Part shown: positions 1 to 64,000 of the stretch, piece by piece | Layout of the letters: each line of letters begins with the position of its first letter | Numbering within the stretch: position 1 is the stretch's first letter | From: Actinomyces slackii | GTDB lineage: Bacteria; Actinomycetota; Actinomycetes; Actinomycetales; Actinomycetaceae | Length of the DNA stretch: 64,000 nt | NCBI RefSeq assembly: GCF_900637295.1 | Contig: NZ_LR134363.1 | Coordinates: 1,054,001-1,118,000 of the forward strand | Direction of reading: 5' to 3' | Notes under the pieces: generated by a model | What the model saw: only the letters and a program-made list of their open reading frames with translations | The model's database searches: none | Told to the model about the DNA's origin: nothing | Program-made: the position numbers and the translations under genes

Positions 1-63
1 GTAGGGCGCCTCCGCGGGCAGGCCCGGTTCGCCGGCGGGTGCGCGGCGCGGGGCCAGTCGGGC

Positions 64-1746
64 TCAGTCCAGGAGGTCGGAGGCCTCCATGATCTCGTAG
101 GCGTAGCCCTGCTCGGCCAGGAAGCGCTGGCGGTGGGCCGCGAAATCCTGGTCCACGGTGTCACGGGCCACCACCGTGTAGAAGTGCGCCTGGCGCCCGT
201 CATCCTTGGGGCGCATGATCCGCCCTAGGCGCTGGGCCTCCTCCTGGCGCGAGCCGAAGGACCCCGAGACCTGCACCGCCACGGAGGCCCCGGGCAGATC
301 GATGGAGAAGTTGGCGACCTTGGAGACCACCAGCACGGGCACCTCCCCGGCGCGGAAGGCGCTGTAGAGGCGGGTGCGCTCGGGCACCGTCGTCGACCCG
401 GTGATGACCGGGGCGTCCAGATGGGCCGCCAGCTCCTCGAGCTGATCCACATAGCTGCCGATCACCAGGGCGGACTCCCCGGGGTGGCGAGCCAGAAGCG
501 CCTCGACGATCCGCGGCTTGGCCGGGGCGCTGGCCGCCAGGCGGTAGCGGTCCTCCGGCTCGGCGGTGGCGTAGGCCATGCGCTCGGAGGCGTCCAGGCT
601 CAGGCGCACCTCGGTGCACACGGCCGGGGCGATCCACCCCTGGTTCTCCAGGTCCTTCCACGGGGCGTCGTAGCGCTTGGGACCGATGAGGCTGAAGACC
701 TCGTCCTCGCGCCCGTCCTCGCGCACCAGGGTCGCAGTCAGCCCCAGGCGGCGGCGCGCCTGCAGGTCCGCGGTCATCCGGAAGATCGGGGCGGGCAGCA
801 GATGGACCTCGTCATAGACGATCAGCCCCCAATCATGGGAGTCCAGCAGGTCCAGGTGCGGGTAGACGCCCTTGCGCTTGGTCGTCAGCACCTGGTAGGT
901 CGCGATGGTCACCGGCCGGATCTCCTTGCGCGACCCCGAGTACTCCCCGATCTCATCAGGGCTCAGGGTGGTGAAGCGGACCAGCTCCTCCTTCCACTGG
1001 CGCGCCGAGACCGCATTGGTCACTAGGATCAGCGCCGTCGTCGAGGAGCGGGCCAGCGCCGCGGCCCCCACCAGGGTCTTGCCCGCGCCGCAGGGCAGGA
1101 CCACCACGCCCGAGCCCCCCGCCCAGAAGGACTCCACGGCCTCGTCCTGGTAGGGCCGCAGGGCGAAGGCCCCCGGCTCGCCGGCCGCCACCGCCTCGGG
1201 GGAGTCCCGCAGCGCCATGGGGTGGGCCTGGCCATCGACGTACCCGGCCAGGTCCTCGGCCGGCCAGCCCAGCTTGATGAGCACCTGCTTGAGGCTGCCC
1301 CGCTCCGAGGGGTGGACGACGACGTCCTCGGGCCCGATCCGCTCCCCCAGCAGTCCCTTGGTGCGCTTGGAGCGCAGCACCTCCTCCAGCACCGGGGCAT
1401 CCGTGGAGTGCAGCACCAGGCCGTGGGCGGGATGCGCCACCAGCTGCAGGCGGCCGTAGCGGTCCATGGTCTCGGCGATCTCGGTCAGCAGCGCATGAGG
1501 CACCGGGAAGCGCGAGTGCGTGATGAGGGCATGGACCACCGTCTCGGCATCCAGCCCGGCGGCGCGGGCGTTCCACAGCGCCAGGGGCGTGATCCGGTAG
1601 GTGTGCATGTGCTCCGGGGCCCGCTCCAGCTCGGCGAAGGGCGCGATGGCCCGGCGTGCCTCAGCGGCGCCGGGATGAGCGGCCTCCAGCAGGACGGACT
1701 TGTCGGACTGGACGATGAGGGGGCCATCGGGCGCAGGAGCAGGCAT
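64..1746 (-). CDS. xpb: DNA repair helicase, bacterial XPB family
   Basis: Superfamily 2 3'-5' DNA helicase of the bacterial XPB/ERCC3 type, expected to unwind damaged duplex DNA in the cytoplasm. Of about 560 residues, the N-terminal part carries the DGPLIVQSDK motif typical of mycobacterial XPB. Walker A (CGAGKT) is near residue 220, the DEVH box near 312, motif III (GLTAT) near 336 and the RED motif near 344. The QxxRxGR-like motif VI (RLGRIMRP) is in the C-terminal RecA domain. I chose the ATG at 1746 because the protein then begins MPAPAPDGPLIV, as in homologues of 540-560 residues; an upstream in-frame ATG at 1839 would add 31 low-complexity residues. It is divergent from the Helicase_C_3-type gene, as in mycobacteria. 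Function in repair is inferred from the family. Confidence 0.93.
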   Translation of the reverse strand: MPAPAPDGPLIVQSDKSVLLEAAHPGAAEARRAIAPFAELERAPEHMHTYRITPLALWNARAAGLDAETVVHALITHSRFPVPHALLTEIAETMDRYGRLQLVAHPAHGLVLHSTDAPVLEEVLRSKRTKGLLGERIGPEDVVVHPSERGSLKQVLIKLGWPAEDLAGYVDGQAHPMALRDSPEAVAAGEPGAFALRPYQDEAVESFWAGGSGVVVLPCGAGKTLVGAAALARSSTTALILVTNAVSARQWKEELVRFTTLSPDEIGEYSGSRKEIRPVTIATYQVLTTKRKGVYPHLDLLDSHDWGLIVYDEVHLLPAPIFRMTADLQARRRLGLTATLVREDGREDEVFSLIGPKRYDAPWKDLENQGWIAPAVCTEVRLSLDASERMAYATAEPEDRYRLAASAPAKPRIVEALLARHPGESALVIGSYVDQLEELAAHLDAPVITGSTTVPERTRLYSAFRAGEVPVLVVSKVANFSIDLPGASVAVQVSGSFGSRQEEAQRLGRIMRPKDDGRQAHFYTVVARDTVDQDFAAHRQRFLAEQGYAYEIMEASDLLD

Positions 1747-2002
1747 GGCAGGAGTATCCCGTGGCGATGATGACGCCGCCGTGACGGGCGCGACGCCTTC
1801 ACCGGTGGCTGAGCCGATGCGCTGCCCGACCTCATGCACGGCCCGGTGTCATGGGCGGCCGGCCGTCATGCGTGGACGGCGGCGCGCCCGACCGCGGTCC
1901 AGGTCATAGGATGCGGGCCATGCATGACCACGGACAGCGCGGGCCCGGGGCGCATGAGCCGGGCGCTGGTGGGCAGGGGAGCGCGAGGGGGCGATTGGCG
2001 GC

Positions 2003-4465
2003 ATGAGCCCCCTGTCCGTATCCGAGCTCGCCTCGCGCCTGACCGCGATGGCCGATGAGGGGATCGTGGCCCTCCTGGCGGCCCGCCCCGACCTCATCGC
2101 CCCGCCCTCGGCGAGCCTGACAGCGCTCGCGGCCCGCGCGGGAGGCCGGGCCAGCGCTGAGGCGGCGATGGCGCATCTGGACGCCCCGACCCTGGCCGTG
2201 GCCGAGGCCGTTGTCGCCCTGGACGCGGCGCCCCCGGACGCGGCGCCCCCGGGCGACGGCGCCGGGCCCGATGCGCCGGCGATCGCCGCGGGCCTGGGCC
2301 TGGCGCGCGAGCAGGTCGATGCCTGCCTGGAGGAGCTGGGCCGCCTGGCGCTCGTGGTCGGCGGGCGCCCGACGGCGGGGCTGGCAGAGGCCTTCGGGCC
2401 CCACCCCCTGGGCCTGGCCCCGGGGGCGGACCCGGTGGCGACCCTGCCGCCCAGCCTCGAGGAGCTCAGGGCCGCCCAGCTCCCCGACGGCCTCCCCGAC
2501 GGCGCTGATGACCCCGGTGGCGCCGACTCCGAGGATGACGACGCCGCCGGTGCCCCCGGGGGCTCGCCCCACGCCCTCCGCCTGCCCGAGGCCAGCGTGG
2601 ACATGGCCGAGGTCCTGGCCTGGGGCCCGCCCGTGGGGACCCTGCGCCCCGGTGGCAAGGCCCCCGCGGCGCAGCCCCTCATCGACCGGGGCTGGCTGGT
2701 GCGATCAGCCGACGCTCAGGGGCGGACCCGCCTGGTCATGCCCCGCGACGTGGCCCTGGCCCTGCGCGGTGGGCGCCTGAGCCGCCGGGAGCTGGAGGCA
2801 CCCAGGGCCGAGGACCTTCAGGTGGTGGACATGCAGGCGGTGGGGGCCGAGGCCGCCTTCAGCGCCGAGGAGTCGGTGCGGCTCGTGGGCGCCCTGCTGG
2901 AGGAGTGGCGCCGAGAGCCGGGGCCCATCCTGCGCTCGGGAGGCGTGGGCGTGCGGGCCCTGACCCGAACCGCCGAGGCCATGGGCCTGGATGGCGAGCA
3001 GGCCGCCTCCATCATCGAGGTCGCCGCGGGCGCCGACCTGCTGGGCCTGGACGACTCGGGCGCCAACTGGCTGCCCTCCCACGAGGCCGGCACCTGGCGG
3101 ACCGATTCCCTGGCCCGGCGCTGGGCCACCCTGGTCCTGGGCTGGGCCCGCAGCGCCCGCACTCCCTGGCTGGTGGGCGCGCGCGACGACGCCGGGGCCC
3201 TGCGCTCAGTCCTCTCCGCCGATCTGGAGGCCGGCTGGGTCCGCCGCCTGCGCGCCCGGATCCTCGCCCTGCTGGCCGGGCTCCCCGAGGGCGCCGTGGC
3301 CACCCCCGCCTTCGTGCGCGCCGCCCTGACCCATGAGCGGCCCCGCCGTCGGCCTCCCGAGGGAGCCGTCAGCGCGATCCTGGCCGAGGCCCGGATGCTG
3401 GGGATCACCGGCGCCGGGGCGCTGTCCGGCCCCGGCCGGATCCTGGCCCGGGCGATGGGAGCGGCGGCCCGCAGGCCGGGCGCCGAGCAGATCGAGGCCC
3501 CGCCTGAGGCGGGCTCCCAGCCCGAGGCCCAGCTCCTGGCCGATCTGGAGGCGGCCCTGGAGGCGGATATCCCCGCCGCGGTCAACACCCTTCTGGTTCA
3601 GAGCGATCTGACGGCGATCGTCCCGGGGCGCCCCGGCCCCGTGCTGGCCGCTCTCCTGGAGCGCACCGCCGCCGTGGAGTCGCGCGGGGGCGCCCTGGGA
3701 GTGCGATTCACCCCCGAGTCGGTGCGGGCCGCCATGGACGCCGGCCACGGCGCCCCCGAGATCCTGGCGGACCTGGCCCGCTTCAGCCCCTCGCCCCTGC
3801 CCAGCGCCCTGACCGCGCTGGTGGAGGACGCCTCTCGGCGCCACGGCGCGGTGCGGGTGCGCCAGGCCGCCAGCATCCTGCGCATCGAGGATCCCGCCGT
3901 GGCCGCGAGGGTGCTGGCCGAGCCCCGCCTCAGCTCCCTGGGCATCGGGGAGATCGCTCCCGGCATCCTCGTGTCCACCGCTCCCGCCTTCCAGGTGCTG
4001 CGCGAGCTGCGCCGCATCGGCATGGCCCCGGCCCTGGAGGACTCCCAGGGGCGCCTGGTGACCGCACTGACCCCCGCTGAGGGCCCCGCCGTCCGGGCCG
4101 TCCGGCCCGCCCGGCCCGGCGGCGCCTACCGGCCGGCTCAGCCCACCCGGATGCGCGAGTTGCCCGCCCTCGTGCGTCGCATGCGTCAGGGGGAGGATGA
4201 CCGCGCGGCCCAGATCGGCCCGGCCGGCCAGGGCGGCCAGGGCGGGCCGGCCAGTGACCCCGTGCACGCCATGGCCATGCTGCGTCAGGCCCAGGCCTCC
4301 CGGGCGCGCCTGCGCCTGCGCCTGGCGGCCGCCGATGGCACGGCTGTTGAGCGGCGGGTGCGGGTGGTGGGCGTTGAGCCCGGCAGGGTGCGGCTGCGCG
4401 ACCTGGGGCGCGAGACCGAGCTGACCGTGGCCCCCCACCGGATCATCGCCGTGGCCGAGGACTGA
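2003..4465 (+). CDS. Helicase-associated (Helicase_C_3-type) protein
   Basis: An 820-residue protein of the actinobacterial family annotated as helicase-associated or Helicase_C_3 (XPB/Ssl2-like DNA-binding) domain protein. No Walker A or DEAD-like motor motif is visible, so it is not itself a helicase. The segment around residues 520-640 (LLVQSDLTAIVPG, then a SPSPLPSALTALVEDASRRHG stretch) is the conserved family core. Much of the rest is Ala/Gly/Pro-rich, with a low-complexity acidic stretch near 165-190. It lies head-to-head with the XPB helicase, the same pairing seen in mycobacteria, which suggests a shared function. A purine-rich stretch (GAGGGGG) precedes the ATG by about 11 nt. It might be a loader or partner of XPB; that is inference only. 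Confidence 0.85.
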   Translation: MSPLSVSELASRLTAMADEGIVALLAARPDLIAPPSASLTALAARAGGRASAEAAMAHLDAPTLAVAEAVVALDAAPPDAAPPGDGAGPDAPAIAAGLGLAREQVDACLEELGRLALVVGGRPTAGLAEAFGPHPLGLAPGADPVATLPPSLEELRAAQLPDGLPDGADDPGGADSEDDDAAGAPGGSPHALRLPEASVDMAEVLAWGPPVGTLRPGGKAPAAQPLIDRGWLVRSADAQGRTRLVMPRDVALALRGGRLSRRELEAPRAEDLQVVDMQAVGAEAAFSAEESVRLVGALLEEWRREPGPILRSGGVGVRALTRTAEAMGLDGEQAASIIEVAAGADLLGLDDSGANWLPSHEAGTWRTDSLARRWATLVLGWARSARTPWLVGARDDAGALRSVLSADLEAGWVRRLRARILALLAGLPEGAVATPAFVRAALTHERPRRRPPEGAVSAILAEARMLGITGAGALSGPGRILARAMGAAARRPGAEQIEAPPEAGSQPEAQLLADLEAALEADIPAAVNTLLVQSDLTAIVPGRPGPVLAALLERTAAVESRGGALGVRFTPESVRAAMDAGHGAPEILADLARFSPSPLPSALTALVEDASRRHGAVRVRQAASILRIEDPAVAARVLAEPRLSSLGIGEIAPGILVSTAPAFQVLRELRRIGMAPALEDSQGRLVTALTPAEGPAVRAVRPARPGGAYRPAQPTRMRELPALVRRMRQGEDDRAAQIGPAGQGGQGGPASDPVHAMAMLRQAQASRARLRLRLAAADGTAVERRVRVVGVEPGRVRLRDLGRETELTVAPHRIIAVAED

Positions 4466-4512
4466 GTGCCGGCGGTGTCGCAGGACTCAGCCGCGGTGCG
4501 CGAGCTGACCCC

Positions 4513-4518
4513 TACACT
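4513..4518 (+). promoter_or_regulatory. -10 box of a leaderless promoter (TACACT)
   Basis: TACACT ends 7 nt before the GTG at 4526, so transcription would begin at or next to the start codon. No Shine-Dalgarno sequence precedes that GTG. No convincing -35 box is visible. Confidence 0.55.
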
Positions 4519-4525
4519 GGGCGGC

Positions 4526-5869
4526 GTGACACACACTGCTAGCCAGTCGGTCCCTCGCCCGGGTGCCATGCCCACCGCTGCGGCGCAGGCGCTGGCCGCC
4601 AAGGACAAGACCCTGACCTCCGCCGCTTGCGTGGAGATGGCCCGCGCAGCCCTCGGCGAGATCTCCGGGGGCACGGTGGGCGAGTACGTGGCCGCCGTCC
4701 CCGAGGGCGAGCGCCTGGTCACGCACCTGTTCGACTGCACCATGCCCGGGTATCGCGGCTGGCGCTGGGCGGCCACGGTGGGCCGGCCGCTGCGGGGGCG
4801 CACCGCCACCGTGTGCGAGATGGGCCTGCTGCCCGGTGAGGACGCCCTGCTCGCACCGGCCTGGGTGCCCTGGGCGGAGCGCCTGGAGCCCGGCGATGTG
4901 GCCCGCACCGATCGCCTGCCCCGCCGTGAGACCGACGAGCGCCTGGAGCCCGGTTGGGAGGCCACCGGGGATGACGCCGACGCCGTCGCCCTGGATGAGC
5001 TGGACCTGGGCCGACCCCGCGTGCTGAGCTCCGAGGGCGTCTCCCGGGCGGCCCAGCGCTGGTACGACGGCGATCACGGCCCCGGTGCCGAGGGCGTGCG
5101 CTCAGCCCACGCCACCTGCTCGACCTGCGGGTTCTTCCTCCCCATGGCCGGCTCCCTGCGGGCTGTGTTCGGGGTCTGCGCCAACGAGTGGGCGGCCGAC
5201 GACGGAACCGTGGTCTCCCTGGACCACGGCTGCGGGGCCCATTCGGAGACCGACCTGCCCGACCAGGGCCCGGAGTGGCCCATCACCCCCGCGCGCGTGG
5301 ACGACCACTCCATGGAGGCCATCGGCACCGACGGCCTGGGCCTGCGCCAGGGCATGACCCTGGCCGAGCAGCAGGACTCCGCTGCGGATGAGGACCGGCA
5401 GGAGGCGCCCTCGCCAGAGCCCGTCACCCCGCCGGCCCCCTCGCCGGAGTCCGTCACCCCGCCGGCCCCCTCGCAGGAGTCCGCTGCGGAGGCTGGGGAG
5501 GACCCGGAGCCCGGGCGGGCCGAGTCGGCGCAGCCCGCCGGGCGGCAGGCGCAGGAGGGCACCCAGGAGGACGCCGAGGAGACTAGCCGGGAGGCAGTCC
5601 AGGGGGACTCCCAGGAGGAGGCCACCCAGGGGGACGGCCCCAGCGCCGTCGCCCGGCCCACTGGGGAGCCGGCCGGTGAGGCGAGTGAGGCGACTGAGCA
5701 GGACGAGGAGGCGGCGTCGGACTCCGGGGCTCAGGACGCCGAGGATCGGGCGGCCTCGGCCCGTGCCGCCGTGGCGGACTTGTCGGCCTCCCTGACGGCC
5801 GGCATCGCCTCGCGCTCCACCCGGCCCCAGTCCCTGGCCGATCTGGAGGCCGCCCTGCCCCAGCGCTGA
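4526..5869 (+). CDS. DUF3027 domain-containing protein
   Basis: Actinobacterial protein of about 447 residues with an N-terminal DUF3027 region (roughly residues 20-260) and a long C-terminal acidic, Glu/Ser/Pro-rich tail that is probably disordered. Conserved features include the CxxC pair in CSTCGFF, the later CANEWAADD and DHGCGAHSETD segments, which together could form a zinc site, and GYRGWRWAAT near the N terminus. The start is put at GTG 4526 because a TACACT box sits 7 nt upstream and conservation begins just after it; the reading frame is open from 4466. It follows the Helicase_C_3-type gene by 60 nt. The tail contains a 30-bp direct duplication around 5418-5477. Biochemical function is unknown. 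Confidence 0.85.
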   Translation: MTHTASQSVPRPGAMPTAAAQALAAKDKTLTSAACVEMARAALGEISGGTVGEYVAAVPEGERLVTHLFDCTMPGYRGWRWAATVGRPLRGRTATVCEMGLLPGEDALLAPAWVPWAERLEPGDVARTDRLPRRETDERLEPGWEATGDDADAVALDELDLGRPRVLSSEGVSRAAQRWYDGDHGPGAEGVRSAHATCSTCGFFLPMAGSLRAVFGVCANEWAADDGTVVSLDHGCGAHSETDLPDQGPEWPITPARVDDHSMEAIGTDGLGLRQGMTLAEQQDSAADEDRQEAPSPEPVTPPAPSPESVTPPAPSQESAAEAGEDPEPGRAESAQPAGRQAQEGTQEDAEETSREAVQGDSQEEATQGDGPSAVARPTGEPAGEASEATEQDEEAASDSGAQDAEDRAASARAAVADLSASLTAGIASRSTRPQSLADLEAALPQR

Positions 5870-6002
5870 GCGACCGGCCCCGCGGGCGCGCTCATCCCGG
5901 CGCATGCTGAGCCGGGGGGCCGCCGTGTTGGCCGTGTTGGCCGTATGTGCCCGCATGTGGCCGTATTGGCGCCGGCGCCGTCAAGCAGGGAGAATCTGCG
6001 CC

Positions 6003-7469
6003 GTGAGCACACCCGCATCCCCTGCCAGCGCGACGGCGCTCTCGCCGCTCGACCGCTTCTTCCACATCACCGAGCGAGGCTCGACCATGGCCCGTGAGAT
6101 TCGTGGCGGCATCGTCACCTTCTTCACGATGAGCTACATCCTGGTCCTCAACCCGCTCATCCTGTCCGCCGAGCATGAGGGCATCGCCCCCCTGGGCACC
6201 ACTCAGCAGATCGCCGCCGGCACCGCCCTGGTGGCCTGCGTCATGACCATTCTCATGGGCGTCGTGGCCAACTACCCCATGGCCCTGGCCGCGGGACTGG
6301 GCATCAATGCGATGGTCGCCTACACCCTGGTGGGCATGAACGGCATGACCTATGCCGATGCCATGGGACTGGTGGTCATCGAGGGCATCATCATCCTTCT
6401 GCTGGTGCTCACCGGATTCCGCGAGGCCGTCTTCAAGGCGGTTCCCACCTACCTCAAAACCGCCATCTCGGTGGGCATCGGCCTGTTCATCGCCCTGATC
6501 GGCCTGGTGGATGCCAAGGTGGTGCGCCCCGGCGGCACGCCCCTGGAGCTGGGCCTGGGCGGCTCCCTGCAGGGCTGGCCGGTCCTGGTCTTCCTCTTCG
6601 GGCTCTTCTTGATCCTGGTGCTGCACGTCCGCCGGGTCAAGGGGGCCATCCTCATCGGAATCGTCTCCTCCACGGTGCTGGCCGTCATCCTCGAGGCGGT
6701 CCTGCAGCTGGGGACCTTCAACGACGATCCCCAGCGCGGGCCGGTCAACCTCACCGGCTGGGCGCTGAGCCGCCCCTACCTGGAGGGCTCGCCGATCGAG
6801 CTGCCCAGCCTGGCCACCCTGGGCCAGTTCAACCTCCTGGGATCCATCGAGAAGGTCGGGATCGTCTCCATGGTCCTGCTGGTCTTCTCCCTCATGCTCG
6901 CCGACTTCTTCGACACCATGGGCACGATGGTGGCCGTGGGCGCCGAGGGCGAGCTGCTGGATGAGGAGGGCAACCCGCCCCGCACCCGCGAGATCCTCGT
7001 GGTGGACTCGCTGGCCGCCATGGCCGGTGGTGCCGGAGGCGTGTCCTCCAACACCTCCTATGTGGAGTCGGCGGCCGGCGTCGGGGAGGGCGCGCGCACG
7101 GGCCTGGCCTCGGTGGTCACCGGCCTGATGTTCGGGCTGAGCATGTTCATCGCCCCGGTGGTCTCCATGGTCCCCTACGAGGCGGCCACCCCCGCCCTGG
7201 TGGTCGTCGGCTTCCTCATGATGATGCAGGTCACCGACATCGACTGGAGCTCCCCGGAGATCGCCCTGCCGGCCTTCCTGACCATCATCATGATGCCCTT
7301 CTCCTACTCCATCACCAATGGGATCGGCGCCGGCATCATCGCCTACCTGGTCATCCAGGTCGCCACGGGCGGGGTCAAGCGGGTCCACCCCCTCATGTGG
7401 CTGGCCGGGGCGCTGTTCATCGTCTACTTCACGCTGACCCCCATCAAGGCGATCCTCGGAGTCGCATGA
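6003..7469 (+). CDS. NCS2 family purine permease (AzgA-like)
   Basis: Membrane transporter of about 488 residues in the nucleobase:cation symporter-2 family, AzgA-like branch, expected to import hypoxanthine, guanine or adenine by proton symport. The N terminus LDRFFHITERGSTMAREIRGG, followed by TFFTMSYILVLNP, is diagnostic of the branch. Later conserved pieces are GLGINAMVAY, the LADFFDTMGTMVAVG segment and SNTSYVESAAGVGEGARTGLASVVTG. About 12 hydrophobic segments span the length. GTG 6003 is chosen because AGGGAG at 5987-5992 lies 10 nt upstream and the preceding in-frame residues are Arg-rich and unlike the family. The exact purine specificity cannot be read from sequence. Confidence 0.92.
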   Translation: MSTPASPASATALSPLDRFFHITERGSTMAREIRGGIVTFFTMSYILVLNPLILSAEHEGIAPLGTTQQIAAGTALVACVMTILMGVVANYPMALAAGLGINAMVAYTLVGMNGMTYADAMGLVVIEGIIILLLVLTGFREAVFKAVPTYLKTAISVGIGLFIALIGLVDAKVVRPGGTPLELGLGGSLQGWPVLVFLFGLFLILVLHVRRVKGAILIGIVSSTVLAVILEAVLQLGTFNDDPQRGPVNLTGWALSRPYLEGSPIELPSLATLGQFNLLGSIEKVGIVSMVLLVFSLMLADFFDTMGTMVAVGAEGELLDEEGNPPRTREILVVDSLAAMAGGAGGVSSNTSYVESAAGVGEGARTGLASVVTGLMFGLSMFIAPVVSMVPYEAATPALVVVGFLMMMQVTDIDWSSPEIALPAFLTIIMMPFSYSITNGIGAGIIAYLVIQVATGGVKRVHPLMWLAGALFIVYFTLTPIKAILGVA

Positions 7470-7609
7470 GACCCAGCGGCGCACCGGGCCGGGATCCGGG
7501 CGCACTCGGCGTACTCTGTGAGTCATCGCACCGACGCCCCGGGCCCGACGGGCCACCGGTTCGTCCGCTGCAGTGAGACCCGCATCCGGCCAGGCAGGAG
7601 ACCCATCGC

Positions 7610-8281
7610 ATGAGCGAGCTCATCGACACCACGGAGATGTACCTCAAGACCGTCTACGAGCTTGAGGAGGATGGCGTTCCTCCGCTGCGCGCGCGCATCG
7701 TCGAGCGCCTGGAGCACTCCGGGCCCACGGTCTCCCAGACGGTGGCCCGCATGGAGCGCGACGGCCTCATCCGGGTCGCCGAGGACCGCTCTCTGGAGCT
7801 GACCGAGGCCGGCCGGCTGCGCGCCACTGAGGTGATCCGCAAGCACCGTCTTGCTGAAAGACTGCTGCTGGACGTCGTCGGCCTGGATCGGGTCCTCGTC
7901 CATGACGAGGCCTGCCGGTGGGAGCACGTGATGAGCGAGCAGGTCGAGGAGAGGCTGGCCGCGATCCTCGACGACGTGAGCACCGACCCCTTCGGCAACC
8001 GCGTCCCGGCGCGGGGGGCCGGGCGCCCCGCGCCCGGCGACGATGAGATCAGCTCCGACCGCCTGGCCGGCCAGTCCCCCGTGCAGGCGGTTGTGCACCG
8101 GATCGGTGAGCCCATCCAGGCCGACGCCGATCTGCTGGCCTCCCTGGAGGAGGCTGAGATCCGCGCGGGGGAGCGGGTCGAGCTGCGCAGCTGCTCCGGT
8201 GGGGTGCGGATCGTCGGCGCGTCGGGCGATCCGGTGGTGCTGGGGGGCGACGTCGCCCGGCACCTGTTCCTGGCGCGCTGA
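7610..8281 (+). CDS. DtxR/IdeR-family metal-dependent transcriptional regulator
   Basis: A 223-residue iron- or manganese-responsive repressor of the DtxR family. An N-terminal winged helix-turn-helix ([20 protein letters not shown], then [17 protein letters not shown]) is followed by the metal-binding dimerisation domain. The KHRLAERLL segment and [10 protein letters not shown] hold the His, Glu and Cys-x-x-Glu-His ligands known from DtxR and IdeR. A C-terminal SH3-like segment ends at residue 223. The complete ligand set suggests a working metal sensor; the Fe/Mn choice is not decidable from sequence. GGCAGGAG precedes the ATG. A 25-bp hairpin at 8360-8415 closes the transcription unit. Targets outside the window are presumably metal-uptake genes. 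Confidence 0.93.
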
Positions 8282-8359
8282 GCCGGGGCTGCCCGAGCGG
8301 GCGGCGTTGAAACGTGTGAGACCCTCGTCTCCCTCACAGTCGGGACGATGGTTGGGCAG

Positions 8360-8415
8360 GGCGGCCCGGGTGGGCCGGCACCGGGGTTATCCGGTGCCGG
8401 CCCACCCGGGCCGCC
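8360..8415 (+). terminator. Strong hairpin terminator after the DtxR-type gene
   Basis: A perfect 25-bp inverted repeat (8360-8384 and 8391-8415) with a 6-nt loop lies 79 nt after the regulator stop codon. There is no U-tract, which is common for high-GC actinobacterial terminators. Confidence 0.75.
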
Positions 8416-8555
8416 GGCCTCTGAGGAGGCGACGTTTCTGCTGGTCAGAGGGGGATCTTGTCGGGAAGATGAGCGAAGGTCCCAGGGAGAAAACGGGACA
8501 ACAGCGCATCGGCCATGCGGGTGTTCTTCTTCACAGCGGTGTGGGTGACGCTATC

Positions 8556-8585
8556 GTGACGCGGCCCCATCCGGTCATGTAGCGT
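8556..8585 (+). promoter_or_regulatory. Putative promoter upstream of the c-di-AMP riboswitch
   Basis: GTGACG (8556-8561), an 18-nt spacer and TAGCGT (8580-8585) place the start of transcription near 8592, just before the riboswitch. An alternative, TTCACA-16-TATCGT (8530-8557), overlaps it upstream. Confidence 0.45.
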
Positions 8586-8593
8586 TCTCGACG

Positions 8594-8800
8594 TTGCCAG
8601 GGACAACCTCTCGGGCAGCGTTCCGGATCGGGGCTTAGTCCTGCCGCTCGGTCCGGGGCCAGTGAACCACCATCAAGTGGCAGGAACGGGGGAACCAATC
8701 TCGGTCACCCGGGCTCCGGCCCAGTGACCTTGGGGTGAAGCCCGCAGCAGCGGGCCGGACGTCTCCAGTCCGAACCCGACAGCTCACCTCGTCGGCTCAA
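8594..8800 (+). promoter_or_regulatory. ydaO-type cyclic-di-AMP riboswitch
   Basis: The leader of the NlpC/P60 gene carries the hallmark ydaO/yuaA blocks in order: GGGGGAACCAAT near 8689, TTGGGGTGAAGCC near 8730, CCGAACCCGACAGCTCACC near 8773 and the closing TCGGC. In actinobacteria this aptamer commonly precedes cell-wall hydrolase and resuscitation-factor genes and turns expression down when c-di-AMP is high. Boundaries are approximate; the promoter sits just upstream and the start codon 17 nt after the element. Confidence 0.9.
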
Positions 8801-8816
8801 ACAGGAGAAAGCATTC

Positions 8817-9644
8817 ATGTCCTCACGCACAACAGCACGTCACCGCAAGGCCACTCGCGCTCTGACCCCGCTGGATGACCTGGCGCCCTCCGCACGTCGC
8901 GGGTTCGCGGTTGCCGCATCCTCCGGTCTGGCCCTGACCATGATCGCCTCCGGCGCCGCCGCCGCCGGTACCACCAGCAGCGAGGTGGGTGCCTCCGCCG
9001 GCTCCCTCGAGGCCTCCGGCGTTGGTGCTCTTGCGGCTGACGCCCGCGAGGCCGTCACCACCAACGCGGCCGTCGCCGTTGCGGATGACGCCCAGTGGGT
9101 CGCCGAGAACGCCACTGAGGTCGAGGCTGTCGCCCCCGCTCCCGCCCCTGCCCCTGCTCCCGCCGCTGAGACTCCCGCCCAGCCGGCCGTTGAGCAGACC
9201 GAGACCTCCCAGTCCGCCGAGGAGTCCGCCGCCGGCTCCGGTGCCGCCTCTGCTGAGACTGCCTCCGCCCCCGCCACTGTTGAGACCTCTCAGGCTCCCG
9301 CTGCCGCCCCGGCCGCCGGCTCCTCCGTGGTGGCCACCGCCATGCAGTACGTCGGCAGCCCCTACGTCTGGGGCGCCTCCGGCCCGAGCGCCTTCGACTG
9401 CTCCGGCTTCACCTCCTACGTCTACGCCCAGCACGGCATCTCCCTGCCCCGCACCTCGGAGGCCCAGGCCGGCGCTGGCTACCAGGTCTCCGCCGCCGAG
9501 GCCCAGCCCGGCGACCTCGTGTGGTGGCCCGGCCATGTCGGCATCTACGCCGGCGACGGCATGGTCATCGACGCCGGCAACGAGTCCACCGGTGTGGTCT
9601 ACCGCGCCGTGTGGGGCTCCCCCACCTACTACCGCGTGGGCTGA
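8817..9644 (+). CDS. Secreted C40-family (NlpC/P60) peptidoglycan hydrolase
   Basis: A 275-residue exported D,L-endopeptidase-type cell-wall hydrolase. An N-terminal signal or membrane segment (RRGFAVAASSGLALTMIASG, residues 28-47) is followed by a low-complexity Ala/Pro/Glu linker to about residue 168 and then the NlpC/P60 domain (171-275). The catalytic Cys is Cys195 in FDCSGF and the His is His240 in WPGHVGIY; Asp252 in VIDAGN probably takes the third position. The linker may span the wall. ATG 8817 is preceded by AGGAGAA. Expression should be governed by the upstream c-di-AMP riboswitch, linking wall turnover to c-di-AMP. A 16-bp hairpin follows the gene. Confidence 0.93.
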   Translation: MSSRTTARHRKATRALTPLDDLAPSARRGFAVAASSGLALTMIASGAAAAGTTSSEVGASAGSLEASGVGALAADAREAVTTNAAVAVADDAQWVAENATEVEAVAPAPAPAPAPAAETPAQPAVEQTETSQSAEESAAGSGAASAETASAPATVETSQAPAAAPAAGSSVVATAMQYVGSPYVWGASGPSAFDCSGFTSYVYAQHGISLPRTSEAQAGAGYQVSAAEAQPGDLVWWPGHVGIYAGDGMVIDAGNESTGVVYRAVWGSPTYYRVG

Positions 9645-9664
9645 GCGTCACCATTCGCACTCAT

Positions 9665-9700
9665 CAATGGGGCGGGCACCGAAGGGTGCCCGCCCCATTG
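9665..9700 (+). terminator. Hairpin terminator after the NlpC/P60 gene
   Basis: Perfect 16-bp arms (9665-9680 and 9685-9700) with a GAAG loop, 20 nt after the stop codon. Confidence 0.8.
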
Positions 9701-9795
9701 GCGTGTTCAGGGCAGGGTGGTGGTCACCACACTGGATTCGGGGCAGAATAGTGCTCGGCTAATTCGTCGAGCCCACTGAGAAAGGTGCGCATGCC

Positions 9796-10728
9796 ATGGC
9801 TGAAGACAATGTCGTCCTCGTCGGAGTGGATGGTTCACCGGAGTCCCTAGCCGCGATGGACTGGGCGGTCGCCCGTGCAGCCGGCAAGAACTGGCGCGTT
9901 CACGTTCTGTGCGCCTACTCCCTGCCCTCATTCACCGCCGCCTCCCTGGACGGCGGGTACGCCGCCCTGGATGACTCAGCCATCCGCGCCGGAGCTCAGG
10001 CCGTTGTCGATGAGGCCGTGGCCCGGGCCGAGGGGACGGGTGTGACGGTCACCAGCTCCCTGGAGACCGGCGATCCGGCAGGCGTGCTCGTCGACCTCTC
10101 CGATGAGGCCACCCTGGCCGTGGTGGGCACCCGCGGTGGGGGAGGCTTCGCCGACCGCCTCCTGGGAACCGTCTCATCGGCCCTGCCGGCCCACAGCCAC
10201 TGCCCCACGGTGGTGGTCCCCCAGCGCACTCAGGGAGCCGACTACACCCCGGTTCGCCGCATCGTGGTGGGCGTGGACGGCTCCTCCTCGGCCCGCAAGG
10301 CGCTGCGCTGGGCGGTGGAGGAGGCTGAGGCCTGGGGGGCGGAGTTGACCGCCATCGCCGCGGTGCCCATGGCCTCGGGCGCCGGCGCCCTGGCCTGGCT
10401 GCCGGCGGCCGTGGACCGCGATCAGGTGCTCGCCGATGTCCGCTCGGGCCTGGACCGGGCCGTGGCCGAGGCCGTGGCGGCCCACCCCGGGGTGGAGGTG
10501 CGCCGCCACGCCCTGGACGGCAACCCCGCTGAGCTCATGGCCGAGTTCTCCACGGCGGTGGATCTGGTGGTCGTGGGCTCCCGGGGCCGCGGCGGGTTCT
10601 CCGGCCTGCTGCTGGGCTCCACCAGCCAGGCGGTGCTGTCCCACGCCTCCTGTCCCGTCATGGTGGTCCCCTCCCGCTCCTCTCAGGACGCCGTCGGCCG
10701 CCGCTCCACGCCCTGGGGCCGCGCCTGA
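9796..10728 (+). CDS. Universal stress protein with two Usp domains
   Basis: A 310-residue cytoplasmic protein made of two tandem UspA domains (about 1-140 and 150-295). Each domain begins with the GVDGS loop and contains the ATP-binding G-2x-G-9x-G(S/T) pattern: VGTRGGGGFADRLLGTVS in the first and VGSRGRGGFSGLLLGSTS in the second. This places it in the ATP-binding class, like mycobacterial tandem Usps. AGAAAGGTG lies upstream of the ATG at 9796. It stands alone between two terminators. Its role in stress or dormancy is inferred from the family. Confidence 0.93.
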   Translation: MAEDNVVLVGVDGSPESLAAMDWAVARAAGKNWRVHVLCAYSLPSFTAASLDGGYAALDDSAIRAGAQAVVDEAVARAEGTGVTVTSSLETGDPAGVLVDLSDEATLAVVGTRGGGGFADRLLGTVSSALPAHSHCPTVVVPQRTQGADYTPVRRIVVGVDGSSSARKALRWAVEEAEAWGAELTAIAAVPMASGAGALAWLPAAVDRDQVLADVRSGLDRAVAEAVAAHPGVEVRRHALDGNPAELMAEFSTAVDLVVVGSRGRGGFSGLLLGSTSQAVLSHASCPVMVVPSRSSQDAVGRRSTPWGRA

Positions 10729-10747
10729 GAGACGACGCGCCCAGGAC

Positions 10748-10776
10748 GGCGGGCCCCGGCACGGCCGGGGCCCGCC
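10748..10776 (+). terminator. Hairpin terminator after the Usp gene
   Basis: A 13-bp perfect inverted repeat (10748-10760 and 10764-10776) with a 3-nt loop, 20 nt past the stop codon and just before the tRNA-Arg promoter. Confidence 0.8.
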
Positions 10777-10783
10777 GCCCTGG

Positions 10784-10789
10784 TAGGCT
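10784..10789 (+). promoter_or_regulatory. -10 box for tRNA-Arg (TAGGCT)
   Basis: TAGGCT places the transcription start near 10796, three bases before the mature tRNA. Confidence 0.5.
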
Positions 10790-10798
10790 TGCGGCCAT

Positions 10799-10871
10799 GC
10801 CCTCGTAGCTCAGGGGATAGAGCACCGCTCTCCTAAAGCGGGTGTCGTTGGTTCGAATCCAATCGAGGGCG
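10799..10871 (+). tRNA. tRNA-Arg (anticodon CCT)
   Basis: A 73-nt cloverleaf. The acceptor stem is GCCCTCG with CGAGGGC, the D arm has GCTC and GAGC, and the anticodon stem CCGCT/AGCGG carries loop CTCCTAA, whose anticodon CCT (10832-10834) reads AGG. The T loop is GGTTCGAATCC and the discriminator base is G. The CCA end is not encoded. Confidence 0.95.
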
Positions 10872-10976
10872 CGACTGTCCGGCGGCTGCCGCCGCCACGG
10901 ATGCTGCGGCCTGTGAGACTCGGGAGAACTGGCTGCCTCCCCGCCGCGTCGTCACGCTCTGGGCGTGCCGGCCCGT

Positions 10977-10982
10977 TATCTT
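10977..10982 (+). promoter_or_regulatory. -10 box of a leaderless promoter (TATCTT)
   Basis: TATCTT ends 7 nt before the ATG at 10990, and no ribosome binding site is present. Confidence 0.45.
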
Positions 10983-10989
10983 GGGCGCT

Positions 10990-13900
10990 ATGACGCCTCC
11001 ATTGTTCTCCTTCGGCCGCAGACGGCGATCCGCCGCCCCCGCGACGAATGAGCCTGACGAGGTCATGGAGCGCCCCGCGCAGCCGCCGATCGCCGAGCCC
11101 GCCCCGCCCCCGCGCGAGCCCGCCGCTCGGCCTCCCCGCGATCCCGGGCCTGCGCCCGCCCCTCCCCTGACAGAGGCCGATGAGGAGCGTCGCGAGCGCA
11201 TCGAGGCCGCCCTCAGCGTCTGGCGCGACGAGCTCGTGGACCTGGGCGGCGTGGCCAGCCTGGACGACATCGCCTCCCTGGAGGGCGTCGTTGATCTGAC
11301 CGCCGCCCATCCCTCGGGGCTGGCCCAGCTCTACGCCGGCCGCTCCACCCAGTTGACCAGCCTGGTGCGCGAGCACGGCGCGCTGGGCGTGGCCCGCCAG
11401 TCGCTCGAGGAGGTCGCCACTCGCTCCGAGGTCCTGGCCCGCAGCTTCGGCGTGGCCCCCGTCTGCCTGGCCATCGGCGTGGCCACCTGGAACGAGACCG
11501 TGCCCGACGACGACCAGGAGGACCGGGCCGAGGCCGACCTGCGGCCCGACCCCGCCACGCCCTATGACCTGGGAGTGGCGCAGTCCGGCGACGCTGACCG
11601 CACCGCCCAGATCCCGCATGTCGAGCGCATCGCCGCCGAGCACGCCGCCCAGGCCGCCATGGCTGCCGCCGGCTTCCTCCCGGCCGAGGACCCCGGCCCC
11701 CGCGTGCGCACGGTCAACGCCCCCGTTCTGCTGCGGCCCGTGCGCCTGGCCAACGCCTCATCGGATGCCTCCTTGACACTGGAGCCGAGCATCGAGGTCA
11801 ACCCGGTGCTCACCCGCGCGCTGCGCCGCTACCAGTGCAGCGCCGACGTTGAGGGCATCGCCCGGGCGGCCCTGTCCACCGCGGGCTTCACCCCCCGGGC
11901 CGCCCTGGCTCGGATCGGGGCCCTGGGCCGCCAGCACCTGCCGGGATTCGAGATCCATGAGCGGCTGGTGGTGGGGGCCTTCGTCCACCCCGGCCAGGCG
12001 CTGGTCGAGGACTTCGATGCCGTCATCGAGCGCTCCCGCACCTCCGCCCTGGTGGCGGCCCTGGCCGGCGATGAGGGCGCGCGCACCGCACTGGCCGTCG
12101 AGCTGCCCCGCCCTCAGCGGGCGGACCGGCCCACGGGGGCCGAGCGGGGCGTGGGCGACCTGGACCCCGGGCAGCTGGCGGCCATCGAGGCCGTGGGCTC
12201 GGGGGCCAGCCTCCTCATCGACGCGCCCCCGGGATCGGATGTCCCGGCAACGCTGGCCGCGGTCTTCGCCGATGCGGCCGCCTCGGGGCGCACCGTGGTG
12301 CACGTGCCTGCCACCAGCGCCGATGGCCATGCCGTGGCCGATGCCCTGCGCGCGGCTGGCCTGGGCTCCCTGGTCCTGGACCTGACCGAGGACGCCGCCT
12401 GGAGGCTGCACGCCTCGGAGGAGATCCGTGAGGCCATGGGCGTCCAGCCCCCCGAGCTGGATGTGGCCGGCATCGTCGAGATGCGCGAGCGCCTGGAGCA
12501 GGTGCGCGCCCGCCTGGGCGGCTATGTCGCCGCCCTGCACAAGCGCCGCGAGCCGTGGGGGGTATCGGCCTACGAGGCCCTGCAGACCCTGGCGGATATG
12601 ACCAGCCGTCGCTCGCGCACCTCCACCAAGGCGCGCATCGCTCCCGGGCGCCTGGAGCGCCTTGACGAGCCCGGGCTGGAGCGGGCCCGCGAGCTCCTCC
12701 ATCGCGGCCACGCCCTGGGGGTGTTCACCACCGAGGTGGCCTCCAGCGCCTGGAATGGCATCGCCGTGACGGATATGGATGAGGCCACCGACGCGCTGGT
12801 GCATATGCGCGCCCTGTCGGTCGACCTGCTGCCGGCCATCACCGAGCATGTGGACTCGGCCAGCCAGTCGGCGGGCCTGACCCGACCGACCTGCCTGTCC
12901 CAGTGGCAGGAGCAGCTCGAGATGCTCGACGGCGTGCGCGAGTCCCTCGACGTCTTCCTACCGGAGGTCTTCGAGCGCTCCGCCGCTGACATGGTCATCG
13001 CCACCGCCTCCAAGAAGTGGCGGGAGGCCCGGGGCATCTACATGGACGGCTCCAGCCGGCGCCGCTTCACCCGCCAGGCCAAGGACCTGGTGCGCCCCGG
13101 CCGCGTGGTCGAGGACCTGCACGATGAGCTCGTGGCCGTCCAGCAGCGCCGGGAGCTGTGGAATCGCCACCATCCTGACGGCGGCTGGCCGCGCCTGCCC
13201 CAGGGCCTTGATGAGATGGCCCTGGCGGCCTCCCGCGCGCGCACGGCCATGGACGCCATCGAGCCGATCCTGGCCCGCAGCGGGCACACCACCGCACTGG
13301 TGGATCGCCCCTTCGAGGAGGTCCTGGAGCTGGTCCAGGGCCTCGCCGCCGACGACCTCACCGCCCAGAAGCTCCCCGAGGTCAACCGCCTGCGCGCCGA
13401 GCTCGACTCCCTGGGGCTGACGGACTTCGTGGCCGACATCGCCGCCCGGGACGTGCCCGAGGAGCTCATCGATGCCGAGCTCACCTACTGCTGGTGGTCC
13501 TCGCTGCTGTCCCAGATCATGCGTGAGGATCAGGCCCTGGGCGGACTGGATGCCACGGCGCTGAGCCGACTCGCCCAGGGCCTGCGCGACCTGGACGCCG
13601 CCCAGTCGCAGTCCCTGCCCGGGCCCGTGGCCCAGGCCTACGCGCGCCGCGTGCGCATGGCGGTGGATGCGGACAAGGCCGAGGCGCGCGCGCTCTACAT
13701 CGCCCTGGCCCGCGAGGACGGGGTGCCGCTGAGGGACATCATCGCCGCCCACCCGATGGCGCTGGTGGCCAAGCCGGTCTGGATCGTCCCGCCCACCCTG
13801 GTGCCCCAGGTCCTGGACCCCATGGCGCTGATCGACCTGGTGGTTCTCGATGCCAGCGCCCATATGCCGGTGGCGCAGGTGCTGCCGGCCTTCGTGCGCG

Positions 13901-15423
13901 CCGAGCAGGTCCTGGTGGTGGGCGACCCGCGCCGCGGCCAGACCGGCCTGGCCGCCGAGCTCGGGCCCCTGCTGCCCAGGGTGACGCTGCCGACCTCCCG
14001 CAACGCCCTGGACGCCGGCATCGCCTCCTTCCTGTCCGAGCACGGCTACGAGGGCGTCGTCGAGGCGATCCCGGCCCCACCGGGGGCGGGGCGCCTGAGC
14101 CTGGAGCTCGTCGACGGCCGGGGCATGCCGGCCCCCGGGCAGACAGCCGTCGAGACGGTGGCCGCGGAGGTGGACCGCGTCGTCGACCTGGTCATCGATC
14201 GCGCCCTGACGCGCCCGGATGAGTCACTGGGGGTCATCGCCCTCAACGCGCGGCACGCCGAGGCGGTGCGCAGCGCCATCACCCATGCGGTGGCCGGATC
14301 CCCGGCCCTGGAGGACTTCTTCTCCCCGGGGGCGCCCGAGCCCTTCATGGTGGTGGATCTCAGCCAGGCCCGCTCCATCCGGCGCGACCACATCATCCTC
14401 AGCGTCGGCTATGCCAAGACGCCGCACGGACGCACCATCCACAGCTTCGCCTCGGTGGCCGATCATGCCGGGATGGTGGGACTGGTCGAGGCCCTGTGCG
14501 CCTCGCGAGGCGCGACCGAGGTGGTCTCCTGTCTGGCGGCCAGCGACATCGACGCCAGTCGTCTGCACGCCGCCGGGGCCCGGCTCCTGCGCGAGGTGCT
14601 CTCCCGGGCCGAGCACGCCTCGGAGGCAGCCGCCTCGGCCGGGCGCATGCCCGATCGCCTGCTGGTCGACCTCGCCGAGAGGCTGTGGCGAAAGGGCCTG
14701 TCCGTGGTGCCGCGCTACGGCGTGGACGGCGGGGTGCGCATTCCGCTGGCGATCGGCCATCCCGACTTCCCCGACGAGCTGCTCGTGGCCGTCCTGACCG
14801 ATGACGCCGACTACGTCGCCGAGCCGAGCCTGCGGCGCCGTGACCGCTACAGCGTTGAGCGCCTGGTCAGGCGCGGCTGGCGGGTCCACATGGCCTTCTC
14901 CGTGGGGGTCTTCGTCGATCCCGAGGGGGAGGCGGCCGCCGTTGAGGAGCTGGTGCTCGCCGAGCTCATCGCCCGTCAGGAGGCCCAGTCCCCGCATGTG
15001 GAGGCCCTGCCCCCGCGCCTGGAGGACGGCGAGCCGGATCCCGCGCCCCCGGCGGCCTCGCCGGTGGGGGCGGCAGGCGGCCAGGCCCCTGATGATGCGG
15101 GAGACGAGGCCGCGGCCACGCCTGCTGCGGCCAGCGCGGCCAGCTCTGCCAGCGCGGCCGTGGTGGAGGAGGCGGCGCAGGCGCCCTCGGTGGGTGGCGC
15201 CGGCTCGGCTGAGCGTCGGCCACGCCCGCCCATCGCCCAGGGCCTGCCCCTGCAGGCCTACTCCGATGACCAGCTCGATGAGCTCGTGGCCTGGATCCGC
15301 TCAGACGGCCTGGTGCGCCAGGAGAGCGAGGAGATCGAGGAGCTCCGCTCCACACTGGCGCTGCGCCGCCGCGGGGCGGGCATTGACGCCGTGCTGGCCA
15401 ACGCCGTGCGGCGGGCCCGGTGA
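10990..15423 (+). CDS. Degenerate superfamily 1 helicase/Vsr-like nuclease protein
   Basis: A 1,477-residue protein that aligns by eye with the large DUF4011-type SF1 helicase-Vsr endonuclease fusions but has lost their catalytic motifs. Near residue 413 the usual PPGTGKS P-loop reads PPGSDVP. Near 953 the DEASQ box reads DASAH, and near 977 GDPKQ reads GDPRR. Motif VI (usually NVAITRA) reads VEALCAS near 1170. The C-terminal Vsr-like fold (about 1222-1315) keeps the frame RRRDRY and RRGW, but the catalytic Asp of the usual RIDLA is Pro (RIPLA) and the ECDG motif reads LTDD. The N terminus is Pro/Ala-rich. The frame is intact and has normal codon use, so it looks like a maintained pseudo-enzyme, not a decaying gene. 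Its function is unknown; a DNA-binding scaffold is possible. Confidence 0.8.
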   Translation: MTPPLFSFGRRRRSAAPATNEPDEVMERPAQPPIAEPAPPPREPAARPPRDPGPAPAPPLTEADEERRERIEAALSVWRDELVDLGGVASLDDIASLEGVVDLTAAHPSGLAQLYAGRSTQLTSLVREHGALGVARQSLEEVATRSEVLARSFGVAPVCLAIGVATWNETVPDDDQEDRAEADLRPDPATPYDLGVAQSGDADRTAQIPHVERIAAEHAAQAAMAAAGFLPAEDPGPRVRTVNAPVLLRPVRLANASSDASLTLEPSIEVNPVLTRALRRYQCSADVEGIARAALSTAGFTPRAALARIGALGRQHLPGFEIHERLVVGAFVHPGQALVEDFDAVIERSRTSALVAALAGDEGARTALAVELPRPQRADRPTGAERGVGDLDPGQLAAIEAVGSGASLLIDAPPGSDVPATLAAVFADAAASGRTVVHVPATSADGHAVADALRAAGLGSLVLDLTEDAAWRLHASEEIREAMGVQPPELDVAGIVEMRERLEQVRARLGGYVAALHKRREPWGVSAYEALQTLADMTSRRSRTSTKARIAPGRLERLDEPGLERARELLHRGHALGVFTTEVASSAWNGIAVTDMDEATDALVHMRALSVDLLPAITEHVDSASQSAGLTRPTCLSQWQEQLEMLDGVRESLDVFLPEVFERSAADMVIATASKKWREARGIYMDGSSRRRFTRQAKDLVRPGRVVEDLHDELVAVQQRRELWNRHHPDGGWPRLPQGLDEMALAASRARTAMDAIEPILARSGHTTALVDRPFEEVLELVQGLAADDLTAQKLPEVNRLRAELDSLGLTDFVADIAARDVPEELIDAELTYCWWSSLLSQIMREDQALGGLDATALSRLAQGLRDLDAAQSQSLPGPVAQAYARRVRMAVDADKAEARALYIALAREDGVPLRDIIAAHPMALVAKPVWIVPPTLVPQVLDPMALIDLVVLDASAHMPVAQVLPAFVRAEQVLVVGDPRRGQTGLAAELGPLLPRVTLPTSRNALDAGIASFLSEHGYEGVVEAIPAPPGAGRLSLELVDGRGMPAPGQTAVETVAAEVDRVVDLVIDRALTRPDESLGVIALNARHAEAVRSAITHAVAGSPALEDFFSPGAPEPFMVVDLSQARSIRRDHIILSVGYAKTPHGRTIHSFASVADHAGMVGLVEALCASRGATEVVSCLAASDIDASRLHAAGARLLREVLSRAEHASEAAASAGRMPDRLLVDLAERLWRKGLSVVPRYGVDGGVRIPLAIGHPDFPDELLVAVLTDDADYVAEPSLRRRDRYSVERLVRRGWRVHMAFSVGVFVDPEGEAAAVEELVLAELIARQEAQSPHVEALPPRLEDGEPDPAPPAASPVGAAGGQAPDDAGDEAAATPAAASAASSASAAVVEEAAQAPSVGGAGSAERRPRPPIAQGLPLQAYSDDQLDELVAWIRSDGLVRQESEEIEELRSTLALRRRGAGIDAVLANAVRRAR

Positions 15424-15429
15424 CTGACA

Positions 15430-15723
15430 GTGACTGACGAGGGACGGGCAGCCGAGGGCTGGGCGGCGCGCCGGGCCGGGCGCCGTCGTCGGGTGGTGGC
15501 CCTCTCAGCGCGCGATCGCCGGCGCCTGGCGCAGGGCCTGGAGCCCGAGGACCTGGCCCGCCCCGACTACGAGCACGACCCCCTGGCCACGGGCGCCGGG
15601 CAGGATGAGCGGACGGGACGGGCGGAGAGGGCCGGGCGGGCAGGGCATGCAGGGCATGCCGACGACGCCAAAGACTCCAATGACGCCCGCCTCCTGGCCG
15701 ATGTCCCGCCCCACTGGCAGTAG
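15430..15723 (+). CDS. Small hypothetical protein
   Basis: A 97-residue Arg/Ala-rich protein with GTG start, 6 nt after the stop of the large helicase-like gene, so probably translated from the same mRNA. A basic N-terminal half (RRAGRRRRVVALSARDRRRL) is followed by an acidic, low-complexity tail ending in ADVPPHWQ. It contains imperfect AGRAGHAGHA repeats. I do not recognise a family. The clean placement before a bidirectional terminator supports a real gene, but conservation is untested. Confidence 0.6.
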   Translation: MTDEGRAAEGWAARRAGRRRRVVALSARDRRRLAQGLEPEDLARPDYEHDPLATGAGQDERTGRAERAGRAGHAGHADDAKDSNDARLLADVPPHWQ

Positions 15724-15771
15724 GAAGTACTCACAGCGGGGCGGCCGCCCTGCCCATACCGGTCCATGAAA

Positions 15772-15812
15772 GAGTCAGGCCCCACGGCGCAATGCGCCGT
15801 GGGGCCTGACTC
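15772..15812. terminator. Bidirectional hairpin terminator between convergent genes
   Basis: A 20-bp perfect inverted repeat (15772-15791 and 15793-15812) with a single-base centre separates the plus-strand helicase-like unit from mscL on the minus strand. Confidence 0.85.
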
Positions 15813-15852
15813 GTCAGCCTGTGGCTCAGCCCTGGAGCGGGCTGGGGCCGCC

Positions 15853-16281
15853 TCAGCTGTTGCGGGCGGCGAGCAGGTCGCGGATCTCGGAGAGCAGCTC
15901 GACATCGGTGGGCTCGGCGGGAGCCTCCTCCTCAGCCTTCTTCTGGAGCTCCTTGAGCTTGTTCATCGGCACGACGATGCAGAAGTAGACGGCCAGGGCC
16001 ACCAGGAGGAAGTTGATGGCGGTGGTCAGGATGGTGCCGGGCATGATGTAGGCGTCGGGGTTGGCCGTGACCTGCTCGGCGGTGGGCATGTGGAACCCGC
16101 CGACCAGGGAGAAGGCGCCCACGGCGTCGAAGTTCGGCGAACCGATGATCTGACCGATGAGGGTCATGATGGCCTTGGTGATCGCGTCAACGATCGGGCT
16201 GAAGGCCCCACCGATGATGACGGCGACGGCGAGCTCCAGAGCATTGCCCTGGGCAATGAACTCCTTGAATCCCTTGATCAT
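15853..16281 (-). CDS. mscL: Large-conductance mechanosensitive channel MscL
   Basis: A 142-residue homopentameric inner-membrane channel that opens under membrane tension to release osmolytes on hypo-osmotic shock. The N-terminal amphipathic helix MIKGFKEFIAQGNALELAVA leads directly into TM1 with IIGGAFSPIVDAITKAI. TM2 is ILTTAINFLLVALAVYFCIVV (about 84-104). The C-terminal helical bundle (ELLSEIRDLLA) ends the protein. The length matches the family. AAAGGA lies 6 nt before the ATG. It shares the neighbourhood of glp and 5-FCL seen in other actinobacteria. Confidence 0.97.
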   Translation of the reverse strand: MIKGFKEFIAQGNALELAVAVIIGGAFSPIVDAITKAIMTLIGQIIGSPNFDAVGAFSLVGGFHMPTAEQVTANPDAYIMPGTILTTAINFLLVALAVYFCIVVPMNKLKELQKKAEEEAPAEPTDVELLSEIRDLLAARNS

Positions 16282-16377
16282 GACGATCCTTTCGTTGTGG
16301 CGCAGGCGTAGGTCTGCCGTGTGCGCCTCGGGGGGAACGGAAAAGACGCGCTCGAAGCCCGAGCGGCCGCAGCGGCA

Positions 16378-17154
16378 TCACGGGCTCAGCACAACGCCGA
16401 GCGCACCATTCGTGGCCGCGCCAACTACCAGAGTAGCGTCACTGGCGGCGACCGCAAGTGTCACAAATGTGACCTTTCTCCCGGATGTCCATTGATTGCC
16501 ATCGCTATGCGCCTGGACGAGCACCACTCGCGCACCGCGTGCCAGCACCGCGGTGCGCGGCGCTCCCAGCGCAGGGGGCGCTGCGGATGCGGGCTCAGCC
16601 CCCGACTCGGCTTTGGGCTCGGCCCCGGACTCGGCCCCGGTCCCGGTGCCCTGGTCCTGAGGGATCGTCGGCGCCGCCTCGCCGATGAGGTCGACTCGGG
16701 CGCCGGGGACGGCCAGCTCGGCGCCGACCTCCACGGGCACCTGCACCAGTCGTTCATCGGGGGTCAGTCCCTGGGCGATGGCGGCGCTGGTCATCGAGGC
16801 CGTCAGCACGGTGCCCGGCTCCAGGGAGATGGCCGCCCGGCTGCCCACGGCCTCATCGCCCGCCAGGCCGGACTCCGGCAGGGCGTCCAGGGGGATGCTG
16901 CGCCTCTGGAGATCCGCCTGCGTCAAGACGCTGCCGGCGGACACCGGGCGGCAGACCACCAGGGCCTGCTGGCCCGGCTCGGGTCCCGGGCGCAGAACAC
17001 TGAGGGCCACCAGGACCGCTGCGCCCAGGCAGACGGCGACCACCAGGTGGCGGTGGCGCCACAGCAGCAGAGAGGGGCGGGTGCGTCCGCGGTGGGAGGG
17101 GACCGGGTCATGGGGGCCGGGCGGGGCCGAGCGGCGCAGGAGTGTCGGTGTCAT
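16378..17154 (-). CDS. SAF domain-containing membrane-anchored protein
   Basis: A 258-residue protein with one N-terminal transmembrane segment (about residues 35-53, HLVVAVCLGAAVLVALSVL) and an extracytoplasmic SAF domain (about 63-125: PVSAGSVLTQADLQ, then EPGTVLTASM). SAF domains occur in CpaB/RcpC pilus proteins and FlgA chaperones. A repetitive Gly/Ala/Glu/Pro linker (ESGAEPKAESGAEP) precedes a C-terminal beta-rich part. It lies 96 nt upstream of mscL on the same strand. No Tad-pilus genes are nearby, so a pilus role is not supported here; the specific function is unknown. Confidence 0.82.
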   Translation of the reverse strand: MTPTLLRRSAPPGPHDPVPSHRGRTRPSLLLWRHRHLVVAVCLGAAVLVALSVLRPGPEPGQQALVVCRPVSAGSVLTQADLQRRSIPLDALPESGLAGDEAVGSRAAISLEPGTVLTASMTSAAIAQGLTPDERLVQVPVEVGAELAVPGARVDLIGEAAPTIPQDQGTGTGAESGAEPKAESGAEPASAAPPALGAPRTAVLARGARVVLVQAHSDGNQWTSGRKVTFVTLAVAASDATLVVGAATNGALGVVLSP

Positions 17155-17265
17155 GACCCCGATGGTGAGCCGCTCCCCGGCGCGCTGCGCGGTCGGTGCG
17201 CGGCCCTGTGGACAGCGGTGGTGCGGTGCCGCCTGTGGTGCCCGGCGCCCCGCGGAGTCCGGGGC

Positions 17266-17913
17266 TCAGGAGCCGGAGGCGAACTGCGAGCCCTCCAGGA
17301 GGAACCACTGCTCGGCGGTGATGACCGCCTCGACCGGCTGGTCGTGCTCCTCGGTGGGCAGGGGACCGGGGACCAGTTCGTCGGGATGGAGCACGGCGAA
17401 GGTCGGAACGCCCGGGCGGCGCAGCGGCAGGACGCGGTCGTACCAGCCGCCGCCCTGACCGAGCCTGCGACCGGCCCGGTCCACCGCCAGGGCGGGCAGG
17501 AGCACGGCGTCGGCTTGGGCCAGGGCCTGGGAGTCCAGTGCCTCGCCCCCCGGCTCCGGGGGCCTTCCAGGGGCTCGCTCGCCCAGGTCCGAGGCGCCGC
17601 GGTACTCCGCCCAGCTGCGGGCCAGCTGCGGGCCCAGCGCCGGCAGCAGCACCCGCACCCCCCGGGTGTGAAGCGACTCCAGGAGCAGACGGGTGCAGGG
17701 CTCAGCGCCGGTGGACACGAAGGCCGCCACGCATCCCGCCCCGGCGACCGCCTCCAGGGCGTGCTCGGTCAGGGCGTGGCAGGCCGGGCCGTGGGCCCGA
17801 TCATGGGGGTGGCGGGAGCGGCGTCGGTCTCGCAGGGCGGTGCGCAGCTGCTCCTTGGCGTCATCGGGTGCCAGGCGGCCGGTATCGGGCAGGGTCGGGG
17901 CGCCGTCGCTCAT
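17266..17913 (-). CDS. 5-formyltetrahydrofolate cyclo-ligase
   Basis: A 215-residue enzyme that converts 5-formyl-THF to 5,10-methenyl-THF using ATP, salvaging folinate. The family signature GQGGGWYDR is near residues 155-163, preceded by ADAVLLPALAVDRAGRRLG. The N-terminal basic helix (KEQLRTALRDRRRS) holds the usual ATP-contacting residues. GAGAGGA precedes the ATG. It is divergent from glp across about 80 bp, a conserved actinobacterial arrangement. Confidence 0.94.
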   Translation of the reverse strand: MSDGAPTLPDTGRLAPDDAKEQLRTALRDRRRSRHPHDRAHGPACHALTEHALEAVAGAGCVAAFVSTGAEPCTRLLLESLHTRGVRVLLPALGPQLARSWAEYRGASDLGERAPGRPPEPGGEALDSQALAQADAVLLPALAVDRAGRRLGQGGGWYDRVLPLRRPGVPTFAVLHPDELVPGPLPTEEHDQPVEAVITAEQWFLLEGSQFASGS

Positions 17914-17979
17914 GGCACCATCCTCTCAGGTTCCCGTCAGGAACAGGGCCGCTTCCCCGAAATCGCGCTGTCAAGCCGG

Positions 17980-17985
17980 TAATCT
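17980..17985 (+). promoter_or_regulatory. -10 box of the leaderless glp promoter (TAATCT)
   Basis: TAATCT ends 7 nt before the ATG at 17993, with no Shine-Dalgarno sequence between, indicating a leaderless mRNA. Confidence 0.6.
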
Positions 17986-17992
17986 GAGCCCC

Positions 17993-19204
17993 ATGAGAAC
18001 AGTCGCCGAGCACCTGGCTGCCTGCCTCGAGATCGCCCAGGCCGCCGCACCACTGGATGTGGTCCTCCCCGATGCCGTCGGCTGCGTGCTGGCCCAGGAT
18101 GTGGTGGCCGGCATCGATCTTCCCGCCGTGGACCTGGCCGGCCGGGACGGCTACGCCGTCATCTCCACCGACCTGGTCGGGGCCGGGCCCCAGCGCCCCA
18201 TCGCCCTGGACGTGATCGACTCCGTGCGCGCCGGCGATATGCGCGCCACCCGCCTGGTGCCCGGATCGGCCATCCTCATCGACTCCGGCGCGCCCCTTCC
18301 CCTGGGCGCCGACGCCGTCGTCCCCTGGGAGGACACGGACCGGGGCTCGTCCCGGGTGGCAGTGGGGCGGTCCGTGGCGGCCGGTGAGAACATGCGGCGC
18401 CGGGCCGAGGACGTGCGTGAGGGCACCACGGTCCTGGCCCGGGGCTCGCGCGTCTCTGCGCGCCATGTCGCCCTGCTGGCCGGACTGGGCCTCAATCGGG
18501 TGCGGGTTCGCCCGGCGCCCCGCGTGGTCGTGATCTCCATCGGCAATGAGCTGGTCGAGCCGGGGCAGGCCCGCGAGGCCGGGGAGGTCTTCGACGCCAA
18601 TGGGCACGCCCTGGCCTCGGCGGTCACCGATGCCGGGGGGCGGGCCTTCCGTGTGGCGGCCGTCCCCGACGAGCTGGGGGCGCTGACCGAGTGCATCGAG
18701 GATCAGCTGGTGCGGGCGGACATGCTCATCACCACCGGCGGCCTGTCCGCGGGTCAGGGGGACACCATCAAGGAGGTGCTGGCCCCCCTGGGCGCGGTGC
18801 GCTTCGACGCGGTGGCCATGTCCCCGGGGCGCCAGCTGGGGCTGGGGACCATCGAGGGCACGCCGATCTTCTGCCTGCCGGGCAACCCGGTCAGCGCGCA
18901 GATCGCCTTCGAGACCTTCGTGCGCCCCGTGCTGCGGCAGATCGCGGGGCGGGCCTCCCTGCACCGCTCCTCTCTTCCGGCCATCGTCTCGGCGGGGTGG
19001 CGCTCCCCGGCGGGGATGCGCGAGTTCGTCCCGGTGAACCTGACCGGCTCCCCGGCCCAGGGCTATCGGGCGGAGCCGACCGCGCCGCCCGGGCGCATCA
19101 GCCTGCACGCCCTGGCGCGCGCCAATGCCATCGCCGTGGTGCCCGAGGGCACGCAGACGGTGGTGACCGGCGATACCCTCCACTGCCTGGTCCTGGATTC
19201 CTGA
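17993..19204 (+). CDS. glp: Gephyrin-like molybdotransferase Glp (MoeA family)
   Basis: A 403-residue MoeA-fold protein. MoeA inserts molybdate into adenylated molybdopterin. The actinobacterial paralogue Glp has been reported in Corynebacterium to bind FtsZ and the membrane receptor GLPR at the division site. Conserved segments are DLAGRDGYAVI near 45, GADAVVPWEDT, the MPT-binding TTGGLSAGQGD near 247 and CLPGNPVSAQIAFE near 300. The gene order here, 5-FCL then glp, GNAT, sepX, is that of the divisome-linked paralogue, and no other molybdopterin genes are in the window. The division role is inferred from synteny. ATG 17993 is set by the -10 box 7 nt upstream. Confidence 0.9.
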   Translation: MRTVAEHLAACLEIAQAAAPLDVVLPDAVGCVLAQDVVAGIDLPAVDLAGRDGYAVISTDLVGAGPQRPIALDVIDSVRAGDMRATRLVPGSAILIDSGAPLPLGADAVVPWEDTDRGSSRVAVGRSVAAGENMRRRAEDVREGTTVLARGSRVSARHVALLAGLGLNRVRVRPAPRVVVISIGNELVEPGQAREAGEVFDANGHALASAVTDAGGRAFRVAAVPDELGALTECIEDQLVRADMLITTGGLSAGQGDTIKEVLAPLGAVRFDAVAMSPGRQLGLGTIEGTPIFCLPGNPVSAQIAFETFVRPVLRQIAGRASLHRSSLPAIVSAGWRSPAGMREFVPVNLTGSPAQGYRAEPTAPPGRISLHALARANAIAVVPEGTQTVVTGDTLHCLVLDS

Positions 19205-19207
19205 GCG

Positions 19208-19900
19208 GTGGTCAGAGCCATGGCGGGCGGCCGTCTGCTGGGCAGGCTGTGGTCGTCCGAGCCCCGGCGCTTCGCCTGGCCCGTGCGCCTGAGCGCCCGC
19301 GCCGCTGAGCGAGGGCTGGCCGGGGCGGCGGTGGTGGCCCTGCGCGAGTTGCGTCTCCAGGACGAGAAGGCCTGGCGGGCCCTGAGACTGGCCGACGACG
19401 CCCGCCTGTCCCCCTGGGAGGCCACGCTCCCGCCTCAAGCGGGGGAGGGCGCGTTGGACTTCGCCAGTTTCGTGCGCGCCCAGGAGAGGCGCGCCCGGCT
19501 CGGGGAGGCCATGTCCTTCGTCATCGAGGTCGATGGCGCACTCGGTGGGCAGCTGAGCGTCGACCCCATCCACTGGGGAAGCCTGCGCAGCGCGCAGGTG
19601 GGGTACTGGATCGGCGGGTCCCTCGAGGGATGCGGGATCGCGCGCCTGGCGGTGGCCATGGCCCTGGACCATCTGCTGGGGCCGGCCGTGGGGCTGCATC
19701 GGGTGGAGATCAATGTGCGCCCCGAGAATGACCGGAGCCTGGCGCTGTGCCGGGCCCTGGGGCTGCGCGAGGAGGGGCTGCGCCGTCGGTACATGCATAT
19801 CAATGGGGTGTGGGCGGACCATGTCTCCTTCGCCGTCGTCGCGGAGGACCGGCGCGGCCGTGCGGGTTTTGTCGATGGGCTGACAGGCGGACAATCCTGA
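19208..19900 (+). CDS. GNAT family N-acetyltransferase (RimJ-like)
   Basis: A 230-residue acetyl-CoA-dependent N-acetyltransferase resembling RimJ/RimL, which acetylate N-terminal residues of ribosomal or other proteins. The N-terminal REL(R)L.D..AW pattern, the GQLSVDPIHWG sheet, VGYWIGGSLEGCGIARLAV (acetyl-CoA loop) and the HRVEINVRPENDRSLALCRALGLREEG block are typical. GTG 19208 follows the glp stop by 3 nt, so the genes are co-transcribed. It sits between glp and sepX as in mycobacteria, but whether it acts on divisome proteins is unknown. Confidence 0.9.
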   Translation: MVRAMAGGRLLGRLWSSEPRRFAWPVRLSARAAERGLAGAAVVALRELRLQDEKAWRALRLADDARLSPWEATLPPQAGEGALDFASFVRAQERRARLGEAMSFVIEVDGALGGQLSVDPIHWGSLRSAQVGYWIGGSLEGCGIARLAVAMALDHLLGPAVGLHRVEINVRPENDRSLALCRALGLREEGLRRRYMHINGVWADHVSFAVVAEDRRGRAGFVDGLTGGQS

Positions 19901-20034
19901 CACTGATGAGATTGGTGTGACTGGCGTGAATCAGGTTTCCCCTGGTGCTTGTGATAGCCACTTTTCGTTGCGAATCCCAGCGATTTCGCAGCCGACACGG
20001 AGTGTCAGTCCGTGTCTGAGGACGGGGCGGCGCA

Positions 20035-20040
20035 TACGGT
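20035..20040 (+). promoter_or_regulatory. -10 box of a leaderless promoter (TACGGT)
   Basis: TACGGT ends 6 nt before GTG 20047. It suggests sepX has its own promoter besides read-through from glp. Confidence 0.5.
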
Positions 20041-20046
20041 TGGAGT

Positions 20047-21612
20047 GTGGGAATCGAGGTCTGGGCGTTTACTGCCCTCATCGTGATTCTCGCCGTATAC
20101 CTTCTGCCCTTCCTGGTGGGGCGCCGGGAGATGACCGGCCTGTCCAATATTGAGGACCGCTACTCCGCCGAGCTCCGAGTCCTGGACACGGGACCGGCCC
20201 TGGCTGAGGAGACCTGTCAGAGCAGTGGGCATGCGGAGCTCTTCCGACGTCGACCAAAGGTGAGGGCGATGAACAGGCCCGCTGTCAGGAACGTGCGTGC
20301 GCTGCGCACCGAGCGCGAGCTCACCCGCGCCCGCAAGGCGCATGCCCAGGCTCGTGAGCGGCGGCGGGTGGCCGCCTCCCACCGGGGCGTGGTGGCCTGC
20401 GTGCTGCTGGGCGTGACCCTGGGCGCATGGGTGCTGGGTCTCTTCACCGCGCTGCCGTGGTGGCCCGCGCTGGTGCCCACCGCGCTGCTGGGAGTCTCCA
20501 TGGCCGCCGGGCACCGCGCGGCCAGGGCCTCGGCGGCCTCGGAGCGCCGCGAGACCCGGAGGATCGCCGAGCTCGAGCGCGAGCTCGTGGGGCTGACGGG
20601 CCGGCGCACCTCCACCGCGGTGGTGGCGCAGTCCCTGGAGAGCCAGCAGGGCAAGGACTCCAAGGACTCCATGGACTCCATGGCCGAGATGGCCGAGCTC
20701 AGGCAGGCCGCCCTGGCCGAGGCCATCGGCGAGCCGCAGCGCGAGCAGGGCCGTTCCGTCGGCCGCGAGGAGAGCGACCTGCGCGAGGCTCGCGTGGATC
20801 GCGAGGGCGCGGTGGCCTCCGCGGGGGCTCGCAGCGAGGAGTCGGCGGCGTCGGCTCTGGAGATCGGTGAGATCGAGGAGCTGGAGCCCAGCGAGACGTC
20901 GGTGGCGGCCGCTGGCGATGAGCCCAGCATGGACGCCGAGATCGGTGAGCCCGCCTGGGCGCCCTCCCAGCAGGGCGCTGAGCCGGCCGGGGCCGATGAG
21001 GCCGGCGAGACTGGCGAGCCCGCGGCTCGCGCATCCCGGCGGCCCCGCACCAGTGAGTTCCTCAGCGCCGCCATGTCCTTCAGGGCCAGCAGCCCGGCAT
21101 GGTCCCAGATCGTGCCGCGCAGGAAGGCTCATGAGGATGCCGGGGCGGTCGCGGCGGCCGTGGAGGCCGGCCCCGAGCGGGCGACGGCCTCGGTGGCCGG
21201 TGGGGCGGGCAGCGAGCCTCGCGAGCCCGCTGCCGAGCGGGTCGAGGTCCAGGAGCCGGCACCGGTGGAGAACGTGCCCGCCGCCGAGCAGCGGCACGAG
21301 TCCGGCGTGTGCAAGGCCTCGCGCTCGACGGGCTCGACCAGCACCGACAAGAGCACTGTCAAGGAGCTGACGACGGCCACGCCGCCCCAGGGCTGGCACC
21401 CGATCAAGGTGCCCGCGCCCACCTACACCCTGGCGGCGCGCGCACCCCGGCGGGCCTACGCCGAGCCGGTGGTCCAGGAGCATGCCTCGGCCCCGGTGCC
21501 CGCGCGCCCGCAGACGGTGAGGACCTTCACGGCGCCGGACTTCGCCGAGCAGGACTTCCAGCCCATCGACCTGGACGCGATCCTGGAGCGGCGCCGCGCC
21601 GCGGGCGAGTAG
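20047..21612 (+). CDS. sepX: Divisome membrane protein SepX/GlpR
   Basis: A 521-residue membrane protein. The N-terminal TM (residues 6-25, VWAFTALIVILAVYLLPFLV) is followed by a short GRREMTGLSNIEDRYS segment that resembles the SepX/GLPR N terminus. After a basic cytoplasmic stretch there is a TM hairpin (about 114-157), then a long acidic, low-complexity region and a conserved C terminus (PQGWHPIKVPAPTYTLAARAPR, near 447). SepX of Streptomyces and GLPR of Corynebacterium are actinobacterial proteins that stabilise the FtsZ ring and act as the membrane receptor of Glp. Position after glp and a GNAT gene supports the call. The middle region is longer and more repetitive than in corynebacteria. 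Confidence 0.85.
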   Translation: MGIEVWAFTALIVILAVYLLPFLVGRREMTGLSNIEDRYSAELRVLDTGPALAEETCQSSGHAELFRRRPKVRAMNRPAVRNVRALRTERELTRARKAHAQARERRRVAASHRGVVACVLLGVTLGAWVLGLFTALPWWPALVPTALLGVSMAAGHRAARASAASERRETRRIAELERELVGLTGRRTSTAVVAQSLESQQGKDSKDSMDSMAEMAELRQAALAEAIGEPQREQGRSVGREESDLREARVDREGAVASAGARSEESAASALEIGEIEELEPSETSVAAAGDEPSMDAEIGEPAWAPSQQGAEPAGADEAGETGEPAARASRRPRTSEFLSAAMSFRASSPAWSQIVPRRKAHEDAGAVAAAVEAGPERATASVAGGAGSEPREPAAERVEVQEPAPVENVPAAEQRHESGVCKASRSTGSTSTDKSTVKELTTATPPQGWHPIKVPAPTYTLAARAPRRAYAEPVVQEHASAPVPARPQTVRTFTAPDFAEQDFQPIDLDAILERRRAAGE

Positions 21613-21707
21613 CGGGACTCCGGGGTTGACCGGGCGGCGGTGGGCGTTGTCACCGCCGCCCGATTTGCTCCCAGCACCCGCCACGGTGCTACGATCGTGG
21701 CGCACAA

Positions 21708-21780
21708 GGGGCTATGGCGCAGTTGGTAGCGCGTCTCGTTCGCAATGAGAAGGTCGGGGGTTCGAATCCCCCTAGCTCCA
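21708..21780 (+). tRNA. tRNA-Ala (anticodon CGC)
   Basis: A 73-nt cloverleaf with acceptor GGGGCTA/TAGCTCC, including the G3:U70 pair that identifies tRNA-Ala. The D arm is GCGC/GCGC, the anticodon stem TCTCG/TGAGA has loop TTCGCAA with anticodon CGC, the T arm is GGGGGTTCGAATCCCCC and the discriminator is A. A TACGAT box at 21690-21695 is a plausible promoter element. Confidence 0.95.
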
Positions 21781-21800
21781 CCCCTCGCAGTCAGGCCGGT

Positions 21801-21924
21801 TTGTCCACCGTGAACAGCTTTAAGGCCCATCGACCTCTGTCGCCTTGCCAAACGTGCAGGTCAGAGCGTTTTCCTCCTCGAGGACCCGAGGGCGGACGCG
21901 GGTAAAGTTGTTCACGGTGGACAA
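21801..21924. mobile_element. 124-bp MITE-like inverted-repeat element
   Basis: The ends are 22-bp inverted repeats (21801-21822 and 21903-21924) with a single mismatch; the outer 16 bp read TTGTCCACCGTGAACA on the left. The 80-bp interior has no coding potential. It begins 20 bp after tRNA-Ala and no transposase is near. I see no clear target-site duplication, so it could equally be a fold-back regulatory repeat or a terminator of unusual form. Confidence 0.5.
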
Positions 21925-21979
21925 GTCGTGCCCCTACCGGATGGGGTCTTTGAGCAGGAAGGTCGGTGTTCGACGGTGC

Positions 21980-22882
21980 TCAGTCAAGGCTGAGGTGGTC
22001 GACCACGCAGGCCACTCGTTCCCGTTGGGGGGCGGTCAGGCCCTGGATGGGCAGGGGCAGGGACTGGTGCGGGACAAGGCCGAGGTATTCGGCTATTGCG
22101 GCGATGACGCGCAGGCTGCCTCCGAACTCGGCGAACAGCTCCCACAGTGGGGCGAGTCGCTCCGACTCGGCGACCGCCTCGTCGGCGCGGCCTGCCTGAG
22201 CGGCGCGAGTGATCGTGAGAGCCGGCTCAGGCAGGGTGCCTGCGATGACGGAGTACCAGGCCTCGCAACCCGCGTTCAGGCCCGTCGCGGCGAAGGCATC
22301 GCCGGAGACCCCGATCGTGACATGCTCCGGGATCACCGCGCGAATCGCCGCCACATGCTCCTGCGCCCTCAGCGGGTCTACGGGCACGCCGGGGATCTTG
22401 ATCGAGGCGATGCCCGGCAGCTCCGCGATGCGGGCGTAGAGATCGGTGGTGAACGTGACGTGCGTGGTCTCGGGGTTGTCGTAGACGATCACCGGCAGCT
22501 CAGTGTGCTCGCAGACGGTGCGGAAGAGCTCGAACACTTCATCGGCGGTAAGCGGCTGATAGGTCATCGGGGCCAGCAGCACCCCCGCCGCGCCCGCCGC
22601 CTCCGCATTGTCGACATGGGTGAGCACACGCGAGCCGCGCAGGTCCCCGACCCCGACGAACACCGGCGTCGCACCAGCGTGCTCCACGGCCAGGCGGGCC
22701 ACGCCGGCTCGTTCCTCGGGCGTGAGATAGGCGTAGGAGCCGGTGGACCCGAGAGCGGTGATCGAGTCCACGCCCGCCGCCGCGAGTCCTTCGATGAGTC
22801 CGGCGAATGCCGCCTCGTCGACGGCATCATCGTGGAGCGGGGTCAGGGGGAAGGCGCTCAGGCCGGTGAACAGGGAGCTCAT
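21980..22882 (-). CDS. Dihydrodipicolinate synthase (DapA) family lyase
   Basis: A 300-residue TIM-barrel aldolase/lyase of the DapA/N-acetylneuraminate lyase superfamily. The Schiff-base lysine is Lys162 (SIKIPG) and the partner tyrosine Tyr134 (VYDNPETT), at almost the same positions as in DHDPS. The substrate loop reads GSTGSYAYL where true DHDPS has GTTGE, arguing against lysine biosynthesis and for a catabolic oxo-acid aldolase or dehydratase. It is the last gene of a coupled operon, overlapping the preceding ABM gene by 4 bp. The substrate is unknown. Confidence 0.88.
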   Translation of the reverse strand: MSSLFTGLSAFPLTPLHDDAVDEAAFAGLIEGLAAAGVDSITALGSTGSYAYLTPEERAGVARLAVEHAGATPVFVGVGDLRGSRVLTHVDNAEAAGAAGVLLAPMTYQPLTADEVFELFRTVCEHTELPVIVYDNPETTHVTFTTDLYARIAELPGIASIKIPGVPVDPLRAQEHVAAIRAVIPEHVTIGVSGDAFAATGLNAGCEAWYSVIAGTLPEPALTITRAAQAGRADEAVAESERLAPLWELFAEFGGSLRVIAAIAEYLGLVPHQSLPLPIQGLTAPQRERVACVVDHLSLD

Positions 22883-23226
22883 GACGGCTCCTGATCGGGC
22901 CGATGCTCAAGGCCCAGGACCGGGTTGCCGTAGACGGACCGCACCTCGGAGATCACCACCCGGTACTCGCCGAGCCACTCCCCGTTGCGGGACTTCGCGA
23001 GCCGGTGCGCATCCATCTCGACCAGGGTGCGCAGCGCCTCCATGCTGGTCCAGTAGTAGACCTCCGCATGCAGGCCGGTGCTCGCGTTGTGCCAGGCCTC
23101 CTCCCCGAGGAAGCCGGGGATCTGGCGGGCGCGCTGGGCGATCTCGCTGTTGAGGCGGTGGAACTCGTCGGTCAGGCTCTTCGTCTCGAAGATGAAGGTG
23201 GAGACGTACGTCGGTGCGGTGCTCAT
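22879..23226 (-). CDS. Antibiotic biosynthesis monooxygenase (ABM) family protein
   Basis: A 115-residue small alpha/beta-barrel protein of the ABM/dimeric ferredoxin-like type (APTYVSTFIFETKSL, then PGFLGEEAWHNASTGLHAEVYYWTSMEAL, DAHRLAKSRNGEWLGEYRVVISEV). Members act as cofactor-free oxygenases, isomerases or regulators. ATGA overlaps couple it by 4 bp to the B3/B4 gene before it and the DapA-family gene after it. Its reaction cannot be predicted from sequence. Confidence 0.82.
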   Translation of the reverse strand: MSTAPTYVSTFIFETKSLTDEFHRLNSEIAQRARQIPGFLGEEAWHNASTGLHAEVYYWTSMEALRTLVEMDAHRLAKSRNGEWLGEYRVVISEVRSVYGNPVLGLEHRPDQEPS

Positions 23227-23981
23227 GCCTCCTCCTTCAGCGGTGCCCCGATCAGACGACTGGTCGCATGAACCTCGCCGCCCAGGCCCGAGAGCGCGTC
23301 GACCAGGGCGTCTGCCGCGGCGCGCAGGTCGGCGTCTGAGACTGGGGCGAGGGCGTCGAGGATGAACAAGGCCCTGGTCGTGTCATCGGTGAGCCCGGTG
23401 CGGCGCCCCTGGCGCCAGTTCCATCTGCGGCAGGTCACCCCGGCGTCATCGCACCACACCACCTCACCGGCACTGGGGTACTCGGTTGCGGGCTCCCCGC
23501 TCACTGTGGTGTCGAAGGGCTCATCGCCGGTGGCGCGGATCAGGCGCGCCGGACCCCGATAGCGGTGGAGGTCCTCGCCCCCGAAGGGAATCTGGTGCAG
23601 CACCGAGATCGCGTTGTACACGTCGGTCAGGGCGTTGACCCGCGGAAGGCCCTTCTCAGCGCGACGGGTGAGGGCTTCGAGGCTGTTGCGGGTGCGCTGC
23701 GGCTTCGCCCCGAATCCCCTGTAGGCCTCCCGCCACGCCGCGATGTGGGGCAGTTGATCCACCGCAGTCGCGGCGAGCAGGCTGGCCGCGTGCCCCTCGG
23801 CCGCTGCGACGAGATCATCCACGCCGTTGCCGCCCTCCTGAGCGGTGATCGCGGGGGTCAGCCCGTCGATGACGACGAGCATGGCCCGGTAGTCGGGGCG
23901 CAGGGCGAAGACAGCGGGCTCCACGGTGGAGGCGGCCAGGAACTCGCCGGGGCTCATCTCGGGGGTCATGGTCTCAGGCAT
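23223..23981 (-). CDS. B3/B4 domain-containing protein
   Basis: A 252-residue stand-alone B3/B4 (tRNA-binding/editing-like) domain, the fold that forms part of the PheRS beta subunit and clears mischarged tRNA there. Typical pieces are HIAAWREAYRGFGAKPQRTRNSLEAL, LPRVNALTDVYNAISVLHQIPFGGEDL and YPSAGEVVWCDDAGVTCRRWNWRQ. Free-standing copies are often encoded beside XRE-cupin regulators, as here. It overlaps the regulator stop by 8 bp and the next gene by 4 bp. It may deacylate or bind an amino acid or aminoacyl-tRNA; that is inference. Confidence 0.85.
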   Translation of the reverse strand: MPETMTPEMSPGEFLAASTVEPAVFALRPDYRAMLVVIDGLTPAITAQEGGNGVDDLVAAAEGHAASLLAATAVDQLPHIAAWREAYRGFGAKPQRTRNSLEALTRRAEKGLPRVNALTDVYNAISVLHQIPFGGEDLHRYRGPARLIRATGDEPFDTTVSGEPATEYPSAGEVVWCDDAGVTCRRWNWRQGRRTGLTDDTTRALFILDALAPVSDADLRAAADALVDALSGLGGEVHATSRLIGAPLKEEA

Positions 23982-24579
23982 TCGGGATCTCCGTTCTGTG
24001 CGCCGCCCCGACTCCCGGCTCGTAGACCGTCAGGGAGAAGCGGGCGGGCTCGTCAGTGGTGTTCATGTACGCATGGGCCAGGTCGCCGTCGAAGGTCAGC
24101 GCATCACCGCGGGCGAGCTCGAAGCGATCCTCGCCGACGGCCATCGTCACCACGCCGTCCTGGACGTGCAGCAGTTCGCGAGTGCCCGCGCTGTGCGGCT
24201 CGCTTCGATGCTCTTCCCCCGGTGCGAGGGTCCAGTCCCACAGCTCGACGACGTTCGGCGGCTGGGTGCCGGCCACGAGGACCCCTCGGCCGCCGCGGTC
24301 GCCGGTCCACAGCACGGCGCCCTCACCGTTCCGGGTGAGCGTCGCCGTGCGCGAGGCAGGCGATTCCACCAGCGCGGGCAGGCCGACGCCGAGGGCATCG
24401 GAGAGTCGCAGCAGCGTGCCCACGCTCGGGTTGGCGCTGCCCTGCTCGACGTTGACGAGCATGCGACGGCTCAAGCCCGCGTGGGCCGCGAGCTGATCGA
24501 GTGTCCAGCCGCGGCCCTTGCGCTCCTGCTTCACTCGCGCGCCGATCGCATGCGCCAGTGACTCCGCTCGTGCATCCAT
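23974..24579 (-). CDS. XRE-family regulator with C-terminal cupin domain
   Basis: A roughly 201-residue regulator. The N-terminal helix-turn-helix (about residues 10-65: LDQLAAHAGLSRRMLVNVEQGSANPSVGTLLRLSDAL) is followed by a cupin sensor (about 115-185: LAPGEEHRSEPHSAGTRELLHVQDG, then ELARGDALTFDGDLAHAYMN). ATG 24579 is preferred over an in-frame ATG at 24603 because TATAGT on the minus strand (24592-24587) is exactly 7 nt upstream, giving a leaderless mRNA. This start lies inside a perfect palindrome, implying autorepression. It leads the operon with the B3/B4, ABM and DapA genes. The ligand is presumably a small acid or amino acid. Confidence 0.9.
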   Translation of the reverse strand: MDARAESLAHAIGARVKQERKGRGWTLDQLAAHAGLSRRMLVNVEQGSANPSVGTLLRLSDALGVGLPALVESPASRTATLTRNGEGAVLWTGDRGGRGVLVAGTQPPNVVELWDWTLAPGEEHRSEPHSAGTRELLHVQDGVVTMAVGEDRFELARGDALTFDGDLAHAYMNTTDEPARFSLTVYEPGVGAAHRTEIPNA

Positions 24580-24605
24580 GGAGTGCACTATACTGCACTC
24601 CATGG
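24576..24605 (-). promoter_or_regulatory. Palindromic operator overlapping a leaderless promoter
   Basis: Two perfect 12-bp arms (CCATGGAGTGCA at 24576-24587 and its complement at 24594-24605) flank 6 bp. On the minus strand the -10 box TATAGT is at the centre and the regulator's ATG is in one arm. A dimeric XRE protein bound here would block both transcription initiation and the 5' end of the message. Confidence 0.75.
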
Positions 24606-24633
24606 GTACTGTCGAGATCTGGATGTGTGCTGC

Positions 24634-26076
24634 TCAGCGGGCCCGATAGCCCGTGATCCGCCCGCTCTCGTCCAGCACTGCCAGCACCTCCTTGGCGCCG
24701 GCATGGCTCTTCCAGCCGCTTCCCAAGGGGATGGGGTCGGCGATGGTGGCCCTGGCGACGTCGACCAGGATGAGGAACCGCCCGGTGTCCGTGATCCGGT
24801 GGAAGGAGATGATGTCTCCCTGCCCTGAGATCTCGAAGGCCTTCATGGCGTCCGAGCCCACGCACCGCCCGTCCTTCTGCCGGGTGAGAGTGTTGTCCGC
24901 TCCCAGCTCCAGCTGCTGATCGCCCACCGTCAGGGATTGGCAGGCAGCGTCGTCGGCCGAGACCGAGATCGTGGCAGGGGCCCATGAGGTGTCGCCGTTC
25001 TTGAGCCATGCGGTGGCCTGCTCACGGGTGAGCTTCGCCCTCGACCAGGGGTAGGTGGTGAAGGGCTCGGAGAAGAGCGGGAAGGTGTCGGAGACGGTGC
25101 CATCGAGCTCGTAGAGGGTGACCGTGTTCGCGGCTCCGATCCTCCTGCGGTCGATGCTCAGCCATCCGTCTGCCAGCGCGATCGGTGCCGAGGCTCCCGT
25201 GACCGTCAGAGGTGTGGCCTCACCGTCGAGGCTCTGAACGACGGCGTAGCCGGAGGGCTGATCGGCATGAGGATCCTCTGCCACTGCGGCGAGGAGATGG
25301 CCGTCGCTCGTCTGCGATGGATCGATGATCCCCTTCCCGACACTGCCGGTGGAGGGCAATGTGGTTGTCCAGCCCCGCTCGGTTGGCGAGATCCACTGGG
25401 TGCAGCTCGCGCCCTCGCAGGTGTAGGCCCTGGTCTGCGTCGAATCAACGCTGACTATCGCCGTGGCCGGCCAGGGGGCCTGGGTGCGAGAGCCCGTGTG
25501 CAGATCGAACAAGGTGGCGCCGACGACGATCCTGCTCCGCCACACCATGACGGATCCCAGAGCGTCCCCGGTCTCACCCGGGGCCGCGGCAGGATCCGGA
25601 TCGGAGTGTTCGACGCTGTCCTGCCACAGCAGCCGGGGCGCGTCATCGCGGATGTCGAAGACGGAGATGGTGATGGACGTGCCCATGCTGACGGCGCGCA
25701 CAAGGTGATCCTCCTCGAGGAGAATCCTCATGTCCTCGCCGATGTCCTGAGGAGGCCCCAGGGTCCATGCCGTGGAGAAGCCATTGAGCCAGGCGGGCGA
25801 CCAGCGGCCGCCCGGATTGAGGGTATCCCGCGTGAGTAGGTAGGTGACCAGTCCTCCGGCGGCCACCAGTGAGACGATGAGGAGCACAATGAGAGACACT
25901 CGCCGTCGACGAGGCGAGCGGCGGTGAGCGGACGGAGGCTCAGCGCTCGATGCGGATGGCATGCCGGCCGCGCCGCCAGGAGCCGTGCCGTAAAGAGGGA
26001 CCTGAACGGTCGGAGGCACGGGGGGCGGAGTCTCGGTCGAGCCCGAGCGCGGAGGGTACGGATGAGAGACCGGCAT
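24634..26076 (-). CDS. Membrane-anchored protein of unknown function
   Basis: About 480 residues. A Pro-rich cytoplasmic N terminus (PPRSGSTETPPPVPPTVQVP) and a basic patch (HRRSPRRRR) lead to one TM segment (about 58-80, VSLIVLLIVSLVAAGGLVTYLLT) and an extracytoplasmic domain of about 400 residues. That domain has repeated beta-strand-like blocks (SITISVFDIRD, LGSVMVWRSRIVVGATLFDLHTG, GYAVVQSLDG, TVTLYELDG), suggesting a beta-propeller resembling PQQ/WD-type folds. Cysteines in YTCEGASCTQW and DDAACQS could pair. The start is uncertain: ATG 26076 (MPVSHPYPP) or ATG 26088 four codons upstream; neither has a good Shine-Dalgarno sequence. I recognise no named family. Confidence 0.7.
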   Translation of the reverse strand: MPVSHPYPPRSGSTETPPPVPPTVQVPLYGTAPGGAAGMPSASSAEPPSAHRRSPRRRRVSLIVLLIVSLVAAGGLVTYLLTRDTLNPGGRWSPAWLNGFSTAWTLGPPQDIGEDMRILLEEDHLVRAVSMGTSITISVFDIRDDAPRLLWQDSVEHSDPDPAAAPGETGDALGSVMVWRSRIVVGATLFDLHTGSRTQAPWPATAIVSVDSTQTRAYTCEGASCTQWISPTERGWTTTLPSTGSVGKGIIDPSQTSDGHLLAAVAEDPHADQPSGYAVVQSLDGEATPLTVTGASAPIALADGWLSIDRRRIGAANTVTLYELDGTVSDTFPLFSEPFTTYPWSRAKLTREQATAWLKNGDTSWAPATISVSADDAACQSLTVGDQQLELGADNTLTRQKDGRCVGSDAMKAFEISGQGDIISFHRITDTGRFLILVDVARATIADPIPLGSGWKSHAGAKEVLAVLDESGRITGYRAR

Positions 26077-26391
26077 GCCCTTGAGCATGACACGGCGGCG
26101 TGATGATGTCCGCCAGACGCCTGTGCCGAGCGGCATCGGGGTCACCAGTGCCTCGGCGCACAGGCTTCCCGAAACGCCGGGCGCACAGGGGCGGCCGCGG
26201 TGCATGCGTCGCGGCGATGCGCGCATCCACGGGTGTGCGGACCATCACTGCCCTGGTGTTTGACCGCGGCGATGCCGGTGCGTAATGTTCCCTCCTGCCC
26301 AACCGCTCCGGGTGATCCGGAGGTCGGAGTCGGGCAAGGGTGAACTGAATACTCGGACAAGTCGCTGAGGCGGGAATCACTGATTCTCAAG
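26077..26391. other. Intergenic region upstream of the rRNA promoter
   Basis: About 315 bp without a convincing gene. Short open frames here have no start signals and no family resemblance. The region presumably carries promoter elements for the minus-strand membrane protein and upstream sequences of the rRNA promoter. Confidence 0.5.
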
Positions 26392-26420
26392 TTGACGTCA
26401 AAGTTCGATTTCAGTAATGT
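26392..26420 (+). promoter_or_regulatory. rRNA operon promoter
   Basis: TTGACG (26392-26397), a 17-bp spacer and TAATGT (26415-26420) form a near-consensus sigma-70-type promoter about 255 bp before the 16S gene. Transcription would start near 26427. Confidence 0.8.
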
Positions 26421-26479
26421 TCATCCGGTCGCCTTTGGATGCGGGTCGCGTTTGTGTGGTTTGTGTCTGGTGGGTGTGT

Positions 26480-26501
26480 TGTTTGAGATCTCGATAGTGT
26501 G
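26480..26501 (+). promoter_or_regulatory. rrn leader boxA-like antitermination element
   Basis: TGTTTGAGATCTCGATAGTG matches the conserved actinobacterial rrn leader block (TTTGAGAACTCAATAGTGTG type) that includes boxA for Nus-factor antitermination. A related block occurs in the 16S-23S spacer near 28618. Confidence 0.6.
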
Positions 26502-26677
26502 TCATGTTTTTTATGCCATTTTTGGCTGGGGCATTTTCTTGGGCTGTGCGGCTGTTTGTGGTTGTGTGGTTTGGGGGGTGCTCTGGTTGTTTTGTTTTTG
26601 GTTTGGCCTGCCCGTGTGCTGCTGTGTTGGTGGTGTGTGGGTGGGTTGGGCTGGGAGAGTTTTTTCTCTGAAGAGTT

Positions 26678-31981
<5,304 letters not shown>

Positions 31982-32058
31982 CCAAAACCCCAACACGCTC
32001 GGGAAACCCCGAGCACACGGGAACACACCGGGGAACCACAACGAGCACACACACCAAC

Positions 32059-32090
32059 GCACCCACTATACAGTCCACGACCAACCCACA
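32059..32090 (+). repeat. 3' arm of the pre-23S processing stem
   Basis: Complement of 28610-28641; lies 78 nt after the mature 23S end and before 5S. Confidence 0.8.
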
Positions 32091-32187
32091 CACAAAACCA
32101 CCACACAACCGAATACCCGCAACACCGCACCAACCCCCCCCACCCCACACACAAGGGGACACACGAGGAGGGGGAGCCCCACCACCG

Positions 32188-32306
32188 TCTCGGTGGTCAC
32201 AGCAGCAGGGGACACGCCCGGACCCATCCCGAACCCGGAAGCTAAGCCCGCCAGCGCCAATGGTACTGCACCCGCCAGGGTGCGGGAGAGTAGGACACCA
32301 CCGAGC
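32188..32306 (+). rRNA. rrf: 5S ribosomal RNA
   Basis: A roughly 119-nt gene. The ends pair (CTCGGTGGT with ACCACCGAG), and the inner blocks CCCATCCCGAACCCGGAAGC and GGGAGAGTAGGACACC are those of 5S rRNA. Ends are accurate to a few bases. Confidence 0.93.
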
Positions 32307-32318
32307 ACACACCACACC

Positions 32319-32367
32319 GGGCCCCTGGGACCCGCCCCACACCAAACAGGGCGGACCCCAGGGGCCC
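32319..32367 (+). terminator. rRNA operon terminator
   Basis: 19-bp arms (32319-32337 and 32349-32367) with two weak pairs and an 11-nt loop, 12 nt after 5S. Confidence 0.75.
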
Positions 32368-32538
32368 AAACACACCCCACACCACACCCAAACACCCCGA
32401 CACCCACCGCCCATGGCCGAAGCCGCCCACGGGCCACATCGCTCCGACCCCTTTTCCGCTCCCTTTCACGTAGCACATATCACGGTGTCGGCGTACTGTG
32501 AGCGACGTCCCTACCCCGTCGTCTCCCAAGGACGTCCC

Positions 32539-34914
32539 ATGCCTCGTTCACGCCTGGCAGCCACGCTCGCATCGCTGCTCCCAGCCCTTCTTCTCGGCTC
32601 TCTCGCCATGCCGGCGCAAGCCGAGCCCGCGCCGGCGGCTGACAACGCTGTCACCATCGACCTGCTCGGCTTCACCGACCTGCACGGCCACCTATCCCGG
32701 ACCACGGATATCGACCGGAACACCGGGCAGACCCGCGTCGTCGACCCCGGCGCCGTCACCCTGGCCTGCGAGGTCGCCGCTGCTCGCGCCGACAACCCCC
32801 ATACGCTTCTTGTCTCCGCCGGTGACTCCATCGGCGGATCGGCCTATGTCTCCTCCATCCTCCAGGACCGCCCGACCCTGGAGGCCCTCAACGCCATGGG
32901 CGTTGATGCGACGGCCCTGGGCAACCACGAGCTCGACCAGGGCCTGGCCGACCTGGAGGACCGGGTCCTGCCCACCCTGGACGCCCCGGTCCTGGCGGCC
33001 AACCTCACCGGCTCCTCCGCACTGGACGCCGAGGGCAGCCGCGGCGCCATCATCAAGGAGATCAACGGCGTGAGGGTGGCCCTGGTCGGCGTCGTCACCG
33101 ACGAGCTGCCGACCCTGGTGTCCCCCTCAGCGATCTCCACCCTGGAGCTCAGCCCGGCGATCGAGCGGGCCAACACGCGGGCCACCGAGCTCAAGGACGG
33201 CCAGGAGGCCAACGGGGAGGCCGACGTCGTCGTCGTCCTCAGCCACGAGGACGCCGCCACCACCGCGCCGCAATTCAATCGGCACGTCGACGCCGTCTTC
33301 GCCGGCCACACCCATGTGCCCTTCGCCCGGAGCATGACGGGGGCGGAGGGCAACCAGATCGCCGTCGTCCAGGCCGATCACTACGGGTGGGCGCTGGGGC
33401 GCATCTCCCTGAGGCACGATCCCGCCACCGGCTCCACCACGGTGGTCACCGCCGACAACATCGACCTGCGCTCCTCAGCCTGCACCGCGGACGCCTACGG
33501 CGTGGCCGGGATCGTCTCGCGCGCCGAAGCCGACTCCGCCGCGGAGGGCTCCCGCCCCCTGGCGCGCATCGGCTCGGACTTCCTGCGCGGATCCGACGGA
33601 GGGGGCCCCGGCAGTCACCGTGGCACCGAGTCCACCGCCTCCAACCTCATCGCCGAGTCCTTCCGCCACTGGCTGGCCACGGACATCCAGCCCGACGGCG
33701 CCCACTACCTGGGCATCATGAACGCCGGGGGAGTGCGCGCCGACTACACCTACGCCTCAAGCGAGGCGGGCGAGGGCGACGGGGTCCTGACAGCCGGGGA
33801 GGCCTACACGGTCCAGCCCTTCGGCAACGAGATGGCCTACACCACCATGACCGGCGCCGAGCTCAAGGCGCTCCTGGCCCAGCAGTGGCAGCCCGGCGCC
33901 AGCCGCTCGGTGCTGACCCTGGGGCTGTCGAGCAACGCCAGCGTCCTGCTCGACGTCGGGGCGCAGGCCGAGCTCGCCGCCATCCAGGCCGATCTGGCGG
34001 CCACAGGGGCCGGGGCCGATACGCGCGCCGCAGACATCGAGGCGGCCCGATCCCGGGTGGTGCGCCAGATCGTCATCGACGGCCAGGCCCTGGCCGACAC
34101 CGACACCGTGGTGGTGGCCTCCAACTCCTTCCTCCTGGAGGGCGGGGACGGCTACACCGCTCTGAGCGGTCGGCCCTACACCAACACCGGCACCCTGGAT
34201 CGCGATGTCACCTCGGCCTACCTGGCCTCCTTCGGCGATCAGGCCGTGACCGCCTCCTATGACAAGCGGCAGACGGGCCTGTCGGTGAGCGCCGGCGATG
34301 ACGGCGCGCTGACCGTGACTCTTGACGGCCTGGCCTACACCAATGGCGCAGAGCAGGCCGCCGGTGCTCGCAGCCTTCGGGTGATGAGCCGAGGCGCCCA
34401 GATCCTCAGCCAGGACATCGACCTTCAGGTGGACCCCTCGGGCCCCACCACGGGCCGGGCCGAGCTGAGCCTCACCATGCCCGCCGACGCCGAGATCGGC
34501 CCCTGCCGCACCCTGAGCGCCGCCCAATGCCGCTGGGTGAGCGTCGAGTCGCTCGACGCCGCGGGCACGGTCCTCAACTCCTTCCTCATCGAGGCCGAGG
34601 CGGATGCGGCGCCCACCGGCGCGCCCACCGCTGAGCCCTCGACGGCGCCCACCGCTCAGGCCACCTCCGCTCCCGCCCCTACCGCAGGGGCTGGCGTCGG
34701 GACCGCTGCCGGGGCTGCTGCCGGGCAGGCGGCGGGGGAGGCGGTCACGGCGACGCCGTCGGCCCGCACTCAGCCCTCCCCCGGGCCCTCCGGGCGACCG
34801 GGGCTGGCCAGCACCGGGGCCGCCCCGGTGCTCCCTCTCGGCGCAGGGCTGGTACTGCTCCTCGGGGGCGCCCTGCTCCTGCACCGCCGTCTCCGCCAGA
34901 CCGACCGCGCCTGA
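32539..34914 (+). CDS. Cell-wall-anchored bifunctional metallophosphatase/5'-nucleotidase
   Basis: A 791-residue secreted protein with a signal peptide (residues 1-31, ending AMPAQAEP). The calcineurin-like metal-binding domain follows: GFTDLHGH near 44, AGDSIGG near 93, GNHELDQG near 130 and GHTH near 257. The 5'-nucleotidase C-terminal domain spans about 330-570 (GIMNAGGVRADY, GDGYTAL). A Thr/Ala/Pro stalk leads to a C-terminal sorting signal: LASTG, a hydrophobic stretch and HRRLRQTDRA. LAxTG is the motif linked to class E sortases. It probably releases nucleosides from extracellular nucleotides. AAGGAC precedes the ATG. It stands alone downstream of the rRNA terminator. Confidence 0.93.
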   Translation: MPRSRLAATLASLLPALLLGSLAMPAQAEPAPAADNAVTIDLLGFTDLHGHLSRTTDIDRNTGQTRVVDPGAVTLACEVAAARADNPHTLLVSAGDSIGGSAYVSSILQDRPTLEALNAMGVDATALGNHELDQGLADLEDRVLPTLDAPVLAANLTGSSALDAEGSRGAIIKEINGVRVALVGVVTDELPTLVSPSAISTLELSPAIERANTRATELKDGQEANGEADVVVVLSHEDAATTAPQFNRHVDAVFAGHTHVPFARSMTGAEGNQIAVVQADHYGWALGRISLRHDPATGSTTVVTADNIDLRSSACTADAYGVAGIVSRAEADSAAEGSRPLARIGSDFLRGSDGGGPGSHRGTESTASNLIAESFRHWLATDIQPDGAHYLGIMNAGGVRADYTYASSEAGEGDGVLTAGEAYTVQPFGNEMAYTTMTGAELKALLAQQWQPGASRSVLTLGLSSNASVLLDVGAQAELAAIQADLAATGAGADTRAADIEAARSRVVRQIVIDGQALADTDTVVVASNSFLLEGGDGYTALSGRPYTNTGTLDRDVTSAYLASFGDQAVTASYDKRQTGLSVSAGDDGALTVTLDGLAYTNGAEQAAGARSLRVMSRGAQILSQDIDLQVDPSGPTTGRAELSLTMPADAEIGPCRTLSAAQCRWVSVESLDAAGTVLNSFLIEAEADAAPTGAPTAEPSTAPTAQATSAPAPTAGAGVGTAAGAAAGQAAGEAVTATPSARTQPSPGPSGRPGLASTGAAPVLPLGAGLVLLLGGALLLHRRLRQTDRA

Positions 34915-35026
34915 GGCCTCGGGCGGTCCGCCTCCGGGCGCGGCGGTGAGGGCCGGTCGGCGGGATCCCGCTGATCCGCCCTCACCGGCCGTGACCTGCG
35001 AGAACAGGGCATCGTGCGAAAAGGGG

Positions 35027-35055
35027 TAGACAGAATGTGGGAACGGGCTTAGGCT
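35027..35055 (+). promoter_or_regulatory. Promoter of the fructose operon
   Basis: TAGACA (35027-35032), a 17-bp spacer and TAGGCT (35050-35055) predict a start near 35062 and a leader of about 70 nt. Confidence 0.6.
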
Positions 35056-35132
35056 CCTGTTTGAACGGAGAGGAAGCCGCACCGGATTTGCCCGAACGGG
35101 CAGGCGGTGTGACAAGGATGTCAGGGGCGAGC

Positions 35133-35903
35133 ATGGACGCGCACAGCAGGCAGCAGGCGATTCTCGCGCAGCTGCGCGCCTCGGGCCGCGTCCTGGTGGC
35201 CGACCTGGCTGATGGCCTCGCCGTCGCCCCCGAGACCATTCGGCGGGACCTGGCCGCCATGGATCGCCGCGGCGTCCTGCGCAAGATCCACGGCGGCGCC
35301 GTCCCCGCCCCGGTCCTGGCCCTGCCCGAGACCGGCGTGACCCATCGCGAGCAGCTCAACACCGCTGCCAAGCAGGCCATCGCCCAGGCGGCGCTGCCCC
35401 GGCTGGGGCTGTCCGAGGGGACCGTTCTGCTGGTGGACTCGGGCACCACCACCGGGGCCCTGGCCCGCCTCCTGGGCGGGGGGCCGCGCCTGAGCGTCAT
35501 CACCAACTCGGTGCTCATCGCCGCCCACCTGGCCTCCCTGGAGGGGATCACGGTGAGGATCCTGGGCGGCCAGGTGCGCGGACTGACCCAGGCCGCCGTC
35601 GGCTCAGAGGCCCTGGAGGCGCTGGCCGCCCTGCGCGTGGACGTCGCCATCATGGGCACCAACGGGGTCTCCGCCCTGCACGGCCTGTCCACGCCCGACC
35701 CCGACGAGGCCACTGTCAAGCGCGCCATGGTCCGCTGCGCCCGCCGCGTGGTGGCCCTGGCGGACGCCACCAAGATCGGCCAGGAGCACCTGGTCTCCTT
35801 CGCCGCGGCGGACGAGGTCGACCTGCTGGTCACCGACGCCCCGCCGCCCCCCGACCTGACCGCCCACCTTCACGACACCGGAACCGAGGTCCTCATCGCA
35901 TGA
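35133..35903 (+). CDS. DeoR/GlpR-family transcriptional regulator of the fructose operon
   Basis: A roughly 256-residue repressor. The N-terminal HTH (SRQQAILAQLRASGRVLVADLADGLAVAPETIRRDLAAMDRRGVLRKIHGGAV) is followed by the DeoR sugar-phosphate-sensing domain (VDSGTTTGALARLL, then ALRVDVAIMGTNGVSALHGLSTPDPDEATVKRAM). It overlaps fruK by 4 bp, so it is probably the local fructose regulator responding to fructose-1-phosphate or fructose-1,6-bisphosphate. ATG 35133 is preferred because GGGG lies 6 nt upstream; ATG 35118 is possible and adds five residues. Confidence 0.9.
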   Translation: MDAHSRQQAILAQLRASGRVLVADLADGLAVAPETIRRDLAAMDRRGVLRKIHGGAVPAPVLALPETGVTHREQLNTAAKQAIAQAALPRLGLSEGTVLLVDSGTTTGALARLLGGGPRLSVITNSVLIAAHLASLEGITVRILGGQVRGLTQAAVGSEALEALAALRVDVAIMGTNGVSALHGLSTPDPDEATVKRAMVRCARRVVALADATKIGQEHLVSFAAADEVDLLVTDAPPPPDLTAHLHDTGTEVLIA

Positions 35904-36874
35904 TCCTGACCCTGACACCCAACCCATCACTCGATCGCACCGTCACCCTGCCCGGTCCCCTTCAGCGAGGCGGCGTCAACCGCCTGGCCTCGGTGACCGT
36001 GGAGCCCGGCGGAAAGGGCGTCAACGTCGCCCGAGTCCTGGCCTACTCCGGGCAGCCGGCCACCGCCGTCCTGCCCGCCGCGCCCCACGACCCCCTGCTG
36101 GGGGCCATCGAGGAGCTCGGCCTCGATGAGCTGAGCGCCCTGCCCGTGGCCGTGACCGGGGCGGCCCGCATCAACACCGCCGTCACCGAGCCCGACGGCA
36201 CCACCACCAAGCTCAACGAGCCCGGCTCCGGCCTGGCCGCCCAGGAGGTCGAGGCCGTTGAGCAGGCCCTCCTGGGGGCGCTGTCCCAGGGCGGGCAGCG
36301 CGACTGGGCGGTGCTGTCCGGGTCCCTGCCCCCCGGGGCGCCCGTGGATTGGTACGTGCGCCTGGTCGAGCTGCTGCGCCCCGCCGGGGTGAGCATCGCC
36401 GTCGACACCTCCGATGCGCCACTGGCGGCCCTGGCCAACAACCTGCCCGATGCCGCCCCCGATCTCATCAAGCCCAATGGTGAGGAGCTCGCCCAGCTGG
36501 CCGGGGTGGGGGCGGCCGACCTGGAGGAGGGGGCGATCGCCGGGGACCTGGAGCCCGTGGCCGCAGCCGCCCGCGTCCTGGTTGACCTGGGCATCGGGGC
36601 GGTCATGGCCACCCTGGGGCCCGCCGGCGCCGTCTTGGTCACCGCCAACGGGGCCTGGCACGCCACCGCGCCCGAGGTGCCGGTGGTCTCCACCGTCGGC
36701 GCGGGGGACTCCTCCGTGGCCGGCTACGTCCTGGCCGCCGTGCGCGGGGCCGATGAGGCCGAGCGCCTGGCCACCGCCATGGCCTACGGGTCAGCCGCGG
36801 CCTCCCTGCCCGGCACCACCCTTCCCACGCCCGCCGATCTGCCCGCGCAGTCCGCCGTCGTCACCCGGCTCTAG
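35900..36874 (+). CDS. fruK: 1-phosphofructokinase
   Basis: A 324-residue PfkB-family kinase that converts fructose-1-phosphate to fructose-1,6-bisphosphate. The N terminus MILTLTPNPSLDRTV and GGKGVNVARVL are characteristic of the FruK/LacC branch. The PfkB signature 2 (STVGAGDSSVAGYVLA), with the catalytic Asp, is near residue 270, and the substrate segment KLNEPGSGL is near 102. It is translationally coupled (ATGA) to the DeoR regulator and precedes the PTS gene by 88 nt. Confidence 0.95.
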   Translation: MILTLTPNPSLDRTVTLPGPLQRGGVNRLASVTVEPGGKGVNVARVLAYSGQPATAVLPAAPHDPLLGAIEELGLDELSALPVAVTGAARINTAVTEPDGTTTKLNEPGSGLAAQEVEAVEQALLGALSQGGQRDWAVLSGSLPPGAPVDWYVRLVELLRPAGVSIAVDTSDAPLAALANNLPDAAPDLIKPNGEELAQLAGVGAADLEEGAIAGDLEPVAAAARVLVDLGIGAVMATLGPAGAVLVTANGAWHATAPEVPVVSTVGAGDSSVAGYVLAAVRGADEAERLATAMAYGSAAASLPGTTLPTPADLPAQSAVVTRL

Positions 36875-36962
36875 GGCCGGACATCACCCGCCACAGTCCT
36901 CCGATCACCGACTCTGCCCGCCGCGTGCCCGCGCGGCATCCCCCGGACACCAAGGAAGCCTC

Positions 36963-39047
36963 ATGACCGACAGCACACCATTGATCATCCCCGAGCTGGT
37001 CGTCCTCGACGCCCAAGCCGGCCCGGCCAAGGAGGACGTCATCGACTTCCTGGCCGCGACCGTCGCCGGCGCCGGTCGCGCCAGCACCTCCGAGGGCCTG
37101 GCCGAGGACGCCAGGGCCCGCGAGGCCACCGCGCCCACTGGCATCCCCGGCGGCATCGCCATCCCCCACTGCCGCAGCCCCCACGTCCTGGCCCCCAGCC
37201 TGGGATTCGCCCGCCTGGCCGAGCCCGTGGACTTCGGCGCCGCCGACGGCGTGCCCGCCGACCTCGTCTTCATGATCGCCGCCCCCGACGGCGCCGACGA
37301 CGTCCACCTCCAGCTCCTGGCCAAGCTCGCCCGCGGCCTCATGCAGGCCGAGTTCACCGGGGCACTGCGCGAGGCCGACAGCGCCGAGGACGTCGCCAGG
37401 ATCGTCACCGGCCAGGTCCAGCCCGAGCTTCTCGAGGGCGCTGAGGGCGCTGAGGGCGCTGAGGGCGCTGAGGATTCTAAGGGCGCGCAGGCGGCGGACA
37501 AGCCCAAGGACGATGCGGTCTCCGCGCCGGCCGCCAAGGCCTCCGGGGAGGAGGTCGTCATCGTGGGCGTCTCCTCCTGCCCCACCGGCATCGCCCACAC
37601 CTTCATGGCCGCCGAGGCCCTGGAGCAGGCCGGCAAGGACCGCGGCGTGACCGTGGCCATCGAGGGCCAGGGATCGGGCAAGATCGACGCCCTGGACCCC
37701 GCCCTGGTCGAGCGCGCCTCGGCCGTCATCTTCGCCCACGACCTGCCGGTCAAGGGCCGGGAGCGCTTCGCCGGCAAGCCGGTCATCGACGTCGGCGTCA
37801 AGGCCGCCGTCAACGATGCCGGTGCCCTGGTGGACCAGGCCCTGGCGGCCATCGACGACCCCTCCGCCGCCCGGGTGCCGGCGGCCGCCGCGAGCCAGGA
37901 CGCCTCCGAGGAGGCCGAGGGGTCCGTGCACTGGGCGCGTCGCCTCCAGCAGGCCGTCATGACCGGCGTGTCCTACATGATCCCCTTCGTGGCGGCGGGC
38001 GGTCTGCTCATCGCGCTGGGGTTCCTCTTCGGCGGCTACGACATCGCCTTGACCCCTGAGGGCGCCACCGACTCCGTGGCCGCCACCGTGGTCAACGAGT
38101 ACTCCCTGACCAACCTGCCCGGCACGGTGGCGGGCGCCGAGTATGCCACGGGCTTCATGCTCTACCTGGGATCGGTGCTGTTCATGCTGGGCCAGGCCGC
38201 CATGGGCTTCCTCGTCCCGGCGCTCGCCGGCTACATCGCCTTCGGCCTGGCCGGGCGCCCGGGCATCGCCCCCGGCTTCGCCATGGGCGTGGTGGCCGGT
38301 GCCGTGGGCGCCGGCTTCATCGGCGGCCTGGTCGGCGGCATCCTCGCCGGGTACTTCGCCGCCTGGCTGGTAGGCCTCGACGTCCCGCGCTGGTTGCGCG
38401 GCCTCATGCCCGTCGTCGTCATCCCCCTGGGGACAACGCTGGTCGTGGGCAGTCTCATGTACATGGTGCTGGGCCGGCCCCTGGGCACCCTCATGACCAA
38501 CCTGCAGGATGGGCTGACCGCCATGTCCGGCGGCGGCTCGGCCATCTTCCTGGGCATCATCCTGGGGCTCATGATGTGCTTCGACCTGGGCGGGCCGGTC
38601 AACAAGGCCGCCTACCTGTTCGGCACGGCGGGCCTGGCCGCCAACACGCAGGCCTCCTTCGAGATCATGGCCGCCGTCATGGCCGCCGGCATGGTGCCCC
38701 CGATCGCCGTCTCGGTGGCGACCTTCCTGCGGCCCCGCCTGTTCACCAAGGCTGAGGTGGAGAACGGTCGCAGCGCCTGGCTGCTGGGACTGTCCTTCAT
38801 CTCCGAGGGCGCCATCCCCTTCGCCGCCGCCGACCCGCTGCGCATCATCCCCTCAACCATGGCCGGAGGCGCGGTCACTGGTGCGCTGTGCATGGCCATG
38901 CACGTGGGCTCGCGCGCCCCGCACGGGGGACTGTTCGTGGCCTTCGCGATCCAGAACGTCTTCGGATTCATCCTCGCGATCCTGGCCGGCGTCGCCGTGA
39001 CCGCCGCCCTGGTGGTTCTGCTCAAGAGCCACGCCCACAAGGCCTGA
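36963..39047 (+). CDS. fruA: PTS fructose transporter, EIIABC fusion
   Basis: A 694-residue membrane permease that phosphorylates fructose to fructose-1-phosphate during import. EIIA spans about 1-155 with phospho-His69 (IPHC); EIIB about 185-290 with phospho-Cys206 (SSCPTGIAHTFMAAE); and EIIC about 320-694 with several TM segments, GxxxxP loop SEGAIPFAAADPLR and a hydrophobic C terminus. The A-B linker contains a 9-bp tandem repeat. AAGGA precedes the ATG at 36963. EI and HPr are not in the window and must be elsewhere. Confidence 0.95.
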   Translation: MTDSTPLIIPELVVLDAQAGPAKEDVIDFLAATVAGAGRASTSEGLAEDARAREATAPTGIPGGIAIPHCRSPHVLAPSLGFARLAEPVDFGAADGVPADLVFMIAAPDGADDVHLQLLAKLARGLMQAEFTGALREADSAEDVARIVTGQVQPELLEGAEGAEGAEGAEDSKGAQAADKPKDDAVSAPAAKASGEEVVIVGVSSCPTGIAHTFMAAEALEQAGKDRGVTVAIEGQGSGKIDALDPALVERASAVIFAHDLPVKGRERFAGKPVIDVGVKAAVNDAGALVDQALAAIDDPSAARVPAAAASQDASEEAEGSVHWARRLQQAVMTGVSYMIPFVAAGGLLIALGFLFGGYDIALTPEGATDSVAATVVNEYSLTNLPGTVAGAEYATGFMLYLGSVLFMLGQAAMGFLVPALAGYIAFGLAGRPGIAPGFAMGVVAGAVGAGFIGGLVGGILAGYFAAWLVGLDVPRWLRGLMPVVVIPLGTTLVVGSLMYMVLGRPLGTLMTNLQDGLTAMSGGGSAIFLGIILGLMMCFDLGGPVNKAAYLFGTAGLAANTQASFEIMAAVMAAGMVPPIAVSVATFLRPRLFTKAEVENGRSAWLLGLSFISEGAIPFAAADPLRIIPSTMAGGAVTGALCMAMHVGSRAPHGGLFVAFAIQNVFGFILAILAGVAVTAALVVLLKSHAHKA
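37434..37469 (+). repeat. 9-bp tandem repeat (4 copies) in fruA linker
   Basis: GAGGGCGCT is repeated four times, encoding EGA units in the flexible A-B linker. Copy-number change keeps the frame. Confidence 0.9.
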
Positions 39048-39061
39048 CGGGCCGGGCGAGT

Positions 39062-39096
39062 CGATGAGGCGGGTCCCTTGGGGGCCCGCCTCATCG
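39062..39096 (+). terminator. Hairpin terminator of the fructose operon
   Basis: 16-bp arms (39062-39077 and 39081-39096) with one G-U pair, 14 nt after fruA. Confidence 0.8.
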
Positions 39097-39121
39097 CGTG
39101 CGCGGGGCATGGTGGGGTTCC

Positions 39122-39162
39122 CGGGCCGGCCGCCTGGGCGTTGCGCCCGGGCGGCCGGCCCG
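39122..39162. terminator. GC-rich hairpin, second possible terminator
   Basis: 19-bp arms (39122-39140 and 39144-39162) with one mismatch and a TTG loop. It lies between the fructose terminator and the next promoter and would insulate them. Confidence 0.6.
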
Positions 39163-39167
39163 CGGCG

Positions 39168-39173
39168 TAGGCT
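39168..39173 (+). promoter_or_regulatory. -10 box of a leaderless promoter (TAGGCT)
   Basis: TAGGCT ends 6 nt before ATG 39180, with no ribosome binding site. Confidence 0.55.
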
Positions 39174-39179
39174 CGCGCC

Positions 39180-39545
39180 ATGGCTCCCAGACGACGTATC
39201 GATCCCGCCGACGGCGTGGCCGCGCTGCGGCAGTGGGCCTCCAGCGATGAGGTGCCCCGAAGCGTGACCGCCACCGCCGTGCGCTACTGCCTGGAGGAGC
39301 TGTCGGCCTGCGCGCCGGGACACTCCGTGGAGGTGCGGGTGCCGCCCTTCGGGGTGACTCAGGCGGTGGCCGGCACGGTGCACCGCCGCGGCACCCCGCC
39401 CAGCGTCGTCGAGACCGACGCCGAGACCTGGCTGGCCCTGGCCGTGGGGCGCCTGGAGTGGCGGGAGGCGGCAGCGCGCGGGGCCCTGCGCGCCTCGGGG
39501 GAGCGCTGCGACCTGTCGGACTACCTGCCAATTCTCACGGAATGA
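39180..39545 (+). CDS. Sterol carrier family protein
   Basis: A 121-residue cytoplasmic protein of the short actinobacterial sterol-carrier-like family. Conserved elements are the start MAPRRRIDPADGVAAL, TAVRYCLEELSACAPGHSVEVRVPPFG and TPPSVVETDAETWLALAVGRLEW. In mycobacteria a homologue precedes purF and purM; here those genes lie 7 kb downstream, separated by the insertion and the sugar-acid operon. A lipid or hydrophobic ligand is inferred from the fold. Confidence 0.87.
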   Translation: MAPRRRIDPADGVAALRQWASSDEVPRSVTATAVRYCLEELSACAPGHSVEVRVPPFGVTQAVAGTVHRRGTPPSVVETDAETWLALAVGRLEWREAAARGALRASGERCDLSDYLPILTE

Positions 39546-39785
39546 GCTGGATGCCGGGCCTGGCCGTGTACTGGGCGGTGGCGAGGGGCTGATGGTGAGA
39601 TCATTTATGGGGTTGATCTCGAAGGTCTTACTTCTAAGGAGTTGGAGGAGGTTGCGGAATGGGAGGCGAGGGTCCAAATGGACAAGGGATTTAACCAGGA
39701 CCTTAATGATATGAGGGGTGAGATTGATGATGCGTGGACCAACGGGCATGATGCTATGGGATCGACGGCGGCGAGTTTTAAGTAG
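39546..39785 (+). pseudogene. 5'-truncated gene remnant in AT-richer DNA
   Basis: An open frame continues directly after the sterol-carrier stop codon and ends at TAG 39783-39785. From about 39591 the translation reads like a real protein (DGEIIYGVDLEGLTSKELEE, then VAEWEARVQMDKGFNQDLND and a terminal TNGHDAMGSTAASFK). No start codon with a ribosome site precedes the coherent part; ATG 39678 would give only 35 residues. Composition changes abruptly near 39591, which suggests a deletion or insertion junction removed the 5' end. The family is not recognised. Confidence 0.6.
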
Positions 39786-40398
39786 GGCGTGTCGGGTGGT
39801 GCTGCTTCCCGCCCTGGTGGTTGGCGTCTCCCTGGCGGGATGCGCGACGGGAAGTGAGAAGGCCCGTGATGAGGGGGTTCCCGGTGATGTGAAGGTCTGT
39901 GACCTGATGACCGCGGGGGATATGAACAGTGCGTTGGACCGCCGTATCAAATACTTCGCCTTCTCCAAGTACTCCTATGGCGAGAATAAACCTGTTTTAA
40001 CGTGCATGGTTCTTTTCACCGATCACGAGGAGGTAGGTGATGGATTAGACATAGAGTATGAGTATAATGGGCAGACCGGCTATTTTGGTCTTCCAGATAT
40101 CATGGCCGACTATGATTACGTTAAGGCTGAGGTCCCGCATGAGATGGTGTCTGTTGAAGGGGTTGAGGGTGAGGGATTCACTGCCTATTGGAAGGGCAAT
40201 TCGTTCTTCGTGTGGCAGTACCCTTCCGGTCACCTCCTAGCTATGTCGTCATCATGGAGGGATGCTCAAGGCAACTCCGTTGATGGAACGGATAAGATGC
40301 TGGCCCTGGGGCGGTCCATCGCACCGATTGCACCGGATGTTGCGAGCGGTCCTAGGCAGAAGAGGACCGTATACCCCAGTCCTCTCGACTCTCAGTGA
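39727..40398 (+). CDS. Putative lipoprotein
   Basis: A roughly 223-residue exported protein with a basic n-region (WDRRRRVLSRACR), a hydrophobic core and lipobox SLAGC, predicting lipidation at Cys39. The mature part is acidic and Tyr-rich (DVKVCDLMTAGDMNSALDRR; MVLFTDHEEVGDGLDIEYEY; FFVWQYPSGHLLAMSSS) and resembles DUF3558-like small actinobacterial lipoproteins, but I cannot name a family. ATG 39727 is chosen because AGGGG at 39714-39718 lies 8 nt upstream; GTG 39718 and ATG 39748 are alternatives. Codon usage is AT-richer than the neighbours, suggesting acquisition together with the remnant that overlaps its 5' end. Confidence 0.78.
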   Translation: MMRGPTGMMLWDRRRRVLSRACRVVLLPALVVGVSLAGCATGSEKARDEGVPGDVKVCDLMTAGDMNSALDRRIKYFAFSKYSYGENKPVLTCMVLFTDHEEVGDGLDIEYEYNGQTGYFGLPDIMADYDYVKAEVPHEMVSVEGVEGEGFTAYWKGNSFFVWQYPSGHLLAMSSSWRDAQGNSVDGTDKMLALGRSIAPIAPDVASGPRQKRTVYPSPLDSQ

Positions 40399-40488
40399 CT
40401 GGAGTGTGTGGCGCCGGCGGCCTGTCCGGTCCGGGTGATGGCGCGGGCGCCGGCGCCCATGGCTCCTCACTCCCGCCGCCCGGCCCGG

Positions 40489-40494
40489 TAGGTT
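40489..40494 (+). promoter_or_regulatory. -10 box of a leaderless promoter (TAGGTT)
   Basis: TAGGTT ends 6 nt before ATG 40501; no ribosome binding site. Confidence 0.5.
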
Positions 40495-40500
40495 CCTCCC

Positions 40501-42039
40501 ATGAGCCGTACACGACTGAGCGCCTACACCGCCGCGCCCGCCGAGGTTGCCAGCGCCCTGGACGCCCTGCGGGCAGAGCACGGCATCACCGACTTCCCGC
40601 CCGAGGCCCTCGCCGAGGCTCAGGCCGCTGCCGAGGCCTGGGAGGCTGGCGGCCCCCAGCGGCTCCTGGATGACGGGGCGCGCGACGCCCGTGACCTGCC
40701 CCTGGTCACCATCGACCCTCCTGGCTCCAAGGACCTCGACCAGGCCCTCGCCCTGGAGCGCCTCGACCCCGCCGACCAGCACGGGCCCAGCTATCGCGTC
40801 CACTACGCCATCGCCTCCCTGGCCACCTTCATCACCCCCGGCGGCGCCCTGGATGCCGAGCTGCGCCGTCGTGGAGAGACCATCTACGCCCCCGATGCCG
40901 CCACGCCCCTGCACCCCGAGGCGCTCTCCCACGGGGCCGCCTCCCTCCTGGAGGAGGTCGAGCGCCCCGCCTGCCTGTGGACCATCGACCTGGACCCCCG
41001 CGGCGAGATCCTCACCGCCCACGTCGAGCGCGCCCTGGTGCGCTCCCGCGCCCGCCTGACCTACGCCCAGGTCCAGGAGGCCCTCGACGGGGCGAGCCTG
41101 CCCGCCCCCGTGCCCCCGGGGCTGCCCGCCCTCCTGGAGGAGATCGGCCGCCTGCGCCTGGAGCGCGAGGCCGAGCGCGGCGGGACCTCCCTGACCACCC
41201 CGGAGCAGGAGATCGAGAAGACCGAGGACGAGGGCTACCGACTCGTCTACCGCGCCAGCCTGCCCGTCGAGGACTACAACGCCCAGATCTCCCTCATGAC
41301 CGGGATCAGCGCCGCCGCCATCATGGTGCGCCACGGCGTCGGCATCCTGCGCACCCTGCCTCCGGCTAGGGACGAGAATGAGGCCCGCCTGCGCCGCGTC
41401 GCCCGCGCCCTGGGCATCGACTGGCCCGCCAAGCAGCCCTACCCCGAGCTCCTGCGCTCCCTGGACCACCAGGTCCCCGCCCACGCCGCCTTCATGGACC
41501 AGGCCATGAGCCTGTTCCGCGGCTCGGGCTACCTGGCCTTCAACGGCCCGGACGCCCCCGGCCAGGGGCCTGACGGCGAGCAGGAGGCCATCCACGCCGC
41601 CATCGCCTCCCGCTACGCCCATGTCACCGCGCCCCTGCGCCGACTGGTGGACCGCTACGGCGAGGAGGTCTGCATCGCCGCCTGCGCCGGCCGGCCCGTG
41701 CCCGACTGGGTCGCCCAGGCCCTGCCCGAGCTGCCCGAGGTCATGTCCCGCACCGGTCGCCTGGCCAAGGCCATCGGCCGCGGCGCGGTGTCCATCCTGG
41801 AGGCCATGGTCCTGGCCGGCCATGAGGGGCAGGTCTTCGAGGGCGTCATCACCTCCGTGCGCGAGGGCCGCGGAGAGCTCATGCTCACCGAGCCCGCCGT
41901 CGTCACCGAGATCCGCGCCTCGGCCCCCGCGCAGCCCGGCGCCGGCAGCGCGCCACGACTGCCCGTGGGCGAGCGGGTACGGGCCCGCCTGCGCCGCGCC
42001 GACCCCGCCACCGGCCGCACGGACTTCGAGCTCGTCTGA
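40501..42039 (+). CDS. RNB-domain ribonuclease (RNase II/R family)
   Basis: A 512-residue 3'-5' exoribonuclease. The RNB catalytic core begins with TIDPPGSKDLDQAL near residue 72, whose Asp residues bind Mg2+. Then come YRVHYAIASLATFI, ETIYAPDAATPLHPEALSHG and, near the end of the domain, ASRYAHVTAPLRRLVDRY, which is the usual YxHxTSPLRRYxDL motif. It lacks the N-terminal cold-shock domains of full RNase II or R, so it belongs to the short actinobacterial class. A C-terminal S1-like segment may bind RNA. The substrate is unknown. Confidence 0.93.
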   Translation: MSRTRLSAYTAAPAEVASALDALRAEHGITDFPPEALAEAQAAAEAWEAGGPQRLLDDGARDARDLPLVTIDPPGSKDLDQALALERLDPADQHGPSYRVHYAIASLATFITPGGALDAELRRRGETIYAPDAATPLHPEALSHGAASLLEEVERPACLWTIDLDPRGEILTAHVERALVRSRARLTYAQVQEALDGASLPAPVPPGLPALLEEIGRLRLEREAERGGTSLTTPEQEIEKTEDEGYRLVYRASLPVEDYNAQISLMTGISAAAIMVRHGVGILRTLPPARDENEARLRRVARALGIDWPAKQPYPELLRSLDHQVPAHAAFMDQAMSLFRGSGYLAFNGPDAPGQGPDGEQEAIHAAIASRYAHVTAPLRRLVDRYGEEVCIAACAGRPVPDWVAQALPELPEVMSRTGRLAKAIGRGAVSILEAMVLAGHEGQVFEGVITSVREGRGELMLTEPAVVTEIRASAPAQPGAGSAPRLPVGERVRARLRRADPATGRTDFELV

Positions 42040-42175
42040 GCCGGCACGGTCCTGGCCCCCGCGCGTCCTGGCACTGGGTCGACCAATCAGCCGCGGGGCG
42101 GCGCTGGCGCATGCGGGCACGGGCGGCCCGGGTGCATCAGTGACCGCGTGCGGGCCAGGAGGGGTCAGAAAACCC

Positions 42176-42205
42176 TTGCTGATGTGACTCCCGGCACGGT
42201 ACGGT
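42176..42205 (+). promoter_or_regulatory. Promoter of the sugar-acid operon
   Basis: TTGCTG (42176-42181), an 18-bp spacer and TACGGT (42200-42205) lie about 100 bp before the first gene. Confidence 0.6.
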
Positions 42206-42303
42206 GAGGCGCATCTCGGTGCGATGAGGCGGGCGGCGAGGCGGATGGCGCCCAGGCGTCATTCGGGCACCGGCGCCACCACGGTCTCGCGAAGGAGAGA
42301 GCC

Positions 42304-43761
42304 ATGGCCGAGCACCCATCACCAACCACCCTGGACGACCTGCTCCGCGGCATCCCGGCCGGCCCGCCAGTGGCCTCCGCCGATATCCCGAGCCCGGGGC
42401 GCACCTTCATCGTGCTCGATGACGACCCCACCGGCACCCAGTCCGTCGCCGACCTGCCGGTCATCACCGGCTGGAGCGTCGAGGACCTGGTCTGGGCCCT
42501 GGGCAGGGGAGCCCCCGCCGTCTACGTCATGACCAACTCCCGCTCCCTGGACGCGGACGACGCCGCCCGTGTCAACACCGAGGTCGTCACCCACGCCCTG
42601 GAGGCCGCCGAGCGCACCGGCACGGCCATCGCCTTCGTCTCCCGCTCCGACTCCACTCTGCGCGGCCACTACCCCCTGGAGCCCGACACCATCGCCGACC
42701 TCATGGAGAGGGCCGGCACCCCGGTGGACGGCATCATCCTGTCCCCGGCCTTCCCCGACGCCGGGCGCATCACCGTGGGCGGCATCCACTACGCCGGCTC
42801 CCCGACGGCGGGCTACGTGCCCGTCGGGGAGACCGAGTTCGCCGGCGACAAGACCTTCGGCTACCGAGCCTCCCAGCTGGCCGCCTGGGTCGAGGAGAAG
42901 ACCGGGGGCGCCGTGCCCGCCGGCCGGGTCCTGACCATCGACCTGACGCTCCTGCGCACTGACGAGGACGCTGTCGTCGACATCCTGGGCTCGGCCGCCA
43001 GCCGCACGCCCATCGCCGTGGACTGCGTCGAGGAGAACGACCTGCGGCTCCTGGCCCGCGCGCTCCAGCGCGCCGAGGACGCCGGATCCACCTTCGTCTA
43101 CCGGGTCGGCCCGCCCTTCGTGCGCGCTCGCATCGGCCAGGAGCCCCACCAGCCACTGAGCCCCGACCAGGCCCAGCCGGCCAGCACCGCCCCGGAATCG
43201 GATGCCCGTGGCGGCCTCATCGTCGTCGGCTCCCACGTGGGCCTGACCGGACGGCAGGTCGACGCCCTGCGCGCCGCCACCTCCACCCCCGAGATCGTCC
43301 TGGACGTGCCCACCGTCCTGGACGACGCGCGCGGCCCAGCCCATCTCGCCGAGATCGCCGACACCGCCATCGAGGCCCTTCGCACCGGCAGCGTCGTCGT
43401 GCGCCGCGGTGGGGCCTTCGTGGCCGGGCGCGACGCCGAGGAGTCCTTGGAGTTCGCTCGTCGCGTCTCACAGGCCGTCGTCGAGGTCGTCCAACGCATC
43501 GTGGCGGCGCGCTGCCCGCGCTTCATCATCGCCAAGGGCGGCATCACCTCCTCCGACGTGGCCAGCAGGGGCCTGGGCATGAGCCGGGCCATCGTGCGCG
43601 GCCCCATGCTGCCCGGCATCGTCTCCCTGTGGGAGCCCCAGGACGGCCCCGCCGCGGGGGTGCCCTACATCGTCTTCGCCGGCAACGTCGGCGACGACGA
43701 CTCCCTGGCCGCCGTCGTCGCCACGCTGGACGCCGGGACCGGATCGCACTGGGCCGGCTGA
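42304..43761 (+). CDS. Four-carbon acid sugar kinase (DUF1537/OtnK-like)
   Basis: A 485-residue kinase of the DUF1537 family, whose members phosphorylate threonate, erythronate or 3-oxo-tetronate. The N-terminal domain carries FIVLDDDPTGTQSVADLPVITG and SRSDSTLRGHYPLEPD; the C-terminal nucleotide-binding part has FIIAKGGITSSDVASRGLGM and YIVFAGNVGDDDSL. The length is normal. AAGGAGAGA precedes the ATG. First gene of an operon with a dehydrogenase and a GntP permease, so the substrate is probably the oxidised product of the dehydrogenase. Confidence 0.92.
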   Translation: MAEHPSPTTLDDLLRGIPAGPPVASADIPSPGRTFIVLDDDPTGTQSVADLPVITGWSVEDLVWALGRGAPAVYVMTNSRSLDADDAARVNTEVVTHALEAAERTGTAIAFVSRSDSTLRGHYPLEPDTIADLMERAGTPVDGIILSPAFPDAGRITVGGIHYAGSPTAGYVPVGETEFAGDKTFGYRASQLAAWVEEKTGGAVPAGRVLTIDLTLLRTDEDAVVDILGSAASRTPIAVDCVEENDLRLLARALQRAEDAGSTFVYRVGPPFVRARIGQEPHQPLSPDQAQPASTAPESDARGGLIVVGSHVGLTGRQVDALRAATSTPEIVLDVPTVLDDARGPAHLAEIADTAIEALRTGSVVVRRGGAFVAGRDAEESLEFARRVSQAVVEVVQRIVAARCPRFIIAKGGITSSDVASRGLGMSRAIVRGPMLPGIVSLWEPQDGPAAGVPYIVFAGNVGDDDSLAAVVATLDAGTGSHWAG

Positions 43762-43831
43762 TCGGCCACCGGCCCGGCCGCCGGCCGGGTACCGGGCTCG
43801 CACCACCCCACTCTCATCCAAGGAGGTCGAC

Positions 43832-44803
43832 ATGACCAGCACCGTCGCCGTCCTGGGCCTGGGCGCCATGGGCCTGCCCATGGCCTCCCACTTGGCCCGC
43901 ACCTTCACCACCACCGGATTCGACATCGCCGCCCAGCGCCTGGACCTGGCCTGCCAGGCGGGCATCGCCCCTGCCGCAAGCGCCGCCGAGGCGGCCGCCG
44001 GCGCCGACGCCGTCCTGGTCGCCGTGCGCAACCAGGCCCAGCTCGAGGAGCTCCTCTTCGGCCAGGACGGCATCGCCGCCGCCATGAGGCCCGGGGCGCA
44101 GGTCCTGCTCACCTCCACCGTCGGCGGCCAGGGAGTCTCCGCCGTGGCCGAGCGCCTGGCGGCAGCCGGCCTGGGCCTGGTCGACGCCCCGGTCTCCGGT
44201 GGGCCGGTGCGCGCGGGCACCGGCGACCTGCTCGTCGTCGTCGGTGCCGAGGACGCCTCCTGGGAGGCCGCGCACGACGTCCTGGACGCCTTGGCCTCCA
44301 CCCTGGTCCGAGTGGGTGATGCCCCCGGCTACGGGCAGGCCATGAAAACCGTCAACCAGCTCCTGTGCGGAGTGCATATCGCCGCCGCCGGGGAGGCCCT
44401 GGCCCTGGCCGACGCGCTGGGCCTGGACACCGCCGCCGCCCTGGAGGCGCTCATGGCCGGCGCCGCCTCCTCCTTCATGCTGGGCGATCGCGGCCCGCGC
44501 ATGCTCCAGGCCTACGACGAGGCCGGCGCCGAGGTCCGCTCCCGCCTGGACATCTTCGTCAAGGACATGGGCATCGTCACCGCCGCCGCCAAGAGCGCGG
44601 GCCTGTCGACGCCGGTGGCCGCCGCCGCCGAGCAGCTCTACCTCCAGGGCGCGCGTCGAGGCCTGGCGGCCCAGGACGACTCCAGCATCATCACCGTTCT
44701 GGCACCGAGCCCAAGCGCGCCGGCCACGGCCGAGGCGGGCCCAGGTGAGGCGGGCCCGGGCGAGGCGGGCGCCGCCAGTCGAGCCGGGCAGGCGCCGTCA
44801 TGA
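43832..44803 (+). CDS. NAD(P)-dependent oxidoreductase, 3-hydroxyisobutyrate dehydrogenase family
   Basis: A 323-residue beta-hydroxyacid dehydrogenase similar to L-threonate dehydrogenase (LtnD). The Rossmann motif GLGAMGLPMA is near residue 9, the substrate motif DAPVSGGPVRAGTGDL near 125 and the catalytic Lys in GQAMKTVNQLL near 175. The C-terminal 25 residues are a low-complexity Ala/Gly/Pro tail absent from most relatives. AAGGAGGT is an excellent Shine-Dalgarno. Its stop overlaps the GntP start by 4 bp. In tetronate pathways it oxidises C2 before the kinase acts. Confidence 0.92.
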   Translation: MTSTVAVLGLGAMGLPMASHLARTFTTTGFDIAAQRLDLACQAGIAPAASAAEAAAGADAVLVAVRNQAQLEELLFGQDGIAAAMRPGAQVLLTSTVGGQGVSAVAERLAAAGLGLVDAPVSGGPVRAGTGDLLVVVGAEDASWEAAHDVLDALASTLVRVGDAPGYGQAMKTVNQLLCGVHIAAAGEALALADALGLDTAAALEALMAGAASSFMLGDRGPRMLQAYDEAGAEVRSRLDIFVKDMGIVTAAAKSAGLSTPVAAAAEQLYLQGARRGLAAQDDSSIITVLAPSPSAPATAEAGPGEAGPGEAGAASRAGQAPS

Positions 44804-46263
44804 GCGCCGTCGCGCTGAGCCCAGGCCTCCTGGCCTCCCCGACGCTCGCCTCCGCCCTCCCCCTGGCCGGGGATGAGCCTCCCGAGCCGGTCCTATCCGC
44901 CCCCGTCCTGCTGCTCCTGGCCGCCGGGGCCATTGCCGTCCTGCTCGTCCTGGTCATCAAGGTCAGGATGAGCGCCTTCATCGCCATGCTCCTGGTCTCC
45001 ATGGGCCTGGCGCTCGTGGCCGGCATCCCTGTGGGCGACATCGTGACCACTATGACCGACGGCATGGGCAAGACCCTGGGAACCGTGGCGATGATCGTGG
45101 GCCTGGGGGCGATCCTGGGGCGCATCGTCGAGGCCGCCGGAGGCGCGGAGATCCTCGCCGATCGCTTCACCCGAGTGCTGGGGCGACACCGCGTCATCGC
45201 CGCCGTCACCGCCGCCTCCTTCATCCTGGGCATCCCGATCTTCTTCGACGTCGGCTTCATCATCCTGGCGCCGATCGTCTTCGGCTTCGCCCACATCGCC
45301 AGGATCAACTCGCTGAAGATCGGCCTGCCGGTCGCCGCGACCCTCATGGCCCTGCACGTCGTCGTCCCGCCCCATCCCGGGCCGGTCGCCTCCGCCGCGA
45401 CCCTGGGCGCCGACGTCGGGCTGCTGACCATGGTCTCCCTGCCCGTGTGCGCGGTGGTGGCGGTGGCCTCCTACTTCGCGTCGAAGCTGTTCAATGTGGA
45501 TGGCATCGTCCTGGAGGGCAGCCCGCTGGGCTCCGCGCAGGACAGCGCCGAGGCCACCTATGAGCCGGGCGGCGCCGTCGCCCGTCCCCACGCCACCGGG
45601 CCGGGCACCGTCATCTTCCTCATCGTCGCACCCATCGCCCAGATGATGCTGGGGACCGTGGGGCAGATGATGGTTGAGGAGGGGAGCACCGCTCACGGGA
45701 TCCTGGGCTTCGTCGGCTCCTCGACGACGGCGCTGCTGACCGCCGTCATCCTGGCCTACCTCATCATCGGGGCCCAGCAGGGCTGGGGCCTGGCCAGGCG
45801 CGGCGAGATCATCGACTCGGCCCTGCCGGATGTGGCCACCATCGTGTTCGTCACCGGTGCCGGCGGCGTCTTCGCCTCCGTGCTCGTGGCCAGCGGGATC
45901 GGCAAGGCGCTGTCCGGGGTGCTGGTGGAGGCCAATATGCCGATCCTGGTCACCGCCTTCGTCATCTCCCAGGCACTGCGGGCCTCGCAGGGATCGGCCA
46001 CGGTGGCGATCCTCACCACCGGCGGCCTGCTGACCGACGCCGTGGCCAACGGCGGGTACACGGCCTTCCAGGTGGTGCTCATCCAGATGGCGATCGGCTT
46101 CGGGGCGCTGGGGCTGTCGCATGTCTCTGACTCCGGGTTCTGGATCGTCACGAAGTACATGGGGCTCAGCGTCAAGGACGGGCTCAAGACCTGGACAGCC
46201 CTGTCCACGATCGCGGGCCTCGTCGGGTTCGCCCTGACCGCCATGCTGTGGATGCTGGCCTGA
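44800..46263 (+). CDS. GntP family (gluconate/sugar-acid) permease
   Basis: A 487-residue proton symporter of the GntP family with about 12-14 TM segments. Diagnostic sequence includes GDIVTTMTDGMGKTLGTVAMIVGLGAILG, SFILGIPIFFDVGFIILAPI, ALHVVVPPHPGPVASAA and the C-terminal SHVSDSGFWIVTKYMGLSVKD. It is ATGA-coupled to the dehydrogenase, so it probably imports the same sugar acid. Gluconate itself is less likely given the neighbours. Confidence 0.93.
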   Translation: MSAVALSPGLLASPTLASALPLAGDEPPEPVLSAPVLLLLAAGAIAVLLVLVIKVRMSAFIAMLLVSMGLALVAGIPVGDIVTTMTDGMGKTLGTVAMIVGLGAILGRIVEAAGGAEILADRFTRVLGRHRVIAAVTAASFILGIPIFFDVGFIILAPIVFGFAHIARINSLKIGLPVAATLMALHVVVPPHPGPVASAATLGADVGLLTMVSLPVCAVVAVASYFASKLFNVDGIVLEGSPLGSAQDSAEATYEPGGAVARPHATGPGTVIFLIVAPIAQMMLGTVGQMMVEEGSTAHGILGFVGSSTTALLTAVILAYLIIGAQQGWGLARRGEIIDSALPDVATIVFVTGAGGVFASVLVASGIGKALSGVLVEANMPILVTAFVISQALRASQGSATVAILTTGGLLTDAVANGGYTAFQVVLIQMAIGFGALGLSHVSDSGFWIVTKYMGLSVKDGLKTWTALSTIAGLVGFALTAMLWMLA

Positions 46264-46331
46264 GGGCCCGCTGCGGCCCGGCCCAGCGGGTCGCGGGAGC
46301 GCCGGGCCGCGTGACGTGGAAGACTGTGCGG

Positions 46332-48044
46332 GTGAGCACTGGTGAGAACCACGGGCTGACCGGCCCCCTCCACGCGCCCGCCCCGGCTGACCGCCTCGAC
46401 GAGCTCGAGCCCGCCCCCCGCGAGGAGTGCGGCGTCTTCGGGGTGTGGGCACCGGGGGAGGAGGTCTCCCGCCTGACCTACTTCGGCCTCTACGCGCTCC
46501 AGCACCGCGGCCAGGAGGCCGCCGGCATCGCCACCTCCAACGGCGAGCAGATCCTGGTCTACAAGGACCTGGGCCTGGTCTCCCAGGTCTTCGACGACGG
46601 CGCCCTGTCCTCCCTGGCCGGCCACATGGCCGTGGGGCACGTGCGCTACGCCACCACCGGGGCCACCACCTGGGAGAACTCCCAGCCCATGCTCGGCCCC
46701 GCCTCCGGCTCCACCCTGGCCCTGGCCCACAACGGCAACCTCACCAACACCCGCGAGCTCATCGAGGCCGTGCGCGCCACCACCGGAGAGGACCTCACCG
46801 GCGAGCTGGGCCGCGGGTCCTCCACCGACACCGCCGTCATCGCCGCCCTCATGAACCTCATCTGCGAGCGCGGCGCCCTGACGGACTGGGACGCCGCCGG
46901 TGACCTGCGGGCCAGCGGCATCGCCGACGAGGTCGAGCTCGCCGAGGCCTACGGCGCCCCCGCGCCCCTGAGCGTCCACCAGGCGGCCCGCCGAGTCCTG
47001 CCCATGCTGCGCGGCGCCTTCTCCCTGGTGTTCATGGATGAGCGCACCCTCTACGCCGCCCGCGACCCCCATGGCGTGCGGCCCCTGGTGCTGGGGCGCC
47101 TGGCCAACGGCTGGGCGGTCGCCTCGGAGACGGCGGCCCTGGACATCGTGGGGGCGGCCTTCGTCCGCGAGATCGAGCCCGGCGAGCTCATCGAGATCGA
47201 CGACGACGGCGTGCGCTCAACCCGCTTCGCCACCGTGCGGCGGGCGGGCTGCGTCTTCGAGTACGTCTACCTGGCCCGCCCCGACACCCGCATCTCGGGG
47301 CGCTCGGTCATCGCCTCGCGCAACGAGATGGGCGCCGCCCTGGCCCGGGAGCACCCCGTGGAGGCGGATATGGTCATCGCCACGCCCGAGTCGGGCACCC
47401 CCGCCGCCATCGGCTACGCCCAGGCCTCGGGCATCCCCTACGGGCAGGGCCTGGTCAAGAACGCCTACGTGGGGCGCACCTTCATCCAGCCCACCCAGAC
47501 CCTGCGCCAGCTGGGAATCCGCCTCAAGCTCAACCCCCTGCGCGAGGTCATCGAGTCCAAGCGCCTGGTGGTGGTCGATGACTCCATCGTGCGCGGCAAC
47601 ACCCAGCGAGCCCTGGTGCGGATGCTGCGAGAGGCCGGGGCCGCCGAGGTCCATGTGCGCATCTCCTCCCCGCCGGTGCTGTGGCCCTGCTTCTACGGCA
47701 TCGACTTCGCCACCCGCGCCGAGCTCATCGCCACCGGCATGAGCGTGGAGGAGATCTGCCGCTCCATCGGAGCCGACTCCCTGGGATTCCTGTCCGTTCA
47801 GGGCATGGTGGAGGCCACCGCCCAGCGCGCCCAGGACCTGTGCATGGCCTGCTTCACCGGCGACTACCCGATCCAGCCGCCCTCCCAGGGCGCCGTCGTC
47901 GTCGCCGGCCCGGTGCGCCGCGTGCCCTCGGCCTACCGGCGCCGCGGGACCCCCGCGCCTGCCGGCGCCGTCGACCCCGACTCCATCACCCTGCCCGACC
48001 TGAGGGCCGGCAGCCCTCTGGGAACAGCGGGCCCCACCACCTAG
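46332..48044 (+). CDS. purF: Amidophosphoribosyltransferase
   Basis: A 570-residue enzyme for the first committed step of purine synthesis, making phosphoribosylamine from PRPP and glutamine. The catalytic Cys is Cys33 (EECGVFG), released after propeptide removal as in Bacillus. The glutaminase part has LQHRGQEAAG and VGHVRYATTG. The PRPP loop VVVVDDSIVRGNT is near 415. Cysteines in GCVFEYVY, PCFYGID and LCMACFTGDYP match the 4Fe-4S ligands of the B. subtilis type. GTG 46332 is chosen from length and the absence of a family match upstream. Confidence 0.96.
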   Translation: MSTGENHGLTGPLHAPAPADRLDELEPAPREECGVFGVWAPGEEVSRLTYFGLYALQHRGQEAAGIATSNGEQILVYKDLGLVSQVFDDGALSSLAGHMAVGHVRYATTGATTWENSQPMLGPASGSTLALAHNGNLTNTRELIEAVRATTGEDLTGELGRGSSTDTAVIAALMNLICERGALTDWDAAGDLRASGIADEVELAEAYGAPAPLSVHQAARRVLPMLRGAFSLVFMDERTLYAARDPHGVRPLVLGRLANGWAVASETAALDIVGAAFVREIEPGELIEIDDDGVRSTRFATVRRAGCVFEYVYLARPDTRISGRSVIASRNEMGAALAREHPVEADMVIATPESGTPAAIGYAQASGIPYGQGLVKNAYVGRTFIQPTQTLRQLGIRLKLNPLREVIESKRLVVVDDSIVRGNTQRALVRMLREAGAAEVHVRISSPPVLWPCFYGIDFATRAELIATGMSVEEICRSIGADSLGFLSVQGMVEATAQRAQDLCMACFTGDYPIQPPSQGAVVVAGPVRRVPSAYRRRGTPAPAGAVDPDSITLPDLRAGSPLGTAGPTT

Positions 48045-48131
48045 GCGCCGGCCCGCCCCTGCCCGCCCCGGGGCGGCCCCGGTCCGCCCCCGCCCCGACC
48101 ATCAGACCGATCGATTCTCAAGGAGCCCCCG

Positions 48132-49274
48132 ATGCCCCCAGTACCCGATCAGGCCAGTCAGCCCATCACCTACGCCTCGGCCGGGGTGGACACCGCCGCC
48201 GGAGACCGCGCCGTCGAGCTCATGAAGGAGGCCGTGGCCGCCACGATGACCCCCGCCGTGGTGGGAGGCGTGGGAGGATTCGCCGGCCTGGTGGACGCCA
48301 GCGCCCTGCGCGACTACACCCGCCCCCTGCTGGCCACCTCCACCGACGGCGTGGGCACCAAGGTCGCCATCGCCCAGGCCCTCGACATCCACGACACCAT
48401 CGGCCAGGACCTGGTGGGCATGGTGGTCGACGACATCGTCGTCGTGGGGGCCCGGCCCCTGCTCATGACCGACTACATCGCCTGCGGCCGCGTGGTCCCC
48501 GAGCGCATCGCCGACATCGTGCGGGGTGTGGCCACGGCCTGCGCCGCCATCGGCACCCCCCTGCTGGGCGGGGAGACCGCCGAGCACCCCGGCCTCATGG
48601 GGCCCGAGGACTACGACATCGCCGGGGCCGCCACCGGGGTGGTCGAGGCCGATCGCATGCTGGGCGCCCAGCGGGTGCGCCCCGGGGATGTCCTGGTGGC
48701 CCTGGGCTCCTCAGGCCTGCACTCCAACGGCTACTCCCTGGTGCGCCGCGTCGTCGAGGCCGCCGGCTGGGAGCTGGAGCGCCACGTGGAGGAGTTCGGG
48801 CGGACCCTCGGCGAGGAGCTGCTGGAGCCCACATGCCTGTACACCCGAGTGTGCCTGGCCATGCTGGAGACCCTGTCCTCCCCGGCCGCCCCCGGCCCCC
48901 TCCACGCGCTGTCGCACATCACCGGCGGGGGACTGGCCGCCAACCTGGCGCGCGTCCTTCCCGCCGGGCTCGTGGCCGGCGTGGACCGGGCCTCCTGGCA
49001 GGTCCCGCCGGTCTTCTCCACGATCCGCGAGCTCGGCCAAGTGCCCTGGGAGGACGCGGAGGCCACCCTCAACCTGGGGGTGGGGATGGTGGCCGTCGTC
49101 GACCCCTCGGGGGCCGACGGCGTGCTGCGCATCGCCGAGGGCTCGGGCATCCCCGCCTGGGTGCTGGGGGAGGTGCGCGAGGACGACGGGCGCGCCCGGG
49201 GCCGGCTCGTGGCCGGCACCAAGGGAGTCGATGGAGGCGCCGTGGACATCCACGGCGACTACCGCAGCGAGTGA
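48132..49274 (+). CDS. purM: Phosphoribosylformylglycinamidine cyclo-ligase
   Basis: A 380-residue AIR synthetase, step five of purine biosynthesis. It has ITYASAGVDTAAGDRAVELMK, STDGVGTKVAIA, GQDLVGMVVDDIVVVGARPL and GGETAEHPGLM in the N-terminal ATP-binding half, and ALGSSGLHSNGYSLVR and HITGGGLAANLARVLP in the C-terminal half. AAGGAG precedes the ATG, 87 nt after purF. A hairpin terminator follows. Confidence 0.96.
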   Translation: MPPVPDQASQPITYASAGVDTAAGDRAVELMKEAVAATMTPAVVGGVGGFAGLVDASALRDYTRPLLATSTDGVGTKVAIAQALDIHDTIGQDLVGMVVDDIVVVGARPLLMTDYIACGRVVPERIADIVRGVATACAAIGTPLLGGETAEHPGLMGPEDYDIAGAATGVVEADRMLGAQRVRPGDVLVALGSSGLHSNGYSLVRRVVEAAGWELERHVEEFGRTLGEELLEPTCLYTRVCLAMLETLSSPAAPGPLHALSHITGGGLAANLARVLPAGLVAGVDRASWQVPPVFSTIRELGQVPWEDAEATLNLGVGMVAVVDPSGADGVLRIAEGSGIPAWVLGEVREDDGRARGRLVAGTKGVDGGAVDIHGDYRSE

Positions 49275-49320
49275 GCCCGGGGCCCGCCCGCCTCACCCCA
49301 CCAGGGCGCCCAGATGCGCA

Positions 49321-49368
49321 GAACTCCTCAGAGGGCGCAGCGGTTCCACCGCTCCCTCTGAGGAATTC
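49321..49368. terminator. Hairpin terminator between purM and the DUF3073 gene
   Basis: An interrupted stem with 11-bp (49325-49335/49354-49364) and 6-bp inner (49339-49344/49348-49353) parts and a 3-nt bulge. It serves convergent genes. Confidence 0.75.
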
Positions 49369-49392
49369 AGTGCATGAGTGGGCTGAGCGGCC

Positions 49393-49611
49393 TCAGCGGT
49401 TACCTGGCACCTCGTCGGACTCATCCCAGTCATCGTCATCGACGGCGTACTTGGCGGCCAGCTCCTCGTAGTCGTTGTCCTCCCCGGCCTCGGAGGCAGA
49501 GGACGCGGAGACGAGCTCGCGCTCGAGAGCCGCGTAATCCGTCTCCGGACTGAAGTACTTGAGCTTACGGGCGACCTTGGTCGCCTTGGCCTTCTGACGG
49601 CCGCGCCCCAT
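49393..49611 (-). CDS. DUF3073 domain-containing protein
   Basis: A 72-residue protein with the conserved N terminus MGRGRQKAKATKVARKLKYF followed by SPETDYAALERELV, then an acidic, probably flexible tail (DNDYEELAAKYAVDDDDWDE). It is encoded convergently downstream of purM in many actinobacteria, including mycobacteria. ATG 49611 is fixed by the conserved MGRGRQKAK and by GGAGGG upstream; longer in-frame starts add unrelated sequence. The basic head and acidic tail suggest nucleic-acid or protein binding; function unknown. Confidence 0.92.
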   Translation of the reverse strand: MGRGRQKAKATKVARKLKYFSPETDYAALERELVSASSASEAGEDNDYEELAAKYAVDDDDWDESDEVPGNR

Positions 49612-49781
49612 AGGCTCGACCCCCTCCAACGTGTCACGGCACGCACGTGGCGCGCTCTTCCTGGTCAAATGTGTCGTGGGGCAACCGTACATCGTCGCCG
49701 CACAGGAACACCATTCGGGAGTCGCCCAGGTACCGTGGTGCCGCCCACCCCGCAGCTCCCAGGCTCGTGGGCCGCGCGGCC

Positions 49782-50168
49782 CTAGCGGCGCAGAAGACCC
49801 GCCACGACCAGCCCGGTCGCCACCGCTCCCACAGCGATCGCTGCCGCCGCCTCCTTGAGCGACTGGGGGTCGCCGTCCTGGACGCCCCGGACAGTCCTGC
49901 CCATCCGCGCCCTGAGCCAGTCGGCGCGCCCGCGAAGATCGGCCAGGCCCTCCTCGGCCTGGCCGCGCAGAGCGCTGAGGCCGGCCTGCGCCTGATCGCG
50001 CAGCTCCTCGCCGGCGGCCCGGGCCTGGGCGCGCGGATCCACGCGCCAGGCCAGCTCGTCCACCGAATCGGCCAGGGCCTGGCGCTGGGCGCGCAGGCGC
50101 TCCTCAAGCTGCTCGGGAGTGGCGGGGGCGTCCTGGGAGGATCCGCTCATCTGCTCGGAGTCGCTCAT
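49782..50168 (-). CDS. DUF3618 domain-containing membrane protein
   Basis: A 128-residue protein with the DUF3618 core PEQLEERLRAQRQALADSVDELAWRVDPRAQAR (about 18-50), an amphipathic Ala/Arg-rich helical region and one C-terminal TM helix (AAAIAVGAVATGLVVAGLL). It is the last gene of a three-gene membrane module and overlaps the gene upstream by 4 bp. Function unknown; such proteins occur next to Holin-X family genes in many actinobacteria. Confidence 0.85.
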   Translation of the reverse strand: MSDSEQMSGSSQDAPATPEQLEERLRAQRQALADSVDELAWRVDPRAQARAAGEELRDQAQAGLSALRGQAEEGLADLRGRADWLRARMGRTVRGVQDGDPQSLKEAAAAIAVGAVATGLVVAGLLRR

Positions 50169-50779
50169 GAGATCGTCTCCGAGGAGGCGGTGCCGGCGGT
50201 GATGGCCTTGACCAGGGCCACGGCGCCGAGCCCCACCAGGCCCAGGGCCGCGGCGGTGACCGCGCCCAGGGCCACGGGCTCGCCGTCGCGGGCGTCGTCG
50301 AGCATGCGGGACAGGCGCGCGGGCGCGGACAGCCCCGGGCCCTGGGAGCCCGCACCGGTGTCCTGCGGGGCGGGGCGGGAGGCGTCGTCGGGCGCGAGGC
50401 CTGCCCGGGAGGCCAGGTGCTGGGCCGTGGACCGCGTCTGGGAGCGCATGGCTGTGGCCCGGGCGCGGGCCTGGCCCTTGAGGTCCTCGGCGCGGGCGCG
50501 CAGCTCGGTCATGGCGCTGGAGGCCGTCTGCTCGGCCAGGCGCTGGAGAGCGGCGGGGGCCAGTCGCGCCGCCAGGGTGTCGACATCCGAGGCCAGGCGC
50601 CGCAGCCGGGCGTCCTGCTCGGCGGCCAGGGCCTCAGGCGTGGGGCCCTTCCGCCTGGCGGGCCTGACGGACTTGCCGGGCTTACTGGGCTTGCCGGGCT
50701 TGCCGGTGCCGTTGGCGGCCTGGACGCGGGGGATGGGCTGGGTGGGGGCGTCGGGGGCGGGGACTCTGGGCGTGCTCAC
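50165..50779 (-). CDS. Hypothetical membrane-associated helical protein
   Basis: About 204 residues from GTG 50779. A Pro/Lys-rich N terminus (GKPGKPSKPGKSVRPARRKG) precedes a long amphipathic helix region (about 50-125, AEQDARLRRLASDVDTLAARLAPAALQRLAEQT; TELRARAEDLKGQARARATAMRSQ) with apolipoprotein-like heptads. A C-terminal TM (PVALGAVTAAALGLVGLGAVALVKAI) follows. The start codon overlaps the TGA of the upstream Holin-X gene. No named family; the middle gene of the module. Confidence 0.75.
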   Translation of the reverse strand: MSTPRVPAPDAPTQPIPRVQAANGTGKPGKPSKPGKSVRPARRKGPTPEALAAEQDARLRRLASDVDTLAARLAPAALQRLAEQTASSAMTELRARAEDLKGQARARATAMRSQTRSTAQHLASRAGLAPDDASRPAPQDTGAGSQGPGLSAPARLSRMLDDARDGEPVALGAVTAAALGLVGLGAVALVKAITAGTASSETIS

Positions 50780-51234
50780 TGGGCGTTCCCCCTCTCCAGG
50801 CCCGCGACCACCGCGGTCCGGACCGTCTCCACGCTCTGCTTGAGGTTGGGGCGCGGGTCGGGGTTGTCGGCCTTGGCCGCCTTGAGCTTCTGGAGGCCCA
50901 CATAGGCCAGGACGGCGGCGATGATGAGCAGGATGATGGCCACGATGAGGCAGCCGGCCCACAGCGGCATGACCAGGGCCAGGAGCTGGACGACCATGGT
51001 CAGCAGCAGTCCGAAGGCGAACAGGCCCAGCACCGCGGCACCGCCGAGCAGCCCGGCGCCCAGTCCCGAGGAGGTCGCCATGCGCATGGCCTTGGCCTTG
51101 GCCAGCGCTATCTCACCACGCACCAGGGCGGAGACGTTCTCCGAGATGCGCGAGACGAGCTCGCCCAGGCTGGGCTGGGGCGAGCGGCCCGGCGCTGGCG
51201 GGGGAGGTGGAGCAGGAGGCTGATTCTGGGCCAT
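50776..51234 (-). CDS. Phage-holin-like (Actinobacterial Holin-X, PF07332-type) membrane protein
   Basis: About 152 residues. A Pro-rich N terminus precedes LGELVSRISENVSALVRGEIALAKAKAMRMA, the family signature, and two TM segments (GLLGGAAVLGLFAFGLLLTMVVQLLALV and PLWAGCLIVAIILLIIAAVLAYVGL) with the cytoplasmic tail DNPDPRPNLKQSVETV. Despite the name these are chromosomal membrane proteins, not lysis genes; no phage genes are near. ATG 51234 is chosen at MAQNQPPAPPPP. Confidence 0.85.
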   Translation of the reverse strand: MAQNQPPAPPPPPAPGRSPQPSLGELVSRISENVSALVRGEIALAKAKAMRMATSSGLGAGLLGGAAVLGLFAFGLLLTMVVQLLALVMPLWAGCLIVAIILLIIAAVLAYVGLQKLKAAKADNPDPRPNLKQSVETVRTAVVAGLERGNAQ

Positions 51235-51374
51235 AGGTGAATAACCTTCGAGGCGGCGGACGGATGCTGCGGGCAGGGCCCACTGGCCCAAGAATCTCAC
51301 AGGCCGGCCGTGCAGGGAACTGCTGCCCCATGTGCGGGCCTGTGCCCCAGGCGCACGGTCCTCGCCGGCACCGG

Positions 51375-52280
51375 TCAGACCCGCTCGGCGCGAAGCGCGG
51401 CGACCTCCTCGCGCAGGGCTCGCAGCTCGGCCAGGATCTCGCCGGACAGGTCGGCGGGCGGGTCAGCCGGCAGGTCGGCGGGCGGGTCGGCGGGCTCAGC
51501 GCCGGAGGCGGCCGCGTCGTCGGCGGCCGTGCCGGATGCCTCGGCTGCGTCTGCTGCGTCGTCGTCGCCCTGGTGGCGGGCATCCATCTGGGACATCGTG
51601 TCCACGATGACGGCGACGAACAGGTTGAGCATGGTGAAGGCCGAGATGAGGATGAAGGGCACGAAGAAGGCCCAGGCCCATGGCGAATGCTCCATCACCG
51701 GTCGCACGATCCCCATCGACCAGCTCTCCAGGGTCATGACCTGGAAGAGCGTGTAGAGGGATCGGCCCAGGTTGCCGAACCAGTCCGGGAAGGCCGGGCC
51801 GAACATGGCGGTGGACATCACCGCGGCCACGTAGAAGATCATGACCATGAGCAGGGCGATGGCGCTGATGCCCGGCAGCGACAGCAGCAGGGCCTCGACC
51901 ACCCGGCGCAGGCTGGGCATGAACTTGATGACCCGCAGCAGGCGCAGGATTCGCAGTGTTCGCAGCACCGACAGCGGGCCCGCTCCCGGAACCAGGGCCA
52001 CGGCCACCACCAGGAAGTCGAAGATGTTCCATCCGTCCCGGGCGAAGCGGCGCGGCCCCATGGCCACCAGCTTGATGACGATCTCGGCCACGAAGACCGT
52101 CAGCGCGGTGTGGTCGATCACGGTCAGGATCCGCCCGAGCGCGGAGCCGTGGGCCACCGCGGTCTCCAGGCCGATGGTCACGGAGTTGATGAGGATGAGG
52201 GCCATCACCACGTTCTGGACGCGCGTGGAGTGGACCCACTCGTCGAGGCGCCGGCGCCAGGGAGTGGGCTGAGGGGTCAT
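51375..52280 (-). CDS. Voltage-gated-type ion channel (NaChBac-like)
   Basis: A 301-residue six-TM channel subunit. S1 to S6 are visible: S1 near 22-40, S2 near 57-74, S3 near 84-97, the S4 sensor with Arg every third residue at about 106-118 (LRTLRILRLLRVIKF), S5 near 135-158, pore filter TLESWS at 183-188 and S6 near 205-228. TLESW matches the NaChBac sodium-channel filter. The C terminus has a repetitive Pro/Ala/Asp linker (PADLPADPPADL) and ends in a coiled coil (ILAELRALREEVAALRAE), the tetramer bundle of this family. It lies upstream of the Holin-X module on the same strand with a 140-bp gap. Confidence 0.92.
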   Translation of the reverse strand: MTPQPTPWRRRLDEWVHSTRVQNVVMALILINSVTIGLETAVAHGSALGRILTVIDHTALTVFVAEIVIKLVAMGPRRFARDGWNIFDFLVVAVALVPGAGPLSVLRTLRILRLLRVIKFMPSLRRVVEALLLSLPGISAIALLMVMIFYVAAVMSTAMFGPAFPDWFGNLGRSLYTLFQVMTLESWSMGIVRPVMEHSPWAWAFFVPFILISAFTMLNLFVAVIVDTMSQMDARHQGDDDAADAAEASGTAADDAAASGAEPADPPADLPADPPADLSGEILAELRALREEVAALRAERV

Positions 52281-52337
52281 GCGAGGGATCTCCGGTGTGA
52301 GGCGGGACGGCGCTGAGTGTAGACAACACCCCCTGAC

Positions 52338-52405
52338 TCCGCCAATTTGCGCGAGTTCGTACTTTTCCGGGCCCGGAAAAGTACGAACTCGCGCAAATTG
52401 GCGGA
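52338..52405. repeat. 68-bp perfect palindrome
   Basis: Arms 52338-52371 and 52372-52405 are exactly complementary with no loop; the centre reads TTTTCCGGGCCCGGAAAA and the outer arm TCCGCCAATTTGCGCG. It lies between the ends of two minus-strand units: 29 bp after the stop of the exporter operon and 58 bp upstream of the ion-channel start. A related piece, GATTGGCGGACT, is repeated at 52412-52423. Confidence 0.95.
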
Positions 52406-52434
52406 CTCACGGATTGGCGGACTGAGGGAGCGGG

Positions 52435-54171
52435 CTACTCCTGGCTCCAGGCCTCCCACAGGGCCGCGTACTCCCCGCCCAGGGCCACCAGCTCATCATG
52501 CGTGCCCAGCTCGACGATCCGCCCGTCCATGACCACGGCCACGCGGTCGGCGTCCTGGGCCGTGTAGAGGCGATGCGCCACCTCCACCACGGTCCGCCCC
52601 GCCAGGGCGCTGGACAGCGTGCGCTCCAGGGTGCGGGCCGCCCGCGGATCCAGCAGGGAGGTGGCCTCATCGAGGATGAGGGTGTGGGGGTCGAGCAGCA
52701 CGAGCCGGGCCAGCGCCACCTCCTGGGACTGGGCCGGGCTCAGGGACAGATGCCCCGAGCCCACCAGGGTCTCCATGCCCTCGGGGAGCTCATCGACCCA
52801 GGCGTCGGCCCCGATGGCCTCCAGCGCGCCGCGGATCGTGGCATCGTCGGCCCCCGGGCGCCCCAGGCGAACGTTGTCGGCGATGGTGCCGGCGAAGACA
52901 TGGTGCTCCTGGGTCACCAGGGCCACGTGGCGGCGCAGCTCGGCCTCGGACAGGTCCGTCAGGCGCACCCCGCCCACGGTCACACTCCCCGACGTCGGCG
53001 GGTTGATGCCCGCCAGCATCCGCCCCAGGGTCGACTTGCCCGAGCCCGAGGGGCCCACCACCGCCAGGCGCTCCCCGGGGACCAGCGCCAGGTCGATGCC
53101 GTGAAGCACCTCGACGCCCTCGCGGTAGGCGAAGCGGACGTCGTCCAGCTCCATGGCGGTGCCCTGTGGCACCTCCCCGGTGGGGGCGCGGTCCGGCGGG
53201 ACCTCCTCAACCCCCAGGATGCGCGAGAGCGAGGCCTGGGAGATCTGGACCTGGTCGATCCAGAACATCAGCTGCCCCACCGGCTTGCGCAGCTCCATGG
53301 CGTAGAGGCAGACCGTGGTGATCGCCCCCAGGGTGGCCTGCCCGTGGGCCGCCAGGAAGCCGCCCCACAGGAGGATGACCACCACCGGCGCGCGCCAGGC
53401 CACATCCAGCACCAGGAAGAGCCAAACCCGAAGCCGCGCGGTATAGGTCTCCAGGGACCAGGCCTCGGCCACGCAGGCCGCGATCGCCGCCTCCCTGCGG
53501 TTGCCGATCCCCAGGGCGTCCACGGTCTGGGCGTGCTCCACGGTCTCGGAGACCGCGCCGTTGAGCCGCGCATAGGTGGCCGAGGTCGCCCGGTAGGCCG
53601 GCACCGAGATCGGCAGGTACCAGCGCATCATCGCCCACACGGGAGGGGCGATCACCAGCAGCCCCAGGGCCAGCCTCGGGTCGGCGACGGCGGCCGCCAC
53701 CACGGTGAAGACGATGGTGACCAGGCACACCATGATCTGGGGGATCCCCACGCGCACCAGGAACTCGATGCGGGAGATGTCATTGGTGGTGCGCCCCACC
53801 AGGTCACCGGTCCCCGCGGACTCCACCGCCGAGAGCGGCAGGTGCACCACCCGCCCCATCATGCGCTCGCGCAGATCGGCGAAGACCGCCTCCCCCAGGG
53901 TGCGGGCATGCATATGCGCGTAGCGGTTGATGATCGCGCCGATGATCGTCACCACGATGATGATCGCCACGATCCGATCCACGTAGCCCGCGCTGGCCAG
54001 GCCCTGGGAGGCGCGGCCCACCAGCTGGCCCAGCAGCTGGGGCGCCACCAGGGTGGCCAGGATCGACAGGATCTGCAGGGCCAGGACCAGGGCGAATCTC
54101 CTGCGGTAGGAGGCCATGATCCCGAAGGTCTTGCGCATCGCGACCTGTCCGGGGGCCAGGGGCAGAGCCAT
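52435..54171 (-). CDS. ABC exporter half (intact Walker motifs)
   Basis: A 578-residue TMD-NBD half-transporter. Six TM helices (about 20-300) are followed by an NBD with Walker A GPSGSGKST (near 365), Q-loop VTQEHHVFAGTI, a non-standard signature LSPAQ (near 473), Walker B ILDEATSLLD and H-loop AHRL. It shares a 1-bp overlap with the partner gene upstream, so the two form a heterodimeric exporter. Substrate unknown. Its intact Walker site would pair with the partner's LSGGQ. Confidence 0.92.
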   Translation of the reverse strand: MALPLAPGQVAMRKTFGIMASYRRRFALVLALQILSILATLVAPQLLGQLVGRASQGLASAGYVDRIVAIIIVVTIIGAIINRYAHMHARTLGEAVFADLRERMMGRVVHLPLSAVESAGTGDLVGRTTNDISRIEFLVRVGIPQIMVCLVTIVFTVVAAAVADPRLALGLLVIAPPVWAMMRWYLPISVPAYRATSATYARLNGAVSETVEHAQTVDALGIGNRREAAIAACVAEAWSLETYTARLRVWLFLVLDVAWRAPVVVILLWGGFLAAHGQATLGAITTVCLYAMELRKPVGQLMFWIDQVQISQASLSRILGVEEVPPDRAPTGEVPQGTAMELDDVRFAYREGVEVLHGIDLALVPGERLAVVGPSGSGKSTLGRMLAGINPPTSGSVTVGGVRLTDLSEAELRRHVALVTQEHHVFAGTIADNVRLGRPGADDATIRGALEAIGADAWVDELPEGMETLVGSGHLSLSPAQSQEVALARLVLLDPHTLILDEATSLLDPRAARTLERTLSSALAGRTVVEVAHRLYTAQDADRVAVVMDGRIVELGTHDELVALGGEYAALWEAWSQE

Positions 54172-56123
54172 CAGGACTCCACCTCCTCTCCGGTGGCGCG
54201 GGCCACGATGTCCCGGTAGGCGCGGGCGTCCTCCCGCCCGGTCCGGGCGGCCGTCAGCAGGTCGCGGTGCGTGGAGCGGATGCGCTCGGCGCCGTCGTCG
54301 TCCAGGAGCACCACCTCATCGCAGGCCTCCAGGACCAGCGGGGAGGCGGAGACCACGATGGTGGTGCGGCCCTGGCGGGCGGCGGCCAGGCGGCGGGCCA
54401 CCCGCGACTCGGTGTGGGAGTCCAGCGCCGAGGTCGGCTCGATGAGCACCAGGGTGGGGGCCTCGGTCAGCAGCGCCCGGGCCAGCGCCACCCGCTGCCG
54501 CTGGCCGCCGGACAGGGACCGGCCCTTCTCGGTGATCATCCCGGCCAGGCCCTGGGGCAGGGAGGTCAGCACGTCGCCGGCGTCGGCCACCTCCAGGGCC
54601 TCCAGCAGCCGGTCGTCCCCGGGCATCTGGCGCTCCTGGGCGCGGACCTGCTGATCGACGTCGGCCAGCCCGGCCCGCTCGGCCTCGGCCCGCATGAGGA
54701 CCGCCACCTCCGCCGGGGCCGGGTCGGGGGCGCAGCGCACATCGAGGGCGTCGCGCAGGGTGCCGGTGAAGAGCTGGGCGGTCGCCCCGGAGACGACGAC
54801 GCTGGCGCGGGTCTTCTCCAGGGGCATGCTGGCCAGCGGCTGGCCTCCCAGGGTCACGGTGGGTCCGGCGTCGCTCAGGCGCCCCAGGCGGGTGGCCGCG
54901 GCGGCGGACACCTCGGGGTCGGGGGCCACCAGGGCGGTCATGCGGCCCGCGGCCAGGCGCAGCCCGGTGGAGGTGTCCACCAGCTCCCCGCGGGCGGGAA
55001 CCGCGCGGGAGGGGTCCAGGTCCAGGCGCTCGCGCACCGTCCCCGCCGCCGGCACCACCCGCAGCAGGCGGCCCAGGCGGCGGGTGCCGACGACGGCCTG
55101 GGTGTAGTCCTGCACCACCATGGAGAAGACCATGAGGGGCCAGGACATGTAGGCGGTGTAACCGTAGAAGGTGACGAGGTTGCCCGGGGTGATCTCGCCG
55201 AGCACCGCCATGCGCGCGGCCACCCACACCACCATGGCCACGAAGAGGCCGGGCAGGAGGACCTGCAGGCTCATGAGGATCGACTGGGCGCCGGCGACCT
55301 GCACGCCGCGGCGCCGCAGCTCCTGGGAGGCCTCGCGGTAGCGGGCGGCGAACACGTCCTCCCCGCCGATCCCGCGCAGGATGCGCAGGCCCGCCACGGT
55401 GTCGGTGGTGATGGTGGTGACCCGCGACTGGGCCTCGCGCTGGTGGGCCTGGTGGCGCTGGAGCGGCTTGATGACCAGGGTGACGATCCATGCCACCAGC
55501 GGCAGCCCGATGATGACGATGAGCCCCAGGCGCACGGAGGTGCTCAGCATGAGCACGGCCACCACCGCCAGGGAGACGACGGCGCCGATCAGCTCGGGCA
55601 TGCGCCGGGCGAAGCCTCCGATGCGCTGGGCGTCCGAGGCGACGATCGAGGCGATCTCCCCGGTGGAGGCCTGGTGGGGCAGGTCGGCTCCGGCGATGAC
55701 GACCTGCCTGGCCACGAGGCGGTCGACGTCGAAGGTGGCGCGCACCATCGCCAGGGTCCCGAAGTAGGCCTGGCCGGTGTCCCCGATCGCGTAGATCACG
55801 AAGAGCCCGAGCAGTCCCAGCCCGATGGCCCAGATGTGGGGATTTAGCCCGTTCTCGATCCCCGAGTCCAGGGCCGCTCCCAGGAAGGCGGGCACCGAGG
55901 CCTGGATGACATTGGAGGTGATGGCGAACAGCGAGCCCACGATGATCGGCACCGAGGCGCGCTTGAGCAGCCAGAGCAGCAGGGTGGCGGTGCCTGTGGT
56001 GGGTGGCTGGGGAAGGGGGGAGCCGGGCGACGGAAGGAGGCGGCCGATCATGGAGCGGACGGCGCGGATGGAGCGGGCGGGGCGTGAGGGCCGGGCTGAC
56101 CGGCTGGATGCGGAGGCGGGCAT
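54171..56123 (-). CDS. ABC exporter half with degenerate ATPase site
   Basis: A 650-residue TMD-NBD partner. TM helices occupy about 45-360. In the NBD the Walker A position reads ALVAPDPEVSAAAA with no GKS; Walker B has Ile for Asp (LVLIEPTSALD); the Q-loop Gln is replaced (VVSGATAQLF); and the H-loop His is absent (VVSASPL). The signature LSGGQRQR is intact. Together with the other half this gives one complete composite ATP site and one dead one. I recall similar degenerate halves in other actinobacterial exporters. ATG 56123 is chosen; ATG 56048 or the longer frame upstream are less likely. Confidence 0.88.
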   Translation of the reverse strand: MPASASSRSARPSRPARSIRAVRSMIGRLLPSPGSPLPQPPTTGTATLLLWLLKRASVPIIVGSLFAITSNVIQASVPAFLGAALDSGIENGLNPHIWAIGLGLLGLFVIYAIGDTGQAYFGTLAMVRATFDVDRLVARQVVIAGADLPHQASTGEIASIVASDAQRIGGFARRMPELIGAVVSLAVVAVLMLSTSVRLGLIVIIGLPLVAWIVTLVIKPLQRHQAHQREAQSRVTTITTDTVAGLRILRGIGGEDVFAARYREASQELRRRGVQVAGAQSILMSLQVLLPGLFVAMVVWVAARMAVLGEITPGNLVTFYGYTAYMSWPLMVFSMVVQDYTQAVVGTRRLGRLLRVVPAAGTVRERLDLDPSRAVPARGELVDTSTGLRLAAGRMTALVAPDPEVSAAAATRLGRLSDAGPTVTLGGQPLASMPLEKTRASVVVSGATAQLFTGTLRDALDVRCAPDPAPAEVAVLMRAEAERAGLADVDQQVRAQERQMPGDDRLLEALEVADAGDVLTSLPQGLAGMITEKGRSLSGGQRQRVALARALLTEAPTLVLIEPTSALDSHTESRVARRLAAARQGRTTIVVSASPLVLEACDEVVLLDDDGAERIRSTHRDLLTAARTGREDARAYRDIVARATGEEVES

Positions 56124-56184
56124 GACGTGTGAAAGCGTACTCCAGGCCTCCCAGCGGGGCGCGCCCGGGCCCCTTGGACGACGA

Positions 56185-56279
56185 CCGCGCGGCCGGGAAG
56201 CGGGACTCCCGCTGCCCGGCCGCGCGGCCTGCGCGCCGGGTGCGTGGGCCGGCCTGCCAGGAGCCGGCCCGCGCACCCG
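56185..56279 (-). terminator. Two tandem GC-rich hairpins after the FtsX-type gene
   Basis: Arms 56237-56253/56263-56279 and 56185-56204/56208-56227 form two separate strong stems between the FtsX-type stop and the exporter start, ending the upstream unit. Confidence 0.75.
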
Positions 56280-56286
56280 ACGGCGA

Positions 56287-58854
56287 TCACTCGGTGGCGA
56301 TGGCGTCCAGGACCGGCATGCGCGAGGCGCGCAGCGCCGGCCACAGCGCCGCCATGACACCGACGACCACGGAGAGCACGAGCATCGCCACCAGCTGGCC
56401 CCAGGGGATGGACAGGGTGGTGAGCCCGTTGTCCTCCAGGACCTTGCGCAGGGCCGCGGCCAGCGCCACCCCGGCCGCCCCGCCCAGGACGGTGCCGTAC
56501 ACGGCGGTCAGCACCGACTCGATGACGATCGAGCCCCCCAGCTGGGACTTGCCCAGGCCGACGGCCCGCATGAGCCCGATCTCGCGGGTGCGCTCGGAGA
56601 CCGAGAGCACCAGGGTGTTGACGATGCCCAGCACGGCGATGACGATCGACAGCCCCAGCAGCCCGTAGACGATGGCCAGGGTCCGATTGACCTGCTGGCC
56701 CACCATGTCGGAGAGCTCCTCGGCGTTGGAGACGGAGTACTGGTAGGTGGGGGCCAGGATCTCCTCGGCCTTGTCCCGCACGGCGCCGGCGTCGGCCCCC
56801 TCCTCCAGGGTCAGCAGCATGCCGAGGGGCGTGTCCAGCACCTGGTCGGCCTCGGTGGGCGTGGTTCGCGTCCACGAGCCCACGCCGGCGGCCAGCTCGG
56901 GCGAGGTGTAGAAGTCCGCCCTGATGGCGTCGGGATCGACGACGGCGACCACGGTGGCCTGCACGGTGCCCAGCGGCCCGGTCAGGGTGACCGTGTCCCC
57001 CATCGTGGCGTCGACGTCCTCGCGCACCGCCACATGGGTGGCGTCCACGTCCTCCAGTGAGCCCTCGACGACCTTGAGGTCCATGGCCTTGTTGAAGGCC
57101 GCCGCGTTCATCACGATCGTGTTGGTGGTGGGCGCCTGGGTGCCGTCGGGCATCGTCGCCGCCACCATGTGGCCGGTGAAGCGCTCCGCCGTGGCCACGC
57201 CGTCGATCTGCTCGATCTCATCGGCCATCTCAGCGGGCATGACGGCGGTGCCCGTGCTCTGGACCGGCTGGATGACGAAGTCGGCCTTGAGCGAGGTGTT
57301 GATGGCATCCGCGGTGGAGGTCTGCATGGAGGCGGCCAGGGTGCCGCCGGCGCAGACCAGGGCCATGCCCACCATGAGCGCCCCCGAGGTATTGGCCGTG
57401 CGCCGGGGGTTGTGGACGATGTTGCGCACCGCCAGGCGGCCCGAGGGCCGGATGAGGCGCAGGGGCAGGCCGATCAGGCTGACGATGGGACGGGCCAGGA
57501 CGGGGGAGAGCACGAGCAGGCCCAGGATCACCCCGGCGGCCCCCAGGCCCAGGATGAGCCTGCGCTGATCGATGCCCTCGTTGACCCAGGCCGCCGCCAC
57601 GCCGGCGATCCCCGCGGCCAGGAGCAGGCCGCCGAGCACCGTGCGCAGCACCAGGGACTTCTCCCTGGCCCCTCCGGCGTCGCGCATGGCCTCCACCGGG
57701 TGGGTCATCGCGGCGTCGCGGGCCGGCAGGAGGGCGCCGACCACCGTCACCAGGACTCCCATGACCATGGAGGTCACGATGATGGTCGGGGTCATGGGCA
57801 CGCCGCTGTCCAGGGGCATGCCGGCCGCCTCCAGCAGGGCCACGATCCCCTGGAGCAGGCCCGCCCCCACCACGAGGCCCAGGGCTGATCCGATGATGCC
57901 GATGACCAGGGCCTGGAGGAAGACGGTGCCGAACACGGAGGACGGCGATGCTCCCACCGCCCGCAGCAGGGCGAACTCCCGCACGCGCTGGCGCACGCTC
58001 ATGGCGAAGGAGTTCATGATGATGAAGGAGCCCACGAACATGGCCACGACCACGAAGACCAGCAGGAAGGTCTGGACGAAGCCCAGGACCTGCTCGATGG
58101 GCTTGTTGTTCTCCTTGATCATCTCGGCCTTGGTCATGACCCGGGTGCTGTCGGGCATGGCCTGGGCCAGGCGATCCTTGACGGCCTCGACGTCGGCGCC
58201 GTCCTCCACGTTGACCGAGATGCTGGTGACCTTGCCGTCGGGCGCGGCCAGGGGCATGAGCCAGTCGGCGTCCATGTGGATGACGGTGGCCCCGGCCATG
58301 GAGGTGCCGTAGTTGAACTCGCCGACGACGGTGACCTCGGTGGGCTGGCCCTGGACGACCACATGAGTGGTGTCCCCGACCTTCAGGCCCGAGCGCTCCA
58401 TGGCCCCCGATTCCAGGGCGATCTCACTGCCGCCCTTGGGGCGCTTGCCCGCCACCCAGGTCATGTCCGTCTCCTCGTCGTCGAGGGAGATGATGAGCGT
58501 GGGGGCGCCCGACGTGGTCACCGGGGTGTCGTCGGCGCCAACGAGGACGCCCATGACGGAGGCGCCGGCGTGGGCGGTGGTGACCCCCTCGACCTGCTTG
58601 GCCTCATCGGCCAGGGAGCTGTCGATCCGCTCGGTGATGACCGCGGTGGTGTCCTCGGTGCCCTCGATCGGCTTGCCGGTGACGTAGAGGTCGGAGGTGA
58701 CGGTCGAGGACAGCAGGGAGGAGAAGGTGTCGGATAGGACCGCCCTGAGCGCCAGGGTGCCCGAGAGGAAGGCGATGCCCAGCACGACGGCGATGGTGGT
58801 CAGGAGGAACTGCTTGAAATGCGCGCGAATGGAGCGCAGGGCGACTTTGAGCAT
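56287..58854 (-). CDS. ABC transporter permease, FtsX/MacB-like
   Basis: An 855-residue permease with an N-terminal TM (LLTTIAVVLGIAFLSGTL), an extracytoplasmic MacB_PCD-type domain, four TM helices in the first FtsX block (about 255-430), a second TM cluster and periplasmic domain, and a final FtsX block (VNRTLAIVYGLLGLSIVIAVLGIVNTLVLSVSERTREIGLMRAVGL) near 740-850. The double FtsX arrangement is typical of lipoprotein- or peptide-handling ABC systems, and sequences such as SVRQRVREFALLRAVGAS are diagnostic. The ATPase gene lies 3 bp upstream. Substrate unknown. Confidence 0.93.
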   Translation of the reverse strand: MLKVALRSIRAHFKQFLLTTIAVVLGIAFLSGTLALRAVLSDTFSSLLSSTVTSDLYVTGKPIEGTEDTTAVITERIDSSLADEAKQVEGVTTAHAGASVMGVLVGADDTPVTTSGAPTLIISLDDEETDMTWVAGKRPKGGSEIALESGAMERSGLKVGDTTHVVVQGQPTEVTVVGEFNYGTSMAGATVIHMDADWLMPLAAPDGKVTSISVNVEDGADVEAVKDRLAQAMPDSTRVMTKAEMIKENNKPIEQVLGFVQTFLLVFVVVAMFVGSFIIMNSFAMSVRQRVREFALLRAVGASPSSVFGTVFLQALVIGIIGSALGLVVGAGLLQGIVALLEAAGMPLDSGVPMTPTIIVTSMVMGVLVTVVGALLPARDAAMTHPVEAMRDAGGAREKSLVLRTVLGGLLLAAGIAGVAAAWVNEGIDQRRLILGLGAAGVILGLLVLSPVLARPIVSLIGLPLRLIRPSGRLAVRNIVHNPRRTANTSGALMVGMALVCAGGTLAASMQTSTADAINTSLKADFVIQPVQSTGTAVMPAEMADEIEQIDGVATAERFTGHMVAATMPDGTQAPTTNTIVMNAAAFNKAMDLKVVEGSLEDVDATHVAVREDVDATMGDTVTLTGPLGTVQATVVAVVDPDAIRADFYTSPELAAGVGSWTRTTPTEADQVLDTPLGMLLTLEEGADAGAVRDKAEEILAPTYQYSVSNAEELSDMVGQQVNRTLAIVYGLLGLSIVIAVLGIVNTLVLSVSERTREIGLMRAVGLGKSQLGGSIVIESVLTAVYGTVLGGAAGVALAAALRKVLEDNGLTTLSIPWGQLVAMLVLSVVVGVMAALWPALRASRMPVLDAIATE

Positions 58855-58857
58855 GCC

Positions 58858-59706
58858 TCAGGCCTCCGCTCCGGTGGGTGCCGGGGTGGAGCGAGCCGCG
58901 TGGGCGGCCTCGCTCTCCCCGCTCAACTCGCGCAGGGCGTCCAGGACGCGGTCGGTGCTGGGGGCGGGCAGCTCGGCGGCCACATGGCCGTCGCGCAGGA
59001 AGATGACGGTGTCCGCCCAGGCGGCCGCATCCGGCTCGTGGGTGACCATGACGACGCTCTGGCCGAGCTCGTCGACGCTGCGGCGCAGGATGGACAGGAC
59101 CTGCTCGGTGGAGTGGGAGTCCAGGTTGCCGGTGGGCTCGTCGGCGAAGACGACGGCGGGGGCGCCCACCAGGGCGCGGGCGCAGGCCACGCGCTGGACC
59201 TGGCCGCCGGAGAGCTCGGCGGGGCGGTGGCTCAGGCGGTCGGCCAGGCCGACGGCGTTGATCACCTGCTCGAAGCGCGCCTTGTCCACCTTGGTGCGCG
59301 CGATGTCCAGGGGAAGGGTGATGTTCTCGGCGGCCGTCAGGGTGGGGACGAGGTTGAAGGACTGGAAGATGAAGCCGACGCGCTTGCGGCGCAGCTTGGT
59401 CAGGCGGCGCTGGCTCATGGAGGAGATCTCATCGCCGTCGAGGTGGACGGTGCCCGAGGTGACGGCGTCCAGACCGGCCAGGCAGTGCATGAGGGTGGAC
59501 TTCCCGGAGCCGGAGGGGCCCATGATGGCGGTGAAGCGGGCACGGGCGATATCGACGTCGACCCTGTCCAGCGCGGCCACGGCGCCGGATCCCTTGCCGT
59601 AGACCTTGGACAGCGCTCGGGCGGACAGGACGGGGTCGGCGACCGGCTGATGAGGCCGGAGCAGGCTGTGTCCGGTGGGGCGAGTGGGAACTGCGTGTGT
59701 GCTCAT
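58858..59706 (-). CDS. ABC transporter ATP-binding protein (MacB/LolD-like)
   Basis: A 282-residue ATPase partner of the FtsX-type permease. It has Walker A GPSGSGKST, the Q-loop FIFQSFNLVPTLTAAENI, signature LSGGQVQR, Walker B VVFADEPTGNLD and H-loop THEPD. The C-terminal tail is low complexity. No Shine-Dalgarno precedes ATG 59706; AACGCT, 6 nt upstream, may be a weak -10 box for a leaderless start. Confidence 0.94.
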   Translation of the reverse strand: MSTHAVPTRPTGHSLLRPHQPVADPVLSARALSKVYGKGSGAVAALDRVDVDIARARFTAIMGPSGSGKSTLMHCLAGLDAVTSGTVHLDGDEISSMSQRRLTKLRRKRVGFIFQSFNLVPTLTAAENITLPLDIARTKVDKARFEQVINAVGLADRLSHRPAELSGGQVQRVACARALVGAPAVVFADEPTGNLDSHSTEQVLSILRRSVDELGQSVVMVTHEPDAAAWADTVIFLRDGHVAAELPAPSTDRVLDALRELSGESEAAHAARSTPAPTGAEA

Positions 59707-59814
59707 GGGGAGAGCGTTCCAGGCATGTATCGCCGATCACTCCTCCGCACGGATGAAGTCAGGGCCGGCAGCCATGGGGGGAAACCCTGATGGGCGCCTC
59801 GGGGGTGCCGTGCT

Positions 59815-59876
59815 GGGAGCCCCCGCGTTTGGGAGCCCCCGCGTTTGGGAGCCCCCGCGTTTGGGAGCCCCCGAGT
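59815..59876. repeat. 16-bp tandem repeat, three full copies plus a partial
   Basis: GGGAGCCCCCGCGTTT is repeated without variation three times from 59815, followed by a 10-bp partial copy. It lies in the noncoding gap between the divergent starts of the ABC ATPase and the metallopeptidase end. Confidence 0.9.
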
Positions 59877-59919
59877 GGGGCAGGGTGGGACGGTGGGGCT
59901 CGGCGGGCCGGTGGGTCGC

Positions 59920-60318
59920 TCAGTCCCAGCCCAGTTCGTGAAGGCGCGCGTCGTCGATCCCGAAGTGGTGGGCGACCTCGTGGATGACGGTCACCGCGAT
60001 CTGGTCCACCAGCTCCTCGCGGGTGGCGCACCAGCGCTGGAGAGGGCCGCGGAACACGAGGATCCGGTCCGGCAGGGCCAGGGACCAGCTGTCATCGCGC
60101 TGTGTCAGGGGGGTGCCGTCATAGAGGCCCAGGAGCGTGGGCAGGCCCTGCTCGTCATAGTCCTCCTCGCGCAGCATGTCCGCATCCGGCTCCTCCTGGA
60201 CCAGGACGACGACGTTGTCCATGGCCTCGGCCAGGTCCTCGGGGATGAGGTCGAGGCCATCGGCCACGGCCTCCTCGAACTCCTGGAGGGACAGGGCGGA
60301 CACCGGCTCCTGAGTCAT
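59920..60318 (-). CDS. Metallopeptidase family protein (zincin-like)
   Basis: A 132-residue zincin-fold protein of the small DUF1025-like metallopeptidase family. The zinc motif HEVAHH sits near residue 112, followed by FGIDDARLHELGW. Family hallmarks SLQEFEEAVADGLDLIPEDLAEAMDNVVVLVQEEPD and GLPTLLGLYDGTPLTQRD are present. It is a cytoplasmic candidate protease; no substrate is known. A CAGGCT box 6 nt before ATG 60318 (minus strand) may be another leaderless -10. Confidence 0.9.
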   Translation of the reverse strand: MTQEPVSALSLQEFEEAVADGLDLIPEDLAEAMDNVVVLVQEEPDADMLREEDYDEQGLPTLLGLYDGTPLTQRDDSWSLALPDRILVFRGPLQRWCATREELVDQIAVTVIHEVAHHFGIDDARLHELGWD

Positions 60319-60551
60319 GGCTCAAGCCTGCCACAGGGGGCGTGGTCGCCCACGGCCGGGGCGCGGTGCTCGGCGGGCTCTCAGGGGGATTCGCGCACCG
60401 GCTGGTGCACTGTGCAGCCGCCTTGGGGAACCGCAGTCCCGTTCGATGGCCGAGGGGCGGGTCGGGTCGCTACGATCTGGGGTGTCATGGTGGTCCATGT
60501 CTCTTCAGGCGGGATGCGGACCCATGCTCACGCACTTCTGGGAAGGCCCTC

Positions 60552-62927
60552 ATGGATCCCCTGCAGCTCATGATGGAGGCGAGTCGGGCAGACCATGCCT
60601 GCGCCGCGCAGACCACGGACGAGGCGCTGCAGGCGGCCATCGCCCGGAACCGTCCGGATCTGCGTGCCGCGCTCGCGGCCAATCCCGCGGTTCACGGCGA
60701 TCTGCTCGACTGGCTGGCGGGCCTGGGCTCCCCGGCGGTTGACGCCGCCCTGGCGGCGAGGGGCGTGCCTGGCACCGGGGGCGACGCTGACCCGGAGTCC
60801 TCGGACTCGACGAGCGAGTCCGAGGGTGGGGCTGAGGGCAGCGGAGAGGACAGCGCCGAGGAGGCCGATGTCGAGGACAGCGCCGAGGACCCAGTCGAGG
60901 AGTCGGCTGATGCCGAGTCCGAGGGTGAGGGCGAGTCGGTTGCTGGAGAGGCTGAGGATTCCTCTGGTGAGGACTCCCACGACGAGACTGCCGAGGAGAG
61001 CGCTGAAGGCGCGCCCGAGCAGTCGGCTGACACTGAGCCCGACGCCGAGTCTGAGTCGGACTCGGAGGAGGACCCTTCTGCTGAAGATTCTCGGGAAGAG
61101 GGTGCTGAGGAGGGCGCCGGGGTGCTGACTGACAGCGAGCCTGCTGACGCTGAGCCCGAGCCCGAGACCGAGGACAGCGCTGAAGGCGCAGCCGAGGAGT
61201 CGGCTGATGATGAGCCTGAGGGTGAGCCTGAGGCGGATTCGGATGAGGACTCCCACGACGAGACTGTCGAGGATAGCGCTGAGGGCGAGCCCGCTGCTGA
61301 GGAGGCTGGTGTGGAGTCCGAGGACGAGGGCGAGCCTGCTGCCGATGAGGCTGAGGATTCCTCTGGTGAGGACTCCCACGACGAGACTGTCGAGGATAGC
61401 GCTGAAGGCGCAGCCGAGGAGTCGGCTGATGATGAGTCTGAGGGTGAGCCTGAGGCGGATTCGGATGAGGACTCCCACGAGGCGGACTCCGAGGAGGGTG
61501 TCGAGGCGCCGGCTGACGCTCAGCCCGAGGACGAGCCTGCTGCTGATGAGGCTGAGGATTCCTCTGCTGGGGACTCTCACGACGAGACTGCCGAGGATGA
61601 CGCCGACACGGCCGTCGTGGCCGCGGTGGACCCGGAGGAGTCCGATGCGGGCGAATCCGAGGACGAATCCGATGACGATGAGTCGGATGACGACCCGCCG
61701 GTGGCTCCTCCGCCGTCGGCCGAGGACATTGCCGCATGGGCCGATACCCCCAGCGGGGCTCTCGGCTACATCGGGGATGTCTCCCCGGCGGTCTACGCCT
61801 CGGCCAGCAGCGCCCCTCAGTACTACGACCAGGGCCAGCAGCCCTACGCCCCCGCCTATGTGGCCGTCCCGCAGCCATCGCCAAGCCCTCAGCCGAGTTC
61901 GAGCTCCTCCCAGAAGCACCTCATGGTGGTCATCGTCGTCCTGCTCATGGTCATCGTCGGGGGAGGCGGCGCCTGGCTGGGGAGCGCCTACCTGGGCGAT
62001 CGGGGTGATGACACCGCCTCAGACTCCCAGAGCAGTGCGGGATCCGATGGTGCGTCGTCGGGCGCGGAGCCCATGCCGGCCAGCTCCGTCACCATTGACG
62101 AGACCGTCCAGGCCTGCGACACAGCGCCCACCATCACCCCGACCTCTCTGTCCGAGTCCGACCAAGGACTGCAGATGAAGGCCACCGTGACCACCGCCTG
62201 CGCGGAGGGGGACTTCCTGGCGGGGGTGACGGATCAGATCATGGTCTACGGGCCCGCCAATGTGCGGGGCGACGGAGACCCCGATTTCCTGGTCGCCTCG
62301 GGCCAGTTCGACTTCTCCAGCAAGCCCCTGCTCATCCCGGCCGACGGCGTCACCCTCACGCTGCGCTTCGGCGGTCAGCACTACTACCGCGCGGCCGCGG
62401 ACATGAACGCCGCCTCCCTGGTGGTCACCACCGAGCCGGACCGCAGCGCCGGGACATCCCTTGAGCCGCAGGGCTCGAGCATCACCGGCTCCGTGGTGCA
62501 GGCCGCCGAGCAGAGCGACGCCGTGCTCGCGGTCCAGGAGGAGAGCGCCGCCGGCAAGGCGCTTCGCTGGTACGCCGACCGCGACCAGGCCGTCGTGACC
62601 AGCGATCTCTCCGGCAAGTGGACGCCCCAGCTGTCCTCCAAGCGGCCCGGCCTGTACGCCGAGGGCATCACCTGGGACAACCGCAGCACGCTGCAGGAGT
62701 TCCTCACCACGCGCCAGACCAACTCCTCGGCAAGGCTGGTCTACAGCGATGACTGGCCGGTCTTCGATCCCGGCGGCGGTTGGTGGGTGACGCTGGAGGG
62801 CACCGCCTTCGGCTCCTCGGATGCCGCCAACGCCTGGTGCGACACCCAGGGCTACGACGCCGACCACTGCTTCGCCAAGCGCATGGGGACCAGCGGGACC
62901 CCGGAGGGGACCACCAAGCTGCGCTGA
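60552..62927 (+). CDS. Variant-LRR protein with acidic repeat tract, TM and extracytoplasmic domain
   Basis: A 791-residue protein. The N-terminal ~65 residues (SRADHACAAQTTDEALQAAIARNRPDLRAALAANP; GDLLDWLAGLGSPAVDAALAARG) match the variant leucine-rich-repeat domain found in Actinomyces proteins. Residues about 75-385 are an Asp/Glu/Ser-rich, nearly charge-pure acidic tract built from repeated EDSxxEDSHDET units. A Pro-rich segment follows, then one TM (about 455-477, LMVVIVVLLMVIVGGGGAWLGSAYL) and an extracytoplasmic domain of about 310 residues with two Cys pairs (QACDTAP/TTACAEG and NAWCDTQGYDADHCF). GGAAGG precedes ATG 60552. Function unknown. Confidence 0.8.
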   Translation: MDPLQLMMEASRADHACAAQTTDEALQAAIARNRPDLRAALAANPAVHGDLLDWLAGLGSPAVDAALAARGVPGTGGDADPESSDSTSESEGGAEGSGEDSAEEADVEDSAEDPVEESADAESEGEGESVAGEAEDSSGEDSHDETAEESAEGAPEQSADTEPDAESESDSEEDPSAEDSREEGAEEGAGVLTDSEPADAEPEPETEDSAEGAAEESADDEPEGEPEADSDEDSHDETVEDSAEGEPAAEEAGVESEDEGEPAADEAEDSSGEDSHDETVEDSAEGAAEESADDESEGEPEADSDEDSHEADSEEGVEAPADAQPEDEPAADEAEDSSAGDSHDETAEDDADTAVVAAVDPEESDAGESEDESDDDESDDDPPVAPPPSAEDIAAWADTPSGALGYIGDVSPAVYASASSAPQYYDQGQQPYAPAYVAVPQPSPSPQPSSSSSQKHLMVVIVVLLMVIVGGGGAWLGSAYLGDRGDDTASDSQSSAGSDGASSGAEPMPASSVTIDETVQACDTAPTITPTSLSESDQGLQMKATVTTACAEGDFLAGVTDQIMVYGPANVRGDGDPDFLVASGQFDFSSKPLLIPADGVTLTLRFGGQHYYRAAADMNAASLVVTTEPDRSAGTSLEPQGSSITGSVVQAAEQSDAVLAVQEESAAGKALRWYADRDQAVVTSDLSGKWTPQLSSKRPGLYAEGITWDNRSTLQEFLTTRQTNSSARLVYSDDWPVFDPGGGWWVTLEGTAFGSSDAANAWCDTQGYDADHCFAKRMGTSGTPEGTTKLR
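60951..61590 (+). repeat. DNA repeats coding the acidic tract
   Basis: A ~40-bp block (GCTGAGGATTCCTCTGGTGA and following) recurs almost exactly at 60951, 61350 and 61551; a second block with GACTCCCACGACGAGACTGT recurs near 61246, 61370 and elsewhere. Recombination could change tract length in frame. Confidence 0.85.
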
Positions 62928-62971
62928 GCCCGGCGCGCCCTGCTCCGGTGAGCGGTCCCTGGTCCTGGGAG

Positions 62972-63051
62972 GACGAGGGTCTGCGTATCGGACGAGGGTT
63001 TGCGTCATCCGACTGGGGGTAGCACAGGGGTGATTGACGCAAACCCTCGTC
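62972..63051. terminator. Inverted repeat with an extra direct copy between convergent genes
   Basis: GACGAGGGTTTGCGTCA (62991-63007) and its complement (63035-63051) form a 17-bp stem with a 27-nt loop. An imperfect direct copy, GACGAGGGTCTGCGT, begins at 62972. It may terminate both flanking genes. Confidence 0.7.
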
Positions 63052-63115
63052 GTCGACGCATATGCACGTTCGCGAGGCTTGGCGGCGGTGACCCCCGCCC
63101 TGTTCGCGCGAGCGC

Positions 63116-64000
63116 TTACGAGGGCTGGGTGGCCTTCAGCGCCAGGATGCGGCGGGCCGACTCATCGATCCGCGCGGCCAGGGCGGTGTCCTTCTTGGCG
63201 GCCTCGACAAGCGCCTTGGCCATGGGCGCGGCCAAGGAGGGCTCGGCCGAGGCCAGCACGAGGTCGCATCCGGCCCTGACGGCCAGGATGGCGCGCTCAC
63301 CGGGATCCCAGTCCTGGACCTGGGTGGCCGCGGAGACGTCATCGGTGATGACCACCCCGGTGAAGCCCATCTCCGTGCGCAGCATGTCGGTGACGATGGT
63401 CGAGGAGAAGACCGCGGGCGTGGAGTCATCGATGAGGGCGTAGACCGCCGAGGACATCATGATCACCTGCGCGCCGGCGGCGATGGCCTCGGCGAAGACC
63501 CCCACGGCGGCGTCCCCCGTGCGCGAGGTGCTGCGGTCGATGACATTGGCGGAGGTGTCCGTGTTGTCGGTGACCCGCCCCAGGCCCGGGAAGTGCTTGT
63601 AGGTGGGGATGACGCCGGCTGCCTGCATCCCCTCGGCGAAGGCGATGGCCTGGGATGAGGCGGTTGCGGCGTCGTGGCCGTACTCCCGGCCCCAGGCCCC
63701 GATGGGCCCGTTGTCCTTGGGGGAGGCGATATCCACCAGGTCGGCCACCGGCGCCAGGTTCATCGTCACCCCGGCCTCGGCCAGCTCCTGGCCCCACTGC
63801 TGGGCCGAGGCGAGGAGCTGGTCGCGGGACTGCTTGGACTGCTCCAGGGCCGAGGGGATCTGTGAGAAGCCGGAGCCGGAGAGGACCTGGACCTCGCCGC
63901 CCTCCTGGTCGGTGGCCACCAGCATGGGGCGGCCGCGCTCACCGGCCTGACCGGTGATCGAGGCGATGGTCTGTCCGATGGCCTGGCTGGAGGCCTGGGA
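63116..64000 (-). CDS. Glycoside hydrolase family 3 protein (NagZ-like), 5' end missing
   Basis: The C-terminal 294 residues of a GH3 N-terminal-domain enzyme; the frame is open to the right edge, so the start is outside the window. Beta-N-acetylhexosaminidase-type motifs are visible: MLVATDQEGGEVQVL, the KHFPGLGRV loop that supplies the acid/base His in NagZ enzymes, SSAVYALID and VVITDDVSAATQV with the nucleophile Asp. It would remove N-acetylglucosamine in cell-wall recycling. Single-domain architecture ending at ALKATQPS fits NagZ. Confidence 0.9.
   Translation of the reverse strand, partial: SQASSQAIGQTIASITGQAGERGRPMLVATDQEGGEVQVLSGSGFSQIPSALEQSKQSRDQLLASAQQWGQELAEAGVTMNLAPVADLVDIASPKDNGPIGAWGREYGHDAATASSQAIAFAEGMQAAGVIPTYKHFPGLGRVTDNTDTSANVIDRSTSRTGDAAVGVFAEAIAAGAQVIMMSSAVYALIDDSTPAVFSSTIVTDMLRTEMGFTGVVITDDVSAATQVQDWDPGERAILAVRAGCDLVLASAEPSLAAPMAKALVEAAKKDTALAARIDESARRILALKATQPS

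Follow-up and report, generated by a model that had tools for sequence, protein, structure and literature searches.

The 64,000-nucleotide stretch of Actinomyces slackii DNA analysed here (the window) carries, on its forward strand, a gene for a helicase-nuclease-like protein at positions 10990 to 15423. The protein is 1477 aa long from ATG 10990, or 1480 aa if the in-frame TTG at 10981 is the start, and the frame closes with a TGA ending at 15423. A first-pass annotation of this DNA had described an intact 4.4-kb frame with normal codon use. The reading frame is indeed uninterrupted, and its third-position GC of 0.915 is ordinary beside three neighbouring genes (0.88-0.93). A tRNA-Arg(CCT) gene (10799..10872, + strand), which adjoins many relatives of the helicase-like gene, precedes it. 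Directly 3' lies a small gene (15430..15723, + strand) encoding a 97-aa protein with a basic first half and the C-terminus NDARLLADVPPHWQ. All features of the helicase-like gene described below are on the same strand.

We aligned the window protein with an intact paralogue from the same genome, Hhe and a Comamonas DUF3320 protein. Its motifs fall on PPGTGKS, DEASQ, GDPEQ/GDPKQ, NVAITRA, IDLA and the nuclease motif of these three proteins. DAPPGSDVPAT (aa 411-421, 12220..12252) replaces the Walker A sequence (E)GPPGTGKSQT, LVVLDASAH (aa 950-958, 13837..13863) replaces VVFDEASQ of motif II, VVGDPRRG (aa 976-983, 13915..13938) replaces VVGDPKQL of motif III, and VGLVEALCASRGA (aa 1163-1175, 14476..14514) replaces RLNVAITRAR of motif VI. 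The GK[ST] expected in Walker A of an active SF1 helicase is therefore missing (PPGSDV), the DE of Walker B has become LDAS with loss of the glutamate, and the motif VI arginine is gone (VEALCAS replaces NVAITRA). In the Vsr-like REase_MTES_1575 region (14635..14979) the catalytic D and E of Vsr/PD-(D/E)XK nucleases are likewise absent (RIPLA, LTDD). Every string on which the first-pass annotation had relied (PPGSDVP, DASAH, GDPRR, VEALCAS, RIPLA and LTDD) occurs in the protein. Its statement that every catalytic motif is replaced holds for these quoted replacements, but the motif II aspartate (D954), the GD of motif III, the second arginine of motif VI (R1173) and the aspartate of the nuclease ECDG (D1271) are retained. 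Of the intact motifs that it expected, PPGTGKS, DEASQ, NVAITRA and IDLA are present in the intact own-genome paralogue, but the nuclease motif of that paralogue is LLDG and not ECDG. A possible DUF4011 (PF13195) remnant at 11632..11808 scored 16.4 bits, below the Pfam cut-off of 22.2. The end of the protein (15226..15420) forms a C-terminal tail domain (GLPLQAYSDDQLDELVAWIRSDG...RRGAGIDAVLANAVRR) that has no name and is common to the intact relatives in families f4 and f45.

The relationship to SF1 helicase-Vsr proteins is long and clear at the level of profiles. A profile of 14 Actinomyces sequences aligned with a profile of six relatives of the intact type over 1098 columns (HHalign probability 100%, E 4.4e-65), with PPGSDV placed on PPGTGK, and the homology spans both RecA lobes of a UPF1/IGHMBP2-like SF1 helicase. 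The Vsr-like region matched PF18741 over aa 1228-1319 with 40.2 bits against a cut-off of 38.2. Once intact members were included, the family profile matched PDB chains of SMUBP-2/IGHMBP2, Upf1 and Dna2; the PDB chain search with the window protein alone returned no match. Predicted structures, built from a three-sequence alignment, were poor (mean pLDDT 39 for aa 380-1330 and 47 for the Vsr-like part), and the fold assignment therefore rests on sequence profiles. The best NCBIfam and PADLOC profiles were ProA (NF058533, 305 bits), PDC-S37 (299 bits) and Hhe (NF042953, 150 bits), which describe anti-phage proteins or candidates for this role. The window protein has the same order of an SF1 helicase followed by a Vsr-type domain, but it scores far below the cut-offs (1500 bits, curated, for ProA and 2000 for Hhe), lacks the catalytic residues, and has, besides the tail domain, a small protein encoded next to it. 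No relatives were confirmed in viral contigs or found in phage records. The A. slackii genome also encodes a motif-intact 1160-aa relative (PPGTGKS, DEASQ, NVAITRA; L007:10863-14345, C1:546862-550344), by eye near aspartokinase-like and ABC transporter genes, and, in a frame of 1889 aa, a further ProA-like relative (L064, C1:990000-1008000).

The ProA profile found an orthologue in all 31 Actinomyces genomes. Among the 33 genus sequences (from 30 of the 31 genomes and from L001, L002 and L008, with 32 of the proteins distinct) the Walker A lysine is absent from every one, and the motif II glutamate and the nuclease D and E are absent from 32/32 that are readable there, L038 being a half frame that stops before motif II and the nuclease. 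In the Actinomycetaceae, all 81 genomes searched (36 genera) gave a match. GK[ST] occurs in none of the 80 family loci that were read, with L120 unsure because its frame starts close to motif I, and the motif VI arginine, nuclease Asp and nuclease Glu are missing from all 79 readable loci, proline always occupying the position of the nuclease Asp. The motif II DE is retained in six of the 80 (L093, L094, L107, L111, L116 and L137). A lysine stands in the aligned P-loop column in five (L082, L093, L095, L102 and L111), never after glycine and never as GK[ST]. L093 and L111 have both features, kept or regained, and some genera may therefore still bind nucleotide. The best frame measures 1323-1774 aa in 76/80 family loci; split or cut frames, which were left unmended, occur in L038, L062 (identical to L068), L120, L137 and L139. 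The expectation that orthologues in the Actinomycetaceae share the motif losses was thus upheld across the genus and, apart from the six loci with DE, across the family. Orthologues with an intact P-loop, which the first-pass annotation had named as grounds for rejecting its reading, were found in other families only (f4, f17 and f45); they point to an active ancestor and do not rescue the Actinomyces protein as an enzyme.

We estimated dN/dS from 49 close Actinomyces pairs (dS 0.05-0.3) drawn from 21 of the 33 genus loci. The median for the pseudo-helicase gene was low, at 0.115. Medians of the comparison genes in close pairs were 0.061 (universal stress protein, 19 pairs), 0.114 (Glp, 46), 0.148 (an MntR-like gene, 14), 0.186 (5-FCL, 47), 0.204 (a GNAT gene, 47), 0.354 (a SAF gene, 47) and 0.397 (MscL, 47), and the pseudo-helicase gene in these pairs resembles the neighbouring enzyme gene Glp. 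Contrary to the close-pair value, 354 wider pairs (dS 0.05-0.8, all genus loci except L038 and L062) had a median of 0.418, which we set aside because, in our judgement, NG86 should saturate at such GC content. The tail domain had the lowest of the domain values in this wide-pair analysis. The pseudo-helicase gene is under purifying selection in Actinomyces. With the long homology and the common losses, the low close-pair dN/dS supports the original proposal that this SF1 helicase-Vsr protein is a pseudo-enzyme kept by selection.

The gene is nearly universal in the sampled order. Matches at E 0.001 were obtained in 117 of 119 genomes from 20 families, some of them weak or in pieces (G137, E 4e-34), and 67 loci were read, L201 and L173 partially. 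In a 0.8 Mb genome of family f3 (G158) the gene is kept as a 1205-aa frame (L179). Motif states differ among families. Intact motifs (PPGTGKSQT, DEASQ, NVAITRA, IDLA and E-DG) are found in f4 and part of f17, many order families have lost the lysine and glutamate while keeping motif VI and often the nuclease residues, and in the tree rows of f1, f3, f8, f9, f13 and f20 nearly all motif residues are lost. All 59 f17 genomes matched, one (G360) weakly. The f17 loci read (29 new, L216 and four earlier) came mostly from the best-scoring of these 59 genomes, so that the intact state of 28 of 34 f17 rows is not a frequency; L203, L205 and L271-L274 lack the lysine. In the class, 93/118 genomes matched at E 0.001, and, among the matches listed, those of full length from beyond the order belong to f25 (one), f38 (seven) and f45 (one). 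The f45 member is intact and the f38 members have GRTQT. A tail-domain profile modelled on Actinomycetaceae detected the domain in f4 (2/2), f45 (1/1), f38 (7/7), f13 (5/7), f8 (3/8) and in f6, f11 and f15 (2/3 each); by the same profile it was absent from f17 (0/7), f5, f3, f7, f19 and several other loci, and from all eight loci outside the family, some of which are cut.

With the motif columns removed, the branching of the gene tree agrees for the most part with the GTDB family codes, the exceptions being L169 of f13 and L188 of f7; in one of the trees f1 is not a single clade. Family f45 branches first, then f25 with f38 (Lys to Arg), then f4 with f17 and then the remainder, the first two forks being weak (51 and 85). 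The trees contain 25 f1 sequences, six repeat f1 loci having been left out along with the fragments L201 and L173, the loci L163 and L166, and three badly aligned outgroups (Hhe, the own-genome paralogue and the own 1889-aa relative). If residues are never regained, the number of losses comes to five for the Walker lysine, four for the motif II glutamate, five for the motif VI arginine, ten for the nuclease Asp and twelve for the nuclease Glu (this last count including one outgroup row), on a tree that holds none of the six DE-bearing family loci, only L095 of the five with an aligned lysine (set to 'lost' by hand) and two genomes twice (L204/L264 and L211/L270). The fewest changes on the tree are likewise 5, 4, 5, 10 and 12. 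A 75-row clade lacks the lysine and glutamate; inside it, the motif VI arginine is missing from a clade of 47 rows and the nuclease Asp from one of 49. From these patterns, loss seems to have been stepwise and repeated, lysine and glutamate going first and the motif VI arginine and nuclease residues later. Passage mostly by descent, as an old actinobacterial core gene, is the best explanation of the distribution.

In the neighbourhood, tRNA-Arg(CCT) adjoins the gene in several families and was found on the fetched stretch of 26/33 genus, 29/80 family and 16/67 order loci, counts made with short flanks in the family and order loci and with differing tRNA orientation. In A. oris the gene order is universal stress protein, helicase, small protein, MscL, SAF, 5-FCL, Glp and GNAT. 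One A. oris record (L008, NZ_CP116225.1), 415 kb long and labelled a plasmid, carries this core gene block and may be a piece of chromosome. The small protein ends in the pattern [D/E]xRLLxx(V/R)PPHW. By a rule devised after the sequences had been seen ([LRVIMQK]PPH[WFYHA] near the frame end), such an ending is present in 204 of 217 loci, 180 times in the following frame and 24 times at the helicase's own C-end, whereas the reverse strand satisfied the rule in 5/217; the 217 loci include several genomes twice and exclude loci with fewer than 300 downstream bases as well as eight from outside the family. Among the 180 following frames, the start nearest the helicase stop lies at -4 in 63 and within -8 to +30 in 149, under a rule that picks the nearest start and so favours small gaps. 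A small-protein profile matched 73/119 order genomes at E 0.1. The best match was below 1e-3 in 51 genomes, and in 47 of these it falls between -100 and +2000 bases downstream of the helicase; of the remaining four, two sit on other contigs, one is at a distance of 3 kb and one overlaps the helicase further. Pfam and NCBIfam scans of 26 small-protein members gave no convincing family (best E 0.069 and 0.011, each for a single member).

A restriction of the PPHW partner to dead copies of the helicase was considered and ruled out, as the profile and a wider rule including RPPHW find the partner beside intact copies. It accompanies both f4 copies and all 35 f17 copies; it was not found in f20 (0/3) or in f45, f25 and f10 (0/1 each). 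The peptide does not explain the catalytic loss, because it accompanies intact members too. Fusions at the helicase's own C-end, for example in L149 and L150 (f13), L246 (f17) and L200 (f15), hint at a physical association.

We propose that the protein is an ATP-independent nucleic-acid-binding scaffold, derived from a domesticated anti-phage-like enzyme and acting through the PPHW peptide, and we give this reading an even chance. The ancestor would have been an active enzyme built like the ProA/Hhe-type anti-phage proteins, with a UPF1/IGHMBP2-like SF1 helicase joined to a Vsr-type nuclease. Within the large clade to which Actinomyces belongs, the ATPase lysine and glutamate would have been lost first and the motif VI arginine and nuclease residues later, while the fold, the tail domain and the neighbouring PPHW-ending protein were kept. 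Both helicase lobes may bind DNA (or RNA), as may the Vsr-like domain, with neither translocation nor cutting, and the PPHW peptide, supplied by the adjoining frame or fused, may form a complex with the protein and recruit a conserved cellular partner. The protein may have a regulatory or DNA-binding role, as the first-pass annotation had suggested. That an anti-phage-type helicase-nuclease was domesticated order-wide into a core gene, by stepwise and repeated loss under selection, and now serves as a PPHW-linked scaffold on a conserved cellular machine is a wider claim, to which we assign somewhat less than an even chance. Intact, half-lost and fully lost states within one order allow the steps from motor and nuclease to presumed scaffold to be compared directly, and the frequent pairing with the PPHW peptide offers a testable interface.

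Few conserved bacterial pseudo-helicases are known to us, and among the open-licence papers listed we recognised none on this helicase-like family. PriA of Deinococcus radiodurans is described, in the portion of the report available (PMC4504706), as having lost ATPase and unwinding activity while binding DNA, with evidence for contact with DnaB. There too a helicase was kept after motif loss, but PriA belongs to another helicase family, and that portion notes no nuclease domain or coupled small protein. The giant MTES_1575-type proteins, as partly described in PMC3710099, combine HEPN, transglutaminase, SF1 helicase, Vsr and wHTH domains. The window protein likewise has SF1 followed by REase_MTES_1575, but Pfam and NCBIfam scans gave no HEPN, transglutaminase or wHTH match, the helicase and nuclease residues are missing and the gene is a core gene.

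A different reading is that the protein is a regulator or decoy subunit of active ProA/Hhe-like paralogues, sitting on their DNA or dimer surface and tuning the anti-phage response. The nearest annotated families are anti-phage proteins, and the A. slackii genome has two other ProA-like relatives, one of them motif-intact. This idea is weakened because the top match in 11/31 Actinomyces genomes is the pseudo-orthologue itself, with no strong ProA-like relative seen beside it, although G018 and G026, which are among the 11, show weak matches in frames of roughly 1000 aa. The setting among a tRNA and housekeeping genes also argues against it, and we consider it unlikely. Similarly unlikely is the idea that the protein works alone as an anti-phage or genome-integrity sensor and signals through the PPHW peptide without catalysis. 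Kinship with anti-phage proteins would fit such a sensor, as would a Pseudomonas aeruginosa locus that is similar by description: in the part of PMC10250203 available, a large core DUF4011 gene, present in every isolate of that study, and a nearby conserved small hypothetical gene flank the defence hotspot cDHS1. Most defence genes come and go. The near-universal presence in the order and the low close-pair dN/dS of the pseudo-helicase gene are unlike that behaviour.

It is distinctly unlikely that the protein is still an enzyme or nucleotide-binding protein with a new active site, in which the Vsr-like pattern RIPLA(I/V)GHP...LTDD..Y...RRRDR binds metal or nucleotide in another manner. Much of the family shows strong conservation of this pattern, the ECDG aspartate D1271 is invariant in alignment A4, and the loci with DE, with a P-loop-column lysine or with both could be read in this way. 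However, the P-loop remnant differs among genera (PPGSDV, PPASER and PAHSDD), and the uniform absence of GK[ST], of the motif VI arginine and of both nuclease residues from the readable family loci speaks against this reading. A decaying, functionless relic, for which the lost residues, the split or cut frames and the wide-pair dN/dS might be cited, is hardly credible against the close-pair dN/dS, the long frames in most family loci and the matches in nearly all order genomes, the 0.8 Mb genome included.

Several observations count against the scaffold reading: the poor structure models, the family loci with DE or an aligned lysine, the wide-pair dN/dS, and the PPHW peptide's presence beside intact helicases but not in f20, f45, f25 and f10. 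A further one is a Nonomuraea stretch (L275:7001-7096, PEQTADDTDLGWGE...NRPPHW) that directly precedes a GNAT-like frame and has no match to the helicase within 14 kb; the PPHW peptide may occur on its own in another order. Elsewhere in the window, a complete rRNA operon (16S, 23S and 5S) at 26678-32306 accounts for a lower-GC, G-rich stretch.
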